Assembly: GCA_020029615.1 (NCBI GenBank)
Contig: JAIBJO010000001.1
Location: forward strand, 1 to 64,000
Length of the DNA: 64,000 nt
Reading direction: 5' to 3'
Origin: Actinomycetota bacterium
GTDB lineage: Bacteria > Actinomycetota > Thermoleophilia > Gaiellales > Gaiellaceae
The notes beneath the pieces are model-generated. The model did not search any database. It was given only the letters and a program-made list of their open reading frames with translations, and was not told where the DNA came from. The translations under genes and the position numbers were made by a program. Below, in pieces: positions 1-64,000 of the stretch (position 1 is its first letter; each line of letters begins with the position of its first letter).

Positions 1-288
1 AGGCTGACGCGCAACGGTGCGCGCAGCGTCGACCCAGCCTGGTCGCCCGACGGGCGCCGGATCGCCTTCAGCAGGCTCGGCGTCTACGTCATCAACGCCG
101 ACGGCACCGATGAGCGGAGGCTGTCGCAAGATGGCGCGCACCCTTCGTGGTCGCCCGACGGCCAGAGGATCGCGTTCGAGAAGAACTCCGAGATCTACCT
201 CATGAACGCCGACGGGAGCGCACAGCGGAACTTGACGCACAGCAACCGTCGTGAAAGCTCGCCTGTCTGGTCGCCTGCGCGGACGTGA
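1..288 (+). CDS. C-terminal part of a TolB/PD40-type beta-propeller protein (truncated by window start)
   Basis: Frame 1 reads ...DPAWSPDGRRIAFSRLGVYVINADGTDERRLSQDGAHPSWSPDGQRIAF...; repeated WSPDG..IAF / NADG motifs. Confidence 0.8.
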   Translation, partial: RLTRNGARSVDPAWSPDGRRIAFSRLGVYVINADGTDERRLSQDGAHPSWSPDGQRIAFEKNSEIYLMNADGSAQRNLTHSNRRESSPVWSPART

Positions 289-351
289 GATGGACCGGAT
301 CGGTGGTCGGGTTCGACAACGCGAGCAGGACGACTCTCGAGGAGGTAGGAA

Positions 352-1086
352 ATGAAAGCTCGACACGCCGCACGCGCCGCCGCCGCGATGCTCGCGGTCG
401 TCGGCGTCACATTCATCTCGCCTTCGTCGTCGCCCTCAGCGGCGGCGCGACTCGCCTCGTCGCCGACCGCTGCGAGTGTCGGCGTTGCGTCGGACTATCC
501 CGGCGTAAGGAAGACGGTGACCGAGAAGGGGGTCCGGTTCTCGTTCAAGGTACCGACGAAGCGGCGCTGGGAACCATCGTGGTGGGAGCGACACTACACC
601 GACCGGAGCAAGACATCCCCGAAAGGGCCGATCTCGCTCAACAAGTCCCTCGTGGGGCCGCAAGGTGCAGAGGCCATCATCTATTGGACGAGCTTCCCCG
701 ACGGCGACTATGCCGATCCATGTGCCCATCTACTGGGCCGGTCGATAGTCGGATCCGCAGCCGATCTCGCAACCGCAGTTGCGGCAGCGCCCGGCGCCAA
801 GCTCGTCGAGGGGCCTTCGGACGTCACCCTGGGCGGGCGCCCGGCGAAGCGCGTGGTGCTCAAAGTTCGCAAGAACGTCGGCTGCGACCCAGGCTTCTTC
901 TACACCTGGCGAACGGGATGGGGCGGCGCGTTTTGGCGGACGACGGATGTAGGCGACACGATCCGTGTCTGGATCGTCCCCGTGGACGGGACGCGACTCT
1001 TCATCGCAGCCGCGACAAGCTGGCAAATCCACGCCGCTCTTGAGAAGGAGATCCAGCAGATCATCGAATCGATCCGCTTCCCCTAG
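352..1086 (+). CDS. Hypothetical secreted protein with N-terminal signal-like segment
   Basis: Complete ORF with hydrophobic N-terminus and RBS-like aggaggtagga upstream. Confidence 0.6.
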   Translation: MKARHAARAAAAMLAVVGVTFISPSSSPSAAARLASSPTAASVGVASDYPGVRKTVTEKGVRFSFKVPTKRRWEPSWWERHYTDRSKTSPKGPISLNKSLVGPQGAEAIIYWTSFPDGDYADPCAHLLGRSIVGSAADLATAVAAAPGAKLVEGPSDVTLGGRPAKRVVLKVRKNVGCDPGFFYTWRTGWGGAFWRTTDVGDTIRVWIVPVDGTRLFIAAATSWQIHAALEKEIQQIIESIRFP

Positions 1087-1190
1087 TCCGATCCACATCG
1101 CCGTAGCGCGGCTGAAACAGACCTGTAACGGACCGTGTGGAGCATCGGAGTCGACAGATGGGCAGAACGAGGCTCCTGAAAGGAGAACAC

Positions 1191-1661
1191 ATGAAAGCTC
1201 TGCTTGCCGTGGTCTTCGCGCTCGTGGCGGCGATCACGCTCACATCGGTTGCGGCGGCCGGCCCTGGCGCAGTGAAACAGCGGGTGGCGATCACGATGAA
1301 CGGCTTGCCCAACGGTAGGTTCGTGCTCGAACCGCTGCAGCGCGGAGCCCTCCAGCGCGACTCGGGCACGACAGGCGTTGTCTACAAGAGGACGGCCGTC
1401 GTGATGCGCGAGGGGCAGACAGTCGATCTCTATCGCAGCACCTTCACGCTCGAGGGGAAGCGGGGGGTCCTCACGATTCGAGAGCAGATCGAGTGGGTCT
1501 ACGCCGGCGGGCCCTTCATCGGCCTGGGCACCTGGAAGGTCGTGCGCGGCACGGGCGAGTACGCCCAGATCACGGGTGGCGGGCGGACTGCCGGTGCTGG
1601 GCTCAATCACGGCAATGGGGCCTGGTCCATCCACGAAGAGGGCTTCCTCACCCTTCCATAG
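1191..1661 (+). CDS. Hypothetical secreted protein (MKALLAVVFALVAAITLTSVAAAG signal peptide)
   Basis: ATG at 1191 preceded by aaaggag RBS; signal peptide. Confidence 0.6.
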   Translation: MKALLAVVFALVAAITLTSVAAAGPGAVKQRVAITMNGLPNGRFVLEPLQRGALQRDSGTTGVVYKRTAVVMREGQTVDLYRSTFTLEGKRGVLTIREQIEWVYAGGPFIGLGTWKVVRGTGEYAQITGGGRTAGAGLNHGNGAWSIHEEGFLTLP

Positions 1662-1758
1662 CTTCACGAGACGTAGCGGCGTGCACTCGTGCGCTGCTAC
1701 GTCTCCGCAGGCTGGCCGGGTGCTCGCGCGCCCCCCGCGGCGGACGGATGATGGTGGC

Positions 1759-2217
1759 GTGGCCGAGACGACCGACATCCGCGAACGACTGCGGCGCTTC
1801 CTGATCCGCGCCATGTCTCGGCTCCACGGCGGTGTCTACCGCATGAGCCGTGGCCGCATCCTCGATCGCGTGGCCGGGATGCCGGTGCTGCTCCTGATGA
1901 CGACGGGGAGGGGGTCAGGACGACGACGCACGGCCGCGCTCACGTACTTCCGTGACGGCGCAGACCTCGTCGTGATCGGCTCCTTCGGCGGCTCCGACCT
2001 GCCGCCCGCGTGGTGGCTCAACCTTCAGCGCGATCCCCGGGCAAGTGTGGTGATCGGTGGGACGACGTCGAAGGTGATGGCGAGGGCTGCGAGCGCCGAG
2101 GAGCACGACCGGCTGTGGCCGCTCGTGATCGAGACCCACCCCGGGTACGCCCGTTACCAGAGGCGGACCGGCCGACCGATCCCCATCGTGTTGCTGACGC
2201 CCAGAAGGAGTGATTGA
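1759..2217 (+). CDS. Deazaflavin (F420)-dependent nitroreductase family protein
   Basis: Motifs TTGRGSGRRRTAALTYFRDG...VVIGSFGG...PAWWLNLQRDP typical of the family; GTG start chosen. Confidence 0.75.
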   Translation: MAETTDIRERLRRFLIRAMSRLHGGVYRMSRGRILDRVAGMPVLLLMTTGRGSGRRRTAALTYFRDGADLVVIGSFGGSDLPPAWWLNLQRDPRASVVIGGTTSKVMARAASAEEHDRLWPLVIETHPGYARYQRRTGRPIPIVLLTPRRSD

Positions 2218-2374
2218 GTGGGCACGCGTCAGCGCGTGCCAGTTTCGCGCGCAGTGAGCACGCCCGGCACATAAGGCGCCGCGTGGCGGCACCTTCTACG
2301 CATCGGACTCAGTGCCCTCGCGGATGCGACCGTCGCTGCCAGGCGGTTTCTTTGACCTGAGGAAGGAGGAAACG

Positions 2375-2875
2375 ATGACACCCAACGTTCTGGTCGCCTA
2401 CGCAAGCAAGCACGGGACGACACGCGAAGTCGCCGAGTCGATCGCCGGGACGCTCCGTGAGTTCAGCCGCCTCGCCGTCCAGATCGAAGACGCGGCACTC
2501 GTTCACGACATCTCACGCTACGACCTCGTCGTCGTCGGCGGTGGCCTCTACATGGGCAAGTGGCACGCCGACGCGAGGCATCTGCTCCAGCGGCACCGGC
2601 ACGAGCTGGCGGGGAAGCGCCTCGCTGTGTTCGCCATGGGCCCGGACTCGCTGGAGGAGTCGAAGGTCGCCGAGTCGCGGAAGCAGCTCGAGCGCGCACT
2701 GGCCGCAACCCCGGAGCTCGAGCCGATCGCGGTCGTGATCTTCGGCGGCGCGCTCACGCCCGAGACCTGGCGGTTCCCGTTCAACCGGTTGCCCGCGTTC
2801 GATGCGCGGGACTGGGACGCGGTCCACGGCTGGGCCGAGGAGATCGCGGCGAAGCTCACGCCGGTGGCCGCCTAG
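2375..2875 (+). CDS. Flavodoxin domain protein (HemG-like protoporphyrinogen oxidase family)
   Basis: MTPNVLVAYASKHGTTREVAESIAGTL...; RBS ggaaggagga. Confidence 0.75.
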   Translation: MTPNVLVAYASKHGTTREVAESIAGTLREFSRLAVQIEDAALVHDISRYDLVVVGGGLYMGKWHADARHLLQRHRHELAGKRLAVFAMGPDSLEESKVAESRKQLERALAATPELEPIAVVIFGGALTPETWRFPFNRLPAFDARDWDAVHGWAEEIAAKLTPVAA

Positions 2876-2920
2876 TGGACTAGGTCCGGAGTCACTCTCG
2901 ACCGGGTCCGGGCGCCGCGG

Positions 2921-2960
2921 TTGACTCATAGATAACCAGGATATATGCTCGTTATCTATG
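2921..2960 (+). promoter_or_regulatory. Candidate promoter and operator of the PadR gene: TTGACT-17-TATGCT with perfect inverted repeat CATAGATAAC-N14-GTTATCTATG overlapping the ATG
   Basis: Arms 2927-2936 and 2951-2960 read directly; ATG is 2958-2960. Confidence 0.65.
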
Positions 2961-3473
2961 AGGGAGCTCTTTCTCGCGCTGTTGAGCGGCGAGCGCGCTC
3001 ACGGCTATGAGTTGAAGCAGTCGTTGGAGCGGGAGTTCGGCGATCTGCTGCCGGCGTTGAATGCCGGCCAGATCTATGTGACGCTCGGGCGGCTCGAGCG
3101 CGACGGCCTCGTTGTCGGTCACGCGGTGCCCGGGGACAGCCGCGGCAAGCGTGTGTACGAACTGACCGAGGTCGGACGGGAGGCGCTTGCGGCCTGGATC
3201 GAGGCTCCTGTCTCGCGCGGGCGGCTCAAGGACGAGTTCTTCATGAAGTTCGTCGTTCTTGCGTCAGCCCGTCTCGCGGAGCCGAGGCAGCTGCTCGAGG
3301 GCCAGCGGCGCGAGTATTTGCAGTCGCTGCGCGACTTGAACACGCTGCTCGAGCCGAACGGGAAGGGGCCTGCGGCCGAGCTTCTGGTCGAGGGAGCGAT
3401 CTTGCATCTGAAGGCCGATCTGGAGTGGCTTGAACTCATCGAGCAGCGACTCGCGCTCAAGGAGGCAGGTTGA
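2958..3473 (+). CDS. PadR family transcriptional regulator
   Basis: MRELFLALLSGERAHGYELKQSLEREFGDLLPALNAGQIYVTLGRLERDGLV, PadR wHTH signature. Confidence 0.9.
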   Translation: MRELFLALLSGERAHGYELKQSLEREFGDLLPALNAGQIYVTLGRLERDGLVVGHAVPGDSRGKRVYELTEVGREALAAWIEAPVSRGRLKDEFFMKFVVLASARLAEPRQLLEGQRREYLQSLRDLNTLLEPNGKGPAAELLVEGAILHLKADLEWLELIEQRLALKEAG

Positions 3474-4204
3474 TGGCACCGGTACTGGAGGCGAGGCAGC
3501 TCGCGAAGACATACGAAACCGGCGGCGCGAAGGTGCTGGGTCTTCGCGGCGTCGACATCTCGATCGAGCGCGGCGAGTTCGTCGCGATCATGGGCCCGAG
3601 TGGGTGCGGGAAGTCCACCCTGCTCAACCTGCTGGCCGGGCTCGATCGACCGAGCGCGGGGGAGGTCTGGCTCGATGGCGAGCGGATCGACGGCTTGAGC
3701 GAGACGGAGCTCGCGCGTCTACGTCGTCGCAAGGTCGGGTTCGTGTTCCAGTTCTTCAACCTCGTGCCGACGCTCTCCGCAGGTGAGAACGTCGAGCTCC
3801 CCTTGTTGCTGGTCGGTCGGCGACGCAAGGAGGCTCGCCTGTCGGCGAACGAGCTGCTGAGCGCGCTCGGCATTCCCGAGAAGCACGGAGCCGCTCCTGC
3901 GCAGCTGTCAGGCGGCGAGCAGCAGCGCGTTGCGCTGGCGCGGGCGCTGGCAAACAGGCCGGATGTCGTTCTCGCCGATGAGCCGACCGGCAATCTTGAC
4001 TCGTCGGCAGCTCGTGAGGTGCTCGGCCTCTTTCGCGATGCCCGGGATCGCGGGCAGACGCTGCTGCTTGTCACGCACGACGCGAGTGTCGCCTCGGCGG
4101 CGGATCGGGTAATCACGCTCCGCGACGGGCTGGTTGCCGACGAAACGGAGCTCGTTGCGGCCCGCCAGGTCGCTCCCCTACTCGAGCTGGAGAGCCCGGA
4201 ATGA
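3473..4204 (+). CDS. ABC transporter ATP-binding protein (MacB/LolD-like)
   Basis: Walker A GPSGCGKST, signature LSGGEQQR, Walker B VVLADEPTGNLD. Confidence 0.92.
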   Translation: MAPVLEARQLAKTYETGGAKVLGLRGVDISIERGEFVAIMGPSGCGKSTLLNLLAGLDRPSAGEVWLDGERIDGLSETELARLRRRKVGFVFQFFNLVPTLSAGENVELPLLLVGRRRKEARLSANELLSALGIPEKHGAAPAQLSGGEQQRVALARALANRPDVVLADEPTGNLDSSAAREVLGLFRDARDRGQTLLLVTHDASVASAADRVITLRDGLVADETELVAARQVAPLLELESPE

Positions 4205-5967
4205 CGGTGATGCTGGTCAGGCTGGCGTTCGCGGGCATCCGCTCGCGGTTGCTCCCGAGCGCGCTCACGATCGCGATCGCGGCCGCTGCGGTGGCGACGA
4301 TCGTGATCGCCTTGGAGGTCCGGTCGAGCGGCGTCGATCCCTGGCAGCGGACGTTTGCCAAGGCCAATGGAGCACACGTGCTTGCATTCGTCCCCTCGCA
4401 CGCCGACGCGGCCGCGATCGGTGAGCTTCCCGGCGTGACCGAGCGCAGCGCGCCGGTCCCGCTCACATGGGCGACCGTCGGCCCGCGCGGAAGTACCGAT
4501 CAGGTGCAGCTCGCCGGTCTGAGTGGCCGCACGGCGGTGAACGAACCCGTGCCGACCGCCGGCTCTCAGCTGCGTGATGACGGGATCGTGCTCGAACGCA
4601 GCCTTGCGAATGCGCTCGGCATCGAAGCTGGTGCCACGATCGAACTGACGAGTCGACGCGGCTCGATCGAAATTCCGGTTCTCGGGACGGCGGTCGTTCC
4701 CAGCCAGCCGCGCTACCCGCGCCGCAGACCCGGCCTGGCCTGGGTCACGAGGAGCACGCTCGATCGGATCGAACCCGATCGCGCCCGCTGGAGCTGGTCA
4801 GAGGCGGTGCGGCTGGCGGATCCCTCCGCGGCTGCGGCGTTCACCGAGCGAGCGGCAGCGGGCTTCCCGTCAGCGGTCGTCCGGTCCGGGCCCCTCTACT
4901 TCGAGACCTGGCAAGCGCAGCGCGACAACGCGCTTGGCGATGCCCAAGGCACGCAGGTGATCGTCATCATCTTCACCATCCTGCTCCTGATCGTCGCCTT
5001 CGTCGTCGTCGGGATCCTCGTCGGCGCCCGGGCCAGCGAAGAACACCGTCAGATCGGGCTGCTGAAGGCGGCCGGCTTCACACCGCGCCAGGTCGGAGTC
5101 GTCTTCGCGCTCGAGTCCGGTGCGCTTGGTCTCGTCGCGGCTGCCCTGGGCTTCGGACTCGGGGCGATCCTTGCACCCCGTCTCGCCGCACCCAGCGCCG
5201 AAACGCTGCTCGGCTCGCCAACGATGGCGGCGAATCCCTGGCACATCCTCCTCGCCGGCTGTGTTGTGCTTCCCGTGCTTCTCGCCGGAGCCTTGACCTC
5301 CACGCGCCGCAGCACTCGCTTCACCGTCCTGGAGGCGATCCGCGCGGGCAGCCCGTCTCCCCCCAACTCACGCCTCGCGCGTGCCGTCGTCCGATCCGTC
5401 ATGCCGTTGACGATCGGGCTCGGGCTCAAAGACCTCCTCGCGCGAGGGCGCCGGGCGGTTCTCCTCGCGGCCGCGATCGCGCTCACCGGCGCGATGGTTG
5501 TCGTCGTGCTCTCGCTCGACGCGACGCTCGATGCGCAGCGTGCCTCCAAGACCAGTGACTTCCCCGACGAACTGCTGCTCCTCATCTACACACTCGACAC
5601 GGTGCTGCTGCTGATCACCGCCACGACGCTCGTCGCCGTCGCCTTGCTCTCCGTCCGCGAGCGCATCCGCGACTACGGCGTTCTCAAGGCGATCGGCCTC
5701 ACGCCTCGCCAGATCACCTCCACCGTCGTCAGCGCCCACGCCGCCATTGCGGTGGTCGCGTCGCTCCTCGCCATCCCGCTCGGCATCGGGCTCTACCTCG
5801 CCCTCTTCCGGATCGCCGGCGATACGACCGAGGACGCCGTCCTCGCACCATGGTGGTCGCTCGCCCTGATCCCGATCGGTACCGTGCTCGTCGTCGTCGC
5901 TGCGACCAGCCTCCCAGCCCGGCTGGCCACCCGAATCCGCACCGCCGACGCCCTCCGCTACGAATGA
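4201..5967 (+). CDS. ABC transporter permease (FtsX/MacB family)
   Basis: Overlaps the ATPase gene by 4 nt; multiple TM helices; FtsX-like GLLKAAGFTPRQV repeats. Confidence 0.88.
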   Translation: MTVMLVRLAFAGIRSRLLPSALTIAIAAAAVATIVIALEVRSSGVDPWQRTFAKANGAHVLAFVPSHADAAAIGELPGVTERSAPVPLTWATVGPRGSTDQVQLAGLSGRTAVNEPVPTAGSQLRDDGIVLERSLANALGIEAGATIELTSRRGSIEIPVLGTAVVPSQPRYPRRRPGLAWVTRSTLDRIEPDRARWSWSEAVRLADPSAAAAFTERAAAGFPSAVVRSGPLYFETWQAQRDNALGDAQGTQVIVIIFTILLLIVAFVVVGILVGARASEEHRQIGLLKAAGFTPRQVGVVFALESGALGLVAAALGFGLGAILAPRLAAPSAETLLGSPTMAANPWHILLAGCVVLPVLLAGALTSTRRSTRFTVLEAIRAGSPSPPNSRLARAVVRSVMPLTIGLGLKDLLARGRRAVLLAAAIALTGAMVVVVLSLDATLDAQRASKTSDFPDELLLLIYTLDTVLLLITATTLVAVALLSVRERIRDYGVLKAIGLTPRQITSTVVSAHAAIAVVASLLAIPLGIGLYLALFRIAGDTTEDAVLAPWWSLALIPIGTVLVVVAATSLPARLATRIRTADALRYE

Positions 5968-6072
5968 ACGTCCACGATGTGTATGCGCAATGTCGACCAG
6001 CGTCCATGCGGTTGATTGCGTAAGGTGGCGCTGCCCGAGCGACGACAAGGCCGGTACGAGGAGAAGGCCGCG

Positions 6073-6635
6073 ATGACGACGTTCGTCCTGGTTCACGGGG
6101 GGTTCGGCAGCCCTGCCGAGCTGGCGCCGGTGATCCCGGAACTCGAGGCGCTCGGTCACCGCGCGATCGCCGTCGACCTGCCGTGCACCGATCCGGTGGC
6201 CATGCCCGTGTCGACCGCCTCGTCTACGTGACTGCGTTCGTTCCCGAGCCGGGGCGCTCGGTCGTCGAGCTCGCCGGCGCCGACCCTCGCGAGATGATCC
6301 TGGCGGTCTCGCGCGACGACGGCAACGGCTGCCGGTCGTTCGACCGCGAGTTGCTGGCCTCGATCGTGCCGCCGGACGAGCGGGAGGCCTATCTCGCCTT
6401 CCTCGAGGCCACGCAGCGCCCGCAGGGCTGGGCGGCCATGGAGCAGCCCTGGCCCGGCCGGTCGCTCCCCGAAGTGCCCTGCACCTACGTGCTGTGCGCG
6501 GAGGACACCATCCTGCCGCCGGCGACACAGCGTGGGATGGCGGCGCGTTTGGGCGTCGAGCCCGTCGAGCTCGCCTCCGACCATGCGGTCTTCACGCTCC
6601 GCCCACGCGAGCTCGCGCCGCTGCTGGTGGGGTAG
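6073..6635 (+). pseudogene. Alpha/beta hydrolase remnant with internal deletion and frame change
   Basis: N-part MTTFVLVHGGFGSPAELAPVIPELEALGHRAIAVDLPCTDP in one frame; C-part RLVYVTAFVPEPGRSVVEL...CAEDTILPPATQ in another; the nucleophile-elbow GHSxGG segment is absent. Confidence 0.75.
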
Positions 6636-6639
6636 GCGG

Positions 6640-6660
6640 ATCCTCGCGTCGGCGCGAGGA
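6640..6660. terminator. Hairpin TCCTCGCG-TCGG-CGCGAGGA
   Basis: 8-bp perfect stem with tetraloop just after the hydrolase remnant. Confidence 0.4.
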
Positions 6661-6672
6661 GGCCCGAGAGCG

Positions 6673-6719
6673 AGACGGGAGCGACGGGACTCGAACCCGC
6701 GACTCCGGCGTGACAGGCC
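6673..6719 (-). repeat. Displaced tRNA-Asp 3' fragment (candidate att site)
   Basis: agacgggagcgacgggactcgaacccgcgactccggcgtgacaggcc matches 11399-11446 with a single 1-nt deletion. Confidence 0.8.
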
Positions 6720-6880
6720 ACTTCTAGGGTCGCGACATAGACGACGGTGGGCTCCGGATAGCCCATTTCATGCGGTTTCCTGGCCTCGGCTCGCGTCGAC
6801 GCCGCATGGTTGAGCGGACCCGACTTCGGACGTTTGCTGCCCGTTTGCTGCCAGATGCCCGTGCGACTAGAGACCGGTGG

Positions 6881-9800
6881 TTAGGGCAGCCAGGCCGCCT
6901 GCGGGATGAAGCCGCCGACCGGGTTGAACTGGTAGTTGCGAACGCGCCGCGAGACGACCTCGACGAATTGCACGTTGACCGTGGGCACCCAGGCGGCCTG
7001 GTCGACGAGTTGTCGGTTGATTGCCGCCCAGAGCGTCGCGGCCTGCTCAGGATCGGTCAGCTGGAGGCGCGTGGCCTCGCGCATTCGACGGTCGAGGTCC
7101 GGATCGCAGAAGTAGCCGTTGCTGTTACCTCCACGGCAGCCGAAGAACTGTGGAAGGTAGGCCGAGGGGGCTGGATAATCGGGGAGCCAGTCGCCGTCGG
7201 TGGAGAGCAGGAGCCCCCGCCGCTTCGAGTGCGTGAGGGTCGCGAACGGGACGAGATGCAGCTGCACCCGATAGCCGAGCGAACGGAGTACCTCGGCGAT
7301 GTGCCGCGGCACCTGACGCGGCACGCCGACGCTGTCGCTCGAGCCCCAGACGTCCACCCGCTCGCCGAGGGTCCCCGAGGCTGCGACGAGACGCTTCGCT
7401 CGGGCCAGATCAGGACCGTGCCAGCGTCCGTCGGAGCGTGGATCACGCGTGTACGGGCAGTACCGGCTATATCCGGGGAGGCCCGGGGCGAGGGGCTGGC
7501 AGAGGGCCGTCGCGACGAGGGGGCCGCCGTACCAGTCTGCGATCTTGGCCCGGTCGACCGCAAAGTTGAGCGCCCGCCGGACGCGCACGTCGTCGAACGG
7601 CCGCCGGTGCGCGTTCAGTTGAATGAAGTCGACAGTGGGCGTCGGGTTCGCGTGGACCTGCGACGGGTACTGGAGCTGCAGCGAGCGGAGGTCCGCCGGC
7701 GGGATCAGACCGAGGAGCCAGTCGGCGCGGCCGCGCTTAACATCGTCGACGGCCGACCGCAGCGACGGCGCGTAGCGCCAGACGATCGCGTCGGGATTGC
7801 CGGCCGGCTGAGCCGCGTGAGACCATACCCGGAAGAACGGGTTGCGCTCGAAGCGAAGCCCGCGGGCGTTGACAGTGCTGAAGCGGTAGGGGCCGGTGCC
7901 CGGGAATGGTCTTGCACCGATGTCGCGGTCCGGAGTCCCGGGCGGGACGGGTGTGGAGTATGCGAGTACCGTGAGCTTGTAGAGGAAGTCGGGGTCCGGC
8001 GTGCGTAGCCGGAAGACAACCGTCTGCGCGGCGTCGTCGGTCTCGACCCCCTGCGGCAGATCACAGCGTCGCGGATGCCGCTCGCACCCCGGTGCCCCGA
8101 CCAGGCCGGTGTAGTAGCTCGCACCGGGAGACCGGAGTCGAAAGAGCCGCTCGACCGCCCGGCGGAAGTCGCGCGCACGCAGCGGTCTCCCGTCGGAGTA
8201 CCTGATACCGGGCCGGAGTTGAAACCGATAAGTCGTGCCACCGTTCGCGGGCCTGGGCAGTGCGACGGCGAGGTCGGGAACGAGCCGCAGCCCTGCCGGC
8301 CCGGGCACGGCCTGAAAGGTCACCAGCGTGTCATAGGCGAGCCGCAGAAACTGCGCCGCATTCTCGAAGCCGAGACCCGGGTCGATCGTCGCGAACCTTC
8401 CAAGTCTGATGAGCACCAGGGTGCCTCCCCTGTGCGACTCGCCACGCGAGCTCGTACCGACCCAGATACGTTCGTCCGTGGAGACGAGTGCCGACGGCCT
8501 TCCGCCAACTCGCCGTGACGAGACGATCTCGTTCCGGCGCGGGTCGATCTCCGAGAGAACGCCGACATCCGCGCTCGCGACCCAGACGGACTCGTCGGTC
8601 GCCACGATCGCCGCCGGCCCGCTGGGCACCGGAATCGTCGCCTTGACTGAACCCGTGCTCGGATCGATCCGCGAAACGGTCGCGTCCAGACTGTTCGCGA
8701 CCCAGATTCCACTGCTCCCGGCCGCGACGGCGCTGGGCCCCTGCCCGACGGCAACGGTGTCCACGACCTCGCCCGAGCGGCTGTCGATTTCCTGCAACAC
8801 GCCTCGTCCGTAGCCGGCTACCCAGATCAGACCGGCGTGAAAGGCGAGCGCGGTCGGGGCGGCGTCGAGCGTGAGCGTCCGCCGGATCGAGCCGGTCGCC
8901 GGGTCGATCTCGATCAGCGCATGGTCGGTCGAGTCGGCCACCCAGACCGAGCCGTCGCCGAATACGACGTCGGAGACATTTGCCCCGCCCAACCGGACCG
9001 TCTGCGTCACCGTTCCGGTTGCGGGATCCACGCGGCTGACGCTGCCGGCAAGGGTGCTGCCGACCCACACGGCTCCGCCGCCGGTCGCCACGCTCCCGGG
9101 CTGAGCACCCACGACAATGCGATCTGTCAGCGACCCGGAAGCCGGATCGACGCGGATGACGCGCTGACCGGTCGGGTCGGTCGCCCACAGCGAACCGAAG
9201 CCCGACGCCAGGCCGGCAGGCGGACTTGTCAAGGAGACGACTTCGCGGACGCTGTTGGATCCACTGTCGATCGAAACCAGTCGGTCCTCCTGATCAGAAC
9301 CGACCGACGGCGTCTCGCTGCCACGGGTCGCAAAGATCGCGCTGACGGTCGCAGCAGCGACCGCGACGGCCGCCGCGACGGCGATGAACGCGTGCCCTCG
9401 GGACCGCCCCCGCGTTGGGGCCGCGCTGCGGTGTTCGCTGTCGAGATGGGGATCGTGCTGAAGGATCTGCCGCTCGAGGTCACGTAGCTGCGGGCCGGGC
9501 TCGAGACCGAGCTCGTCTGCAAGCCGGTGACGCGCTGCCTGGAGCATCGCGAGCGCCTCCGCTTGGCGACCCGCGCGGTAGAGCGCCTTCATCAACTGGC
9601 CTAGTAGCCGCTCGCGAAGCGGATGCTCTCGCACGAGCGCGTCCAGCTCCGGCACGAGCTCGGGCCCGTCGCCAGTGGCGAGATCCGCATCGATCCTTTC
9701 CTCTAGTGCGACGAGTCGACGCTCCTCGAGCCGTTCCGCCTCCGCAGTGGCGAATGCCTCGTACAGGACGTCGGCGAGTGCCGGGCCACGCCAGAGCGCC

Positions 9801-10177
9801 AGTGCAGTCCGTGTCTGCGCCGCCGCTGCGGCGGAGTCCCCGGCCGCGGTCGACTCACGCGCCGCTCGTAGCCGCTCCTCGAAGCGGTCGACGTCGCGCT
9901 CGCCGGGTTCGACGACCAGCACGTAGCCGCCGGCCTGCCGGACAAGGCGGTCGCGGCCCAGCGCGCGTCGCAGGCGCGAGACGTAAGTGTCGAGCGACCG
10001 GTGTGCGCTCGGGGGCGGATTCTCACCCCAGACGGCGTCGATCAGGCGGTCGCGAGAGACGGCCTCATTCGGATGGAGCAGAAGAACAGCGAGCAGCGTG
10101 CGCTGCTTGCCGCCGCCGAGCGGGAGCGGCCGGCCGTCCACCCGAACCTCGATTGGGCCAAGGACTCCGAACTCCAC
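6881..10177 (-). CDS. SARP/AfsR-type wHTH + BTAD regulator fused through a TM helix to a YVTN-like beta-propeller and an ABC substrate-binding (SBP_bac_5) domain
   Basis: N-term MEFGVLGPIEVRVDGRPLPLGGGKQRTLLAVLLLHPNEAVSRDRLIDAVWGE..; BTAD; TM HAFIAVAAAVAVAAATVSAIFA; repeated VWVA..xxxxRIDPATG blades; C-term YDTLVTF...LRPGIRYSDGRPLRARDFRRAVER...GTGPYRF. Confidence 0.88.
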   Translation of the reverse strand: MEFGVLGPIEVRVDGRPLPLGGGKQRTLLAVLLLHPNEAVSRDRLIDAVWGENPPPSAHRSLDTYVSRLRRALGRDRLVRQAGGYVLVVEPGERDVDRFEERLRAARESTAAGDSAAAAAQTRTALALWRGPALADVLYEAFATAEAERLEERRLVALEERIDADLATGDGPELVPELDALVREHPLRERLLGQLMKALYRAGRQAEALAMLQAARHRLADELGLEPGPQLRDLERQILQHDPHLDSEHRSAAPTRGRSRGHAFIAVAAAVAVAAATVSAIFATRGSETPSVGSDQEDRLVSIDSGSNSVREVVSLTSPPAGLASGFGSLWATDPTGQRVIRVDPASGSLTDRIVVGAQPGSVATGGGAVWVGSTLAGSVSRVDPATGTVTQTVRLGGANVSDVVFGDGSVWVADSTDHALIEIDPATGSIRRTLTLDAAPTALAFHAGLIWVAGYGRGVLQEIDSRSGEVVDTVAVGQGPSAVAAGSSGIWVANSLDATVSRIDPSTGSVKATIPVPSGPAAIVATDESVWVASADVGVLSEIDPRRNEIVSSRRVGGRPSALVSTDERIWVGTSSRGESHRGGTLVLIRLGRFATIDPGLGFENAAQFLRLAYDTLVTFQAVPGPAGLRLVPDLAVALPRPANGGTTYRFQLRPGIRYSDGRPLRARDFRRAVERLFRLRSPGASYYTGLVGAPGCERHPRRCDLPQGVETDDAAQTVVFRLRTPDPDFLYKLTVLAYSTPVPPGTPDRDIGARPFPGTGPYRFSTVNARGLRFERNPFFRVWSHAAQPAGNPDAIVWRYAPSLRSAVDDVKRGRADWLLGLIPPADLRSLQLQYPSQVHANPTPTVDFIQLNAHRRPFDDVRVRRALNFAVDRAKIADWYGGPLVATALCQPLAPGLPGYSRYCPYTRDPRSDGRWHGPDLARAKRLVAASGTLGERVDVWGSSDSVGVPRQVPRHIAEVLRSLGYRVQLHLVPFATLTHSKRRGLLLSTDGDWLPDYPAPSAYLPQFFGCRGGNSNGYFCDPDLDRRMREATRLQLTDPEQAATLWAAINRQLVDQAAWVPTVNVQFVEVVSRRVRNYQFNPVGGFIPQAAWLP

Positions 10178-10277
10178 GCTCGCCTAGCAAAGCACTGCTG
10201 CAAGGTGATTTCCAGATTTTTGCAACACGTCCACGGCACGGTTGCATCGCTCACTCGCACAACCGGAGGTGAAGTCG

Positions 10278-11090
10278 ATGCCTAAACGCCTGTCACTCGT
10301 GCTGCTCGCCGGCGTGGCGCTACTAGTTGCCTGGCTGACACCGGCTGCCGCGACACCCTCGAAAACGCCCTTCAAGGTCAGAACGAGCCTCGACGGGAAG
10401 ACGGTGCTCCCGCACCGGATCCGCTGGCTCGGATACCCGCTTCTGCCCCGAAACAAGGTCCGGGAGGTTGCCTTCCTGATCGACGGCAAGGTGCGCTGGA
10501 TCGAGCACAACCCGCCCTACAGCTACAGCGACGACGGCGGCTACCTCGTCACGTCGTGGCTCAGTGCAGGAGTGCACCGCTTCACGGTTCGCGCCACATC
10601 GTTCACGGGCGCGAAGGCGAGCAAGACCGTTGTCGCCCGGGTTATCGCAGCACCGGAACCACCCGCCGAGCTCGCCGGGACGTGGCAACGAGACATCGCG
10701 CACGAAGTACCCGGCCCTTCCGACCCTCGCTGCGCTCCAGACCCGGTCCCCGCCGGGCGCTGGACACTGGTCTTCGAGCGACGCTGGATCGAGACCGTCT
10801 TCCCGGGAAAGTTTCACCCGGAGAAGAGCAAGCAGACGCACTTCGGTTACATCATCGACAACGACTGGGTACCCGGCCCGAACACGTTCGACGTCGCCGG
10901 CTCGGTCACGATCCAGGTCTTCCACGACGAGGATCAACGCGGCGGCTGGTGGTGCCTGCCCGGAGGGCCCGGAGCGAAGTACTCCTGGGCGGTGAACGGG
11001 GACACGCTCTCGCTCGCACCCGTCGGCGGCGTGGATCGCAACGAGCAGCGCGGCGCGGTCTTCACTGGTAACTGGAAGCGGGCGCGCTGA
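10278..11090 (+). CDS. Secreted hypothetical protein divergent from the SARP-like receptor
   Basis: MPKRLSLVLLAGVALLVAWLTPAAATPSKTPFKVRTSLDGKTVLPHRIRW; RBS ggaggtgaag. Confidence 0.65.
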   Translation: MPKRLSLVLLAGVALLVAWLTPAAATPSKTPFKVRTSLDGKTVLPHRIRWLGYPLLPRNKVREVAFLIDGKVRWIEHNPPYSYSDDGGYLVTSWLSAGVHRFTVRATSFTGAKASKTVVARVIAAPEPPAELAGTWQRDIAHEVPGPSDPRCAPDPVPAGRWTLVFERRWIETVFPGKFHPEKSKQTHFGYIIDNDWVPGPNTFDVAGSVTIQVFHDEDQRGGWWCLPGGPGAKYSWAVNGDTLSLAPVGGVDRNEQRGAVFTGNWKRAR

Positions 11091-11401
11091 CGCACATGGC
11101 GGAGGTGTAGAAGGCAACGGATGGACGCACTGCCACGGCCACCGTCGTGGCGCGCGTGCTGGCCGAGCCGGACTCGCCGGCGGCGATCGTCCCGCCCGAT
11201 ACGGGTTCCCGCACGCGCGTTTGCCGACATCCGCTCGATCGCGCTTTGGATCGCCGTGTGAGAGAGCCTCTCAAATGTCATTTGCAGGGGTTTTAGCTTG
11301 CGGCGCAGGCGAGTGAGTGCTGCCCGTTTGCTGCCCGAGACCGCCGTGAGCGTGCCCACGCCGACAACGCAATACCTCGATTTGCAGGGCAAATGGAAAG
11401 A

Positions 11402-11475
<74 letters not shown>

Positions 11476-11539
11476 TGGGCCGGAGAAGTGTAGCCGCGCG
11501 GCAGGGATCGGCTACAGCGGCACGTAGCCTGACTGCACA

Positions 11540-12673
11540 GTGTCCACCGTCGACTGGGTCGTCATCGTCATCGTCGCGGTCGCCGGGCTATACGGCGCGG
11601 CGACAGGGTTCCTCCGGGGGGCGTTCTCGCTGGCGGGGTTCGCCTTCGGCGCGTACCTCGGCGCACGGATCGCGCCGCAGATCCTGAGCGAGGGCTCGCC
11701 GTACGTACCGGTCGTCGCGCTCGGGGGCGCGATCGTCCTCGGCGCTCTGATGCGCGGGCTCGCCGGTGTTCTTGCCGGCGTGCTCCGTACGAGCATCGGT
11801 GTGATTCCGGGCATGCGCCTGCTCGACAGCTTCGCCGGGCTCCTGCTCGGGCTGGTGGCTGGTGTCTTCCTTTGCTGGGCGATCGGAGCGGTGCTCCTCT
11901 ACCTGCCTGGTGAGACCGACCTGCGTCGGTCGGTGCAGCGCTCGCTGATCCTCTCCGAGATCAACGAGGTCGTCCCTCCCGAACGGCTGCTTGAGGAGCT
12001 CGAGCGCGTCGACCCGATCGGCGTGTTCCTGGGACCGCCGGCGATAGTGGCGCCACCCGACAAGGGGCTCGCGAAGGATCCGGACGTGGTCCGCGCGTCG
12101 AAGAGCGTCGTCCGCGTGACTGGCATCGCGTGCGGGCTCGGCGTCGAGGGCTCCGGGTGGGTCGCGGCTCGCGCGCTCGTCGTCACGAACGCACATGTCG
12201 TCGCGGGCATCCAACAACCGCGCGTCGATACGGCCGGCGGCAGGGTGTTCGCCGCCACGGTGGTCGTCTTCGACGTGACGAACGACCTCGCCGTGCTGCG
12301 AGTCGCCGGGCTCGGCGCCAGGCCGCTTCGGCTCGCCGCGCCGGAGCGGGGCGCCGCCGTTGCGCTCGTCGGCTACCCGGGGAACGGGCCGCTCACGCGG
12401 ACTCCAGGGCGGCTCGGCGGGACCGCCGACGTCCTCAGCCGAGACGCCTACGGGCGCGGGGCCGTGAAGCGGCAGGTGACGGCGATCCGTAGCGTCGTCG
12501 AGCCGGGAAGCTCGGGTGGCCCGGGCATCGACGTCGCCGGTCGGGTGCGAACGACCGTGTTCGCGCGTCGGCCGCGCGAGACCGGCGGCTATGGGATCCC
12601 GGCGGATCTCGTTCGGAAGGCGCTCGCCGAGGTTGGCCGCAGCCCTGTCGCCACGACCGATTGCGCTCGGTGA
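11540..12673 (+). CDS. marP: MarP-like periplasmic serine protease (CvpA-like membrane domain + trypsin-like domain)
   Basis: N-terminal multi-TM CvpA-like region; TNAHVVAG (His), TNDLAVLRV (Asp), PGSSGGPGI (Ser). Confidence 0.85.
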   Translation: MSTVDWVVIVIVAVAGLYGAATGFLRGAFSLAGFAFGAYLGARIAPQILSEGSPYVPVVALGGAIVLGALMRGLAGVLAGVLRTSIGVIPGMRLLDSFAGLLLGLVAGVFLCWAIGAVLLYLPGETDLRRSVQRSLILSEINEVVPPERLLEELERVDPIGVFLGPPAIVAPPDKGLAKDPDVVRASKSVVRVTGIACGLGVEGSGWVAARALVVTNAHVVAGIQQPRVDTAGGRVFAATVVVFDVTNDLAVLRVAGLGARPLRLAAPERGAAVALVGYPGNGPLTRTPGRLGGTADVLSRDAYGRGAVKRQVTAIRSVVEPGSSGGPGIDVAGRVRTTVFARRPRETGGYGIPADLVRKALAEVGRSPVATTDCAR

Positions 12674-12687
12674 ACCAGCGTAGGCGG

Positions 12688-12709
12688 GGGTCTGGCTCAA
12701 GCCAGACCT
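12688..12709. terminator. Bidirectional terminator hairpin GGTCTGGC-TCAA-GCCAGACC
   Basis: Perfect 8-bp stem between convergent genes. Confidence 0.6.
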
Positions 12710-12724
12710 CCGGAGCGGTGCCCC

Positions 12725-14527
12725 CTACGAGAAGAGATCCAGCGCGGCGTGCGGCTGGCGGAACGGTGGGATGACGTAGACGCCCGCTGCGAGCCCGCGT
12801 GAGGCGTCGAGCAGCTCGCGCGCGATCGTGAGGCCGGTGCTCCCCGCGTCAGCACCCGCCGCGCGCAGCCGCTCCTGCACGTGCTCGGGCACGACGATGC
12901 CCGGAACCTCGTTGTGGAGGCGGAGCGCGAGCTGGTAGCTGCGCACGTAGAAGACCCCGACGAGGAGCGGGATGGGGCACGAGCCGCCGAGCCGTTCGAG
13001 GAACGCCTCGAGGTACGAGAGGTCGAAGAGCACCTGCGTCATGGCGAACCGTGCCCCTGCCTCGAGCTTGTGCTCGAACCGCTCGAGCTCGTAGCCGAGG
13101 TCGTCGGCGGCGGGGTTGACGGCGACGCCGAGGAAGAACGACGTCGGTGCGTCGATCTCGCGACCGTTGTAGTCCTCACCCGTGTTCATCCGCGTGATCA
13201 TCTGCGAGAGCCCGATCGAGTCGAGCTCGTACACGCCCTGCGCGCCCGGGTAGTCACCTGCCTCGGGTGGGTCTCCAGTGACCGCGAGGACGTTCCGGAT
13301 GCCCTCGGCGTGGGCGCCGAGCAGCATCGACTCGAGCCCTGCGATCGACGAGTCGCGCGGAGTGAGGTGCGGGATCGTCTCGAGCCCGACGACCCGCTCG
13401 ATCGCCGCGGAGGCGATGAGCCCACTCATGCGCGCCCGTGCGCGCGGATTGTCGTTCACGTCCACGACGTCGATGTGGCCGGACGCCTTCAGCGTTCGTG
13501 CGAGCTCGAGCATGGAGTGCGCGTTGCCACCACGAGGCGGGTCGATCTCGACCGAGGTGACGAACTCACCGGTGCGGAGCTTCCGCTGAAGCAGCGTCTC
13601 GTTCTCCGGCTCCGCTGCTGCTGCTGCGATCTCGCGCGCACGCACGACGAGCGGCGCGCTCGGCGTGTGTTGCTCGTCGATGGCACGCCGGATCGCAGCG
13701 ATCTCGATCGGCGTCGTCCCGCAACAACCACCGATGATGCGCGCACCGAGCTCGCGCGCGTGTGCGGCGAACTCGGCGAAGTACTCGGGCGTCGCATGCG
13801 GGAAGATCACACGCTGGCCGGCGAGGCTTGCGAGGCCGACGTTGGGAAGCACCGCCAGCGGTTTGTCGGTGCCCATGCGCTCGATCGCGCGAAGTGCAGC
13901 TTGGAGCCCGAGCCCGTGGTTCGCGCCGATCGCGGCGACGTCCAGGTCGGCGAGCGCCGCCGCCGCTGCCTCGGCCGACACGCCGGAGAGCGTGTGCGCA
14001 TCCTCGTCGAACGTCAGGAGCGCGACGATTGGGAGCGCGGATACGTCGCGGACGGTTCCGATCGCCATCAGCAGCTCGTCCAGGGCGAAGAACGTCTCGA
14101 CCATGAAGAGGTCGACGCCACGGCCTTCCAGAAGCTGCACCTGCTCCGCGAAGACCGCTCGTCGCTCGTCGTCGGAGCCGTCGAGGTCACCGAGCGGGCC
14201 GATCGATCCGGCGATGAGGACCTCTTGCCCCGATACCTCGCGAGCGTCCCGCGCGACCTTGACCGCGGACTCGTTGATCGCGGCGAACTCCTCGTCGAGG
14301 TAGTGGGCGGCGAGCTTGCGACGGTTCGCACCGAAGGTGTTCGTCTCGATCAGCTCCGCGCCTGCGCGGATGAACCCGAGATGCAGCGAGAGGACGCTCT
14401 CGGGCGCTCGGATGTTCGCCTCCTCCGGGCAGCGCAGTCGCGAAACGGCACTCGAGATGAGTGCTCCCATCCCGCCGTCTGCAACGAGCGGCGGTCCCTC
14501 TGCCAGGCGGTCGAGGAATCGACTCAC
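12725..14527 (-). CDS. Bifunctional homocysteine S-methyltransferase / methylenetetrahydrofolate reductase
   Basis: VADGGMGALISS...ETNTFGANRRKL...GGCCGTTP (homocysteine S-methyltransferase, Zn Cys) then SVEIDPPRGGN...NVLAVTGDPP (MTHFR); GTG start chosen. Confidence 0.9.
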   Translation of the reverse strand: MSRFLDRLAEGPPLVADGGMGALISSAVSRLRCPEEANIRAPESVLSLHLGFIRAGAELIETNTFGANRRKLAAHYLDEEFAAINESAVKVARDAREVSGQEVLIAGSIGPLGDLDGSDDERRAVFAEQVQLLEGRGVDLFMVETFFALDELLMAIGTVRDVSALPIVALLTFDEDAHTLSGVSAEAAAAALADLDVAAIGANHGLGLQAALRAIERMGTDKPLAVLPNVGLASLAGQRVIFPHATPEYFAEFAAHARELGARIIGGCCGTTPIEIAAIRRAIDEQHTPSAPLVVRAREIAAAAAEPENETLLQRKLRTGEFVTSVEIDPPRGGNAHSMLELARTLKASGHIDVVDVNDNPRARARMSGLIASAAIERVVGLETIPHLTPRDSSIAGLESMLLGAHAEGIRNVLAVTGDPPEAGDYPGAQGVYELDSIGLSQMITRMNTGEDYNGREIDAPTSFFLGVAVNPAADDLGYELERFEHKLEAGARFAMTQVLFDLSYLEAFLERLGGSCPIPLLVGVFYVRSYQLALRLHNEVPGIVVPEHVQERLRAAGADAGSTGLTIARELLDASRGLAAGVYVIPPFRQPHAALDLFS

Positions 14528-14887
14528 CCGGGCATTGCAGCATGCGACCCGGGCGGCAACCGACCTCGAGCCTCGGGGTGAAGCGCGCTTGTCAACGCCG
14601 TTCGGGGGATCGGTCAAGCGCGGTCGGGTGACGCCCGCGCTGGGGGAATCGCGCAGAGTGCGGATCACTCACGAACGGGCGACGATGCGGCGGCCGCCTG
14701 CGTGAGCTGTCATGAGGGGTGAAGGAGCGGTTCCTCCCGCGGAGGGGCCTGCCGGGGACGGGGAGCGAGGGCTTGGCGGCACCTCGCTCCGGTCTCCTTC
14801 GAGGCTCAAGGCCCTTCCGTGCAGTGCCGATAGCGAAAGCGACTCCCGGCTGGGGACTGACGGCAATCAGCCAGGCCTGGAGCCTCC

Positions 14888-14921
14888 GAGAAAGGGGCGG
14901 CGGACGACGCCGCCCTTTCTC
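14888..14921. terminator. Strong hairpin GAGAAAGGGGCGGCG-GACGA-CGCCGCCCTTTCTC
   Basis: 14 bp with one bulged G, A/T-rich flanks on both strands. Confidence 0.75.
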
Positions 14922-14942
14922 ATTGCCGTGTCTCAACGCGGG

Positions 14943-15293
14943 TCAGGCTGGCCTGCGCCACTCGAAGACGGCGAGCAGGCAACCCGTCTCCGTCCACGAG
15001 TTGTGGTGCGTCCCGGCCTCGTAGCTCACGAAGTCGCCCGGGCCGAACACCGATTCGTCCGAGTCGACGAGGTCGCCCTCGAGGATCAGGAACTCCTCCA
15101 TTCCGGGGTGCTCGTGCGCGATCGTCACCGCCCCCGGCTCCATCCGCATCAGATAGGAGCCTTGCTGAGTCTCCCGGTCGAAGCTGACGGGCAGCCAGCT
15201 CATCTCGGCCTGCACCGGGCCCTCGAGGTCGTAAGGGAGGAACGCCGTCGTGTGGGCGTTGACGACGATCCGCTTGTCGTTCGAGTCGCTCAT
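14943..15293 (-). CDS. Cupin domain protein (ChrR-like)
   Basis: MEPGAVTIAHEHPGMEEFLILEGDLVDSD..FGPGDFVSYEAGTHHNSW cupin motif. Confidence 0.8.
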   Translation of the reverse strand: MSDSNDKRIVVNAHTTAFLPYDLEGPVQAEMSWLPVSFDRETQQGSYLMRMEPGAVTIAHEHPGMEEFLILEGDLVDSDESVFGPGDFVSYEAGTHHNSWTETGCLLAVFEWRRPA

Positions 15294-15302
15294 GTGGCTC
15301 CC

Positions 15303-16052
15303 TCAGTCGGTGTGGACGGTCCTGCCTTCCATGCCGCCCGCGACAACGACGACCTGTCCGGTCACGTGGCCGGACACGGTGTCGGACGCGAGCGCTACCA
15401 CCTGCGCGGCGACGTCCTCCGGCTGCGCGACCTTGCGCAACGCCATCGTTCGCGAGACGGCGAGGATCCTCTCAGGGTCGACGAAGCCGCGTGTCATGGG
15501 TGAGTCCGTCCACCCGGGCGCGACGGCGTTTACCCGGCCGAGTGGTGCGATTCGCGTCATCTCGTTCTTCAGTGAAAGGAGAAGGCCGCCGAGGACTCCC
15601 GATTTCGCCGCTGCGTAGTCGGCGTGCCCTGCTTCGCCGAAGATCCCCGCGGTCGACCCGATCAGTACGAGTGAGCCGTGACCGTTGCGCTCGACCTCAC
15701 GGAGAAAAGCCCGCGCGGTCAGGAAAGGCACGGTCAGGTTCTCGCGGAGAGTGCCCTCCCACCGCTCCAGCGGGAGGTCCCAGACGGGTACGTCCTCCGT
15801 CGGCCAGGTCCCTGAAACGGATGCGCACACGTCGATGCGTCCGAGCGCCGCGCGCGCCTCGTCGAAGAGCCGCGCCACGTCGGCCTCCGACGTCAGGTCG
15901 GCCTGTGCGATCGCGGCGCCGCCGAGCTCGGTCGAGAGAGACCGCGCGCGCTCTGTTCCGCGGTGGTAGTGGGCGAGCACCTGCGCGCCTTCGGCTGCGA
16001 AAGCGCGCGCGCAGGCCGCGCCGATGCCACCGGAGGCTCCGGTCACGAGCAC
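15303..16052 (-). CDS. SDR family oxidoreductase
   Basis: VTGASGGIGAACARAFA, YAAAKSGVLG, N-term Rossmann; start uncertain. Confidence 0.85.
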   Translation of the reverse strand: MLVTGASGGIGAACARAFAAEGAQVLAHYHRGTERARSLSTELGGAAIAQADLTSEADVARLFDEARAALGRIDVCASVSGTWPTEDVPVWDLPLERWEGTLRENLTVPFLTARAFLREVERNGHGSLVLIGSTAGIFGEAGHADYAAAKSGVLGGLLLSLKNEMTRIAPLGRVNAVAPGWTDSPMTRGFVDPERILAVSRTMALRKVAQPEDVAAQVVALASDTVSGHVTGQVVVVAGGMEGRTVHTD

Positions 16053-16096
16053 GCCCTTGCCATGGAGCCCCGTGTCGATGGGCGTAGGCTACTCGG

Positions 16097-16906
16097 GTGC
16101 GCGTCCACGTCATCTCGGACATGGAAGGAGTCGCCGGAATCGTCAAGTGGGAGCAGACGACCGGTGGCGAGCCCCTGTACGAGGAAGGACGCAAGCTGTA
16201 CACCGAGGAGATCAACGCCGCCATCCGGGGAGCAAAGGCGGCGGGAGCAGCCGAGATCGTGGTCATGGACTGCCACGGCGCGGGCCAGGGGTGGACGTTC
16301 AACTCGTTGATCCACGAGAACCTCGACCCGGCGTGCGAGTACGTGATCCAGAACGAGTGGACCGAGTACACGGAATTCCTGGAGCAAGGGTGCGACGCCG
16401 CGCTCTTCGTGGGGATGCACGCGAGGGCGGGAACGCGGGACGGTGTCATGAACCACACGATCTCCGGGCGCGACTTCCAGAACCTCTGGTTCAACGACAC
16501 GCCTGTGGGCGAGACGGGGATCAACGCGGCGCTGTGCGGAACGTGGGGCTGCCCGGTGTTGCTGGTCACTGGCGACGAGGCGTCGTGTCGCGAGGGCCTC
16601 GCGCTCCTCGGAGCCAGGCTGACCACGGTCGTCGTCAAGCGAGGCCTCGGCTCATCCGCCGCCAGGATGATCCCGCCCCAACGGGCGCGGGAGCTGATCG
16701 AGGAGGGGGCCAAGCGGGCGCTCTCGGATCTGTCGGCGGTTCGTCCGTGGGATCCGGGCCGCCCCGCGGAGATCAGGGTCGAGTACAAGAACACGAGCGC
16801 TCCCGACGCGCTTCGCCACCGTCCCGGCGTCGAGCGCGTCGACGACCGAACGGTCGTCTCTCGCGCGGAGACCTGGTGGGAAGCCTGGAAGCAGTTCTAC
16901 TTCTAG
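16097..16906 (+). CDS. M55 family metallopeptidase (D-aminopeptidase DppA-like)
   Basis: SDMEGVAGIVKWEQ, VMDCHGAGQGWTFNSL, HARAGT..GVMNHT. Confidence 0.88.
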   Translation: MRVHVISDMEGVAGIVKWEQTTGGEPLYEEGRKLYTEEINAAIRGAKAAGAAEIVVMDCHGAGQGWTFNSLIHENLDPACEYVIQNEWTEYTEFLEQGCDAALFVGMHARAGTRDGVMNHTISGRDFQNLWFNDTPVGETGINAALCGTWGCPVLLVTGDEASCREGLALLGARLTTVVVKRGLGSSAARMIPPQRARELIEEGAKRALSDLSAVRPWDPGRPAEIRVEYKNTSAPDALRHRPGVERVDDRTVVSRAETWWEAWKQFYF

Positions 16907-17598
16907 ACTTTCCCGAACGTCCGCACGACGCAGTTCGAGTAGAGCAGGCACTCCGTCTCGACCGCCGCGAGTCGGTCTGCAAGTGCGGTCGGCATCCGCG
17001 TGTACCTGCGGTCGGCAATGTCCTCGAGCACGTCGTTCCCGTTCGGGTAGCGCACGATCACCGTGACGGGCTCCTCGCGCACGAGTGTGAGGAGGCCTTC
17101 GTCGGTGAGCACATCGAGGCCCGCGCCCGCGGCGAGCGCGCGGGGGAAGAACAGGCTTCCGTCGAGCCGACCGAGGATCTCACGTGCCGACTCGACGACC
17201 TCGTCGGGTGGCGACATGGTGAGATCGACAACCTGACCGCCTGGGGCGAGTGCCGATAGGAGCCGACGCAGGACGTGCACGACGCCCTCCGGCTCCATTC
17301 ATCAGAGCGACCAGGAGAAGAAGACGAGGTCGACCGTCAGCGGTGGGATCTCGATCTCCGCGGCGCTCGCGACCTCGAGCCGCACCTTCTCGCGGAGCTC
17401 GCCAGGGCAGTCGGCTCGTGCCCGTGCGACGTCCTCAGCCACGGGATCGAAGGCCAGCACCGAGGAGGCAACTGGTGCGATCCCCCACGTGAGACGCCCT
17501 TCGCCGCATCCGACCTCGAGCACGCGCTTGTCCGAGAAATCGGCTGCGCGCAGGACCGCAGCGAGGTGCGTTCCCTCCGCGTCCACCACGCGAGGCAT
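16903..17598 (-). CDS. Class I SAM-dependent methyltransferase with two adjacent in-frame UGA codons (17302-17304 and 17299-17301); candidate selenoprotein, or disrupted/coupled ORF pair
   Basis: RVLEVGCGEGRLTWGIAPVASSVLAFDP...DLVFFSWSL-UGA-UGA-MEPEGVVHVLRRLLSALAPGGQVVDL, same frame before and after. Confidence 0.6.
17259..17296 (-). promoter_or_regulatory. SECIS-like hairpin GGAGCCG-GA-GGGCGU-CGUGC-ACGUCC-UGCGU-CGGCUCC
   Basis: Perfect 7-bp lower stem and 6-bp upper stem (one GU), 5-nt loop with G at position 2, loop 17 nt after the second UGA. Confidence 0.45.
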
Positions 17599-17644
17599 TC
17601 GCCGAGTCTAACCTCGCTCCCGCGGCCGCCTCTAGGCTCCGGTC

Positions 17645-18814
17645 ATGGGCGCGAGCGACAGGCCGGTACCCCGTGTGGGCGAGGCGGTGCGCGGCGACTT
17701 CCCGATCTTCGAGCGCGCGACCTATCTCAACTCCTGCTCGCAGGGCGCCCTGTCGCTGCGCGTCCGCGCTGCGGTCGACGAGTGGCTGGCCGGCTGGGAC
17801 GAGAACGGCGCCGACTGGGAGTACTGGGTCGGGCAGAACGAGGCCGCCCGCTCGGGCTTCGCGTCGCTGATCCATGCTCCACCCGAAGAGGTCGCCGTCA
17901 CGACCTCGGTCTCGCAGGCGGTCAGCGCGTTCGTCTCGGCGCTCGACTTCAGCGGCGAGCGCAACCGCATCGTCATCAGCGACTACGAGTTCCCGACGGT
18001 CGGGCAGATCGCTCATGCGCAGGCGCTGCGTGGCGCGGAAGTCGTGCGGGTCGGGCCGCAGGCCGACGGTTCGATCCCGCCCGAGCGCTTTGCAGCGGAG
18101 GTGGACGAGCGCACCGCGCTCGTCTGCTGCACCGCGATCTCGTTCCGCACGGGCCATCGGCACGACGTCGCCGCGATCGCCGGGATCGCGCACGCGAGCG
18201 GGGCGCTCCTGCTCGCGGACAGCTACCAGGCCGTCGGCGCCGTGGAGCTCGACGTTCGCTCGCTCGGCGCCGACGTCGTCACCGGGGGGACCGTGAAGTA
18301 CCTGCTCGGCGCGGCCGGCCTCGGGTTCATGTGGCTGCGCGGCTCGCTGCTGCGCTCGCTGCTGCCAACCCAGACCGGATGGTTTGCGGACGAGGACATC
18401 TTTGCCATGTCCATCGCCGACTACTCTCCTCACGAGAGCGCGCGACGCTTCGACAGCGGTACGCCGCCTGTGCCCTCTCTTTATCCCGGCACGGCCGGCA
18501 TCGAGATCATCTCGGAGGTCGGAGTTCCGGCGATTGAGAAGCACGTGCTCGGGCTCGGCGGTCGCCTCATCGACCGCCTCGACGAGATCGGCGCTACCGT
18601 CGTCACACCACACGAGCCCGAGCGCCGTGGACCGCTGGTATGCGTCCGTTCGACCGATGTGGTCAGGCTCTGCGCGGAGCTCGCCGGGACCGAGCGGATC
18701 GTGACGTCACAACGCGACGACGCGCTTCGGATCTCCGTGCATCTCTACAACGTCGACGAGGACGTCGACCGTGTGGTTGCCGCGCTCGCGGCACGTCGCG
18801 ACCTACTCGCCTGA
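17645..18814 (+). CDS. Aminotransferase class V-fold PLP enzyme
   Basis: FERATYLNSCSQGALS, LLADSYQAVGAVELDVRSLGADVVTGGTVKYLLG (PLP Lys). Confidence 0.85.
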   Translation: MGASDRPVPRVGEAVRGDFPIFERATYLNSCSQGALSLRVRAAVDEWLAGWDENGADWEYWVGQNEAARSGFASLIHAPPEEVAVTTSVSQAVSAFVSALDFSGERNRIVISDYEFPTVGQIAHAQALRGAEVVRVGPQADGSIPPERFAAEVDERTALVCCTAISFRTGHRHDVAAIAGIAHASGALLLADSYQAVGAVELDVRSLGADVVTGGTVKYLLGAAGLGFMWLRGSLLRSLLPTQTGWFADEDIFAMSIADYSPHESARRFDSGTPPVPSLYPGTAGIEIISEVGVPAIEKHVLGLGGRLIDRLDEIGATVVTPHEPERRGPLVCVRSTDVVRLCAELAGTERIVTSQRDDALRISVHLYNVDEDVDRVVAALAARRDLLA

Positions 18815-18832
18815 TTCAGCCGAACGGCCGGC

Positions 18833-19579
18833 TCAAACGGGCTTTCGCGCGCGCACGATCGCACCGTGCATCGCGTCTGCGACCACGTGCGTCCGCTCGA
18901 CCTCGACGTCGACGAGGCCGGCGGCGGTGAGGCCCTCGCGGTACTCGCGCTCCGACAGGGCTCCCGCGATGCAGCCGACGTGGTTGCCCCGATCGGCAGC
19001 CGAGAGCCGGTCCTCGGCGACGATGTCGGAGATCCCGATCCGGCCGCCGGCGCGGAGCACGCGAACGATCTCGGAGAGCACCTTCGACTTCTCGGGGGAG
19101 AGGTTCACGACGCAGTTCGAGATCACGACGTCGACGCTCCCTGCGCGCAGGGGGATCGACTCCATCAGGCCCTTCAGGAAGTGAACGTTCGTCGCTCCCG
19201 CCTTCCGGGCATTCGCCTGGGCGAGGGCGAGCATCTCGTCGGTCATGTCCAGGCCGTAGACCGTGCCCGTGGGGCCGACACGACGTGCCGAGAGGAGGAC
19301 GTCGATGCCGCCTCCGGAACCAAGATCGAGGACGGTCTCGCCCTGGTGCATCTCGACGACTGCGACCGGGTTGCCGCATCCGAGGCTCGCGGCCACTGCG
19401 TTCTCGGGAAGCCCCGACCGCTCGCTCTCCGGGTAGAGGCCTTCCCCGAAGAGCGTCGTCGCCTCTCCGTCGCAGCACGCGGTCTCACTGCAACCACAGC
19501 CGCACCCGTTCTCGTGCGTCACGCTCAGCGCGGCTTCGGCGTAATGCTTGCGTACCTGCTCGTGGACGTCGGTGCTCAT
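18833..19579 (-). CDS. arsM: Arsenite S-adenosylmethyltransferase
   Basis: VLDLGSGGGIDVLLSARRVGPTGTVYGLDMTDEML, CC-containing N-term, ISNCVVNLSPEKSKVL, GCIAGAL. Confidence 0.9.
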   Translation of the reverse strand: MSTDVHEQVRKHYAEAALSVTHENGCGCGCSETACCDGEATTLFGEGLYPESERSGLPENAVAASLGCGNPVAVVEMHQGETVLDLGSGGGIDVLLSARRVGPTGTVYGLDMTDEMLALAQANARKAGATNVHFLKGLMESIPLRAGSVDVVISNCVVNLSPEKSKVLSEIVRVLRAGGRIGISDIVAEDRLSAADRGNHVGCIAGALSEREYREGLTAAGLVDVEVERTHVVADAMHGAIVRARKPV

Positions 19580-19605
19580 AGGGCAACCTTGGTTGCACTA
19601 TGAGC
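19574..19605. promoter_or_regulatory. 32-nt imperfect palindrome GCTCATAG-G-GCAACC-TT-GGTTGC-A-CTATGAGC overlapping the arsM start codon
   Basis: 8+6 nt paired arms read directly. Confidence 0.6.
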
Positions 19606-19615
19606 GTGGAGGGGT

Positions 19616-19639
19616 GTGGGGAACCGGGAGGTTCCCCAC
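19616..19639. repeat. Perfect hairpin GTGGGGAACC-GGGA-GGTTCCCCAC
   Basis: 10-bp stem. Confidence 0.8.
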
Positions 19640-19660
19640 GTTCTCCAAGAGAAGGGGGCA

Positions 19661-19687
19661 CGCGGGGGAAACAGGGTTTCCCCCGCG
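19661..19687. repeat. Perfect hairpin CGCGGGGGAAAC-AGG-GTTTCCCCCGCG
   Basis: 12-bp stem. Confidence 0.8.
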
Positions 19688-19712
19688 ACCACGAACCGCA
19701 GGCGAGTGGTGC

Positions 19713-20066
19713 TCATACCGCTACTTTCTTCAGGTCGAGGACGCTCGCCGCGCGCTCGAGAGCGCCGCGGTCGAGCGAGTAGTACGCCCAGACGCCGCGC
19801 TGCTCGCGTTCGAGCAGGCCGGCCTGGACGAGCTTCTTGAGGTGGTGACTCACGGTCGGCTGCGATAGGTCGAGTGCGGGTGTCAGCTCGCAGACGCAGG
19901 CAGGCTCGGAACTGCGTGCGAGCATGCTCACGATCCGGACTCGGGTCGGGTCGGCGAGCGCCTTGAAGAGTGCGGCGGTCGCTTTCGTGTCGTCGCTCGT
20001 CAAGTCGTCGTCGAGCGGCCTACAGCAGTCGGCAGGAATCACCATTCCGGAAAGATCGACGTTCAT
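19713..20066 (-). CDS. arsR: ArsR/SmtB family transcriptional regulator
   Basis: ALFKALADPTRVRIVSMLARSSEPACVCELTPALDLSQPTVSHHLKKLVQAGLL; CVCEL metal-binding motif. Confidence 0.92.
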   Translation of the reverse strand: MNVDLSGMVIPADCCRPLDDDLTSDDTKATAALFKALADPTRVRIVSMLARSSEPACVCELTPALDLSQPTVSHHLKKLVQAGLLEREQRGVWAYYSLDRGALERAASVLDLKKVAV

Positions 20067-20139
20067 CGATACCTAGTGTACCAAGAGATCGACAACCGTC
20101 GATGCCTGCCGAACACCGAGGAGTTGCGATACTCGGCAG

Positions 20140-20529
20140 GTGAGCGCCCGCGATGCTGCGGCCGAGTTGGAGAGGACGATCGAGCGCTACAACGACGCGT
20201 GGAACGACCACGACGTCGACGCGATCGTCGCGTTCCACGCTCCCGGCATGGTGTTCGAGAACCACACCGCCGGGGAGCGCGTCGAAGGGGACGACGTCAG
20301 TCCCCACATCGCGCGGATATTCGAGAACGCGCCCGACCTCGTCTTTCGCGGCCGCAGGTTGTACGTCCGTGACGGGCTGGTCGTCAGCGAGTGGACAGCG
20401 ACGGCGACCAATCGCGAGGGTCGTCGCGTCGAATGGGACGGCATCGACGTCTTCCCGTTCGAGAACGGCCTGATCGCCCGCAAGGACGTGTACTCGTCGT
20501 CCCACCGGCCGCGCGTGCTCCACTCGTAA
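20140..20529 (+). CDS. Nuclear transport factor 2 (SnoaL-like) family protein
   Basis: ERYNDAWNDHDVDAIVAFHAPGMVFENHTAGE. Confidence 0.8.
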   Translation: MSARDAAAELERTIERYNDAWNDHDVDAIVAFHAPGMVFENHTAGERVEGDDVSPHIARIFENAPDLVFRGRRLYVRDGLVVSEWTATATNREGRRVEWDGIDVFPFENGLIARKDVYSSSHRPRVLHS

Positions 20530-20532
20530 CGC

Positions 20533-21414
20533 GTGTCGCGGCCACGGGTGCACGAGACGGCCGGCGTGCCGGCCGAGATCGAGCAGGAGCTCGCCCGCGA
20601 CTTCGATCTGACCGAGTCCGCCCACGGTGCCCACGGAGTCGTGACGACCCCCGCCGTCAGAGTCGATGCAACGTTTCTCGACGCCGTCGGGCCGCAGCTC
20701 CGCATCGTCGCGAACTACGCCGTCGGCATCGACAACATCGACCGCGAGGCGGCGTGCGATCGTGGGATCGTCGTCACCAACACCCCCGATGTACTCACGA
20801 ACGCCACGGCGGAGCATGCGATCGGCCTTGCTCTCTCGCTCCTGCGGCGGATCTGTGAGGGCGACCGCGCGCTGCGTCGGCGCGATCCGTGGGAGTGGGG
20901 GCCGGACTTCATGGTTGGCGACAGCTTCGAGGGAAAGGAGCTACTCGTCGTAGGCCCGGGGAGGATCGGCCGCCGGGTCGCCCAGCTGGGCGAGGCACTC
21001 GGCGCGAGGCCAACGCTCAGTGGGCGCGGGGACGACCTGCTCGAACACCTCGCGAGCGCCGATGTGATGAGCCTCCATTGCCCGCTGACGCCCGAGACGC
21101 ACCATCTGATCGACACTCACGGTCTCGCGGCCATGAAGCCGACCGCGGTGCTGGTCAACACCGCGCGGGGTGCGGTTGTCGACGAGGCGGCCTTGATCGT
21201 CGCGCTCCAGGCCGGATCGATCGCCGGAGCGGCGCTCGACGTGTTCGAATACGAGCCGGCGGTGAGCGACGAGCTTCTCGCGCTCGAGAACGTCGTGCTG
21301 ACGCCGCATATCGCGAGCGCGACGCACGACGCCCGCCTGGCGATGGGGATGCTCTGCGTCTCCGCCTTGCGCGCCGTGCTCCTCGAGGGCCGGCCACCCC
21401 CGAACGCGATATAG
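20533..21414 (+). CDS. D-2-hydroxyacid dehydrogenase
   Basis: VANYAVGIDNIDREAACDRGIVVTNTP, NTARGAVVDEAALIVAL. Confidence 0.92.
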   Translation: MSRPRVHETAGVPAEIEQELARDFDLTESAHGAHGVVTTPAVRVDATFLDAVGPQLRIVANYAVGIDNIDREAACDRGIVVTNTPDVLTNATAEHAIGLALSLLRRICEGDRALRRRDPWEWGPDFMVGDSFEGKELLVVGPGRIGRRVAQLGEALGARPTLSGRGDDLLEHLASADVMSLHCPLTPETHHLIDTHGLAAMKPTAVLVNTARGAVVDEAALIVALQAGSIAGAALDVFEYEPAVSDELLALENVVLTPHIASATHDARLAMGMLCVSALRAVLLEGRPPPNAI

Positions 21415-21423
21415 CGTCTCGCG

Positions 21424-22275
21424 ATGGCGCTCTTCGGCTCCCCGTCCATGACTGGCCGGCTCGAGCGCGTCCTCGTGCGGCCACCGCTCGCCGAGGACGT
21501 GGCGCGCTGGCGTGAGTACGGCTGGCGGGCGGCGCCCGATCATGCTGCCGCTGCGGCAGAGCACGAAGTTTTTTGCGGGCTACTCGAGGAGGCCGGGGCG
21601 CAGGTCGTCGAGTCGCGCCACGACCCTGGCAATCCTGATGCGATCTATGTGTACGACCCGGTCCTCGTCGGATCCCAAGGGGCGGTGCTCCTTCGGCCAG
21701 GGAAAAAAGGGCGTCGCCGCGAGCCGGCCGCGATCGCGGCGGCGCTCCAGAGCGCGGGCGTGCCGATCTCGGCGGAGCTGCACGCGCCTGCCTTCGCGGA
21801 GGGGGGCGACACGCTCTGGCTCGACGAGTCGACGCTGCTCATCGGCATCGGATACCGGACGAGCGAGGAGGCGGTTCGCGCTCTCGAGGCGGCGTTCCCC
21901 GGGGTGACGGTCGTCGGCTTCGACCTCCCACACTGGAACGGCGTCGGCGAGGTGTTGCATCTCATGTCCTTCATCTCGCCCCTCGATCGCGATCTCGCGC
22001 TCGTCTATCGCCGCCTCGCGCCCGTTCGCCTGCTCAGGCTTCTCGCCGAGCGCGACATCGCGGTCGTCGAGGTGCCGGACGAGGAGTTCGAGTCCCAAGG
22101 CTCGAACGTCCTCGCGCTTGGGCCGAGGCGCGCGCTCGCGCTCGACGGCAACCCGGAGACCCGCAGGCGCATGGAGAGAGCGGGGGTGGAGGTGGCGGTC
22201 TACCGCGGTGACGAGATCTCGAAGAAGGGCGACGGCGGCCCGACCTGCCTCACGCGTCCGCTGCTGCGGCGCTGA
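21424..22275 (+). CDS. Dimethylarginine dimethylaminohydrolase / amidinotransferase family protein
   Basis: FAEGGDTLWLDESTLLIGIGYRTSEEAV; C-terminal GGPTCLTRPL catalytic Cys. Confidence 0.85.
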   Translation: MALFGSPSMTGRLERVLVRPPLAEDVARWREYGWRAAPDHAAAAAEHEVFCGLLEEAGAQVVESRHDPGNPDAIYVYDPVLVGSQGAVLLRPGKKGRRREPAAIAAALQSAGVPISAELHAPAFAEGGDTLWLDESTLLIGIGYRTSEEAVRALEAAFPGVTVVGFDLPHWNGVGEVLHLMSFISPLDRDLALVYRRLAPVRLLRLLAERDIAVVEVPDEEFESQGSNVLALGPRRALALDGNPETRRRMERAGVEVAVYRGDEISKKGDGGPTCLTRPLLRR

Positions 22276-22281
22276 ACGCCC

Positions 22282-23001
22282 CTACGAGAGGGCGAAACCG
22301 AGGGAGAAGCCGAGCGCAGTCGCGAGCCCGGCCTCGCGCCCTCCGAGCTCGAACGCCTCGGGCATGAGCGTGTCGGCGAGCATCACCAGCAACGCGCCGC
22401 CTGCGAAGGCGAGGGCGAACGCGCCTCCGGCCGTCGGCATCGTGTCGAGGAGGAGCCACCCTGCTGCAGCGGCGGCGACGGACGCGCCGACGACGACGCT
22501 CCACATCGCGAAGATCCGGCCGCGCTTCCAGCCGGCCTCGACGAGGCCCGTCGTCCCGGAGAGCGACTCGGGCACGTTCGACACGAACACCCCGACGACT
22601 ACCGCGATCGGGACGACTCCATCCTGGAGCAGCGACGCGCCGAGCACGAACGACTCGGGTATCCCGTCGAGCACGGTTCCGAGCACGATGGCGTTCGCGC
22701 TCCCCGCGAGCTGGTGCGCGCCGCCCGTGCTCTTCCGCCCGTGCCCTCCTCTCCGGTCGATCGCCCAGTCGCCGACGTAGAACGCCAGCGCCCCGGCTGC
22801 GAACCCGGTCGCAGCGAGCGCGAAGTCGGTGTCGAACGCCTCGAGCACCAGCTCGTAGGCCACGGCTGCGATCAGCGCTCCCGAGCCGAAGGCCATCGCC
22901 AGTCCGATCCACCGAGTTCCGAGCCTCGCGAACACTGCGAGCGAGGCTCCGACCCAGAGCGATCCGGCGGTGACGAGCCCCCACAGTGCGGCCTCGAGCA
23001 T
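22282..23001 (-). CDS. ZIP family metal transporter
   Basis: AFGSGALIAAVAYELV, DGIPESFVLG, NVPESLSGTTGL. Confidence 0.85.
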   Translation of the reverse strand: MLEAALWGLVTAGSLWVGASLAVFARLGTRWIGLAMAFGSGALIAAVAYELVLEAFDTDFALAATGFAAGALAFYVGDWAIDRRGGHGRKSTGGAHQLAGSANAIVLGTVLDGIPESFVLGASLLQDGVVPIAVVVGVFVSNVPESLSGTTGLVEAGWKRGRIFAMWSVVVGASVAAAAAGWLLLDTMPTAGGAFALAFAGGALLVMLADTLMPEAFELGGREAGLATALGFSLGFALS

Positions 23002-23010
23002 GGGTGGACT

Positions 23011-24102
23011 CTACGACCCGTCGAGCGTGAGCTGGCGGTAGGGCGAAAGCCCCGAGACCCCGACGCCGACGAGACGCAACGCGCCGGGCCGATCCCGGAG
23101 CCCCCTGTCGAGCAGGCTGCAGGCGACGGTTCCGATGACGTCGGCCTCGTCCACCGCCGCCGGGAGGGTCAGCGAGCGCGTGCGGATGGAGAAGTCCCCG
23201 TAGCGCAGCTTCGCGGTGACCGTCCGACCGGAGAGGTTCGAGCTCCTCAGCCGCTCGGAGACGAGCTCTGCAAGGCGCTTGACCTCGTCGTGCAGGAAAG
23301 CGCGCTCCGAGACGTCGCGCGCGAACGTGTCCTCGGCCGAGACCGACACCGGTTCGCCTCCCAGCTCGAGGTCACGTGGGTCGAGTCCCCGGGCGCGATC
23401 GCGAAGGAGCGTGCCGATCGATCCCGGCAAGGCCGCCTTCAGGTCGGGATCCGCCAGCCGGGCCAGGGCGCCGATCGTCTCGACGCCGGCCGATCGCAGT
23501 CGCGCCTCCGAGCGTGGACCCACTCCCGGGAGCAGCCGCACGGGGAGCGGCGCCAGGAACGCAGCCTCGGTTCCGGGAGCCACAACGGTGACGCCGCCCG
23601 GCTTGCGGCGATCCGACCCGATCTTGCAGACGACCTTCGAGGTCCCGACCCCGAGCGAGCACGTGAGGCTCGTCGTCGCCCGCACCGCCGTCTGGATGGC
23701 CGATGCCACCGCGCGGGCGCGCGTGAAGTCGGAGGCGGCGGTCGCGAGATCGAGGTAGCCCTCGTCGATCCCGGTGCGCTCGATCCGTGGGACGATCTCG
23801 GCAACGGTGTCCCACACCACCCGTGAGTACTGGCGATACAACGCATGCCGCGGTCGTACGAAGACCGCGTCGGGGCAGCGTCTGAGCGCCTCCGCCGCGC
23901 TCATCGCCGAGTGGATCCCGAACTTCCGAGCGGCGTAGTTCGCGGTCGACACGACGCCGCGCCCGTGCGGGTCGCCGCCCACGACTAGCGGTCGCTCGCG
24001 GAGCGCGGGGTCTTCGAGCTCCTCGACGGCCGCGAAGAACGCGTCGAGATCGAGGTGCGCGAGGATCGGCACCCCGGCGAGTCGCCGACCGGCAGGTGTC
24101 AT
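23011..24102 (-). CDS. dinB: DNA polymerase IV
   Basis: ILAHLDLDAFFAAVEELEDPALRERPLVVGG, IDEGYLDL, LLPGVGPRSEARLRSAG. Confidence 0.93.
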   Translation of the reverse strand: MTPAGRRLAGVPILAHLDLDAFFAAVEELEDPALRERPLVVGGDPHGRGVVSTANYAARKFGIHSAMSAAEALRRCPDAVFVRPRHALYRQYSRVVWDTVAEIVPRIERTGIDEGYLDLATAASDFTRARAVASAIQTAVRATTSLTCSLGVGTSKVVCKIGSDRRKPGGVTVVAPGTEAAFLAPLPVRLLPGVGPRSEARLRSAGVETIGALARLADPDLKAALPGSIGTLLRDRARGLDPRDLELGGEPVSVSAEDTFARDVSERAFLHDEVKRLAELVSERLRSSNLSGRTVTAKLRYGDFSIRTRSLTLPAAVDEADVIGTVACSLLDRGLRDRPGALRLVGVGVSGLSPYRQLTLDGS

Positions 24103-24153
24103 CGGCGCAAGGCTAGACCCAGGCCGGCGAGCAGCGTACGAGCGGTGCAAGCC

Positions 24154-24261
24154 CTTGTAACAACTTGTAACTTGCCCGCATGCCGGGCCGTGGCGGCTTG
24201 AAACATGCTGTTCGAGCCGCTCGCCGGTGCGAAGCCGAGTTCGTTACATGTTGTTACAAAG
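24154..24261. promoter_or_regulatory. Inverted pair of TTGTAACAAC[T/A]TGTAAC elements in the dinB/serine-hydrolase divergent intergenic region
   Basis: 24155-24171 TTGTAACAACTTGTAAC; 24243-24259 is the reverse complement of TTGTAACAACATGTAAC. Confidence 0.6.
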
Positions 24262-24299
24262 GATGATCAGGCGCCGCGAAACGGGTCGATTCGTGAGCT

Positions 24300-25445
24300 G
24301 TGGCTCTATGGTTGCTCCGTGATTCCCACGTGATCGACGCACCCGCGTCACCCCCGCTGCCGCCTCCGGCGATCGAGCAGCCGGCACCGCGGCAAGTGTC
24401 CTACGGGCTCGTGACCGGGCGCGCGGCCCGCGGCACGGTCAAGGTGATCGTGTCGGCGAACGGTCGCCGGCTCGCAGCGAAGCCGCTTCGAGGTCGGAGG
24501 TTCTCGCTTCGCGTATCGCTTCCCACGGGGAACGTCGCCGTGCGGGTGACGACCGTGGCTCGAGGCGGACGACGCTCGTCACGCGTCGTCGACGAGGTCT
24601 TCGGTCTCCCTGCAGCGGCCTCGCCCCGTTCGGTGCGCTCCCGGCAGGACCCGGTCCTGGCGCGGAAGGTGCGTGCGCTCGCACGCGATTACCCGGGAAC
24701 GGCTGGGATTTATGTACAGAGCCTGACCGGCGGCGCCGGTGCGGCGTGGAACGCGAAGGCGCAGTTCCCGGCGGCTTCGACGCTCAAGCTCGCCATAGCG
24801 GCTGCCGTGTTGGCGGAGCATCCCGGCGTCCCCGCGGCCGGCTCCGGCGTGCACTCGCTCATGCTCTCGATGCTCACGCATTCGGACAACGCATCCGCCA
24901 ACGCACTCGAGGTCTGGCTCGCCGGGTCGACTAGCGCGGGCTCGCATCGCGTCAACGCGCTGATGCGGTCGATCGGACTCTTCGACTCGGAGATGTACGG
25001 CGGATACGAGCTGCGGACGCCCGCGTCGAGGATTCCCGTTCGCGTCGAGCGCCAGCCGAGCTTCGGCTACGGGAAGCACACAAGCGCGTTCGACATGGCC
25101 TCGCTGCTCCGCGCCGTATGGCTGGCATCCGGGTCACGCGGCCGCCTGCGTGAAGAACACCCGGGATTTACGACCGCCGACGGACGCTATCTCCTGTGGC
25201 TGCTCGCCCACGTCAGCGATGCCCCGAAGCTCGATCGAGTGCGCGAAGGCAATCGCGGAGTCGTCGTCCTGCACAAGGCGGGCTGGCTCCAGACGGCCAG
25301 GCACGACGCTGGCCTCGTCTTCTGGCGCGGTGGAGTGTTCGTCGCCGGTGTGATGACGTGGAGCTCGTCGGGCGCCGGGACATCCTCCGACCGGCTGGCC
25401 GGAAAAATCGCTCGCCTGACGCTGGAGCGGCTGCGCCGCACGTAG
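24300..25445 (+). CDS. Serine hydrolase (class A beta-lactamase-like)
   Basis: AASTLKLAIAAAVL (SxxK), HSDNASANAL (SDN), C-terminal HKAGW. Confidence 0.8.
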   Translation: MALWLLRDSHVIDAPASPPLPPPAIEQPAPRQVSYGLVTGRAARGTVKVIVSANGRRLAAKPLRGRRFSLRVSLPTGNVAVRVTTVARGGRRSSRVVDEVFGLPAAASPRSVRSRQDPVLARKVRALARDYPGTAGIYVQSLTGGAGAAWNAKAQFPAASTLKLAIAAAVLAEHPGVPAAGSGVHSLMLSMLTHSDNASANALEVWLAGSTSAGSHRVNALMRSIGLFDSEMYGGYELRTPASRIPVRVERQPSFGYGKHTSAFDMASLLRAVWLASGSRGRLREEHPGFTTADGRYLLWLLAHVSDAPKLDRVREGNRGVVVLHKAGWLQTARHDAGLVFWRGGVFVAGVMTWSSSGAGTSSDRLAGKIARLTLERLRRT

Positions 25446-25524
25446 GGGTGGCGCTCGACGCCCGCCTCTGCGCTGTCGGTACAGTTTCTGAACCACCTAC
25501 GACAAGCGTACGAAAGCGAGAGAC

Positions 25525-27837
25525 GTGAGCGAGAACGAGAAAGAGAACGAGATCAGCCTGTTGCTCGTCCCCCTGGAAGACCTCGTCGTCTTCCCCAACA
25601 TGAACGTCACTCTCACCGTAGACGTCGGCGACGAGGAGCGCGTTTTCCTCGTCCCCAAGCACGACGACGGCTACGCGAAGGTCGGCACGGTCGCCGAGGT
25701 GACCGACCGGATCAGGCTTCCCGGCGGGGGCCGGGCGGTCGCGCTGAACGGCCTTCACCGCGGTATTGCCGGCGCAGCTGCAACCGATGCCCAGGGACGC
25801 CTCTTCATCGACGTCGAGGAGCGCCCGGACGAGGAGTCGTCGGTCGGGGCGAGACGTGAGCTCGAGCGCGAGTATCGCGCGGTCGTCGAGGAGATCCTCG
25901 CGCTCCGCGGCGACGACGGTCGCATCGCCGCGTTCGTGCGTTCGATCACAGAGCCCGGCGCGCTCGCCGATACCTCCGGCTACTCACCCGACCTCACGTT
26001 CGAGCAGAAGGTCCAGCTGCTCGAGACCGTCGACGTGGGGGAGCGCCTCGAGCTCGCTCTCGAGCTCCAACGCGAACGGCTCGCGCTCATGCAGGTGCGC
26101 AAGCGCATCCAGGACGACGTCGAGTCCGGCGTCGAGAAGCAGCAGCGCGAGTACATCCTGCGCCGCCAGCTCGAGTCGATCCGCAAGGAGCTCGGCGAGG
26201 ACGAGGCCTCCGTCGTCGAGGAGTACAGGACGAAGATCGCCGAGGCCGAGATGCCCGAGAGCGTCCGCGAGCAGGCCGAGAAGGAGCTCTCGCGGCTCGA
26301 GCGGATGGGAGACCAAACGCCCGAGGCGACCGTGATCCGCAACTACCTGGACTGGCTCCTCGCCGTTCCTTGGAACAAGCGCTCGGAAGAGCGGCTCGAT
26401 CCCGTGCATACGCGCGAGGTACTCGACGCGGACCACGCGGGCCTCGACGACGTCAAGGACCGCATCGTGGAGTACATCGCTGTTGCGAAGCTCCGCAAGG
26501 AACGCGGCATCGCGGAGGACAAGCGCTCGGGCGCGATCCTGACCCTGATCGGCCCGCCTGGGACGGGCAAGACCTCCATCGGCGAGTCGATCGCCCGCGC
26601 GACCGGGCGCGAGTTCGTCCGCATGTCGCTCGGAGGGATCCGCGACGAGGCCGAGATCCGCGGGCACCGACGGACGTACATCGGTGCCCTTCCCGGACGG
26701 CTTGTGCGCGCGCTTCGCGACGCAGGGACGATGAACCCGGTGATCATGCTCGACGAGGTGGACAAAGTCGGCGCGGATTGGCGTGGCGATCCCTCGTCGG
26801 CGCTCCTCGAGGTGCTCGACCCGGCGCAGAACCACTCGTTCCGAGATCACTACCTCGACGTCGAGCTCGATCTCTCCGAGGTCGTCTTCATCGCCACGGG
26901 GAACATGGCCGAGACGATCCCCGGGCCGCTTCTCGACCGGATGGAGGTGATCCGCTTCGACGGGTACACGACGGACGAGAAGGTCGCCATCGCGCGCGAC
27001 TACCTGTGGCCGCGCCAACGTGAGCGGAACGGGCTCCGCGAGGACGAGGTCTCCATCGCGGACGAGGCGATCGAGCTCGTCGTCACCGAGTACACGCGCG
27101 AGGCGGGTGTTCGGCAGCTCGAGCGCGAGCTCGGCACCGTGCTTCGCAAGACGGCGACGAAGATCGCATCGGAGCAAGCAGAGGCGCCGGTCGAGGTCGA
27201 CGACGCCGCCGTCCGAGATGCGCTCGGGCGCCAGAAGGTCTTTCGCGAGACGGCGGAGCGCACGGCGGTCCCCGGTGTGGCCACCGGCCTGGCGGCGACC
27301 GCGACGGGCGGTGACGTCCTCTTCATCGAGGCGACTTCGCACAAGGACGGTGACAAGCTCGTTCTCACGGGTCAACTCGGGGACGTCATGAAGGAGTCGG
27401 CGCAGATCGCGATCTCGGCGGTGCGCGCCCTGGCGACCCAGCTCGGGATCGACGAGGACTCATTCGAGAATCGTGCGTTCCACGTTCACGTGCCGGCAGG
27501 CGCGATTCCCAAGGACGGCCCGAGCGCGGGCATCACCATGGCGACGGCCATCGCCTCCCTGCTCACCGACCGGCCCGTGAAGCACACCGTCGGCATGACG
27601 GGAGAGATCACGCTGCAGGGCCGCGTGCTGCCGATCGGCGGCCTCAAGCAGAAGGTGCTCGCGGCCCACGCCGCCGGGATCACCGACGTGATCATCCCGG
27701 AGCGAAACCGCGCCGACCTCGCCGACATCCCGGAGAAGGTCAAGGACGACGTCGCCTTCCACCCCGTGATGTCGATCGACGAGGTGCTCGGTCTCGCGCT
27801 CGAGGAGAAGTCGGTGCAGTCGAGTGTCTCGGTGTAA
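25525..27837 (+). CDS. lon: Endopeptidase La (Lon protease)
   Basis: [53 protein letters not shown] (catalytic Ser). Confidence 0.96.
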
Positions 27838-28138
27838 GCACGGAAATCCCGTCCCCGAGGAGGTCCGCCGCGCTGCGGACCTCCTCGAACGGCGTTACGC
27901 GGTATCCATCCTGTACGCGTCGTACCACGGGTGCACACGCTTCGGCGAGTTCCGCCGGGCGCTTGGCACGATCCCGCCCGGGACACTCGCTCAGCGCCTC
28001 GTCGAGCTCGAGAACGCCGGTGTGCTCCGGCGAGAAGTGCGAGACGACCGCCCGCCGCTCGTCGAGTACGTCCTGACGCGAGACGGTCTGCGGCTTCGAG
28101 CCGTCGTGGACGCGCTCGCGGCCTGGGCTCGGGCGTAG
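27824..28138 (+). CDS. HxlR-like winged-helix transcriptional regulator
   Basis: [45 protein letters not shown]; overlaps lon 3' end. Confidence 0.8.
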
Positions 28139-28155
28139 CGCCTCGAAACGAGCGT

Positions 28156-28176
28156 GTAATACTTCACAAAGTGAAG
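28156..28176 (+). promoter_or_regulatory. Operator-like palindrome CTTCAC-AAA-GTGAAG overlapping the GTG start, with TAATAC -10-like element upstream
   Basis: 28162-28167 / 28171-28176 perfect arms; GTG at 28171. Confidence 0.55.
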
Positions 28177-28683
28177 CGACACGCGCCCGCGCCCAGGCTG
28201 GCCCATCCGTATCGCGACCGCGACGTCATCGACTCCCGGGCGCCGCGTTTCAACCAGGTCGTCGTGGGTGCGTTGTCCGCGCTGGCCGTCCTCACGGGCT
28301 GGTGGTGGCTCCTTGCGCTGCTCGCGCTCCAGCTCGGCGTCGGCCTCGTCGTCGGCCGTCGCGTGTGCCTCCCCTGCCTCGCCTACTTCGAGCTCGTCCA
28401 GCCGATCTTCGGCGAGGGACCGCTCGAGGATTCTCGGCCGCCACGCTTCGCGAACATGGTCGGCGCTGCGTTTCTCACGGTCGCGGCGGCGGCGTACGTC
28501 GCCGGGCTCGGCATGCTCGGCGCCGTTCTCGGCGGCCTCGTTGCGGTGCTCGCGCTCGTGGCGGCCGCAACCGGCTTCTGTGCCGGCTGCGAGGCGTACA
28601 AGCTCGGGTACGTGATCACGGGACGACGTTTCGTCGCCTGTCCGCTCCCGCCGCGCCCGGGCTCGGCAGCACAGCGCGCTTAA
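28171..28683 (+). CDS. DUF4395 family membrane protein
   Basis: IDSRAPRFNQVVVGALSALAVLTG...CLPCLAYFELVQPIFGEGPLEDSRPPRFANMVG...TGFCAGCEAYK. Confidence 0.85.
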   Translation: MKRHAPAPRLAHPYRDRDVIDSRAPRFNQVVVGALSALAVLTGWWWLLALLALQLGVGLVVGRRVCLPCLAYFELVQPIFGEGPLEDSRPPRFANMVGAAFLTVAAAAYVAGLGMLGAVLGGLVAVLALVAAATGFCAGCEAYKLGYVITGRRFVACPLPPRPGSAAQRA

Positions 28684-28714
28684 CCGACTCGGAAGGAGTG
28701 CCGATAGGCATCGG

Positions 28715-31700
28715 GTGAGCATCGCGCGCCCGGATCGCGCGTTCTTTCTCATTGCCGCCGCGTGTGCCTTGGCGTACGTGTCGCTGCCGCACGACACGGC
28801 GTACTACAACCGTTGGTATCAGCTGTTTCCGATAGCTGCCGTCGGCGCGACCCTGCTCGGTGTCGCGATCAACCGCCCCAGGTCGAGGCTGCCCTGGTAT
28901 CTCGTCGCCGTCAGTGGGCTCTGCGCGGTGGCCGCCGACGCCGTGTACGCCGTCCAGCTCGAGCAGGGCGGTGAGATTCCGTTCCCTTCGGCGGCCGACT
29001 TCCTGGCGCTCGGTTCCTACGTCGTTCTTGCCGCGGCGCTGCTCGTGATGATCCGCAAGCAGGCGCCGGGGCGAGACTGGCCCAGTCTCATCGACGCGGG
29101 CATCGTCACCGTCGGCGTCGCCATCGTCGGGTGGACATTCCTCGTGCAGCCGCGGCTCATGGACGACGCGAGCCCGCTCGACACGGCGACCGCCCTGGCG
29201 TTCCCGGTGATGGACGTCCTGCTCGTCTCCCTGGCTGCACGCATGGTGCTGGGACCGGGGCTGCGCTCCCCGGCGTTCGCGATGGTCACGACCGCGCTCC
29301 TGTTCCAGCTCGTAGCCGACGTCCTCTACGGCTTCGGGTCGCTTCACAACTGGTACCGCGTCGGCGACCCGATCGACCTCCTGTTCGTGCTCGGCGCCGT
29401 GCTCTGGGGCACGGCCGCTCTGCATCCGTCGATGGCGGAGCTCACCGAGCCGAACCACGATCCTGAGCAGCGGCTGAGTAGCAAGAGGCTCGCCGTTCTC
29501 TCGGCTGCGACGCTCATGGCTCCGGCGATGCTAGCGGTTGCGGCGGTGAGGGCCGGAAGCGACGAGTTGCTGGTGATCGTCGGTGCGGCGACGACGCTCT
29601 CGGCGCTCGTCATCGTCCGGCTTGCCGGGTTGGTGGCTCGCCACGAACGGTCGGAGCAGCGCGAGCATGTCCTCGGCTCCGCCGCAGCTGCGCTCGTCTC
29701 GGCGTGGACGCGCGAGGACATCCATGACGTGGCGGTCGACTCGGCACTCGAGATCGCAGGCTCCGAGGACGCGACGGTGGGCTTGACCATCGGAGCCGAG
29801 GACGACTTCCGCGTCATGGCCGCCGCCGGGCCGCGCGCGGCGCGAATGCTCGAGCTGAATCCGGCGGAGCTCTCCGACGAGGCAGTCGCGACCCTCGCCG
29901 CCGCGAGGCGCGGCGGCGCTCCGCGGACCGTCCGCATCACGACCGACAAGGCCGAATGGACGATCGTTCGCCTGTCCGCCCAGGGCGAGCTCCGCGGCGC
30001 TCTCGTCTTTCATTCGCGAGAACGGTTGTCGAAGCGCGTCAGCGAAGGTGTCGAGACGCTCGCTGCGCAGGTTGCTCTCGCACTGGAAGGAGCAACCGCG
30101 GCCGAGGATCGCCACGAGCGGCGGAGCGCGGAGCGCTTCCGCTCGCTCGTCCAGAACTCGAGCGACGTCATCGCGCTGCTCTCACCCGATCTCACGATTC
30201 GCTACCACACACCGTCCGTCGAGCGGGTGCTCGGGTACGGCGAGGACGAGCTCGTCGGCTCGAGTCTCACCGAGCTCCTGAAGCCGAGCGACGCCGAGCG
30301 CCTCCGTGGCTTCTTCGTCGACGTGTGCCGGCTCCCCGGCACGCCGCTCCCGCGAGATCTCCCCCTCCGGCGGAAGGACGGCTCGATCTGCCAGCTCGAG
30401 AGCGTCTTCAACAATCTGCTCGACGAGTCGAGCATCTCGGGGGTGGTCGTGACGGCCCGCGACGTGACCGAGAGGCGGGCTCTCGAGGAACAGCTCGCGC
30501 ACCAGGCGTTCCACGACTCGCTCACCGGCCTCGCCAATCGTTCGCTCTTCGCGGATCGCGTCGAGCAGGCGCTCGGCCGTGGTGCTCGGCGACGGAACCT
30601 CTTCGCCGTCCTGTTCATCGACCTCGACGACTTCAAGACGGTCAACGACAGCCTCGGCCACTCGGCCGGCGACGAGCTCCTCGTCGCAGTTGCCCGCCGA
30701 CTAGAGTCCTGTCTGCGCCCGGAGGACACGTGCGCGCGGCTCGGAGGCGACGAGTTCGCGATCCTGATCGAGCACATCGCCGGGGCAGGGAGCGCCGAGA
30801 CGGTTGCGCGGAGGGTTCTCGCCGCGATGGCGGAGCCACTCTCGATTCTCGGCTCCGAGGTGGCGGTGCAAGGCAGTGTCGGGATAGCGCTCGGGACTGG
30901 CGAGCAGACGACGAACGAGATCATGCGCAGCGCCGACCTCGCGATGTACCGCGCCAAAGGGGAAGGGAAAGGACGGTACGCCATCTACGAGCCCTCGATG
31001 CACGAGGGAGTGCTCGAGCGCCTGGCGCTCAAGGCGGATCTCCAGCGAGCCGTCGTCGACGAGGAGTTCGAGGTCTACTACCAGCCGATCGTCGCGCTGC
31101 AGTCCGGCGCGATCGCCGGTGTCGAAGCGCTGCTTCGGTGGCGACATCCGCAGCGCGGCCTCATGCTGCCCGGCGAGTTCATCGGCCTCGCCGAGGAGAC
31201 GGGCCTGATCCTGCCGCTCGGCCGGCTCGTCCTGCGCCGCGCTTGCGAGCAGGTGGCACGCTGGCGGAGCGTCGGGTACGCGGACCTGGGTGCGAGCGTG
31301 AACATCTCGGCGAAGCAACTCGCGAGCCGGCACCTGCCCGACGAGGTCACTACGGCGCTCACCGAGTCCAAGCTCGACCCGGCCGGCCTGACGCTCGAGA
31401 TCACGGAGAGCATGCTCCTCGACAGCCATGTGGTCATCGGTCGGCTCGAGGAGCTCAGGGCGCTCGGGGTGCGGATCGCGATCGACGACTTCGGGACCGG
31501 GTACTCGTCTCTCAACTACCTCCGTCGCTTCCCGGTGGACACTCTCAAGGTCGCCAAGGCGTTCGTGGACGAGCTCGGGTCGAGCTCCGAGCAGGACCGA
31601 TTGGTTGCGGCGATCCTCCGACTCGGCTCCACGCTCGGCCTCGAGACCGTCGCGGAGGGCATCGAGCGGCAATCACAGCGCGACCGCCTGCGCGAGCTGA

Positions 31701-31789
31701 AGTGCCGCTTCGGCCAGGGCTTCTACTTCTCGCGGCCCGTGCCGGCCGAGGACCTCGCCCGCCTGCTCGTTCGCGCACGCGTGGCATAG
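28715..31789 (+). CDS. Membrane-anchored GAF/PAS-GGDEF-EAL protein (diguanylate cyclase/phosphodiesterase)
   Basis: N-term multi-TM; PAS FRSLVQNSSDVIALLSPD; ARLGGDEFAIL; YYQPIVALQSGAIAGVEALLRW; IDDFGTGYSSL. Confidence 0.93.
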   Translation: MSIARPDRAFFLIAAACALAYVSLPHDTAYYNRWYQLFPIAAVGATLLGVAINRPRSRLPWYLVAVSGLCAVAADAVYAVQLEQGGEIPFPSAADFLALGSYVVLAAALLVMIRKQAPGRDWPSLIDAGIVTVGVAIVGWTFLVQPRLMDDASPLDTATALAFPVMDVLLVSLAARMVLGPGLRSPAFAMVTTALLFQLVADVLYGFGSLHNWYRVGDPIDLLFVLGAVLWGTAALHPSMAELTEPNHDPEQRLSSKRLAVLSAATLMAPAMLAVAAVRAGSDELLVIVGAATTLSALVIVRLAGLVARHERSEQREHVLGSAAAALVSAWTREDIHDVAVDSALEIAGSEDATVGLTIGAEDDFRVMAAAGPRAARMLELNPAELSDEAVATLAAARRGGAPRTVRITTDKAEWTIVRLSAQGELRGALVFHSRERLSKRVSEGVETLAAQVALALEGATAAEDRHERRSAERFRSLVQNSSDVIALLSPDLTIRYHTPSVERVLGYGEDELVGSSLTELLKPSDAERLRGFFVDVCRLPGTPLPRDLPLRRKDGSICQLESVFNNLLDESSISGVVVTARDVTERRALEEQLAHQAFHDSLTGLANRSLFADRVEQALGRGARRRNLFAVLFIDLDDFKTVNDSLGHSAGDELLVAVARRLESCLRPEDTCARLGGDEFAILIEHIAGAGSAETVARRVLAAMAEPLSILGSEVAVQGSVGIALGTGEQTTNEIMRSADLAMYRAKGEGKGRYAIYEPSMHEGVLERLALKADLQRAVVDEEFEVYYQPIVALQSGAIAGVEALLRWRHPQRGLMLPGEFIGLAEETGLILPLGRLVLRRACEQVARWRSVGYADLGASVNISAKQLASRHLPDEVTTALTESKLDPAGLTLEITESMLLDSHVVIGRLEELRALGVRIAIDDFGTGYSSLNYLRRFPVDTLKVAKAFVDELGSSSEQDRLVAAILRLGSTLGLETVAEGIERQSQRDRLRELKCRFGQGFYFSRPVPAEDLARLLVRARVA

Positions 31790-31805
31790 CCCCATACTTC
31801 GGCGC

Positions 31806-32747
31806 GTGGCGCCTCTCACGCGTCTCGCTGCGATCGTGTTGCTCGCGGGGCTCATGTTGCCGCCTTTCGCGGGCGGGACGCAGGCGCCGTCGCCGTCGCT
31901 CTCGACGCTCCTCGTCCGTCACTCTCCGATTCTCGTGCTGCACCCGGCCGAGCGCTTTCGTCCCGTACCGGTCGAGGGCTTTCTGGCCGACGCCGATCTC
32001 CAGCGCGCGACGCCGACTGGCTGGGAGAACCTGCCGGTCGGGCCGCTGCTGGCGGGTGGAGCGGACCTGCGGCTCGATCATCGGCTCTGCCGTTCCGTGG
32101 AGGGAGTCTCCGCCTCGCCGTGCTATGCGCAGGCCGAGGCCGACCACGGCGCTTCGCCTGTCGTCTACGCGGCAGCTCGTCGGACGAAGGACCGCGTCGA
32201 TCTCCAGTACTGGCTCTGGTACCCCTACGACGACTACAGCCCGACGGTGCCCGCGGGCGGCATCTGGCAGGTGCACGAAGGAGACTGGGAGTCGGTTGCA
32301 GTCGTGGTCGACCTCCGAGGGAAGCCGCTCTTCGCCGCGTACTCGCAGCACGGCAAGGGCAAGCGGCGGGCGTGGGGGAAGGTGCCGAAGCAGCGGCTGC
32401 GGCCGGTTGTCTATGTCGGCCTTGGCTCGCATGCGAACTTCTTCGGGCCGGGCGAGCAGCCCCTCGACCCGCGCATCGTCGATCCGGCGCTCATCTCCGT
32501 GATCGAGGCGTACGGTTCACGCCCGGTCGACAACACGGGACGGGGCTCGATCGTGCGGCCGACGCTCGTTCGCGTGACGGCGACGAATCCGGGGTGGATG
32601 ATGTTCGCCGGCGCCTGGGGTGAGACGGGATACCTCCACGTTCCCGACCGCGAGCCCATCGCGGCGGGCCTCGGTCCACGTGCGCCCGCGTTCCAGAAGC
32701 AATGGCGCTTCCCGGTGAAGGAGGAGCTGAGCTGGCCGCGCGGGTAG
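31806..32747 (+). CDS. Secreted protein, Vps62/DUF946-like
   Basis: SPILVLHPAERFRPVPVEGFL...YWLWYPYDDY...HEGDWESVAVVVD...YVGLGSHANFF. Confidence 0.65.
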   Translation: MAPLTRLAAIVLLAGLMLPPFAGGTQAPSPSLSTLLVRHSPILVLHPAERFRPVPVEGFLADADLQRATPTGWENLPVGPLLAGGADLRLDHRLCRSVEGVSASPCYAQAEADHGASPVVYAAARRTKDRVDLQYWLWYPYDDYSPTVPAGGIWQVHEGDWESVAVVVDLRGKPLFAAYSQHGKGKRRAWGKVPKQRLRPVVYVGLGSHANFFGPGEQPLDPRIVDPALISVIEAYGSRPVDNTGRGSIVRPTLVRVTATNPGWMMFAGAWGETGYLHVPDREPIAAGLGPRAPAFQKQWRFPVKEELSWPRG

Positions 32748-32776
32748 GGCCGGCCAGGGGGAGGCAAGCCTCGCGC

Positions 32777-33172
32777 TTACAGCGGCCAGAAGTCGGGAAG
32801 GTACTCCGCGTCGTCGCGCGAGCCGCCCGGGACGACCTTCGAGACGATGATCAGATATGCGTCCTCGGGCTCGTCGTTCCACACGGAGCGCCACGTCTCG
32901 GGCGCGACGCGCACCGCCGTCCCTGGCTCGACGTCGACGACGTCGTCGTCCAGCTTGAACTGGAGCGTCCCCGAGGCGACGAAGTAGATCTCCTCCTGCG
33001 TCTTGTGCCGATGGCCGTACGAGCCCTTTCCACCCGTGTGCTGCGGCATGCGCCGGTGGGTGAATGCGACCTGCTCGGCCTCGAGTTCGGACGTCATCAT
33101 CCGCATCTCGCCCGGGTAGTCGCCGAGGACGTCCTCGACGTCCTCCAACCGCTTGATCGTGTAGCCGGCCAT
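32777..33172 (-). CDS. Cupin domain protein
   Basis: GYGHRHKTQEEIYFVASGTLQFKLDDDVVDVEPGTAVRVAPET. Confidence 0.85.
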   Translation of the reverse strand: MAGYTIKRLEDVEDVLGDYPGEMRMMTSELEAEQVAFTHRRMPQHTGGKGSYGHRHKTQEEIYFVASGTLQFKLDDDVVDVEPGTAVRVAPETWRSVWNDEPEDAYLIIVSKVVPGGSRDDAEYLPDFWPL

Positions 33173-33310
33173 CGGACCTCCTGTCGCGTGGGGGAGCGCC
33201 GACTCTAACGCGGGCGCAACGAACTCTTACGGACTGCCAACAACTTCAGCGGGCCACGCTCGTTAGAGCAGGTACGGGAAAGCAGAGCCCTTTGGAAAGG
33301 GAGCGCGACG

Positions 33311-33520
33311 ATGTCCACCGCCGAGCAGCACCCACCCTACGAAGAGTTGAGCACCGAGGATCGCCGCATCGCCGACTGGCGCTTCGACCAGTTCAGGCTG
33401 CTCGGTTTCGGCGAGGAGGATGCATGGCTCCTCGAAGGCGCCGGCGCTGACCTTCACAACGTTCGCTCCCTCGTCGGCGCGGGCTGCCCGCTCCACCTGG
33501 CTCTCCGAATCACTCTCTAG
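33311..33520 (+). CDS. Small hypothetical protein (69 aa)
   Basis: RBS-like ggaaagggagcg upstream; RIADWRFDQFRLLGFGEEDAWLLEGAGADLHNVRSLVGAGCPLHLALRI. Confidence 0.55.
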   Translation: MSTAEQHPPYEELSTEDRRIADWRFDQFRLLGFGEEDAWLLEGAGADLHNVRSLVGAGCPLHLALRITL

Positions 33521-33810
33521 CGCGGCGGCGTGCGCCAGCGCGACGCTTGACACTCGTCTTGAGGGCTGGCATGGTGGCCGCTCGCCGGGCGACCGTCCGG
33601 CTCGGATCGAAGGGAGGCCACATATGCAGATCGCATCCTGGATCGCCGCCGGCTGGCCTCCTGTCTCCGCGTAGAGCCGGCCGCAGTCTCGCCGCCTCAG
33701 CTTGGCCGTCGTGGCCAAGCCAACCGATGCGCCCGAAGCGGCACGTACGAAGTTCGGCTTTTGCGCACATTCGAGAGCTACCGACGATCGAGGGAGGAGG
33801 ACCACGCGAC

Positions 33811-34788
33811 ATGCCAGAGGTTCAGACTGTTTCCGGAGTTGCCTACCGGACCTTCCGGGACGCGTCCGATTACCGGCACCTCGCCCGGATCATCACGGCT
33901 TGCGCGCGGGGCGAGGGCGACGACAGGGTCGAGACCGTCGAGCGCATCGCGTCGAGGTATGACCACCTTGATCGCTGCGATCCCGTGCGAGACCTGCTCG
34001 TGGCCGAAGTCGATGGCGAGCCGGTCGGCTATTCGCTGGTGTGGTGGGATCAGGAGTCCGACGGCCCGCGCATCTACCGAATGGTCTGCTTCCTCGACCC
34101 GGCGTTCTTAGGCCGCGGGATCGGCTCGGCCCTCGTGGAGTGGAACGAAGCGCGCCTACGTGAGATCGCAGCAGCACACGACGTCGGTGAGAAGCTGCTC
34201 GAGGCCTGGGTCAACGACCGCAACGAGGCCGCCACCGCTCTCATCCGTGGGGCCGGCTACGAGCCGATCACCTACGCCGCCGAGATGGTTCGACCCACCG
34301 TGCAGGGTCTTGCCGACCACCCGTTGCCCGACGGTGTCGAGATCCGGGCGGTGCGCGAGGAAGACCTCAGGACTATCTGGGAGGCCGACGTCGAGGCCTT
34401 CCGCGACCATTGGGGCTTCGTCGAGCAGACCGACGCCGCGTATGGGCGCTTCCTCGCATTCCCGTACATGGATACGACGCTGTGGAAGATTGCGTGGGAC
34501 GACGAGGGCGTCGCGGGTCAGGTCAAGTCGTTCATCGACACCGCGCAGAACGAGGCGTACGGCCTACGACGCGGCTGGACCGAGGCGATCTCGACCTCGC
34601 GCCGCTGGCGCAGACGCGGTCTCGCGAAGGCGCTCATCGTCGAGTCGATACGCGAGCTCGCCGCACGCGGGATGACCGAGGTGGCACTTGGCGTTCACAC
34701 CGAGAATCCCAACGGGGCGTTCGACCTCTACAAGGGCCTCGGCTACGAGGTCGTCGCCACCTGGACGACCTATCGCAAGCCGTTCTGA
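33811..34788 (+). CDS. Tandem GNAT N-acetyltransferase (mycothiol-synthase-like)
   Basis: Two GNAT halves: FLDPAFLGRGIGSALVEW and RRWRRRGLAKALIVESI...NPNGAFDLYKGLGY. Confidence 0.88.
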   Translation: MPEVQTVSGVAYRTFRDASDYRHLARIITACARGEGDDRVETVERIASRYDHLDRCDPVRDLLVAEVDGEPVGYSLVWWDQESDGPRIYRMVCFLDPAFLGRGIGSALVEWNEARLREIAAAHDVGEKLLEAWVNDRNEAATALIRGAGYEPITYAAEMVRPTVQGLADHPLPDGVEIRAVREEDLRTIWEADVEAFRDHWGFVEQTDAAYGRFLAFPYMDTTLWKIAWDDEGVAGQVKSFIDTAQNEAYGLRRGWTEAISTSRRWRRRGLAKALIVESIRELAARGMTEVALGVHTENPNGAFDLYKGLGYEVVATWTTYRKPF

Positions 34789-34801
34789 GGGCGGCGAGCG
34801 G

Positions 34802-35030
34802 CTACGCGCCGAACCAGCGCTCGAGCCGCTCGCGCTCGAACCGAGAGCGGCTGCCGTCCGCGATCGAGGCGTGCCCGACGAGCTCCCACAGCTTGCGGAG
34901 CCCCATCGAGAAGTGCTCCCTGCGATCCGCGAGCACGATCTCGTGCTCGTGCCCGAGAGCACGCTCGAGCTCGGTCGCCACTGTCAGACCACCGAAGCCG
35001 CCGCCGAGGATCAGTGTTCGGCCCACGGCT
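34802..35030 (-). pseudogene. N-terminal fragment of an NAD(P)/FAD-dependent oxidoreductase
   Basis: RTLILGGGFGGLTVATELERALGHEHEIVLADRREHFSMGLRKLWELVG... then stop; catalytic remainder absent. Confidence 0.7.
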
Positions 35031-35339
35031 TGGGTCCCTGCGGGCCGGCGGTCGCCACGACCTCGAGCTCGGTGGGCGTGAACTTGTCGATGTGGTTCTG
35101 CACGCGGCTCATGCGCTCCTTGAACTCCGCCGAGCCCTTCCAGGCACGAACCTCTTCGATGCTGCTCCAGTCCATGAAGCTGACGAACCGCTCCGGGTCG
35201 CGGAGGTCTCGCGCGAGTCGGGCCGCACGCGCGCCGGGCTAGCGCTCGCCCAGGTTGCAAACTCGGCCCAAGCCTCGATGAACGCGTCCTCCTGTCCGGG
35301 GAACGGCTTCCACGATCCGGCCGTGTACACGTCGGTCAT
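35020..35339 (-). pseudogene. Antibiotic biosynthesis monooxygenase-like gene with frameshift
   Basis: MTDVYTAGSWKPFPGQEDAFIEAWAEFATWAS in one frame; RAARLARDLRDPERFVSFMDWSSIEEVRAWKGSAEFKERMSRVQNHIDKFTPTELEVVA in another. Confidence 0.75.
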
Positions 35340-35407
35340 CGCGGCTCCTCGTTGTCGAATGGTTGCCCGAGTATCGCGAAGCGCGACGCGGTCTACACTC
35401 GTCCGAC

Positions 35408-36763
35408 ATGGCGATCACCGAGTCGACCTGGTCACCCTCGTCGTGGCGCGGGCTACCGGCGGGGCAGCAGCCTCAGTGGCCCGACTCTGCCGCGCTCGCC
35501 TCCGTGCGCGAGCGGCTCAGCGGATTGCCTCCACTCGTCTTTGCCGGCGAGGCGCGGGCGCTCCTTGCGGCCCTCGGCGAGGTCTGCGAAGGGCGAGCCT
35601 TCCTGCTCCAGGCCGGCGACTGCGTCGAGTCGTTCCGCGACGTCTCGGCGCCGGCGATCCGCGAGAAGCTCAAGGTGATGCTCCAGATGTCGGCCGTGCT
35701 GACGTACGGCGCAACGTTGCCCGTGGTCAAAGTGGGCCGCATCGCGGGCCAGTTCGCAAAGCCTCGCAGCGGGCCGACCGAGGTCGTCGACGGTGTCGAG
35801 ATCCCCTCGTTTCGCGGGCATGTCGTCCACTCCGACGAGCCGACGCCAGAGGCACGAGTCCCGGATCCGGAGCGGATGATCCACGGCTACTACCAGGCTG
35901 CATCGACCCTGAACCTGCTACGCGCCTTTACGAAGGGTGGCTTCGCGGACCTGACCCACGTGCATACCTGGAATCGAGAGTTCGTCGCGAGCGCTCCATC
36001 CGGGCAGCGCTACGAAGCGCTCGCGGGGGAGATCGAGCGGGCGCTTCGGTTCATGCAGGCGATCGGGATCGATCTCGCGAGGGAGCGGACACTGCACGAG
36101 GTCGACGTCTGGACGAGCCACGAGGGATTGCTGCTCGAATACGAGGAGGCGCTCACGCGCCGCGACTCGCTCACCGGGCAGCCGTACGACTGCTCGGCGC
36201 ACATGCTCTGGATCGGGGACCGGACGCGCGATCTCGGCGGCGCGCACGTCGAGTTCTTCTCCGGCGTCGACAACCCGATCGCCGTGAAGCTGGGGCCGAG
36301 CGCCACGCCCGAGGAGGCCGTGGCGCTCGCGGAGCGGCTGAACCCTGACCGAATCCCCGGCCGGCTCACGTTCATCACGCGCATGGGGGCGAAGCATGCG
36401 GGCGACGCGCTTCCGCCACTCCTTCGAGCAGTGCGCGAGTCGGGTGCGCCCGTCGTCTGGGTGTGCGATCCGATGCACGGCAACCTCGTCCGCACGCCCT
36501 CGGGCACGAAGACGCGACACTTCGAGGCGATCATGGACGAGCTCCAGGTGTTCTTCGCCGTTCACCGCGAGGCCGGCTCATGGCCCGGCGGAGTGCATCT
36601 GGAGTTCACGGGTGAGGACGTGACGGAGTGCCTCGGGGGCTCCGAGGCAGTGCTCGAGGAGCAGCTCGACCACCGCTACGAGACGCTTTGCGATCCGCGC
36701 CTGAATGGCCGCCAGTCGCTCGACCTCGCATTTCGCGTCGCCGAGCTCATGCGAGCGGTCTGA
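35408..36763 (+). CDS. Class II 3-deoxy-7-phosphoheptulonate synthase
   Basis: LLQAGDCVESFRDVSAPAIREKLKVMLQMSAVLTYGATLPVVKVGRIAGQFAKPRS. Confidence 0.95.
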   Translation: MAITESTWSPSSWRGLPAGQQPQWPDSAALASVRERLSGLPPLVFAGEARALLAALGEVCEGRAFLLQAGDCVESFRDVSAPAIREKLKVMLQMSAVLTYGATLPVVKVGRIAGQFAKPRSGPTEVVDGVEIPSFRGHVVHSDEPTPEARVPDPERMIHGYYQAASTLNLLRAFTKGGFADLTHVHTWNREFVASAPSGQRYEALAGEIERALRFMQAIGIDLARERTLHEVDVWTSHEGLLLEYEEALTRRDSLTGQPYDCSAHMLWIGDRTRDLGGAHVEFFSGVDNPIAVKLGPSATPEEAVALAERLNPDRIPGRLTFITRMGAKHAGDALPPLLRAVRESGAPVVWVCDPMHGNLVRTPSGTKTRHFEAIMDELQVFFAVHREAGSWPGGVHLEFTGEDVTECLGGSEAVLEEQLDHRYETLCDPRLNGRQSLDLAFRVAELMRAV

Positions 36764-36777
36764 CGAGCGAGCCTCCG

Positions 36778-37866
36778 ATGCGGCTGGCTGTGGTGGGGAC
36801 CGGTCTGATCGGCGCATCCGCGGGTCTCGCGGCGAAGCGAGCAGGCGCCTCGGCGGTCGTCGGATGGGACGATGACCGTTCGGCGCTCGACGTCGCCGCG
36901 GAGCGTGAGGCAGTCGATCCGGCAGGGTCGCTAGCCGACGCGCTCCGCGACGCGGACGTGGCGCTCGTTGCCGTCCCGGTGGCTGCGCTCCCGGCCGTCG
37001 TCGGCGCCGTTCTGCAGCACGCTCCCGCACGCTGCGCGGTGACCGACGTCGGCTCGACCAAGGGAGCAGTGTGCGCAGCTGCCGGAAGCGACTCACGCTT
37101 CGTAGGAGGTCATCCGATCTGCGGCGCGGAGACCCGCGGCCCGGGCCGTGCGAGCGCCGATCTCTTCGAGGGTGCCACCTGGTTTCTGACACCGCTCACG
37201 ACGACCGAGCCCGACCTCTACCGGGCGGCGCACGCGTTCGTCGCATCCCTCGGGGCGCGTCCCTTCGCCATCGACCCGGAAGCGCACGACCGGCTCGTCG
37301 CCGTGACGAGCCACCTGCCGCACGCGCTCGCGAACGTCCTGCTCAACCAGGCGGGCGCTTCGCTCGTGGAGGGGAACGACCCACTGGCTACCGCCGGCGG
37401 CTCGCTCCGCGACATGACGCGGATCGCCGGGGCAAACCCGCGCATCTGGGTCGACATCTTTCTCGAGAACCGGATCGCGCTCGCGGTCGCCCTTGCCGAG
37501 CACCGCCGCCGCGTTGAGCAGCTCGAGACCGCGCTCGCCGCAGGCGATGCGGGCTTTCTCGCTCGCTGGATCGGCGAGGCGAGCGGCAACCGGCGCCGGA
37601 TGCTCGACACTGCGTACGAGGACGTCGGAGCGCTCCACCGTATGCGCGTGCACGTCCCAGACCGACCCGGAGTGCTCGCGGGGATCTTCCAGGCTCTCGG
37701 AGCCGCGCGGATCAACGTCTCGGACTTCGATCTCGAGCATCTCTCGCCGGATCGAGGCGGAACGCTGACCATCCTCGTCGGGGGCGAGTCGGACGCACTG
37801 GTGGCAGCACGTCTCCTCGAGGAGCAGGGCTACGGTGTCGTCGTCGCTCCGGTGCTCGACGAATGA
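36778..37866 (+). CDS. tyrA: Prephenate dehydrogenase with C-terminal ACT domain
   Basis: VVGTGLIGASAGLAAKRAGA, FVGGHPICGAETRGPG, VHVPDRPGVLAGIFQALGAARINVSDFDLEH. Confidence 0.92.
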   Translation: MRLAVVGTGLIGASAGLAAKRAGASAVVGWDDDRSALDVAAEREAVDPAGSLADALRDADVALVAVPVAALPAVVGAVLQHAPARCAVTDVGSTKGAVCAAAGSDSRFVGGHPICGAETRGPGRASADLFEGATWFLTPLTTTEPDLYRAAHAFVASLGARPFAIDPEAHDRLVAVTSHLPHALANVLLNQAGASLVEGNDPLATAGGSLRDMTRIAGANPRIWVDIFLENRIALAVALAEHRRRVEQLETALAAGDAGFLARWIGEASGNRRRMLDTAYEDVGALHRMRVHVPDRPGVLAGIFQALGAARINVSDFDLEHLSPDRGGTLTILVGGESDALVAARLLEEQGYGVVVAPVLDE

Positions 37867-38708
37867 GCACCCCTGCGACGACGAGCGTCGGCTACCCGGG
37901 ACGCGACGGTGCGCACAGCGCTGCCGCCTGCGACCGCCTCTTCCCCCGCAACGTCGAGCTCGTGCCCCTGCCGAGCTTCCATGCCGTCGTCGAGGCCACC
38001 GCCGAGCGCGCGGTCTCGTTCGGGGTGCTCCCGATCGAGAGCTCCCTCTCCGGCCCCGTCGCCGAGACCCACGATCTCCTGTACGGCTCTCCGCTCGCAA
38101 TCACCGCAGAGACCGTACTCCCCATCCGGCACTGCCTCGTGGGCGTCGCCGAGGTGCCGCTCGAGGAGGTGCGCGTCGTGCGCTCCCATCCCGTGGCGCT
38201 CGATCAGTGCCGCCTGCTCCTCGCGGCGATGCCGTGGGCGACTGCGATCGCGGCGCCCACCACCGCAGATGCGGCGGCGCAGGTCGCGGCTCACGCGGAC
38301 GAAAGCGAGGCGGCGATCGCGAGCGAGCGAGCAGCTGCTCTGCACGGGCTCACGGTGATCGCGGGCGACGTCGGCGACCACCCCGAGGCATACACCCGCT
38401 TCGTCTCGGTCGCGAACTACACGCGCCTCGACGTGAACGACAAGCCGTGGCGGACGGCGTTCTCCTTCGTCACCGATCACCGGCCGGGTGCCCTCCACCG
38501 CGCGATCGAAGTGTTCGCGCGACACGAGATCGACCTTCTCCAGCTCGTGTCGCGCCCGATCCCGCAGACACCGTGGCGCTACCGCTTCGACGCGGTGCTC
38601 GCGGGGCATCCGCTCGACCCCGTCGTCCGTGAGGCGCTCCACGACCTCCGCGAGCAGACGCGACACCTCCGCCTCTTCGGCTCGTACCCTGCCGAGGACC
38701 AGGAATGA
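37863..38708 (+). CDS. pheA: Prephenate dehydratase
   Basis: VGYPGRDGAHSAAACDRLFP, GVLPIESSLSGPVAETHDLL, ACT domain DHRPGALHRAIEVFARHEIDL. Confidence 0.92.
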   Translation: MSTPATTSVGYPGRDGAHSAAACDRLFPRNVELVPLPSFHAVVEATAERAVSFGVLPIESSLSGPVAETHDLLYGSPLAITAETVLPIRHCLVGVAEVPLEEVRVVRSHPVALDQCRLLLAAMPWATAIAAPTTADAAAQVAAHADESEAAIASERAAALHGLTVIAGDVGDHPEAYTRFVSVANYTRLDVNDKPWRTAFSFVTDHRPGALHRAIEVFARHEIDLLQLVSRPIPQTPWRYRFDAVLAGHPLDPVVREALHDLREQTRHLRLFGSYPAEDQE

Positions 38709-39004
38709 GCGAGCCACCCGTCGATCCGACGGTTCAGCGACTCCGGGGAGAGATCTCCGACGTCGATCGCGCGATCCTCGACGTCGTCAACGCCAGGATC
38801 GAGCTCGTCGCTCGGCTCAAGCGCCACAAAGACGAGGTCGGGCTCCCGTTCCTCGACCCGGACCGCGAGCGGGAACTCGTCGCGGAGCTCGACGGGAAGA
38901 ACGCAGGGCCGCTCTCGGCGGACGGTCTGCGCGAGCTGTACGCCTTCCTGCTCGACCTCACGAAGCGCGAGGTCGGCAGGGACGGCGCACCGGGTCCGCC
39001 ATAG
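38705..39004 (+). CDS. Chorismate mutase (AroQ type)
   Basis: RLRGEISDVDRAILDVVNARIELVARLKRHKDEVGLPFLDPDRE. Confidence 0.88.
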   Translation: MSEPPVDPTVQRLRGEISDVDRAILDVVNARIELVARLKRHKDEVGLPFLDPDRERELVAELDGKNAGPLSADGLRELYAFLLDLTKREVGRDGAPGPP

Positions 39005-39016
39005 CGTTTGCCCGCC

Positions 39017-39574
39017 TCAGCGGACGAAGTTCTCGGCCATTGTGCGACCGTCCGGCGTGAGCACCGACTCGGGGTGGAACTGAACCCCTTCGATCCGATG
39101 GTCACGGTGCCTGACACCCATCACCTCGCCGTCGTCCGTGCGTGCCGTCACGACGAGCTCTGACGGCACGTCGACCGCCGCGAGGGAGTGGTAGCGCCCG
39201 ACCACGATGTGGGCCGGCAGGCCCGCGAACACTCCCTCGCCGTCATGCTCGATCCGACTCGCCTTGCCGTGGAGCAGCGCTTTCGCCTGGCCCACCGCCC
39301 CACCGAACGCCTCGACGATCCCCTGGTGCCCCAGGCAGACGCCGAGCGTCGGCACGTGAGGCCCCATCCGGCGGATGAGCTCCACCGAGATGCCGGCGTC
39401 CGCCGGGCGCCCTGGGCCGGGGGAGACGACGAGCCGGTCCGGCTCGAGCGCGGTCACCTCCTCGACCGAGATCGCGTCGTTGCGATGCACGGTGACGTCC
39501 GCGCCGAGCTCCTCGAAGAGGTGCACGAGGTTCCAGGTGAAGCTGTCGTAGTTGTCGATCATCAGAAGCTTCAC
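39017..39574 (-). CDS. trpG: Anthranilate/aminodeoxychorismate synthase component II (glutamine amidotransferase)
   Basis: LLMIDNYDSFTWNLVHLFEELGADVTVHRND, VSPGPGRPADAGIS, GVCLGHQGIVEAFGG, GVQFHPESVLT. Confidence 0.93.
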   Translation of the reverse strand: MKLLMIDNYDSFTWNLVHLFEELGADVTVHRNDAISVEEVTALEPDRLVVSPGPGRPADAGISVELIRRMGPHVPTLGVCLGHQGIVEAFGGAVGQAKALLHGKASRIEHDGEGVFAGLPAHIVVGRYHSLAAVDVPSELVVTARTDDGEVMGVRHRDHRIEGVQFHPESVLTPDGRTMAENFVR

Positions 39575-40809
39575 GCGTACTCCTCCTCGGCCAGCTCGAT
39601 CGCCGCCTCGAGTGCAGCCAGCTTGGCGAGGCATTCATGATGCTCGGCCGTCGGCTCCGAGTCCACCACGATGCCCGCTCCCGCCTGGAGGCGTGCGACG
39701 CCGTCGGCCAGCACGATCGTGCGGAGCGTGATGCACGTATCCATGGAGCCTCCCGGCAACACGTAGCCCACGGCGCCGGCGTACGGGCCCCGGCGATAGC
39801 GCTCGAGCTCCGAGATGATCTGCATCGCCCGGACCTTGGGCGCGCCCGTGACCGTCCCTGCCGGGAAGCACGCTCGAAGGACGTCGAACGGCGTCACACC
39901 GTCACGGAGCTCGCCGACCACCTCCGAGACGAGGTGCGACACGTGCGAGAACCGCTCCACCTCGAGCGAGCGAGCGACGCGGACCGTTCCCGCGCGGCAC
40001 ACGCGCGACAGGTCGTTGCGGCCGAGATCGACGAGCATGACGTGCTCCGCGCGATCCTTCTCCGAGGAGAGCAGGCGGTCGGCGTCCCCCTCGCCTGCCG
40101 TCGTCGTCCCGGCGATCGGGCAGACGCTCGCGCGCCCGTCCTCGCAGGCGACGAGACGCTCGGGCGAGGAGCCGACGAGCGCGAGGTCGCCGAGCTCGAG
40201 CAGGAAGAGATACGGAGAGGGATTGACCCGGCGAAGCGCCCGGTAGACCGCGAGCGGCGACGCCGAGGTCGGCCGCTCCGCCCGCTGCGACGGGACGATC
40301 TGGTACGCGTCGCCCTCCCTGATGTGCTCCTGGCAGCGGCGCACCATCTCCTCGTAGCGCGCCTGCGACGGGAAACGGCGCAGAGCACCCGCATGCCCGT
40401 TCGTCGCACGGGCAGCGGGCGCGAGCAGAGGTCGCTCGAGGCGATCGGCGATCTCGTCGGCGTCGCCGGACAGGACCTCGGCGATCCCGGCGCCGTGGTC
40501 GAAGCGGACGAGCGTCTCGGCGACGACGAACCTGCTCTCCGGGAACGGAGGCCCGTCCGAGGGCAGCGGAACGGTCGGCTCGAGCCGCGCGACGTGGTCG
40601 TACGCCAGGTACCCGACCACGGGAAGGTCGAGCTGCTCCGCCTCCTCGAAGTCGACGAGACGCGAGCCCGCGCCCACGAAGGAGTTGCGCCCGAGCCGCC
40701 CTCGTTCGACGGACTCGAGGAGAAAGCCGCCGCCGTGCGTGCCACGCAGCCGGAGATACGCCCCGAGCGGGGTGTGGAGATCTGCGGGTATGGCGCTGAG
40801 TGGCGTCAT
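39571..40809 (-). CDS. trpE: Anthranilate synthase component I
   Basis: GGFLLESVERG, IREGDAYQIVPSQR, GSSPERLV, CFPAGTVTGAPKVRAMQII; leader peptide upstream. Confidence 0.9.
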   Translation of the reverse strand: MTPLSAIPADLHTPLGAYLRLRGTHGGGFLLESVERGRLGRNSFVGAGSRLVDFEEAEQLDLPVVGYLAYDHVARLEPTVPLPSDGPPFPESRFVVAETLVRFDHGAGIAEVLSGDADEIADRLERPLLAPAARATNGHAGALRRFPSQARYEEMVRRCQEHIREGDAYQIVPSQRAERPTSASPLAVYRALRRVNPSPYLFLLELGDLALVGSSPERLVACEDGRASVCPIAGTTTAGEGDADRLLSSEKDRAEHVMLVDLGRNDLSRVCRAGTVRVARSLEVERFSHVSHLVSEVVGELRDGVTPFDVLRACFPAGTVTGAPKVRAMQIISELERYRRGPYAGAVGYVLPGGSMDTCITLRTIVLADGVARLQAGAGIVVDSEPTAEHHECLAKLAALEAAIELAEEEYA

Positions 40810-40817
40810 GGACGAGA

Positions 40818-40837
40818 AAGGCCTCGTACGAGGCCTT
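40818..40837 (-). terminator. Perfect 20-nt palindrome AAGGCCTCGTACGAGGCCTT between trpL and trpE (candidate attenuator/SD-sequestering hairpin)
   Basis: Self-complementary; followed on minus strand by TCTCG. Confidence 0.65.
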
Positions 40838-40863
40838 GTGCGAAGCGGGCTCTGGGTGCGCGG

Positions 40864-40926
40864 CTAGCGCACGCTCCCGCTTCGCACCGGGTGCCACGAC
40901 CAGCTCCGAAGCGACGCGGGACTCAT
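40864..40926 (-). CDS. trpL: Putative trp operon leader peptide MSPASLRSWSWHPVRSGSVR
   Basis: 21-codon ORF with TGG-TCG-TGG, 55 nt upstream of trpE, followed by inverted repeats. Confidence 0.75.
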   Translation of the reverse strand: MSPASLRSWSWHPVRSGSVR

Positions 40927-40994
40927 CAGGCGCGAGCGTAGCGCCCCTCGCGACGGTCCCGCAAGCGCGTGAGTCGCCCTCGGCGGTCAGAGAG

Positions 40995-41067
40995 TGGGCC
41001 GGGTTGGAATCGAACCAACGACCTTGGGATTAAAAGTCCCCTGCTCTGCCAACTGAGCTACCGGCCC
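40995..41067 (-). tRNA. tRNA-Lys (TTT)
   Basis: GGGCCGGTAGCTCAGTTGGCAGAGCAGGGGACTTTTAATCCCAAGGTCGTTGGTTCGATTCCAACCCGGCCCA. Confidence 0.96.
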
Positions 41068-41122
41068 GGGCCGAGGCAGTGTAGAAGCAGGGCGTCGGGT
41101 CGTCTCTAGACTCCGTCGCGGG

Positions 41123-41195
41123 GCCCCCATCGACTAGCGGCCTAGGTCACCACCCTTTCAAGGTGGCAGCACGGGTTCGAATCCCGTTGGGGGCA
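41123..41195 (+). tRNA. tRNA-Glu (TTC)
   Basis: GCCCCCATCGACTAGCGGCCTAGGTCACCACCCTTTCAAGGTGGCAGCACGGGTTCGAATCCCGTTGGGGGCA. Confidence 0.95.
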
Positions 41196-41214
41196 TCCGT
41201 CGGCGTGCACGAGC

Positions 41215-42246
41215 TCAGGCGTCGCTCGAGGCGGCCCAGATGTTGATTGCGGCATCGGTGGCGTAGCTGTCGATCTCGCGGAGCGCGTCGTCGGTGAAGT
41301 CGCGCCGCTCGATTGCCGCGACGTTGTCCTCGAGCTGGGCGACGCTAGAGGCGCCGATCACTGCCGAGGTCACGCGCGCGTCGCGGAGCACCCAAGCGAT
41401 GGCCATCTGCGCGAGTGTCTGCCCGCGACCGGCTGCGATGTCGTTCAGCGCGCGGATCTTCTCCAGCGCCTCGTTCGTGATCAGATCCGGCGAGAGGGAG
41501 CTCGGCCAAGTTGCGCGTGATCCTTCGGGGAGCCCGCGCAGGTACTTGCTCGTCAGCATCCCCTGCGCGAGAGGCGAGAAGGCGATGCAGCCCACGCCGA
41601 GCTCGCCGACTGCGTCGAGCAGCTCGGGCTCGATCCAGCGGTTGAGCATCGAGTACGACGGCTGGTGGATGAGGAGGGGCGTCCCCAGGTCGCGCAGGAT
41701 CGCGGCCGCCTCACGCGTCTTTCCGGCCGAGTACGAGGAGATTCCTGCGTACAGCGCCTTGCCGGCGCGCACGGCCGAGTCGAGTGCTCCCATCGTCTCC
41801 TCGAGCGGTGTCTCGGGGTCGAAGCGATGCGAGTAGAAGATGTCGACGTAGTCGAGCCCCATGCGCCCGAGGCTCTGGTCGAGGCTCGCGAGCAGGTACT
41901 TGCGTGACCCCCACTCTCCGTACGGCCCCGGCCACATGTCGTACCCGGCCTTGGTCGAGACCACGAGCTCGTCGCGGAACGGCCGCAGGTCGCTCTTCAG
42001 AAGAGCCCCGAAGTTCTCCTCCGCCGAGCCGTAGGGCGGCCCGTAGTTGTTGGCGAGGTCGAAGTGCGTGACGCCGAGGTCGAACGCGCGCCGGACGATC
42101 GCACGGCTCGTCTCGAGCGGGCGATCATGGCCGAAGTTCCACCACAGGCCGAGGGAGATCGCAGGAAGGAGGAGCCCGCTGCGGCCACAGCGACGGTAGA
42201 GCATCCTCTCGTACCGGTCGTCGGCTGGGCTGTAGGGAGATCTCAT
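41215..42246 (-). CDS. Aldo/keto reductase (YghZ/L-glyceraldehyde-3-phosphate reductase-like)
   Basis: RRCGRSGLLLPAISLGLWWNFG...HFDLANNYGPPYGSAEENFG...YSHRFDPETPLEETM. Confidence 0.92.
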   Translation of the reverse strand: MRSPYSPADDRYERMLYRRCGRSGLLLPAISLGLWWNFGHDRPLETSRAIVRRAFDLGVTHFDLANNYGPPYGSAEENFGALLKSDLRPFRDELVVSTKAGYDMWPGPYGEWGSRKYLLASLDQSLGRMGLDYVDIFYSHRFDPETPLEETMGALDSAVRAGKALYAGISSYSAGKTREAAAILRDLGTPLLIHQPSYSMLNRWIEPELLDAVGELGVGCIAFSPLAQGMLTSKYLRGLPEGSRATWPSSLSPDLITNEALEKIRALNDIAAGRGQTLAQMAIAWVLRDARVTSAVIGASSVAQLEDNVAAIERRDFTDDALREIDSYATDAAINIWAASSDA

Positions 42247-42662
42247 GTGTGGAACCGCAGCTTGTCGACGATCCTGTCGGCCGTCTTGCGGTCGGCACGG
42301 AGCGCGATCCCCACGAGATCGAGGTCCTCGGAGGCCACGTCTGCGGCGGCCGCGCGGTTCGCCGCGTCGTGGCCAGTCTCGAAGAGCTCGGAGGTGTAGA
42401 TCGCAGGTGTGACCCCGCGATCCATCGCTCGCTCGTAGGCGCGCCGGAGCTCGAAGGTGCCCGCCTCGTACACGAGCACGGGTTGGACGAACATCGGCAG
42501 GTACTCGTTCCCCGAGCCGTCCCGGTAGGGCTCGCCTACGACGCTGGGCTCGGTCCCCGCGATCCCGCTCACGACGAACGCGGTCACGTTGGCCTTCTGC
42601 CAAACGGAGAGGTCGTCGCGGAGAACGACGGCGATCTTTGTCTCGAACATCTGCGCGGTCAT
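42243..42662 (-). CDS. DUF2000 family protein
   Basis: ETKIAVVLRDDLSVWQKANVTAFVVSGIAG...PMFVQPVLVYEA. Confidence 0.8.
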   Translation of the reverse strand: MTAQMFETKIAVVLRDDLSVWQKANVTAFVVSGIAGTEPSVVGEPYRDGSGNEYLPMFVQPVLVYEAGTFELRRAYERAMDRGVTPAIYTSELFETGHDAANRAAAADVASEDLDLVGIALRADRKTADRIVDKLRFHT

Positions 42663-42730
42663 CGATCGGCGAGGCCGAGGCTACACGCGCAGCCGCGGGG
42701 CGCCCGTTGATTCGGTTTCAATATGTGCTC

Positions 42731-42803
42731 GGGCGGTTAGCTCAGCTGGTAGAGCACCTGCTTTACACGCAGGTGGCCGCAGGTTCGAGTCCTGCACCGC
42801 CCA
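42731..42803 (+). tRNA. tRNA-Val (TAC)
   Basis: GGGCGGTTAGCTCAGCTGGTAGAGCACCTGCTTTACACGCAGGTGGCCGCAGGTTCGAGTCCTGCACCGCCCA. Confidence 0.96.
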
Positions 42804-43257
42804 TCGCTTCAAGGCCGCTCATAGAGCGGCGCTTCGCTATCAGCTCGTCCAGAGAGCCAACGCCGCCGTCGCTCCCGTCGCCATTTGTGGCCACTTGTGC
42901 CCAATCAGCGCCGCGAACGAGCGGGTCTACGCGGACGCCGGTGTCCCAGCCCAGTCGGCCCGCACGAGGTTGACTCATGATCGCGGCGGCTTCTCCCGAG
43001 ACGATGTACGTGCACGCCCGGCAGTGGCGTGAGCGACTCACCGGAGACGATGGCGGAACTCGCTGCCCGCATATCGCGCGAAGGGGGAGCAGCGCTTTCG
43101 TGCCGGCCGACAGCGAGCTCCTCTCTCCCCATTGTTTGCCGGCTGTTCGAGCCGATCCACCTGCGTTGCACCAGACGACAGCCCACTCCGATCAGGGTTT
43201 CTGCGGATGCGCACGGACGCGCGGAGTGCGACCTTCGAGGAAGGAAGGAGGTGTGAG

Positions 43258-43503
43258 ATGACGACAATCTCGCCCCTCGCCGACGCACCGATCCTGCCTG
43301 AGTTGTCGGAAGGAGCGGCGAAGTGGGAGTACCTAGTCGTGCCACTTCACGACGCAAAAGGGCTGAAGAAGGCCGACGATCCATGGTCGCCCGAGAGTCT
43401 CAACGAGCTCGGCGCGCAGGGCTGGGAAGCGGTGGGTCTGTCGCTCAAGTACGGCGACTTCATCGCCTGGCCAGTCGTGCTGTTCAAGCGGCCGCTCAGC
43501 TGA
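43258..43503 (+). CDS. Small DUF4177-like protein
   Basis: Strong RBS gaaggaaggaggtg; KWEYLVVPLHD..LNELGAQGWEAVGLS. Confidence 0.65.
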   Translation: MTTISPLADAPILPELSEGAAKWEYLVVPLHDAKGLKKADDPWSPESLNELGAQGWEAVGLSLKYGDFIAWPVVLFKRPLS

Positions 43504-43783
43504 GCAGAGTCTCGGCCTACCGCGAGGGCGCTCGCCTAGGGCGCTCTCGCGGCTTTCGTGCTTCGCGCTCCCTTGATGGAGCGGAAACGAGAGCTGCGCT
43601 TCGCATAGAGGGAACGCGGGCGAGTCGGCACGCTAGTGCGACTCGTTGAAGTAAGCGCGTTAGGTCGCCCGGCCGGACGTGGCGGAACTCTCAATGCGGC
43701 GTGAAGCTGCGGCCACCGCCGCCAGGGCGGACACACCGTCCCTCTCCTACCGTCGCGTCCGGCTCTTCCATCCCGCGCTGTCC

Positions 43784-44059
43784 CTAATAGCTGTGGGTCT
43801 CGGCGACCTCGACGACCGTCGGCTGCATCGTGACGGGGAACCTGCCGATCACGCCTGTGGCGAGTAGTCGGTCTCGAAGAGTCTTGGCGTCCTCGACCGA
43901 CGCAAACTCCACCCGTACGAAGATGTCGTTCGGGTTGTCGACTCCTCGTGAGATCGTGTACCCCTTCGCAATCTCTGCGCGATTAGCAGGGTCGGTGTCG
44001 AAGATGGGCTTCCACTCGTCGTAATCAGCGTCGAAACCGATGAGCATGTACGCAGTCAT
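43784..44059 (-). CDS. Hypothetical small protein (91 aa, ABM/YCII-like)
   Basis: MTAYMLIGFDADYDEWKPIFDTDPANRAEIAKGYTISRGVDNPNDIFVRVEF. Confidence 0.6.
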   Translation of the reverse strand: MTAYMLIGFDADYDEWKPIFDTDPANRAEIAKGYTISRGVDNPNDIFVRVEFASVEDAKTLRDRLLATGVIGRFPVTMQPTVVEVAETHSY

Positions 44060-44489
44060 GGCGTGCGCTCCATTCATAGGCGGCCGCGCTGGTCGCAGCC
44101 GAGCGAAGCGATCATAGGACAGGCGAGTCACATTCGATGTGCCAGCAGAGGCCTTGCTCGTGCTCTTACCCTTTGTGCGGCCGCGCTGCTCGGGCCGATC
44201 TCGCTCAACCGGGTGTGGGAGGGAGGGATAGCTGCGGCACTACCGCCCCCTCGCCGGCCCCCTTGGAGCCAGACCACACCCGGCCCTGATGCGCCGCCGA
44301 GTGTGACGCATCGGCTACACGGCGAGCATCCCCCTTGCGGGGCAAGTCAATCTCCTGACGTGATCGTCTATGCCCCGTCGACGACGCCCTCTCGCCCGAC
44401 TTCCCGCTCGGCGTCGAGCTCGAGGTCTTCATCCGGCGCAAGGACGTCGAGCGGCTCGTCGAGGAGGTTCGCAAGGAGGGCTTGGCGTC

Positions 44490-45080
44490 TCAAGTCGCGA
44501 AACGACGGCGTCCGCTGCGACGAAGGCGACGCAACATCGCAATGCCGGCTTTCGTCGTAGGCCGGCTCTCGGAGACCTCGAGAGCCGCATCGATGAGCCG
44601 CGACACGTCTTCCTCGCTCCATCGCAAAGCACCGCTCGTATCCGACCTCGGCTGACCGAAACGGCCAAGCTCGCTCAGGAGCGCATGGCGGCGCTTAGGA
44701 CGAAGCAGCCAGCTCAGAGTGTCCGCCTTTTCGGGATACGCCTCGCAATAGTGCTCGACAACCGCAATCGCGAACATCCGATAGACGAGATCCTGAGCTC
44801 CCCGCCGAGTGCCGATGCGCCGTGCGTACGAATAGCCCGCCGCCCCGCGGAGTGCATCGGCCGAGAAGACGGCCGGACGACCACGGACCTTTCTGGGCGC
44901 GGCTTCGGAATCCACAGTAACTACGGAATCGGCTTCCGAAACAGCGCTGACGACCCTCGAATGGATCAGGCGACTCGTCACCCTGAGTGTCGGGGTCACC
45001 GCGCAGGTAGGCGAGTTTCGCGCAAGCTCGCGGGCGGCGTCCTCGGCCATCCGGAGGTGGTCACGAACATATGTTCGCAA
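44490..45080 (-). CDS. Hypothetical protein of the accessory segment
   Basis: Long ORF without shadow characteristics; Lys/Arg rich C-terminus; no family recognised. Confidence 0.35.
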   Translation of the reverse strand: MRTYVRDHLRMAEDAARELARNSPTCAVTPTLRVTSRLIHSRVVSAVSEADSVVTVDSEAAPRKVRGRPAVFSADALRGAAGYSYARRIGTRRGAQDLVYRMFAIAVVEHYCEAYPEKADTLSWLLRPKRRHALLSELGRFGQPRSDTSGALRWSEEDVSRLIDAALEVSESRPTTKAGIAMLRRLRRSGRRRFAT

Positions 45081-45160
45081 GCTCTGGGCCAGCGCGGCGC
45101 CACGCTTTTGGCCTCGCCGCGTCGACGAACCGCGGTGCGCGCGCGAGGTACCGTCTTCGG

Positions 45161-45780
45161 GTGGACATCGAGCAGATCGCCCCGCGCCTCTGGTGGTGGA
45201 CGGCGTCGCATCCCGACTGGACCCCGGAGGACCTTGAAGACGGCAAAGGCTGGGAACAGGTCGTCTCGCCGTACGCCTACCTCGCAGGCGAGACGCTCGT
45301 CCTCTTCGACCCGCTGATCGAGGACTGGGATCCCCTCGACCGCCTGGTCGAAGAGCACGGCGCGCCGTCGGTCTTCATCACGATCTTCTGGCATACGCGC
45401 AGCTCGCAGGAACTGCTCGACCGCTACGGCGGCGCATCGCTCTGGGCCCACGAACGGGCGGCAGACCGGGTCGGCGAACGGGCGCGAGTCACGAACACGT
45501 TCGCACCCGGAGTCGACCTACCAGGAGGCGTCGAGGCGATTTCGATGCGACGGATCGAGGAAGTGGCCTACCGGCTGCCCGACCGCAACGGAGTCGTCAT
45601 CGGCGACACGATTCTGCGTCACGGCGACTTGGCGGAGCTCTGTCCACCGACCTGGGGTGCGGAAGAGCGAGACGTTCGGCGCCCGCGGAGCAGGCGGTGC
45701 GACTGCTGATGGAGCATGCGCCCCACCAACTCCTCCTCACGCACGGTGGTCCCATGGACCCGAAAGCCCTCCAGATGTGA
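45161..45780 (+). pseudogene. Metallo-beta-lactamase-fold protein with C-terminal frameshift
   Basis: VDIEQIAPRLWWWTASHPDW...VIGDTILRHGDLAELCPPTWG then frame change to EQAVRLLMEHAPHQLLLTHGGPMDPKALQM. Confidence 0.65.
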
Positions 45781-45862
45781 ACTCCACGAGCGAGAGGCCG
45801 CTCCAGCGGGGCCTGCCAGAGATCCAGGACGATGAGAACACCTACTATCGAAGGAGCCGACC

Positions 45863-46429
45863 ATGCCGTGTGCGATCCGACAACTCGACGCATCGACATG
45901 GAACGCCTTCGCCGAGCTCGTCGAGCGCAACAACGGGGTTTACGGTGGCTGCTGGTGCATCGGCTATCACCCCGAGTGCGCAGAGAAGGGAATCAACTAT
46001 CGCGAGGCCAAGGAGGATCGCGTCCGCACGGGGCGCGCTCATGCCGCGCTTGTCATCGACGAGAACGGCGTCGCCCAGGGCTGGTGCCAGTACGGTAGCC
46101 CGGAGGAGCTCCCGGGCATCAAGCACAAGCGCGAGTACGACAAAGACGCTCCACCACGGCCGGATTGGCGGATCACCTGCATCTTCGTCGACAAGAGGCA
46201 TCGCGGCCAAGGCATCGCCCGGGCAGGCCTGGAGGGGGCGCTCGACCAGATCGCCCTTCTCGGCGGCGGCCTCGTCGAGGCCATCCCCGAGGTGACCGCC
46301 GGTCGCGAGGCGCAGGGCCGCTTCCTCTTCAGCGCGACGGTCGAGCTCTTCGAGCAGTACGGCTTCACCCGGGGTCGCCGCGTCGGCAAGCACGCCTGGA
46401 TCGTGAGCAGAGCAGTCGAGCCCGTTTGA
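45863..46429 (+). CDS. GNAT family N-acetyltransferase
   Basis: GGCWCIGYHPECAEKGINYREAKEDRV...ITCIFVDKRHRGQGIARAGLEGAL. Confidence 0.85.
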   Translation: MPCAIRQLDASTWNAFAELVERNNGVYGGCWCIGYHPECAEKGINYREAKEDRVRTGRAHAALVIDENGVAQGWCQYGSPEELPGIKHKREYDKDAPPRPDWRITCIFVDKRHRGQGIARAGLEGALDQIALLGGGLVEAIPEVTAGREAQGRFLFSATVELFEQYGFTRGRRVGKHAWIVSRAVEPV

Positions 46430-46576
46430 GCATCTCGGTACGTCGGCCTCGGGCGAGGCCGGCTGCTTCCACCCGCCCGCCTCAAGCTCGTGCTCATCGA
46501 TCCGCAGGGGTAGCTCGCGAGCTCGGGATCGTCGCCTTGTAGTGGCGTCAGCGCGGATGCGCTGAATCGCTGGGCG

Positions 46577-47209
46577 TCAGCGAGCTGCGAGAGCGATGAG
46601 CTCCGCTGCCTCTTCGTAGCTCATGATGTCAGTGTTTACGACGAGGTCGTAGTGAGTGGGTAGCTCGGATTCGATCCCGAAGAAGCGCCGGAGATAATCG
46701 GCACGTGATCCATCTGACTCGCGGATCCGCTTCCCCGCTTCTTTGGACGTCAGATCGGCTGACTCGACAAGCCTCCGAGCTCGCGTTTCCGATGAGGCTG
46801 CGATGTGCACCCGAAGCACATCCGGACGCCCGGCGAGTGCGAACGATGCTCCATGAGCGCCGATCACAATGTCGCCTTTCCCTGCAACCTCGTTCACGAC
46901 GTCGACGATCAGGCTCTGAAGAAGCGCCGGAGATCTTTCATCGCTTCCAACAGGGGGCGCGATCCCAGTAACCGCCCACGCCTCTGCCGCACCGTGCCCG
47001 CTGCCGAGTTCTGACAGCACGCGACTCAGGAGCGACCTACGCCGCTCAGCATCCGCGACGTCACCCGGCGACACTCCACCCTTCGCCGCGGCCTGCGCGA
47101 TGATCTCCTCATCCAGATAGTCCACATCGAGCCTCTCGGCTACTAACCGTCCGACTTCCTCGCCTCCCGCGCCCGTGACTCGTGAGATGCAGACCACACT
47201 GCGATGCAC
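46577..47209 (-). CDS. Cytidylate kinase-like family protein
   Basis: VVCISRVTGAGGEEVGRLVAERLDVDYLDEEII...DIVIGAHGASFALAGRPDVLRVHIAAS. Confidence 0.8.
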   Translation of the reverse strand: MHRSVVCISRVTGAGGEEVGRLVAERLDVDYLDEEIIAQAAAKGGVSPGDVADAERRRSLLSRVLSELGSGHGAAEAWAVTGIAPPVGSDERSPALLQSLIVDVVNEVAGKGDIVIGAHGASFALAGRPDVLRVHIAASSETRARRLVESADLTSKEAGKRIRESDGSRADYLRRFFGIESELPTHYDLVVNTDIMSYEEAAELIALAAR

Positions 47210-47679
47210 GTCAGTGACGTTAGGCTGCCTCTCCGTCGCCCGTCAAGGTGCATTCGGTAGTTCACCGTCTCGAGCGCGCGTTCGCAGATCCGGGCTTGTC
47301 CAGCTTGCTCCGGCAGGCGCATACTCTTTGGTGAGGCCGGGCGTGCTGTGCTTGTCAGCGAGGGGGCGACAAGGAACTGATTGGTCTGGCCGTCAGTCGA
47401 CTCCCTTTCCCCGCGTCCGGCCTCGCCAGCTCCTGCTCCTCGACCCGCAGGCGGCGTACCAGGAGAAAAGAGGAGTGGCCGCTGGGAACGGCCACTCGAA
47501 GGGGTAGAACTGGAGGATTGGGTACCCAGGTTTTCGTGGGAATCGGCGCTCGTCTCGTCCTCCTTCCGGGGGTACGCGCTCCTCGATCCGCAGGTCGCTC
47601 GCGAGCCCGGGATCCTCGCCTTCCTTCGAGAGGGGCAACGGCGCGTTTACACTGGTCGCCGTCGCTCGTAGCCGCTCGC

Positions 47680-47952
47680 CTAGAGGGTCTGCGACGGACC
47701 TTCCCCGACTTTCGACTACGGATTGCTGACCAGATCGCCGAAGGCGATCTGGTCGTAACCCGGGTAACGGCACGCGGCATGCATACCGGTGTGTGGCAAG
47801 GAATTGAGCCGACGGGATCTGACATTCAGCTGCACGGCATCAATATCGACCGGGTCGAGGCACGCCTCATCGTGGAGCACTGGTGTGAGGCCGACACAGT
47901 CGGAATGCTCTATCAGATCGGGGTCGATCCGTTCGCGGGCAGAACACACTAA
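47680..47952 (+). pseudogene. C-terminal remnant of a SnoaL-like ester cyclase
   Basis: LRRTFPDFRLRIADQIAEGDLVVTRVTARGMHTGVWQGIEPTGSDIQLHGINIDRVEARLIVEHWCEAD; N-terminal half absent. Confidence 0.7.
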
Positions 47953-48161
47953 AGCCAAAGATGACTCTCGTGGTTGCGCTGCAAGTGGCCGCCCAGCGGT
48001 GCCAGCTCTTCACGCCCGTTCGCCTCAAGCTCCCGCGTCTCGATCCGCACGTAGCTCGAGCCCGACTGGCTCACGAGCATCGGCGCGGGCGCGAGCCAAC
48101 ATGCCCGTCGACCTTCACTCGGCTAGCCCTTGCTGTGCGCCGTGTCCGCGGCGGTAGGCGG

Positions 48162-48611
48162 CTACGTCTCGGTGCGGGCGATCTCGAGCCTCTTCGCGCC
48201 CTCAAGCCGCATGCGCCGGCAGACGGCGAAGAAGGCCTCTGCTTCGTAGAGCCGCGCGAAGACGTTCACGGCGATCGGCCCTTCAGGCATCGAGGGCGTC
48301 GCGTCGAGGTCGTAGAACCAGCAGACCTCCGAATAAGCATCCTCGATGCCGTACCCCGAACCGTTCTCGACCGTGAGGAAGCCGACATCGCCAGGGCCGA
48401 CGATCGTGGTCGCGTGCTCACGCGGTGGCGTGCGCAGCTCGGAAAGGACGAGGTAGACCTCGCTTCCCGAATAGATCCCGTGGCGCGCTGAGCCGGCGGC
48501 AGGCAGCGCGTCCACGACAGCGCGGCACGTCTCCGGTGCCTGCTCCCAGAGTAGCCGCGCCGACGCGGCGACCCGCTCGTCGAGGAAGCGGAAGACGATC
48601 TCGTCCTGCAT
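48162..48611 (-). CDS. DUF3830 family (cyclophilin-like fold) protein
   Basis: VAASARLLWEQAPETCRAVVDALPAAGSARHGIYSGSEVYLVL...FYDLDATPSMPEGPIAVNVFARLYE. Confidence 0.75.
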   Translation of the reverse strand: MQDEIVFRFLDERVAASARLLWEQAPETCRAVVDALPAAGSARHGIYSGSEVYLVLSELRTPPREHATTIVGPGDVGFLTVENGSGYGIEDAYSEVCWFYDLDATPSMPEGPIAVNVFARLYEAEAFFAVCRRMRLEGAKRLEIARTET

Positions 48612-48774
48612 GGGTACTGCTTACCACGCCCGCTTGCCAAGCGCCAAGCATTCGCGGCGGCTGAAACGACCCGGGCTGTAGCTCGAATCGATGATGACCT
48701 CGCAGCTCTTCCGGGTGCGCCCTCCACGCCATCGGACTCCCCTTCTGAGTAGCAGCGTCGATTCGTGTTCTATG

Positions 48775-48812
48775 CACAGATGGCCGCAGGCCCGAGTCCT
48801 GTACCGCCCATA
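48775..48812 (+). repeat. Degenerate displaced tRNA-Val 3' fragment
   Basis: cacagatggccgcaggcccgagtcctgtaccgcccat vs tRNA-Val 3' part ..gcaggtggccgcaggttcgagtcctgcaccgcccat. Confidence 0.75.
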
Positions 48813-48968
48813 GGGCAACGCGTCTGTTGGACGGTGCACGCGCTCGTGGCGCTCGGGTAGTCCGCGGTCGACTCGCTGGATGGTCGTCGTACTACCCCTT
48901 GTCGCATCCCCCTCTTCTGCGTACGGTCAGATCGGAAGCGGTTGCTGTGCGACGGTGGGGGAGGGGGA

Positions 48969-49226
48969 ATGACAGGCTTGCTCGGGCGCATGCACATCGC
49001 GACGCTCCGTCTCCGCGTGGCTCTGCGCCGATACTGGAAGCGGGTGGCGGTCGGAGCTCTGTGTGGGTGGCTGGTGTCGACGGTTCTCGGCGCATTCGTG
49101 CTCGTCGGGCTCGAGATGGAGCATGTGATCTCGGCGGAGACGTCCCCGTTCGTGGGCGCCGCTCTCGTATGGAGTGGAGTGGGGCTCGGATCGCTCGTCG
49201 GATACGCCTCGCGACCACGAACGTAG
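48969..49226 (+). CDS. Small membrane protein (hypothetical)
   Basis: Two hydrophobic segments in MTGLLGRMHIATLRLRVALRRYWKRVAVGALCGWLVSTVLGAFVLVGLEME... Confidence 0.5.
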   Translation: MTGLLGRMHIATLRLRVALRRYWKRVAVGALCGWLVSTVLGAFVLVGLEMEHVISAETSPFVGAALVWSGVGLGSLVGYASRPRT

Positions 49227-49429
49227 CCGTCGCCGAGGCACGACAACCCCGAGCGCGGCTTGAGGAAAGGAGTGCCTGACTCCCGGGGAAGGGAACACCG
49301 CGCCCGGGGTCACCAAAAGTGTAACGTCGGCGGTCGGCTGCGCGCCGTGACGCACGAGCTTGAGCACCGACGAGTTCTCGTCTTGCGGCGGACCAGGCTC
49401 GGTCTTGCGGTGACGCTGGAAGCTGAGTG

Positions 49430-50911
49430 CTACCAGCCGGGCGGTGGGACGACGTAGACCGCGACGCCGAGCCCTGGGAGCTTGTCGACGACGAGGTCGC
49501 CGAGTGGCGTGACGATCCTGCCGTCGCGGAAGACGCGGAGCTTGCGCCCGCCGAGGCCTGTGACCGTGAACGACGTGCTCGTCGGTGACGTGGAGGTGTT
49601 CACGGCAATGACGTACGTCGCCCCGTTGTAGCGGCGGGCGCCGACTCGCACCGGGCTATCGGTCGACCAGTTCGCCCTGGCGACCGGCGCGAGGAGTGCA
49701 GGCGCCAGCGCCAGGATCTCCCGATTCACGAGGCGCACCTCGTTGCGGATGTCCTCGGCCCACCAGTCGGGGAAGTAGCCGATGCCCCGGGCCCCGCCTG
49801 CGATCGCGAGCCACGTCTCTGCGCGAACCACGGCTGGTGTCGGGTCCTCGTTGTCGCGGCAGTGCTCCATGGGGCCGGCCTCGATCCACTGGAACGTCGG
49901 CTTGCCGCCGGTAAGGGAGACGAGCTCGCGCTGCATCCAGTAGACGTTGTCGATCTGCTCGATCTTGCAGCGGACCTCCACCGGGTACGTGTCGAATCCG
50001 ATCACGTCCGCGCTGTTGAAGAAGTCCGGGTAGATGCCCTTCCCGTTCGGAGGCGGGGCGGCGCGCTGCGAGAAGTGGTCGGTGAGCGTCAGGAACGTGA
50101 CCCGTCCGTCCTCTTTCGGCTGCGGGAGGTTCTTGGCGTTTCCGACGGAGACGTCCGCCTCGTCGGGGAGGTGGAAGCCGACATGGCCAGGTCCCGAGAC
50201 TGCGGGAGTCTTCGCGTCGACAGTCGAGATCGCGCGGCCCTTCAGCCGGTCGAACTGCTCGTCGGTGCCCGTGCAGCTCACGCCGAGGAAGAGATTGATC
50301 CCGGCGCCTGTGCTCGTCGGGTAGTAGGTCGGGCACTGGCGCCAGACCATGCGGGGGAAGATTGCGTTCCCGTTCACTCGGAGCGGTGAGGAGCTCTCGA
50401 CGACCGGTGTTCCGGCGGGCAGCGCCGTAGTGGTCGCCGGGGGCGTAGGGGTGACGCCGGGCGGGAGCGCGGGCGGCAGCACGAACGGGGAGTCGGGGCC
50501 GGACGCGGTGGCTTCCACCGCCGCGGGGACAGCCGTCGCGATGGTCGCCGACGGCCACGGGTCCGTGCGGAACGAGCCGCGCGCCTCTGACTTGAACCCG
50601 TTCCGCCAGCGCGCGACCACTCGGAATCGGTAGGTCGTAGCCGGCTCGAGCCCGGCGAGCGTCGTGCGGGCCGTCAGGGCACCCTGCGCGACTGTGATCG
50701 GGGACCAGATGCCGTAGCGATCGTCCGTCCCCACCTCCAGGACGATTCGCGCCGGATCGGAGACGTGCCACTTGACGAGCGCGGAGAACGGCCTGGCTTC
50801 GACCTCGACGATGTTCGGGACGGGCGTTCGAGTCGCGTTCGCTCCGCTCGACGCCAGGGCAGCGACAGCGCCGAAGGCGAGCAGGAGGAGGGCTGCCGAG
50901 CGCCGCAGCAT
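49430..50911 (-). CDS. Secreted fibronectin-type-III-like protein with C-terminal glycoside-hydrolase-like region
   Basis: Signal MLRRSAALLLLAFGAVAALASSG; GLEPATTYRFRVVARWRNG; FFNSADVIGFDTYPVE; C-term beta domain. Confidence 0.6.
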   Translation of the reverse strand: MLRRSAALLLLAFGAVAALASSGANATRTPVPNIVEVEARPFSALVKWHVSDPARIVLEVGTDDRYGIWSPITVAQGALTARTTLAGLEPATTYRFRVVARWRNGFKSEARGSFRTDPWPSATIATAVPAAVEATASGPDSPFVLPPALPPGVTPTPPATTTALPAGTPVVESSSPLRVNGNAIFPRMVWRQCPTYYPTSTGAGINLFLGVSCTGTDEQFDRLKGRAISTVDAKTPAVSGPGHVGFHLPDEADVSVGNAKNLPQPKEDGRVTFLTLTDHFSQRAAPPPNGKGIYPDFFNSADVIGFDTYPVEVRCKIEQIDNVYWMQRELVSLTGGKPTFQWIEAGPMEHCRDNEDPTPAVVRAETWLAIAGGARGIGYFPDWWAEDIRNEVRLVNREILALAPALLAPVARANWSTDSPVRVGARRYNGATYVIAVNTSTSPTSTSFTVTGLGGRKLRVFRDGRIVTPLGDLVVDKLPGLGVAVYVVPPPGW

Positions 50912-51024
50912 GGAATCAAGGTCGGCACTTCCTTCCGCGCCGCTGTCCCTCGAACGAGGGAGGGGCGACGACGTCCGCACTCACTTGAGCTGAGCGAACG
51001 CGCGGGGCTGCTAGCGTCAGAGCC

Positions 51025-51480
51025 GTGTCCGGGGTGATCATGGCGACGAGCGAGGGGCCGATCGAGCTCGAACTCTTCGACGCGGACGCCCCGAGGACGG
51101 TGGAGAACTTCACCAAGCTCGCGAGCGACGGGTACTACGACGGGCTCGTCTTCCACCGCGTGATCCCGGACTTCATGATCCAGGGCGGATGCCCGCGCGG
51201 GGACGGAACCGGCGGGCCGGGGTACTCGCTCGACGACGAGTTCAACCAGCACCCGATCGAGCGCGGCTATCTCGCGATGGCGAACTCTGGGCCGAACACC
51301 AACGGCTCGCAGTTCTTCATCGTCACTGCCGATGCGTGCCCGTGGCTCGACGGCAAGCACACGGTGTTCGGCCGCATCACCTCGGGACAGGATGTCGCGG
51401 ATCGGATCTCACTCGTGGAGCGAGACACGCGCGACCGTCCGCTCGACCCGGTCGTGCTCGAGTCCGTCGAGCTGACCTGA
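51025..51480 (+). CDS. Peptidyl-prolyl cis-trans isomerase (cyclophilin type)
   Basis: YYDGLVFHRVIPDFMIQGGCPRGDGTGGPGYSLDDEF...MANSGPNTNGSQFFI. Confidence 0.95.
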   Translation: MSGVIMATSEGPIELELFDADAPRTVENFTKLASDGYYDGLVFHRVIPDFMIQGGCPRGDGTGGPGYSLDDEFNQHPIERGYLAMANSGPNTNGSQFFIVTADACPWLDGKHTVFGRITSGQDVADRISLVERDTRDRPLDPVVLESVELT

Positions 51481-51525
51481 GCAGACGGCGGGATATCTCT
51501 CGCGCCGACGACTAGGCTCTCCGAC

Positions 51526-52257
51526 GTGGAGCTCGCGGGCAAGACCGCCGTCGTCACGGGCGCGTCGAGCGGCTTCGGTGCCGCGACCGTGCGCAAGCTG
51601 CGCGAAGCCGGCGTTCGCGTCGTGGGTGGGGCGCGCCGTGTCGAGCGCATCGACGCCGATTTGGCGCTCCCGCTCGACGTCACCGACGAGGAGAGCTGCG
51701 CCGCGTTCGTCACCCGCGCTGCGGCCGAGCTGGGAGGCATCGACATCCTCTACAACAACGCAGGGCTCGCCCTCGGCCGGTACCCCTTCACCGAGTCGAC
51801 GCCGGAGGACGAGGCGACGGTCTTGCACACGAACGTCGACGGCGCGATCCGCATCACGCGCCTCGCGCTCCCGCACGTTCGCGACGGCGGCCACATTCTC
51901 TTCACGGGCTCTATCGCGGGGCGGCAGGCGTACCAGAACGCCGCCGTGTACGTGGCCGCGAAGTTTGCGCTGCGCGGCTTCGTCTACGGGCTCCGCGAGG
52001 ACCTGCTCGGCCGCCCGATCCGGATCACGACCGTCGACCCGGGCCTCGCGGAGACCGAGTTCTCCCTCGTTCGCTTCAAGGGCGACGCCGATGCCGCGAA
52101 GGCGCCGTACGAGGGCGTGGAGCCGCTCACCGCGGACGACGTCGCCGAGTGCGTCCTGTTCACGCTCACCCGCCCTCTCCACGTGAACATCGACGAGATG
52201 GTGATCAAGGCTCTCGCGCAGTCGAGCGGCGGCCGGATCCTTCGCCGCGAGACCTGA
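51526..52257 (+). CDS. SDR family NAD(P)-dependent oxidoreductase
   Basis: VVTGASSGFGAATVRKLREAG, LYNNAGLALG, YVAAKFALRG. Confidence 0.9.
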   Translation: MELAGKTAVVTGASSGFGAATVRKLREAGVRVVGGARRVERIDADLALPLDVTDEESCAAFVTRAAAELGGIDILYNNAGLALGRYPFTESTPEDEATVLHTNVDGAIRITRLALPHVRDGGHILFTGSIAGRQAYQNAAVYVAAKFALRGFVYGLREDLLGRPIRITTVDPGLAETEFSLVRFKGDADAAKAPYEGVEPLTADDVAECVLFTLTRPLHVNIDEMVIKALAQSSGGRILRRET

Positions 52258-52261
52258 ACGG

Positions 52262-54310
52262 ATGCTCACGATCCTCGAGGGATCGACGTTCTGCATCTCG
52301 GACGACCGCGGCGACATCGTCTCCGAGACGAGCGGCTTCTTCGCGCACGACACGCGTTTTCTCTCGCGTCTCGTGCTCCGGGTCGGCGGGACGGCTCCGC
52401 TCCTCCTCTCGTCGGGCCGTGTCGAGCACTTCAGGGCCGCCTTCTACCTCCGGAACGGAACCGCGAACGGGCTCTCCCGCGACTCGATCTCGATCGCGCG
52501 CGAGCGCTTCGTCGGCACGGGCCTGCAGGAGCGAGTCTCGCTCCGAAACGAGAGCCCAGAGCGCATCGAGGTCGAGGTTGCACTGGAGGCGGAGGCCGAC
52601 TTCGCGGACATCATCTCGGTCAAGCTCCACGACTTCGCGCTCGGCGACCCCGAGCTCGCCCAGCCACTACCCCCTCCTGCTCCGGCGACGCACGACGAGG
52701 CGCGGCATCAGGTTTCCATCATCGATCCGCGCGGTGACCTGAGCACACGGCTCAAGTTCTCGAGGGCCGGGAGGATGGAGGGGAACGCGATGACGTTCGC
52801 GCTCTCACTCGCGCCGCACGAGCGCTGGGACGTGAGCATCGACGTCCTTCCGTGGCTCGAGGGCGAGGCCGAGACGTTCGAGCAGCTGGACGAGGAGCGC
52901 GACACGGCCGGTGACGTCGTGGCCGCGTGGACGCTCCGCGTCCCGCGCGTGCGCGGGGGGTGGGAGAGCCTCCGTCGCTCCTTCGACCGCTCGATCGCCG
53001 ATCTCGCGGCGCTGCGGATGCGCACGGGCGAGTACCGCAGGCCGCTCTTTGCGGCGGGCATGCCGTGGTTCATGACCGTGTTCGGCCGCGATACCGCGAT
53101 CACGTCCCTTCAGACCCTCCTGCTCGGGCCGGAGATCGCAGTCGGGGCACTCGATGCGCTCACCGAGCTGCAGGCGCGTGACGAGGATCCCGCCATCGAC
53201 GCGGAGCCGGGCAAGATCGTCCACGAGGTGCGCGAAGGGCGTTGCGCGGAAACCTGGTTCCCGCGCTACTACGGCTCGGTCGACTCCACGCCGCTCTACC
53301 TCGTGCTCCTCGCCGAGACGTGGCGGTGGACGGACGACGCCTCACTCGCGCGGCGAATGCGCGAGCCGGCACTCCTGGCTCTCGACTGGATCGACCGCTA
53401 TGGCGACCGCGACGGCGACGGCTTCGTCGAGTACAGCCGCATGGTCGACTCGGGCCTCGCGAACCAGTCATGGAAGGACTCCGGAGACTCCCAGCGGTTC
53501 AACGACGGCTCTTTCGCCGAGTCGCCGATCGCGGCGGTCGAGGTACAGGGCTACGTCTACGCCGCGAAGCGCGGGCTCGCGGAGCTGGCACGCGAGGTGT
53601 GGCGCGATCATGAGCTCGCCGAGCGGCTGGAGCGCGAGGCGGACGACTTGCGGACGAGCTTCGACGAGGCGTTCTGGGTGGACGAGCGCGGCGGCTTCTA
53701 CGCGCTCGCGCTGGACGGGCAGAAAAGGCGCGTGGACTCTCGCAGCTCCAACATGGGCCACCTTCTCTGGAGTGGCATCGTGCCTGAAGAGCGTGTCGGC
53801 ATCGTTGTCGACCAGCTGCTGTCCGAGGAGCTCTGGACCGGGTGGGGGATTCGCACGATGGCGAGCGACGCGGCCGCGTTCAACCCGATCAGCTACCACA
53901 ACGGCACGGTCTGGCCTCACGACTCGGCGCTTGCGGCCTGGGGGCTCGCGCGCCACGGCCATGTCGCCGAGGCACGACGGGTGGGGCGTGCGCTCATCGA
54001 AGCAGCGGCGCACTTCGACTGGTCGCTCCCGGAAGTCTTCGCCGGCTACGCGCGCGACGAGACCCCGTTTCCGATCGCGTATCCGACGGCCGCGCGCCCG
54101 CAGGCGTGGGCGGCCGGCACGCCCATCCTCCTGGTTCGCGTGCTCCTCGGGATCGAGCCCGATCGCGAACGGCAGCGGCTCGTCTCCACGGTGAGGGACG
54201 AGCTTCCGAGCTGGCTCGACGGCCTGCGGATCGAGGGCGTGCGCGCGTACGGCCGTACCTGGACGGTCGCAGTCGAGCGCGGCCATGTAACGATTGCCGA
54301 AGGTGTGTAG
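52262..54310 (+). CDS. Glycogen-debranching/amylo-alpha-1,6-glucosidase-like protein
   Basis: SGFFAHDTRFLSRLVLRVGG...MPWFMTVFGRDTAITSLQTLL...ISYHNGTVWPHDSALAAWGLARHG. Confidence 0.9.
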   Translation: MLTILEGSTFCISDDRGDIVSETSGFFAHDTRFLSRLVLRVGGTAPLLLSSGRVEHFRAAFYLRNGTANGLSRDSISIARERFVGTGLQERVSLRNESPERIEVEVALEAEADFADIISVKLHDFALGDPELAQPLPPPAPATHDEARHQVSIIDPRGDLSTRLKFSRAGRMEGNAMTFALSLAPHERWDVSIDVLPWLEGEAETFEQLDEERDTAGDVVAAWTLRVPRVRGGWESLRRSFDRSIADLAALRMRTGEYRRPLFAAGMPWFMTVFGRDTAITSLQTLLLGPEIAVGALDALTELQARDEDPAIDAEPGKIVHEVREGRCAETWFPRYYGSVDSTPLYLVLLAETWRWTDDASLARRMREPALLALDWIDRYGDRDGDGFVEYSRMVDSGLANQSWKDSGDSQRFNDGSFAESPIAAVEVQGYVYAAKRGLAELAREVWRDHELAERLEREADDLRTSFDEAFWVDERGGFYALALDGQKRRVDSRSSNMGHLLWSGIVPEERVGIVVDQLLSEELWTGWGIRTMASDAAAFNPISYHNGTVWPHDSALAAWGLARHGHVAEARRVGRALIEAAAHFDWSLPEVFAGYARDETPFPIAYPTAARPQAWAAGTPILLVRVLLGIEPDRERQRLVSTVRDELPSWLDGLRIEGVRAYGRTWTVAVERGHVTIAEGV

Positions 54311-54316
54311 ACGCAG

Positions 54317-55363
54317 ATGCGCGTAGGCCTCCTCTGTCCCGCGTGGTTCCCGGTTCCGCCCGAGGCGTACGGCGGAACGGAGCGAGTGGTCGCGCTGCTC
54401 GCGGACGGCCTCGTCGACGCGGGGCACGACGTCACGCTCTTCGCGTCGGGCGACTCGCAGACCCGCGCCCGGCTGGAGTCGGTCTTCCACACGGCGCCGA
54501 GCGAGTGGATCGGGCACACGTACTGGGAGATGCAGCACGCCGTCCATGCGTTCCGCAGGGTGCACGAGTTCGACGTCTTCCACGACCACACGGGCATGCT
54601 CGGCCTCGCGTTCGGTGGGTTGGTGACGGTGCCGTTCTGCCACACGGTTCACGGCCCGCTCGACGGCCAGCCCGGCCGCCTGTACGAGCAGGTTCTCGAG
54701 CTCGCGCCGAATGCGAAGCTCATTTCCATCTCGATGAACCAACGAAAGCCGAAGCCGAACCTGCCGTGGATCGCAAACTGCCCCAACGCGCTCGACCTCT
54801 CGATGTTCCCGTTTCGTCGCAAGCCCGGTGGCGACTACCTCGTCTTTCTCGGACGGATGAGCCCGGACAAGGGCGCGCATCGCGCGCTCGCCGTGGCGCT
54901 CGAGACGGGGTTGCCGCTCAAGATCGCCGCGAAGTGCCGTGAGCCGCTGGAGATCCGGTACTTCGACGAGTTCATCCGGCCCCACCTCGGCGGTGGGATC
55001 GAGTACGTCGGCGAGGTCGGGCACGCGGACAAGGTCGACCTCCTCATGGGGGCGCGGGCCCTGATCTCACCCATCGACTGGGAGGAGCCCTTCGGCCTGA
55101 TGATGATCGAGGCGATGGCGTGCGGGACGCCGGTGATCTCGACCCGCCGCGGCGCCGTGCCCGAGATCGTCGAGCACGGACGGACTGGCGTCATCGTCGA
55201 CAACTACCGCGACATGGAGGATCCTGCCGTCCTCGAGCTCGCAGACTCGCTCGACCCCGTCGTGATCCGTCACGAGGTCGAGGAGCGGTTCTCGCCGGAG
55301 CACATGGTGGCGGACTACGTCGCCGCCTACGAGGCGACTATCGCAGCCGCCGCCGGCGCGTGA
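54317..55363 (+). CDS. Glycosyltransferase family 4
   Basis: VPPEAYGGTERVVALLADGLVDAGHDVTLFASGDS...FLGRMSPDKGAHRAL...EPFGLMMIEAMACGTPVI. Confidence 0.93.
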   Translation: MRVGLLCPAWFPVPPEAYGGTERVVALLADGLVDAGHDVTLFASGDSQTRARLESVFHTAPSEWIGHTYWEMQHAVHAFRRVHEFDVFHDHTGMLGLAFGGLVTVPFCHTVHGPLDGQPGRLYEQVLELAPNAKLISISMNQRKPKPNLPWIANCPNALDLSMFPFRRKPGGDYLVFLGRMSPDKGAHRALAVALETGLPLKIAAKCREPLEIRYFDEFIRPHLGGGIEYVGEVGHADKVDLLMGARALISPIDWEEPFGLMMIEAMACGTPVISTRRGAVPEIVEHGRTGVIVDNYRDMEDPAVLELADSLDPVVIRHEVEERFSPEHMVADYVAAYEATIAAAAGA

Positions 55364-56664
55364 GGCTGCGCTCTCCGTACGACCGCGAGATCTACCGGCT
55401 GGCTCTCCCGGCGCTCGGCGCCCTCGCCGCTGAACCGCTGTACCTGCTCGTGGACACGGCGATCGTGGGCCATCTCGGACGATCGCAGCTCGCCGCTCTG
55501 GGCATTGCGTTCACGATCCTGGGAGGCACCTTCGCGGTCTTCAACTTCCTCCAGTACGGAACGACGGCGCAGGTGGCGCGTGCGGGCGGCGCGGGTGAGG
55601 CGGAGACCGCACGAAGGCTGGGGGCCCAGGCGGTGTGGCTTTCGCTCGTGTTCGGCATCGCGGTCTCGGCGCTCATCGCCGCGCTCGCGCCGCAACTCGT
55701 CGAGCTCATGGGTGGAGAGGGCGAGGCGGCCGACTACGCCGTCACATATCTGCGAATCGCCGCGGTCGGCTTTCCGGCCGCGTTCCTCGCGCTCGGCGGG
55801 CAGGGCTTCCTCCGCGGCGTAGCCGATCTGCGCACCCCGCTCGTGATTCTCATCGCGGGAAACGTCGCCAACCTCGTTCTCGAGGTGCTCTTCGTGTACG
55901 GGCTCGGCTGGGGGATCGAGGGGTCGGCCTGGGGAACCGCGATCGCGCAGCTCGGGATGGGCGCCGCGTTCGTCGTCGTGATCGCCCGCCAACTGCGGCC
56001 CGGCGAGCTGCGCGTGCAGGTCGCTCTCGCGCGGCGCGTGCTCTCGCTCGGCAAGTGGATCTTCATCCGCACGGCCGCACTCATGGGCTCATTTGTCCTC
56101 GCCGGTGCCGTCGCCACGCGTTTCGGGGAATCGGCGATCGCGGCGCATCAGGTTGCCTTCCAGCTCTGGATCTTCCTCGCGCTCGTCCTCGACTCCGTCG
56201 CGATCGCGGGGCAGATCATCGTCGGGCGCGAGCTCGGAGCGGGACGTCAGGAGGAGGCGTACGGGGCCAGCGAGCGCATGATCTGGCTGTCCGTCGCGCT
56301 CGGCGGCCTGTTCGCGGCGCTCATGCTCGTGCTGGCGGGCGTCCTGCCCCGATTCTTCACGGGCGATGCATCGGTGTTGGACGAGGCCGCGCTCTTGTGG
56401 CCCGTGTTCGCGCTCATGCAACCGCTCAACGGAGCCGTCTTCGCGCTCGACGGGATCCTCATCGGCGCCAGCGACGGGCCGTTCCTCGCGCTGTCCATGG
56501 TGGCGGCGTTCGTGGCCTGTGCGACGGTGTTGCTCGCCGTCCTCGAGCGGGACTGGGGCATTCGCGGCGTGTGGGCGGCGCTGCTCGTGCTCATCCTGGT
56601 GCGGCTCGGCTTGATGACCACCCGCTTTCGCCGTCGCCGCTGGCTCGTGACAGGATGGGCGTGA
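55360..56664 (+). CDS. MATE family efflux transporter
   Basis: 12-TM; ALPALGALAAEPLYLLVDTAIVGHLG, QGFLRGVADLRTPL; overlaps GT4 stop. Confidence 0.9.
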   Translation: MRLRSPYDREIYRLALPALGALAAEPLYLLVDTAIVGHLGRSQLAALGIAFTILGGTFAVFNFLQYGTTAQVARAGGAGEAETARRLGAQAVWLSLVFGIAVSALIAALAPQLVELMGGEGEAADYAVTYLRIAAVGFPAAFLALGGQGFLRGVADLRTPLVILIAGNVANLVLEVLFVYGLGWGIEGSAWGTAIAQLGMGAAFVVVIARQLRPGELRVQVALARRVLSLGKWIFIRTAALMGSFVLAGAVATRFGESAIAAHQVAFQLWIFLALVLDSVAIAGQIIVGRELGAGRQEEAYGASERMIWLSVALGGLFAALMLVLAGVLPRFFTGDASVLDEAALLWPVFALMQPLNGAVFALDGILIGASDGPFLALSMVAAFVACATVLLAVLERDWGIRGVWAALLVLILVRLGLMTTRFRRRRWLVTGWA

Positions 56665-56665
56665 G

Positions 56666-57022
56666 GTGAACGTCCTCGGCGGCGATCTCGAGCCCTGCTC
56701 GTTCGATCCCGTGACCGGGTTCTTCCGCGACGGCTACTGCCGCACCGAGGGCCGCGACCCCGGCTTCCACGCCGTCTGCGCCGTGATGACCGAGGAGTTC
56801 CTCGAGTTCTCGAAGACGGTCGGCAACGATCTCTCCACTCTGCAGCCGCAATGGATGTTCCCGGGTCTCGAGCCCGGCGATCGCTGGTGCGTCGTCGCGG
56901 CGCGGTGGCAAGAGGCGCTCGAAGGTGGTGTTGCCCCGCCGGTCGTTCTCGAGGCGACTCACGCATCGGCGCTCGAGTTCGTCGCGATGGCCGACCTCGA
57001 GGCCCATGCGGCTCAGGCGTAG
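56666..57022 (+). CDS. DUF2237 family protein
   Basis: NVLGGDLEPCSFDPVTGFFRDGYCRTEGRDPGFHAVCAVMTEEFLEFSKTVGNDL. Confidence 0.9.
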   Translation: MNVLGGDLEPCSFDPVTGFFRDGYCRTEGRDPGFHAVCAVMTEEFLEFSKTVGNDLSTLQPQWMFPGLEPGDRWCVVAARWQEALEGGVAPPVVLEATHASALEFVAMADLEAHAAQA

Positions 57023-57042
57023 GGGCGAGATATGTCTCGCCC

Positions 57043-57912
57043 CTACGGCGAGGTAGCGGCCGCCGCCTCCCGCCGCTTCCGCCAGTAGCGCTCGATGCCG
57101 CGGAAGTGGTGCCAGTACGGAGCAGCACGGTCGTACTCGTCCGCTAGATCGAGGTCGGTCTGCGAGACGTCGTGGCGGGCGGCTGCCACGAACGTCGGCT
57201 CGTCCATCCCGTCCTCCACCCACTCCGCCCATCGACCCAGGGTTTCTCGGAGCGTCGCCAGATGCGCTTCGACGTCCTCGTACACGCCGAAGTGGATGAG
57301 GGCGAGCCGCTCGGGTGCGCGGCGTTCGATCTCGAAAATCGTCTGCTCCCACGCGTCGAGATCGAACTCCGGCGGAGGGCATGGCGGCATCACGAACGAG
57401 CCGCCTCCCACCCGGACGCCCGCAGCGTCGCCGGCGTAGAGCGTGCCCTGAGCATCCAGATACGAGACGTGGTGCGACGCGTGCCCGGGCGTGGGAAAGC
57501 ATTCGAGCCCTACGACGTCGTCCTCGACAATGTGCACGTTGCCCGCCGGAACCGGCACGAGCTCGCCCCAGAGGGCGTCGAAAGCGTCGCCGTAGAGCCG
57601 GCGTGCGCTTGCCTCGAGCTTCGAGGGATCGACGACGTGCGGCGCGCCGATCTCGGAGACGTGTACCTGTAGCCCCGGGTGCTCGCGCACGAGCGTGCCC
57701 GTCGCGCCGGCGTGGTCGAGGTGGATGTGCGAGAGAAGCAGATGCCGCAGATCGGTCAACGCGAGCCCCCGATCGGCGAGACCGACCTTCAGGTGGTCGA
57801 CGCAAGTCGTCGGCCCGCAGTCGAACAGCGCCGGCCCGTCCTCGGTCTCGACGAGGTAGCAGCCGATGATGCCCGGCAGGTAGTGGTGGAGGTCGATCGG
57901 CTCGATCGTCAT
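57043..57912 (-). CDS. MBL fold metallo-hydrolase
   Basis: LLLSHIHLDHAGATG, FPTPGHASHHVSY, YAGDAAG. Confidence 0.9.
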   Translation of the reverse strand: MTIEPIDLHHYLPGIIGCYLVETEDGPALFDCGPTTCVDHLKVGLADRGLALTDLRHLLLSHIHLDHAGATGTLVREHPGLQVHVSEIGAPHVVDPSKLEASARRLYGDAFDALWGELVPVPAGNVHIVEDDVVGLECFPTPGHASHHVSYLDAQGTLYAGDAAGVRVGGGSFVMPPCPPPEFDLDAWEQTIFEIERRAPERLALIHFGVYEDVEAHLATLRETLGRWAEWVEDGMDEPTFVAAARHDVSQTDLDLADEYDRAAPYWHHFRGIERYWRKRREAAAATSP

Positions 57913-59039
57913 CCTGCGAGTGCGGTTTCGAGGTCGGCGATCAGATCGTCGGCCGACTCGATTCCGACGGACAGGCGAATGAGGGCCGGAGGCACCGCAA
58001 AGGGTGCATCGGCCGTCGACGCGTGCGTCATCCGGGCCGGATGCTCGATGAGGCTCTCGACCCCGCCGAGACTTTCGGCGAGCTTCCAGATCCGCGTGCG
58101 TGCCACGAGGTCGACTGCCTCCTGCTCGTCCTCGAGAAGGAAGGAGATCATGCCGCCGAAGGCGCGCATCTGACGTGTCGCGATGTCGTGCCCAGGGTGT
58201 GTCTCGAGGCCCGGATAGAGGACCTGCTCGACCCGCGGATGCCCCTCGAGGAACGCTGCGACGGCGACCGCATTCGAGCAGTGCCGATCCATCCGCACGG
58301 CGAGCGTCTTCACGCCGCGCAGGATGAGCCAGCAGTCGAACGGGCCGGGCACGGCGCCGAGCGACTTCTGGAGGAACGCCAGCTGCCCGGCGACCTCCTC
58401 GTCGTTGGTTGCGACGAAGCCCCCGATGACGTCAGAGTGCCCGCCGAGGTATTTCGTCGTCGAGTGGAGCGCGACATCTGCTCCGAGGGCGAGCGGCTGC
58501 TGCAGGTACGGGGTCGCGAAGGTGTTGTCGACGACGACGAGCGCACCCACCCCATGGGCGACCTCTGACGCGGCGGCGATGTCGACGATGTTCAGCGCGG
58601 GGTTCGTCGGTGTCTCGAGCCAGACGAGCCTCGTTCGCTCGTCGAGGTGGTCCGCGAGCCCGGTCGAGATCTCTTCCGGGCCGAGGAACGTGAACCGGTA
58701 TCCCTTCGGTTCGTACACCTGCGTGAACATCCGGTAGATCCCGCCGTAGACGTCGTTGACGGCGACGACGTGGTCGTCGGGCGAGATCAGGTGCATGAGC
58801 GTCGTCGCGGCGCCGAGTCCGGACGAGAAGGCGCGTCCGTGGGCGGCGCCCTCGAGCGAGGCGATGCATTCCTGCAGCGCGGTGCGGGTCGGGTTGCCGA
58901 CACGCGCGTAGTCGTAGCCCTTGTGGACGCCCACCGCCTCCTGGACGTAGGTCGACGTCTGGTAGATCGGAGTCGTGATCGCTCCGGTCGCCGGGTCCGG
59001 CTCCTGCCCCTCGTGAATCGCGCGGGTCTCGAAGTGCAC
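57909..59039 (-). CDS. metB: Cystathionine gamma-synthase/lyase (trans-sulfuration PLP enzyme)
   Basis: TRAIHEGQEPDPATGAITTPIYQTSTYVQ, LHSTTKYLGGHSDVIGG, LAESLGGVESLIEHPARMTHAS. Confidence 0.92.
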   Translation of the reverse strand: MHFETRAIHEGQEPDPATGAITTPIYQTSTYVQEAVGVHKGYDYARVGNPTRTALQECIASLEGAAHGRAFSSGLGAATTLMHLISPDDHVVAVNDVYGGIYRMFTQVYEPKGYRFTFLGPEEISTGLADHLDERTRLVWLETPTNPALNIVDIAAASEVAHGVGALVVVDNTFATPYLQQPLALGADVALHSTTKYLGGHSDVIGGFVATNDEEVAGQLAFLQKSLGAVPGPFDCWLILRGVKTLAVRMDRHCSNAVAVAAFLEGHPRVEQVLYPGLETHPGHDIATRQMRAFGGMISFLLEDEQEAVDLVARTRIWKLAESLGGVESLIEHPARMTHASTADAPFAVPPALIRLSVGIESADDLIADLETALAG

Positions 59040-59081
59040 GTCGCGGATGCTACTGACGCCCTCTCGTCTTGTGACACTGTG

Positions 59082-60086
59082 TCACTTGGGAGCCGGCAGC
59101 GCGGCGACGCGTTCGGCGGAGAGGAGCGTCGCGAGGCTCGAGAGCGCCTCGCCGGCGCGCGACGTATCTCCCCAAGCCCCCAACACCTCGAGGGTCTTCG
59201 TTGCGCGATCGAACCGCGGTTCGATCCGTCCCACCAGACGATCGCCCGAGAGGATCGGCAAGACGTAGTAGCCGTACTCCCGGTTCGACTTCGGGACGTA
59301 CATCTCGAGGCGATAGCGGAAGCCGAAGAGCGCCTCTGCGCGGTCGCGGTCGTGTATGAGTCGATCGAACGGGGAGAGGAAGGTGATGCGGTCCGGTGGC
59401 GGATCGGCAACGGCGTCCGGGTGCGCTTCCCAGCCCGACTTCGTCAGGCGCACGCCCAGAGCCCGGAAGCGCTTCTCGGCCATCAGCCGCTCTGCCTCTC
59501 GGAGAGGGATCCTCGCCGTCTCCGGATACCAGCGATCGGCGAGATCCCACAGGCGCTGACCGTTGCGACGCCCGACGATCGCAACGGCGCCGCGCTCGTG
59601 GAGGATGTCGAGCATGACAGCGGTGTTGCGGCTCCCGTGCCAGCCGTGCGACTTCCAGGTTCGCACCGAGTCGTCGTCGAGCTCGCGGGAGAGCATCGGC
59701 CCGTTCCGCTCGAGCTCGCGCAGGACGTAGCGCTTGTAGGCGGCGTTCCGCCACATGAACTCGGAAGTACGCCGCTCCCAGGCGTACTTGTTGCTCCGGC
59801 GTCCCATGCGGGCTTTGAGCAGGGGGAGATCCTCGATCGGCCAGATGTACGCGCTCCATTCGATGAGCTTCTTCTCTTGCCACAGCAACCGATCGAGCGC
59901 AGCCGTGTCGAACGCACCCAATCGGCTCCAGAGGACGAGGTGCTGCGGAGGTGCGACCGTCGCGATCGGGTCGATCTGCAGGAAGCCGAGCCGCCGGATC
60001 GTGTCGAGGATGGTCGTTGCCGAGCCATCGAGGAGCTGGGCGCGGATCGCGATTCGCCGTGCTTCGTCCGGCGAGACGAGCCTCAT
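59082..60086 (-). CDS. HTH_42 (YcaQ/AlkZ-like) winged-helix protein
   Basis: FLQIDPIATVAPPQHLVLWSRLGAF; FLSPFDRLIHDRDRAEALFGFRYRLEMYVP. Confidence 0.85.
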   Translation of the reverse strand: MRLVSPDEARRIAIRAQLLDGSATTILDTIRRLGFLQIDPIATVAPPQHLVLWSRLGAFDTAALDRLLWQEKKLIEWSAYIWPIEDLPLLKARMGRRSNKYAWERRTSEFMWRNAAYKRYVLRELERNGPMLSRELDDDSVRTWKSHGWHGSRNTAVMLDILHERGAVAIVGRRNGQRLWDLADRWYPETARIPLREAERLMAEKRFRALGVRLTKSGWEAHPDAVADPPPDRITFLSPFDRLIHDRDRAEALFGFRYRLEMYVPKSNREYGYYVLPILSGDRLVGRIEPRFDRATKTLEVLGAWGDTSRAGEALSSLATLLSAERVAALPAPK

Positions 60087-61216
60087 CGCATGACCCGCTC
60101 GAGCCCGATGACCCGACGCAGCCGGTCGAGCGCGCGCTCGAGGGCGTCGTCCAGCGCGGCCGAGCGCCGCACACGGGGCTCGACGTGGAAGCCCTTTACG
60201 ACGAGCGTGTCCTCCCGCCTGTCCGTCTTGAGGTCGGCGCGGCCGACGATCCGGTCGCGCCAGAGGAGCGGTAGGACGTAGTAGCCGAACTGCCGCTCCG
60301 GCGCGGGCTTGTAGACCTCGATCAAGTGATCGAAGCCGAAGACGCGGCGCGCGAAGGGCCGGTCCCAGAGGAGGTTGTCGAACGGCGAGAGCAGCGATGC
60401 CGCGCTCGGTCGCGACGGCTCGAGGTCGATGCCTGCGGGCATGACCACGTCGGCGCCATCGTCAGCGACGTGAAGGCGTTCGAGAATGCCGGCTGCCACC
60501 AGGTCGTCGACGGCGGGGCGGATGCGGGCGGCCCCGCCGCGCAATCGCCAGTGCTCGACGATGCCTGCCTCGGTGAGGGCTCCCCGCGCTCGCACCGCGC
60601 GCACGGCGAGCTCGCGGAGCCGCGTCGGCTCGTCGGGCTCGCGTGCGTCGAGCACGTCGCGCGGGATCACGCGCTCGGCGACGTCATAGAGCCGCTGGAA
60701 GCCGCTCACGCGGCCGGCGATCACGAGCTCACCCGAGTTCCAGAGCGCCTCGAGCATCACCTTCGCCGGCTTCCAATCCCACATCCCGCCGCCGCCCTTG
60801 CCGTCGAAGTCCCGCGAAGCGATCGGACCGCGCTCCCGCACCACGGCGCGCACCTCCTCGGCCAGCCCGGGGTGTTGGCCGATGACGTCACCCCGCCACG
60901 GGTGGTGCGCCCGCATCGGCGCCCGAAAGAGCGGCCACTCCTCGACCGGGATGAGACAGGCCTCGTGCGCCCAGTACTCGAAGATGCGACCCCGCGCGAG
61001 CAGGCGCGAGACGGTCTCGCGGGGATACGCGCCGACCCTCGAGCCGAGCGCGATTCGGTGGCTTCGCTCGACCGCGGTGATCGAGTCGAGCTGGACACAC
61101 GAGAGCCGGCGGATGGCCTCCTCGACCTCGCGCCGCGTCCCGCTCCGCGCCCGCGGCGCGTAGCCCTGCGCCGTGATCGCGATCCGGCGCAGCGCGGTAA
61201 CCGAGATCGTCCTCAC
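60083..61216 (-). CDS. YcaQ/AlkZ-like winged-helix DNA glycosylase family protein (second paralog)
   Basis: CVQLDSITAVERSHRIALGSRVGAYPRE; LLSPFDNLLWDRPFARRVFGFDHLIEVYKP. Confidence 0.88.
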   Translation of the reverse strand: MRTISVTALRRIAITAQGYAPRARSGTRREVEEAIRRLSCVQLDSITAVERSHRIALGSRVGAYPRETVSRLLARGRIFEYWAHEACLIPVEEWPLFRAPMRAHHPWRGDVIGQHPGLAEEVRAVVRERGPIASRDFDGKGGGGMWDWKPAKVMLEALWNSGELVIAGRVSGFQRLYDVAERVIPRDVLDAREPDEPTRLRELAVRAVRARGALTEAGIVEHWRLRGGAARIRPAVDDLVAAGILERLHVADDGADVVMPAGIDLEPSRPSAASLLSPFDNLLWDRPFARRVFGFDHLIEVYKPAPERQFGYYVLPLLWRDRIVGRADLKTDRREDTLVVKGFHVEPRVRRSAALDDALERALDRLRRVIGLERVMR

Positions 61217-61363
61217 ACCGCCAACCTATCGGCCGACGACTCTTCTCCGGTCGGTGCCGCACCTTTCACGAGACGGTCATCTCGCCGCTCTAGAGTGATC
61301 GGTGCCGGCCGTCTCGATCCCTTGGGTGCCGGCTTCCTCCCCTCTCCCTCGCAGGAGGTTCTC

Positions 61364-62743
61364 ATGTCACGTGCATCCGTGCTCGTGGTCCTACTGGTCT
61401 TCGCCGGCTCGGCGACGGCGCTACTGGCATACGCGACCCGCGACAGCAGCGGGAGCTCCATCGCTTCGCCCGTCACGATTCCCCAGCCGACTGCCGCGCA
61501 GCTCGAGGCTGCATACCTGGGGAAGCTGCCGGTCGCTCCCGAGAGCGAGCGGGTCGACGTTGTCGCACCGGTGTTCTCCGACCCGACCACCATCACGAAT
61601 CCGCTCTTCCCGATAAGCGACCTCCACTCGGCCATCCTGACCGGCTCGGTCGACGGGAAGGCGTTCCACACGGAGACCACGCTTCTTCCGGACACGAGGA
61701 TCTTCGAGTGGGCCGAGGGGCAGCAGGTCGAGACACTCACGTCGCAGTACGCCGCCTACCTCGATGGTCGCATCGAGGAGGTTGCGCTCGACTACTACGC
61801 CCAGGCCGACGACGGTTCGGTCTGGTACTTCGGCGAGGACGTCTTCAACTACGACGAGAACGGCGCCGTGGCCGACACCGAGGGCACCTGGCACGCCGGC
61901 ATGGACGGCCCGCCCGCGCTGATCATGCCCGCGGCGCCTCATGTCGGCGACGTACACCGACCCGAGAACGTGCCGGGTTTCGTGTTCGAGGAGGTCACCG
62001 TCAAGACGACCGGCAAGACCGTCGACGGCCCCAGGGGTCTCGTCCGGGGCGCGCTCGTCAGCCGAGAGCTCCATCAGGACGGGACGTACTCCGACAAGGT
62101 CTTCACGCCGGGCTACGGCGAGTTCTATTCGGCTCATGGAGGCGACGTCGAGGCGCTCGCGCTCGCCGTGCCGACCGATGCGCTCGACGGCCCGGTGCCC
62201 GCCGCGCTCGAAGCGCTGTCTGGCGGTGCCGACGCAGCCTTCGTCGCGATCAGCGCGAACAACTGGAAGGCAGCCTCGGCGAGAGTCGGCACGCTCGAAG
62301 ACCGCTGGAGGACCTACCGGTCGCAGCAGGTGCCGCCAAGGATCGCCGCGGAGATGAGCTTGGCCATCACGGCGCTCGAGCGGGCGGTCACTGCTCGTGA
62401 TCAGGCGCGCGCAGGCACCGCGGCCATCGACGTCGCGCAGTCGGCGCTCGACCTCGAGCTTCGTCACCGACCCCAGGCTGAGATCGATCGGACGCGCTTC
62501 GAGCTCTGGGTACGACAGCTGCTCGTCGACGCGACCGCCCGAGACCTGGCCGGCATACGCGGCGACCTCGCCACGCTCGAGTGGATCCGTGATCGGTTCG
62601 CGACCACGCTGGACCCCGTCGAGCTCACGCGAGTCGACACGCAGCTGGTCGGTCTGCGAGGCGCACTCAACGACCGCGACCTTGGTGGAATCTCGGCAGG
62701 CGCCGCCCGCCTTCGCGCGACGCTCGCTGCCATGTCGGTCTGA
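61364..62743 (+). CDS. Secreted/lipid-facing hypothetical protein
   Basis: RBS gcaggagg, signal-like MSRASVLVVLLVFAGSATALLAYA; large conserved-looking ORF. Confidence 0.65.
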   Translation: MSRASVLVVLLVFAGSATALLAYATRDSSGSSIASPVTIPQPTAAQLEAAYLGKLPVAPESERVDVVAPVFSDPTTITNPLFPISDLHSAILTGSVDGKAFHTETTLLPDTRIFEWAEGQQVETLTSQYAAYLDGRIEEVALDYYAQADDGSVWYFGEDVFNYDENGAVADTEGTWHAGMDGPPALIMPAAPHVGDVHRPENVPGFVFEEVTVKTTGKTVDGPRGLVRGALVSRELHQDGTYSDKVFTPGYGEFYSAHGGDVEALALAVPTDALDGPVPAALEALSGGADAAFVAISANNWKAASARVGTLEDRWRTYRSQQVPPRIAAEMSLAITALERAVTARDQARAGTAAIDVAQSALDLELRHRPQAEIDRTRFELWVRQLLVDATARDLAGIRGDLATLEWIRDRFATTLDPVELTRVDTQLVGLRGALNDRDLGGISAGAARLRATLAAMSV

Positions 62744-62749
62744 GTACAA

Positions 62750-63060
62750 CTAGCTCAGCGTCTCGCGCGCCGCCGACCGCAGGTATGCGAGGACTGCGAG
62801 CACTCGCCGGTTCGTGTCGGGTGTCTGGTCGATGCGGAGCTTCATGAAGACCTGCTTCACATGTGCCTCCACGGTCCGCTCGGTGATGACGAGACGCTCG
62901 GCGATCGCGCCAATTTGAGAGCCCCTCGGCGACGAGCCCGAGCACCTCCCGCTCTGTCGGACAGCTCGTCGAGCGGGTCCGATTCGCGATGCCGCGCGAG
63001 AAGTCGCGACACGATCGTCGGGTCGATCACCGTCTCGCCCTTGGTAAGGCGTGTGCGACG
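62750..63060 (-). pseudogene. Decayed LuxR-type response-regulator C-terminus
   Basis: KGETVIDPTIVSRLLARHRESDPLDELSDR / REVLGLVAEGLSN / IGAIAERLVITERTVEAHVKQVFMKLRIDQTPDTNRRVLAVLAYL lie in three frames. Confidence 0.75.
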
Positions 63061-63251
63061 GCCGAGGTCGCAACGATTGTGCTGGCAAGCAGACTGCACC
63101 GAAGACGGCCAGCAAGCGAGCGCGCTGATTCATCTCGTGCCTCGTTTCGAACGTGTCGGAAGGCTGGCCTGCCTCGGGTTGCGGCGCATCGGCGCTGGCG
63201 TCGGTCCTCGGCGCCGGCGAACTGTGGACAGCCTCAGTCGTGCGGGCATGA

Positions 63252-64000
63252 TCAGTCCGGAACGCGGCCGTCCATGATCGCGGCGAGGCGCGCCGAGTCG
63301 ATGTTCCCGCCTGAGACGATGCAGACCACTCTGCCCTCGCCGGCGAGGCCCGCCATAGCAGCCGCGACCGTGAGGGCCGCTGCGCCTTCGGCGACGATCT
63401 GCGCGCGCGTGACGAGGAGTCGCACTCCAGCGGCAGCCTCCTCGAGCGAAATGCGAAATGATTCGCTGACGAGCTCGCGTGCGAGTTCCCACATACCGGG
63501 GAGGAGCCCACTCGAGCCGGCGCCGTCGACGAACGACGCCGTGTACGGGACGTCCACGGGAACACCGCCGTTCGCATAGGCGGAGACCAGCGGAGCTGCA
63601 GTCTCGGGCTCGCACGTATAGACGTCCGCCTCCGGTCTCAGCGCCTTCACGGCGCTCGCGATCCCGGTCGTCAGGCCGCCACCGCCCCACGGGACGACGA
63701 CGGCGTCGAAGCTCTCCAGATCCTCGACGAGCTCGAGGCCGATCGTCCCGTTGCCCGCCATCACCGGCTCGTCGAGCACCGGGTGAACGAAGAAGCCGTC
63801 GATTCCCTCTGCGCGCCGAGCGTTCATCGCCGCCCACCAGTCGTCGTGGGTGCGCAGCACCACGCGAGCGCCCAGTCGCTCGACGGCTGCGAGCTTCGAC
63901 GTCGGCGCGTTGTCCGGAGCGACGATCGTCGCCGGAACGCCGAGCAGGCGTGCCATCCAGGCGACGCCTTGAGCCATATTGCCCATGCTCGTCGTGACGA
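63252..64000 (-). CDS. Threonine/serine dehydratase-like PLP enzyme (truncated by window end)
   Basis: SMGNMAQGVAWMARLLGVPATIVAPDNAPTSKLAAVERLGA...VVPWGGGGLTTGIA...VCIVSGGNID. Confidence 0.88.
   Translation of the reverse strand, partial: VTTSMGNMAQGVAWMARLLGVPATIVAPDNAPTSKLAAVERLGARVVLRTHDDWWAAMNARRAEGIDGFFVHPVLDEPVMAGNGTIGLELVEDLESFDAVVVPWGGGGLTTGIASAVKALRPEADVYTCEPETAAPLVSAYANGGVPVDVPYTASFVDGAGSSGLLPGMWELARELVSESFRISLEEAAAGVRLLVTRAQIVAEGAAALTVAAAMAGLAGEGRVVCIVSGGNIDSARLAAIMDGRVPD

Follow-up and report, generated by a model that had tools for sequence, protein, structure and literature searches.

Organization of the trpE upstream region

The window analysed here, a stretch of DNA of 64,000 nucleotides, belongs to a 2.8 Mb assembly in 183 contigs whose family is represented by 103 genomes in our comparison set. 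On its minus strand lies trpE (39571–40809), predicted to encode anthranilate synthase component I and presumed to be the regulated gene; its best family is TIGR00564, with 407 bits against a cut-off of 518. The end of trpE is overlapped by a trpG/pabA glutamine amidotransferase gene (39017–39577, minus strand; TIGR00566 at 213.8 bits, above cut-off) belonging to the same operon. An aromatic-pathway cluster, which includes genes for a class II DAHP synthase, a prephenate dehydrogenase, a prephenate dehydratase and a short chorismate mutase, is located tail to tail with trpEG on the plus strand (35363–39004). The interval containing the leader described below is bounded downstream by the trpE ATG at 40809 and upstream by a tRNA-Lys gene (40994–41067) of the same strand, which 29 nt separate from the trpE -35 element, with no evident terminator in between. 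Read-through from this tRNA gene would yield a longer leader transcript which would not be leaderless. A tRNA-Glu gene (41123–41195, plus strand) is divergent from tRNA-Lys.

Read along the minus strand, the interval begins with a promoter-like sequence (40935–40964) consisting of a -35 element TTGCGG (40964–40959), an 18-nt spacer and a -10 element TACGCT (40940–40935). Eight nucleotides further lies the ATG of a leader ORF of 20 codons plus stop (trpL, 40864–40926), whose predicted product is MSPASLRSWSWHPVRSGSVR and whose Trp codons are the ninth (40902–40900) and eleventh (40896–40894). Three segments of this region can be distinguished by their pairing potential. Region 1 (40905–40921), at the 5′ end of the leader, covers codons 2–7 and can pair with region 2, an arrangement in which the Trp codons form the loop. 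Region 2 (GTGCGAAGCGGG, 40876–40887) corresponds to the codons V-R-S-G and is also the 5′ arm of a second potential structure, here called hairpin A, whose 3′ arm, region 3 (CCCGCTTCGCAC, 40838–40849), is its perfect complement. Hairpin A is followed, with a gap of 0 nt, by a terminator-like hairpin composed of the 20-nt palindrome AAGGCCTCGTACGAGGCCTT (AAGGCCTC-GTAC-GAGGCCTT; 40818–40837), then by TCTCGTCC and the trpE start. A degenerate U-tract, TTTCTCGT, occupies 40812–40819; at this place the relatives typically have TTTTT or longer.

Most of these elements had been proposed in a preliminary description of the sequence, and they stand as described: the unannotated ORF with its W-S-W motif upstream of trpE is correct to the base, the promoter-like sequence is present, the 12-nt inverted repeat is perfect with its 5′ arm in the V-R-S-G codons, and the perfect palindrome ends 8 nt 5′ of the trpE ATG.

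Significance of the signal within the window

When both strands of the 64 kb are considered, the leader is the sole ORF of 15–30 aa with at least two Trp codons and a TANNNT sequence 6–10 nt upstream. Each hairpin alone is unremarkable since several repeats and palindromes of this kind occur in the window, which contains 10 perfect 12-nt inverted repeats where 1.25 would be expected, and two 20-nt palindromes where 0.6 would be. The fold of the leader RNA as a whole has a z-score of -4.3, and 0 of 200 shuffled sequences were equally stable.

Generic scans of the window for sigma-70 promoters and for terminators called neither at the leader, probably because of the GC content. The window promoter and terminator are credible only because of the relatives described below. 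A search of Rfam returned no match to the leader: the Trp_leader model (RF00513) gave no hit above its gathering score, and the matches in the window were limited to four tRNAs.

Conservation of the leader, Trp codons and promoter in the family

We inspected the 83 trpE loci of the same family in which the match reached the gene start. A leader is present at 72 of them, in every case before trpE; these loci are related, so that the counts given here and below are of non-independent events, and several of the assemblies are fragmentary. The predicted peptides are 19–26 aa long with two to four Trp residues each, in arrangements such as W-A-W, W-W-x-W and W-x-W-x-W, and they start with ATG (64 leaders) or GTG (8 leaders). 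A TANNNT sequence ends 6–10 nt before the start codon in 72/72, this element being part of the rule by which leaders were selected. The -35 element was not selected for and is present at 16–18 nt, as TTGAC[GCA] or TTGC[GC][GCT], in about nine tenths of the 72. With such spacing the leader mRNA is probably leaderless, its 5′ end falling at the leader AUG or next to it. The suggestion made previously for the window, that transcription starts at or near the leader ATG, thus gains support from the constant spacing across the 72 leaders.

At several of the 83 loci no leader was found upstream of trpE (L003, L005 and L007, all three from the window's own genus, and L009, L014, L015 and L071). At the first six of these, trpE sits in other gene neighbourhoods; at L007, for example, the product of the upstream gene looks like a valyl-tRNA synthetase. 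At L075, the promoter is kept and the leader has apparently been lost between promoter and gene, as if deleted. The other leader-negative loci are two which are cut by contig ends (L026 and L052) and one with only 177 nt of upstream sequence (L012). The main test set by the preliminary description for its proposed attenuator was a comparison with relatives, and Trp codons, hairpins, promoter and position before trpE are indeed kept in most of the family.

Conservation and pairing of the leader RNA

Downstream of the Trp codons, the consensus of the peptides is E-R-G-G-S, and it is these codons which form region 2. The Ser codon of region 2 is AGC in 62/62 leaders, compared with only 18% of trpE Ser codons, and the second Gly codon is GGG in 60/62, compared with 21% of trpE Gly codons. 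Codon choice is therefore fixed beyond what the peptide needs, which implies that it is the RNA rather than the peptide that is conserved.

In an alignment of the 72 leaders, hairpin A (2:3) is paired in 92.7% of cells, and both sides of the helix are altered in 22 cells (0/500 shuffles). Shifting the partner reduces pairing to 37–53%. Compensatory variation is illustrated by the window itself and by L023. In the terminator hairpin, 71 cells have two-sided changes, again with 0/500 shuffles. A chance origin of the leader element, which we had considered, is rejected on the covariation of both hairpins together with the window counts given above.

In 72/72 leaders, three or more of the seven positions after the terminator hairpin are T, and usually there are five or more. 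From there to trpE the leaders differ in length, between 3 and 78 nt. Where the relatives carry tracts of U5–U7, the window has UUUCUCG (4 T in 7), and its U-tract appears weakened relative to the family. The earlier remark that the second hairpin lacks a long U-run is thus partly answered by the tracts of the relatives, that of the window being broken.

The competing pairing is that of regions 1 and 2. The 1:2 duplex has a computed energy of -26.4 kcal/mol in the window, and a leader's own pairing beats shuffled pairing in 66/72 cases. It is better than 95% of synonymous recodings in 14/72, a modest support beyond that expected from coding and composition. In two leaders (L022 and L068), 1:2 forms a 12-bp helix plus the AUG. 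The predicted mutually exclusive pair in these leaders is region 1 (codons 2–7) and region 3, both of which are able to pair with region 2. Alternative leader pairings, 1:2 versus 2:3, thus appear possible, 2:3 being strongly and 1:2 modestly supported by the alignment.

Hairpin A and the terminator share no arm

The preliminary description had suggested folding the region for mutually exclusive structures. This expectation fails for hairpin A and the palindrome, or terminator, which are compatible with each other and not alternatives, so that nothing corresponding to the classical 2:3-versus-3:4 switch can be seen. The two hairpins are separated by -2 to +6 nt in 72/72 leaders (0 nt in the window). 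No covarying antiterminator emerged when the terminator arms of the 72 leaders were examined for pairing with regions 1, 2 and 3, and no terminator switch was seen in ensemble folds in which a ribosome masked the first Trp codon, the last Trp codon or the stop codon. The terminator is predicted in every modelled ribosome state, with a mean probability of 0.96–0.97 in the presence of a stalled ribosome. Since it still forms in this state, folding energies alone give no regulation.

We also calculated the occupancy of the terminator 5′ arm by folding the RNA from behind the stalled ribosome to the end of this arm, the 3′ arm being absent. Under the assumed ribosome footprint of 12 nt beyond the start of the A-site codon, on which these energy-model results depend, the occupancy has a median of 0.07, exceeds 0.5 in 5/72 leaders and is 0.04 in the window. 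Applied to E. coli trp, the same computation gave 0.71; applied to three Trp leaders from other families of the same phylum (L152, L153 and L159), whose terminators were picked by hand, it gave 0.91, 0.80 and 0.89. The high values in E. coli and in these three leaders indicate that the method can detect a classical antiterminator. An antiterminator of the E. coli type, which uses the terminator 5′ arm, was not found in the family leaders. The three control leaders (MEKQAVNHCELRWWWSLS, MKDISGKAKLHSFWWGPR; L152 and L153 from family f26, L159 from family f32) are unrelated and classical-looking: their region 3 lies inside the terminator, and their -10 element is 6–9 nt before the start.

These results bear on the possibility that the element is a classical attenuator whose antiterminator is hidden, the terminator 5′ arm being paired to region 2 or to the hairpin A loop in a kinetic, pseudoknot or triplex structure. 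We consider this unlikely. Region 2 is complementary to the terminator 5′ arm over 5–8 nt in some leaders (GGGAG with CUUCC), but by inspection this complementarity is missing from some clades; similarly, the energy of the region 2/terminator duplex beats its own shuffles in 55/72 leaders, yet the pairing does not covary, and only 38/72 leaders pair better with their own partner than with those of other leaders. A mechanism of this sort has been proposed for trpE of S. venezuelae, whose attenuation could reportedly be modelled only when RNA triplexes were included (PMC4833913). In the present family, however, 5′-arm occupancy is low in 67/72 leaders, by a test which detects the E. coli antiterminator and those of the three other leaders.

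Distribution in the order and upstream of trpS

A covariance model of the leaders matches 83 of the 103 family genomes, a few of the matches being of the trpS type, and beyond the family it matches two genomes from other families of the order, which consists of uncultured actinobacteria. Two further families of this order have divergent leaders built on the same plan before trpE; MRTIPNGAWWWCMPGRDPVR and MTTGGHWWWRCVRGAAR are instances, and in each of them hairpin A is flush with the terminator.

Secondary matches within the family precede trpS, the gene for tryptophanyl-tRNA synthetase (L115–L127, L130, L131, L133 and L135; peptides such as MTSALQTRSWAWRSERGGSLRAL and VTTPRTYWWWRSER), with a terminator in some and without one in others. 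Leaders of this type were found at 4/30 and 1/20 sampled trpS genes, and the trpS gene of the window's own genome is without one. Several trpS copies keep hairpin A without a U-tract terminator, which suggests that hairpin A can act alone. Two further matches (G029:C48 and G024:C1, L136 and L137) are weak and have no Trp codons; they were treated as chance.

The trpS leaders which have hairpin A and are devoid of a U-tract terminator, like the poor U-tract in the window, would also fit with mainly translational control, in which the downstream hairpin hides the trpE ribosome-binding site, leader translation opens it and termination is secondary. One subclade (L028, L047, L051, L059, L063, L067, L081 and L083) has the arrangement GGAGCC-TTTTTC-ATG, in which the 3′ arm of the terminator, GGAGCC, 8 nt before the trpE ATG, would double as a Shine-Dalgarno sequence. 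In most leaders, however, the ribosome-binding region is outside the hairpin (in the window, GAGG lies 12 nt from the trpE ATG), and the U-tract is kept immediately after the hairpin in most leaders despite the variable distance to trpE (3–78 nt). Both observations make control mainly at the level of translation quite improbable.

It is very improbable that the two hairpins simply form a tandem terminator, with a leader ORF that is fortuitous or just keeps ribosomes near. Intrinsic terminators made of clustered or double-adjacent hairpins have been reported (PMC8355165), a class which counts against the attenuator model below in that hairpin A would be expected to act in the opposite sense, and a terminator after tRNA-Lys would be sensible in this genome only. 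But Trp codons, start codon and promoter spacing are kept in 72 leaders with differing upstream neighbours, and the recurrence before trpS would be left unexplained.

A model for regulation

The locus combines a Trp-rich predicted leader ORF, a predicted terminator before trpE and alternative pairings, in the sequence region 1, Trp codons, region 2, stop, region 3, terminator, as expected of a leader-peptide attenuator, and the retention of leader, Trp codons and hairpins in the relatives strongly supports ribosome-mediated Trp attenuation. Judged from these comparisons, it is very probably an attenuator of this kind, of some form, controlling trpE(G). The earlier attribution to ribosome-mediated trp attenuation is therefore upheld in general, on the strength of what the relatives keep, and not in its classical competing-hairpin form.

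The transcript would begin at the leader AUG or next to it, and a ribosome would translate across the Trp codons. With charged tRNA-Trp plentiful, the ribosome would reach the stop codon and cover region 2, leaving region 3 single-stranded; the downstream hairpin would then close and transcription would terminate before trpE. With charged tRNA-Trp scarce, the ribosome would stall on the Trp codons and cover region 1, allowing hairpin A (2:3) to form. By regulatory logic hairpin A should then favour read-through, and we infer the direction of the response to Trp from the same textbook reasoning.

Since hairpin A does not pair with the terminator 5′ arm and always abuts the terminator, a steric block appears the likeliest route to read-through. 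The helix of hairpin A, flush with the terminator base, would take up the space within the exit channel of RNA polymerase that the terminator needs to form its last base pairs. We put this antitermination step forward tentatively and would not rate it as high as an even chance. A protein of phage P7 is known to prevent formation of the terminator hairpin by plugging the RNA exit channel (PMC6624301); there the block is due to a protein, whereas the one proposed here would be due to a flanking RNA helix and is hypothetical. The wider idea that these leaders represent a distinct design, spanning three or more families of an uncultured actinobacterial order and placed before both trpE and trpS, in which a flush hairpin would block terminator closure without competition for bases, is a possibility that we hold with considerable reservation.

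Relationship to known trp attenuators

In Streptomyces and Corynebacterium, attenuators of trp genes have been described upstream of trpE and of trpS (PMC1262725, Seliverstov et al. 2005; PMC8079986). The leaders described here have in common with these a short leader with clustered Trp codons, a terminator with a U-tract, the position before trpE and, as in other actinobacterial systems (trpL2 of S. lividans, trpS2 of S. avermitilis), a second copy before trpS in a minority of genomes. To judge from published descriptions, they are set apart by a leader sequence and an RNA motif which are unrelated. In Streptomyces and Corynebacterium, the antiterminator and the terminator share the complementary triples gGCC-rGCy-GGCC (PMC1262725), whereas in the family leaders the arm is not shared: the triple was not found in the leader alignment, which conserves GAGCGNGGCGGGAGC / CCCG..CGCTC and a separate terminator. 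In the presumed Streptomyces-like genomes of our set (L146–L148), we found no Trp leader upstream of trpE.

The similarities with E. coli trpL include Trp codons between regions 1 and 2, a stop codon by region 2, the 1:2 and 2:3 pairings and a terminator before trpE. In E. coli, however, region 3 is the 5′ arm of the terminator, so that 2:3 pairing forbids the terminator, whereas region 3 of the family leaders is separate. The E. coli leader also has a 5′ UTR and a ribosome-binding site, unlike the family leader, which is probably leaderless. Leaderless leaders are themselves known: trpL1 and trpL2 of S. lividans are leaderless (PMC8079986), as is trpL of Sinorhizobium meliloti, which starts at the AUG and controls only trpE(G) (PMC7298713). 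The resemblance to S. meliloti trpLE(G) would extend to the predicted leaderless mRNA and to control of trpE(G) only, but S. meliloti belongs to a different phylum and has classical mutually exclusive structures (PMC7298713).

The kind of regulation is thus already known; what appears to be new is the lineage, the RNA motif and the non-overlapping, flush arrangement of the hairpins. Our literature searches turned up no account of attenuation by leader peptides from Thermoleophilia, a class in which the family might be placed. The assignment of the phylum to Actinomycetota is based on another of its genomes, of 9.2 Mb with six 16S genes, in which an actinobacterial 16S probe sequence matches exactly. 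The element adds Trp sensing to an actinobacterial lineage for which we found neither described leader-peptide regulation nor an Rfam model. If the flush-hairpin reading is true, attenuation would not need competing base pairing, the central textbook rule, and searches based on such pairing would miss leaders of this type.
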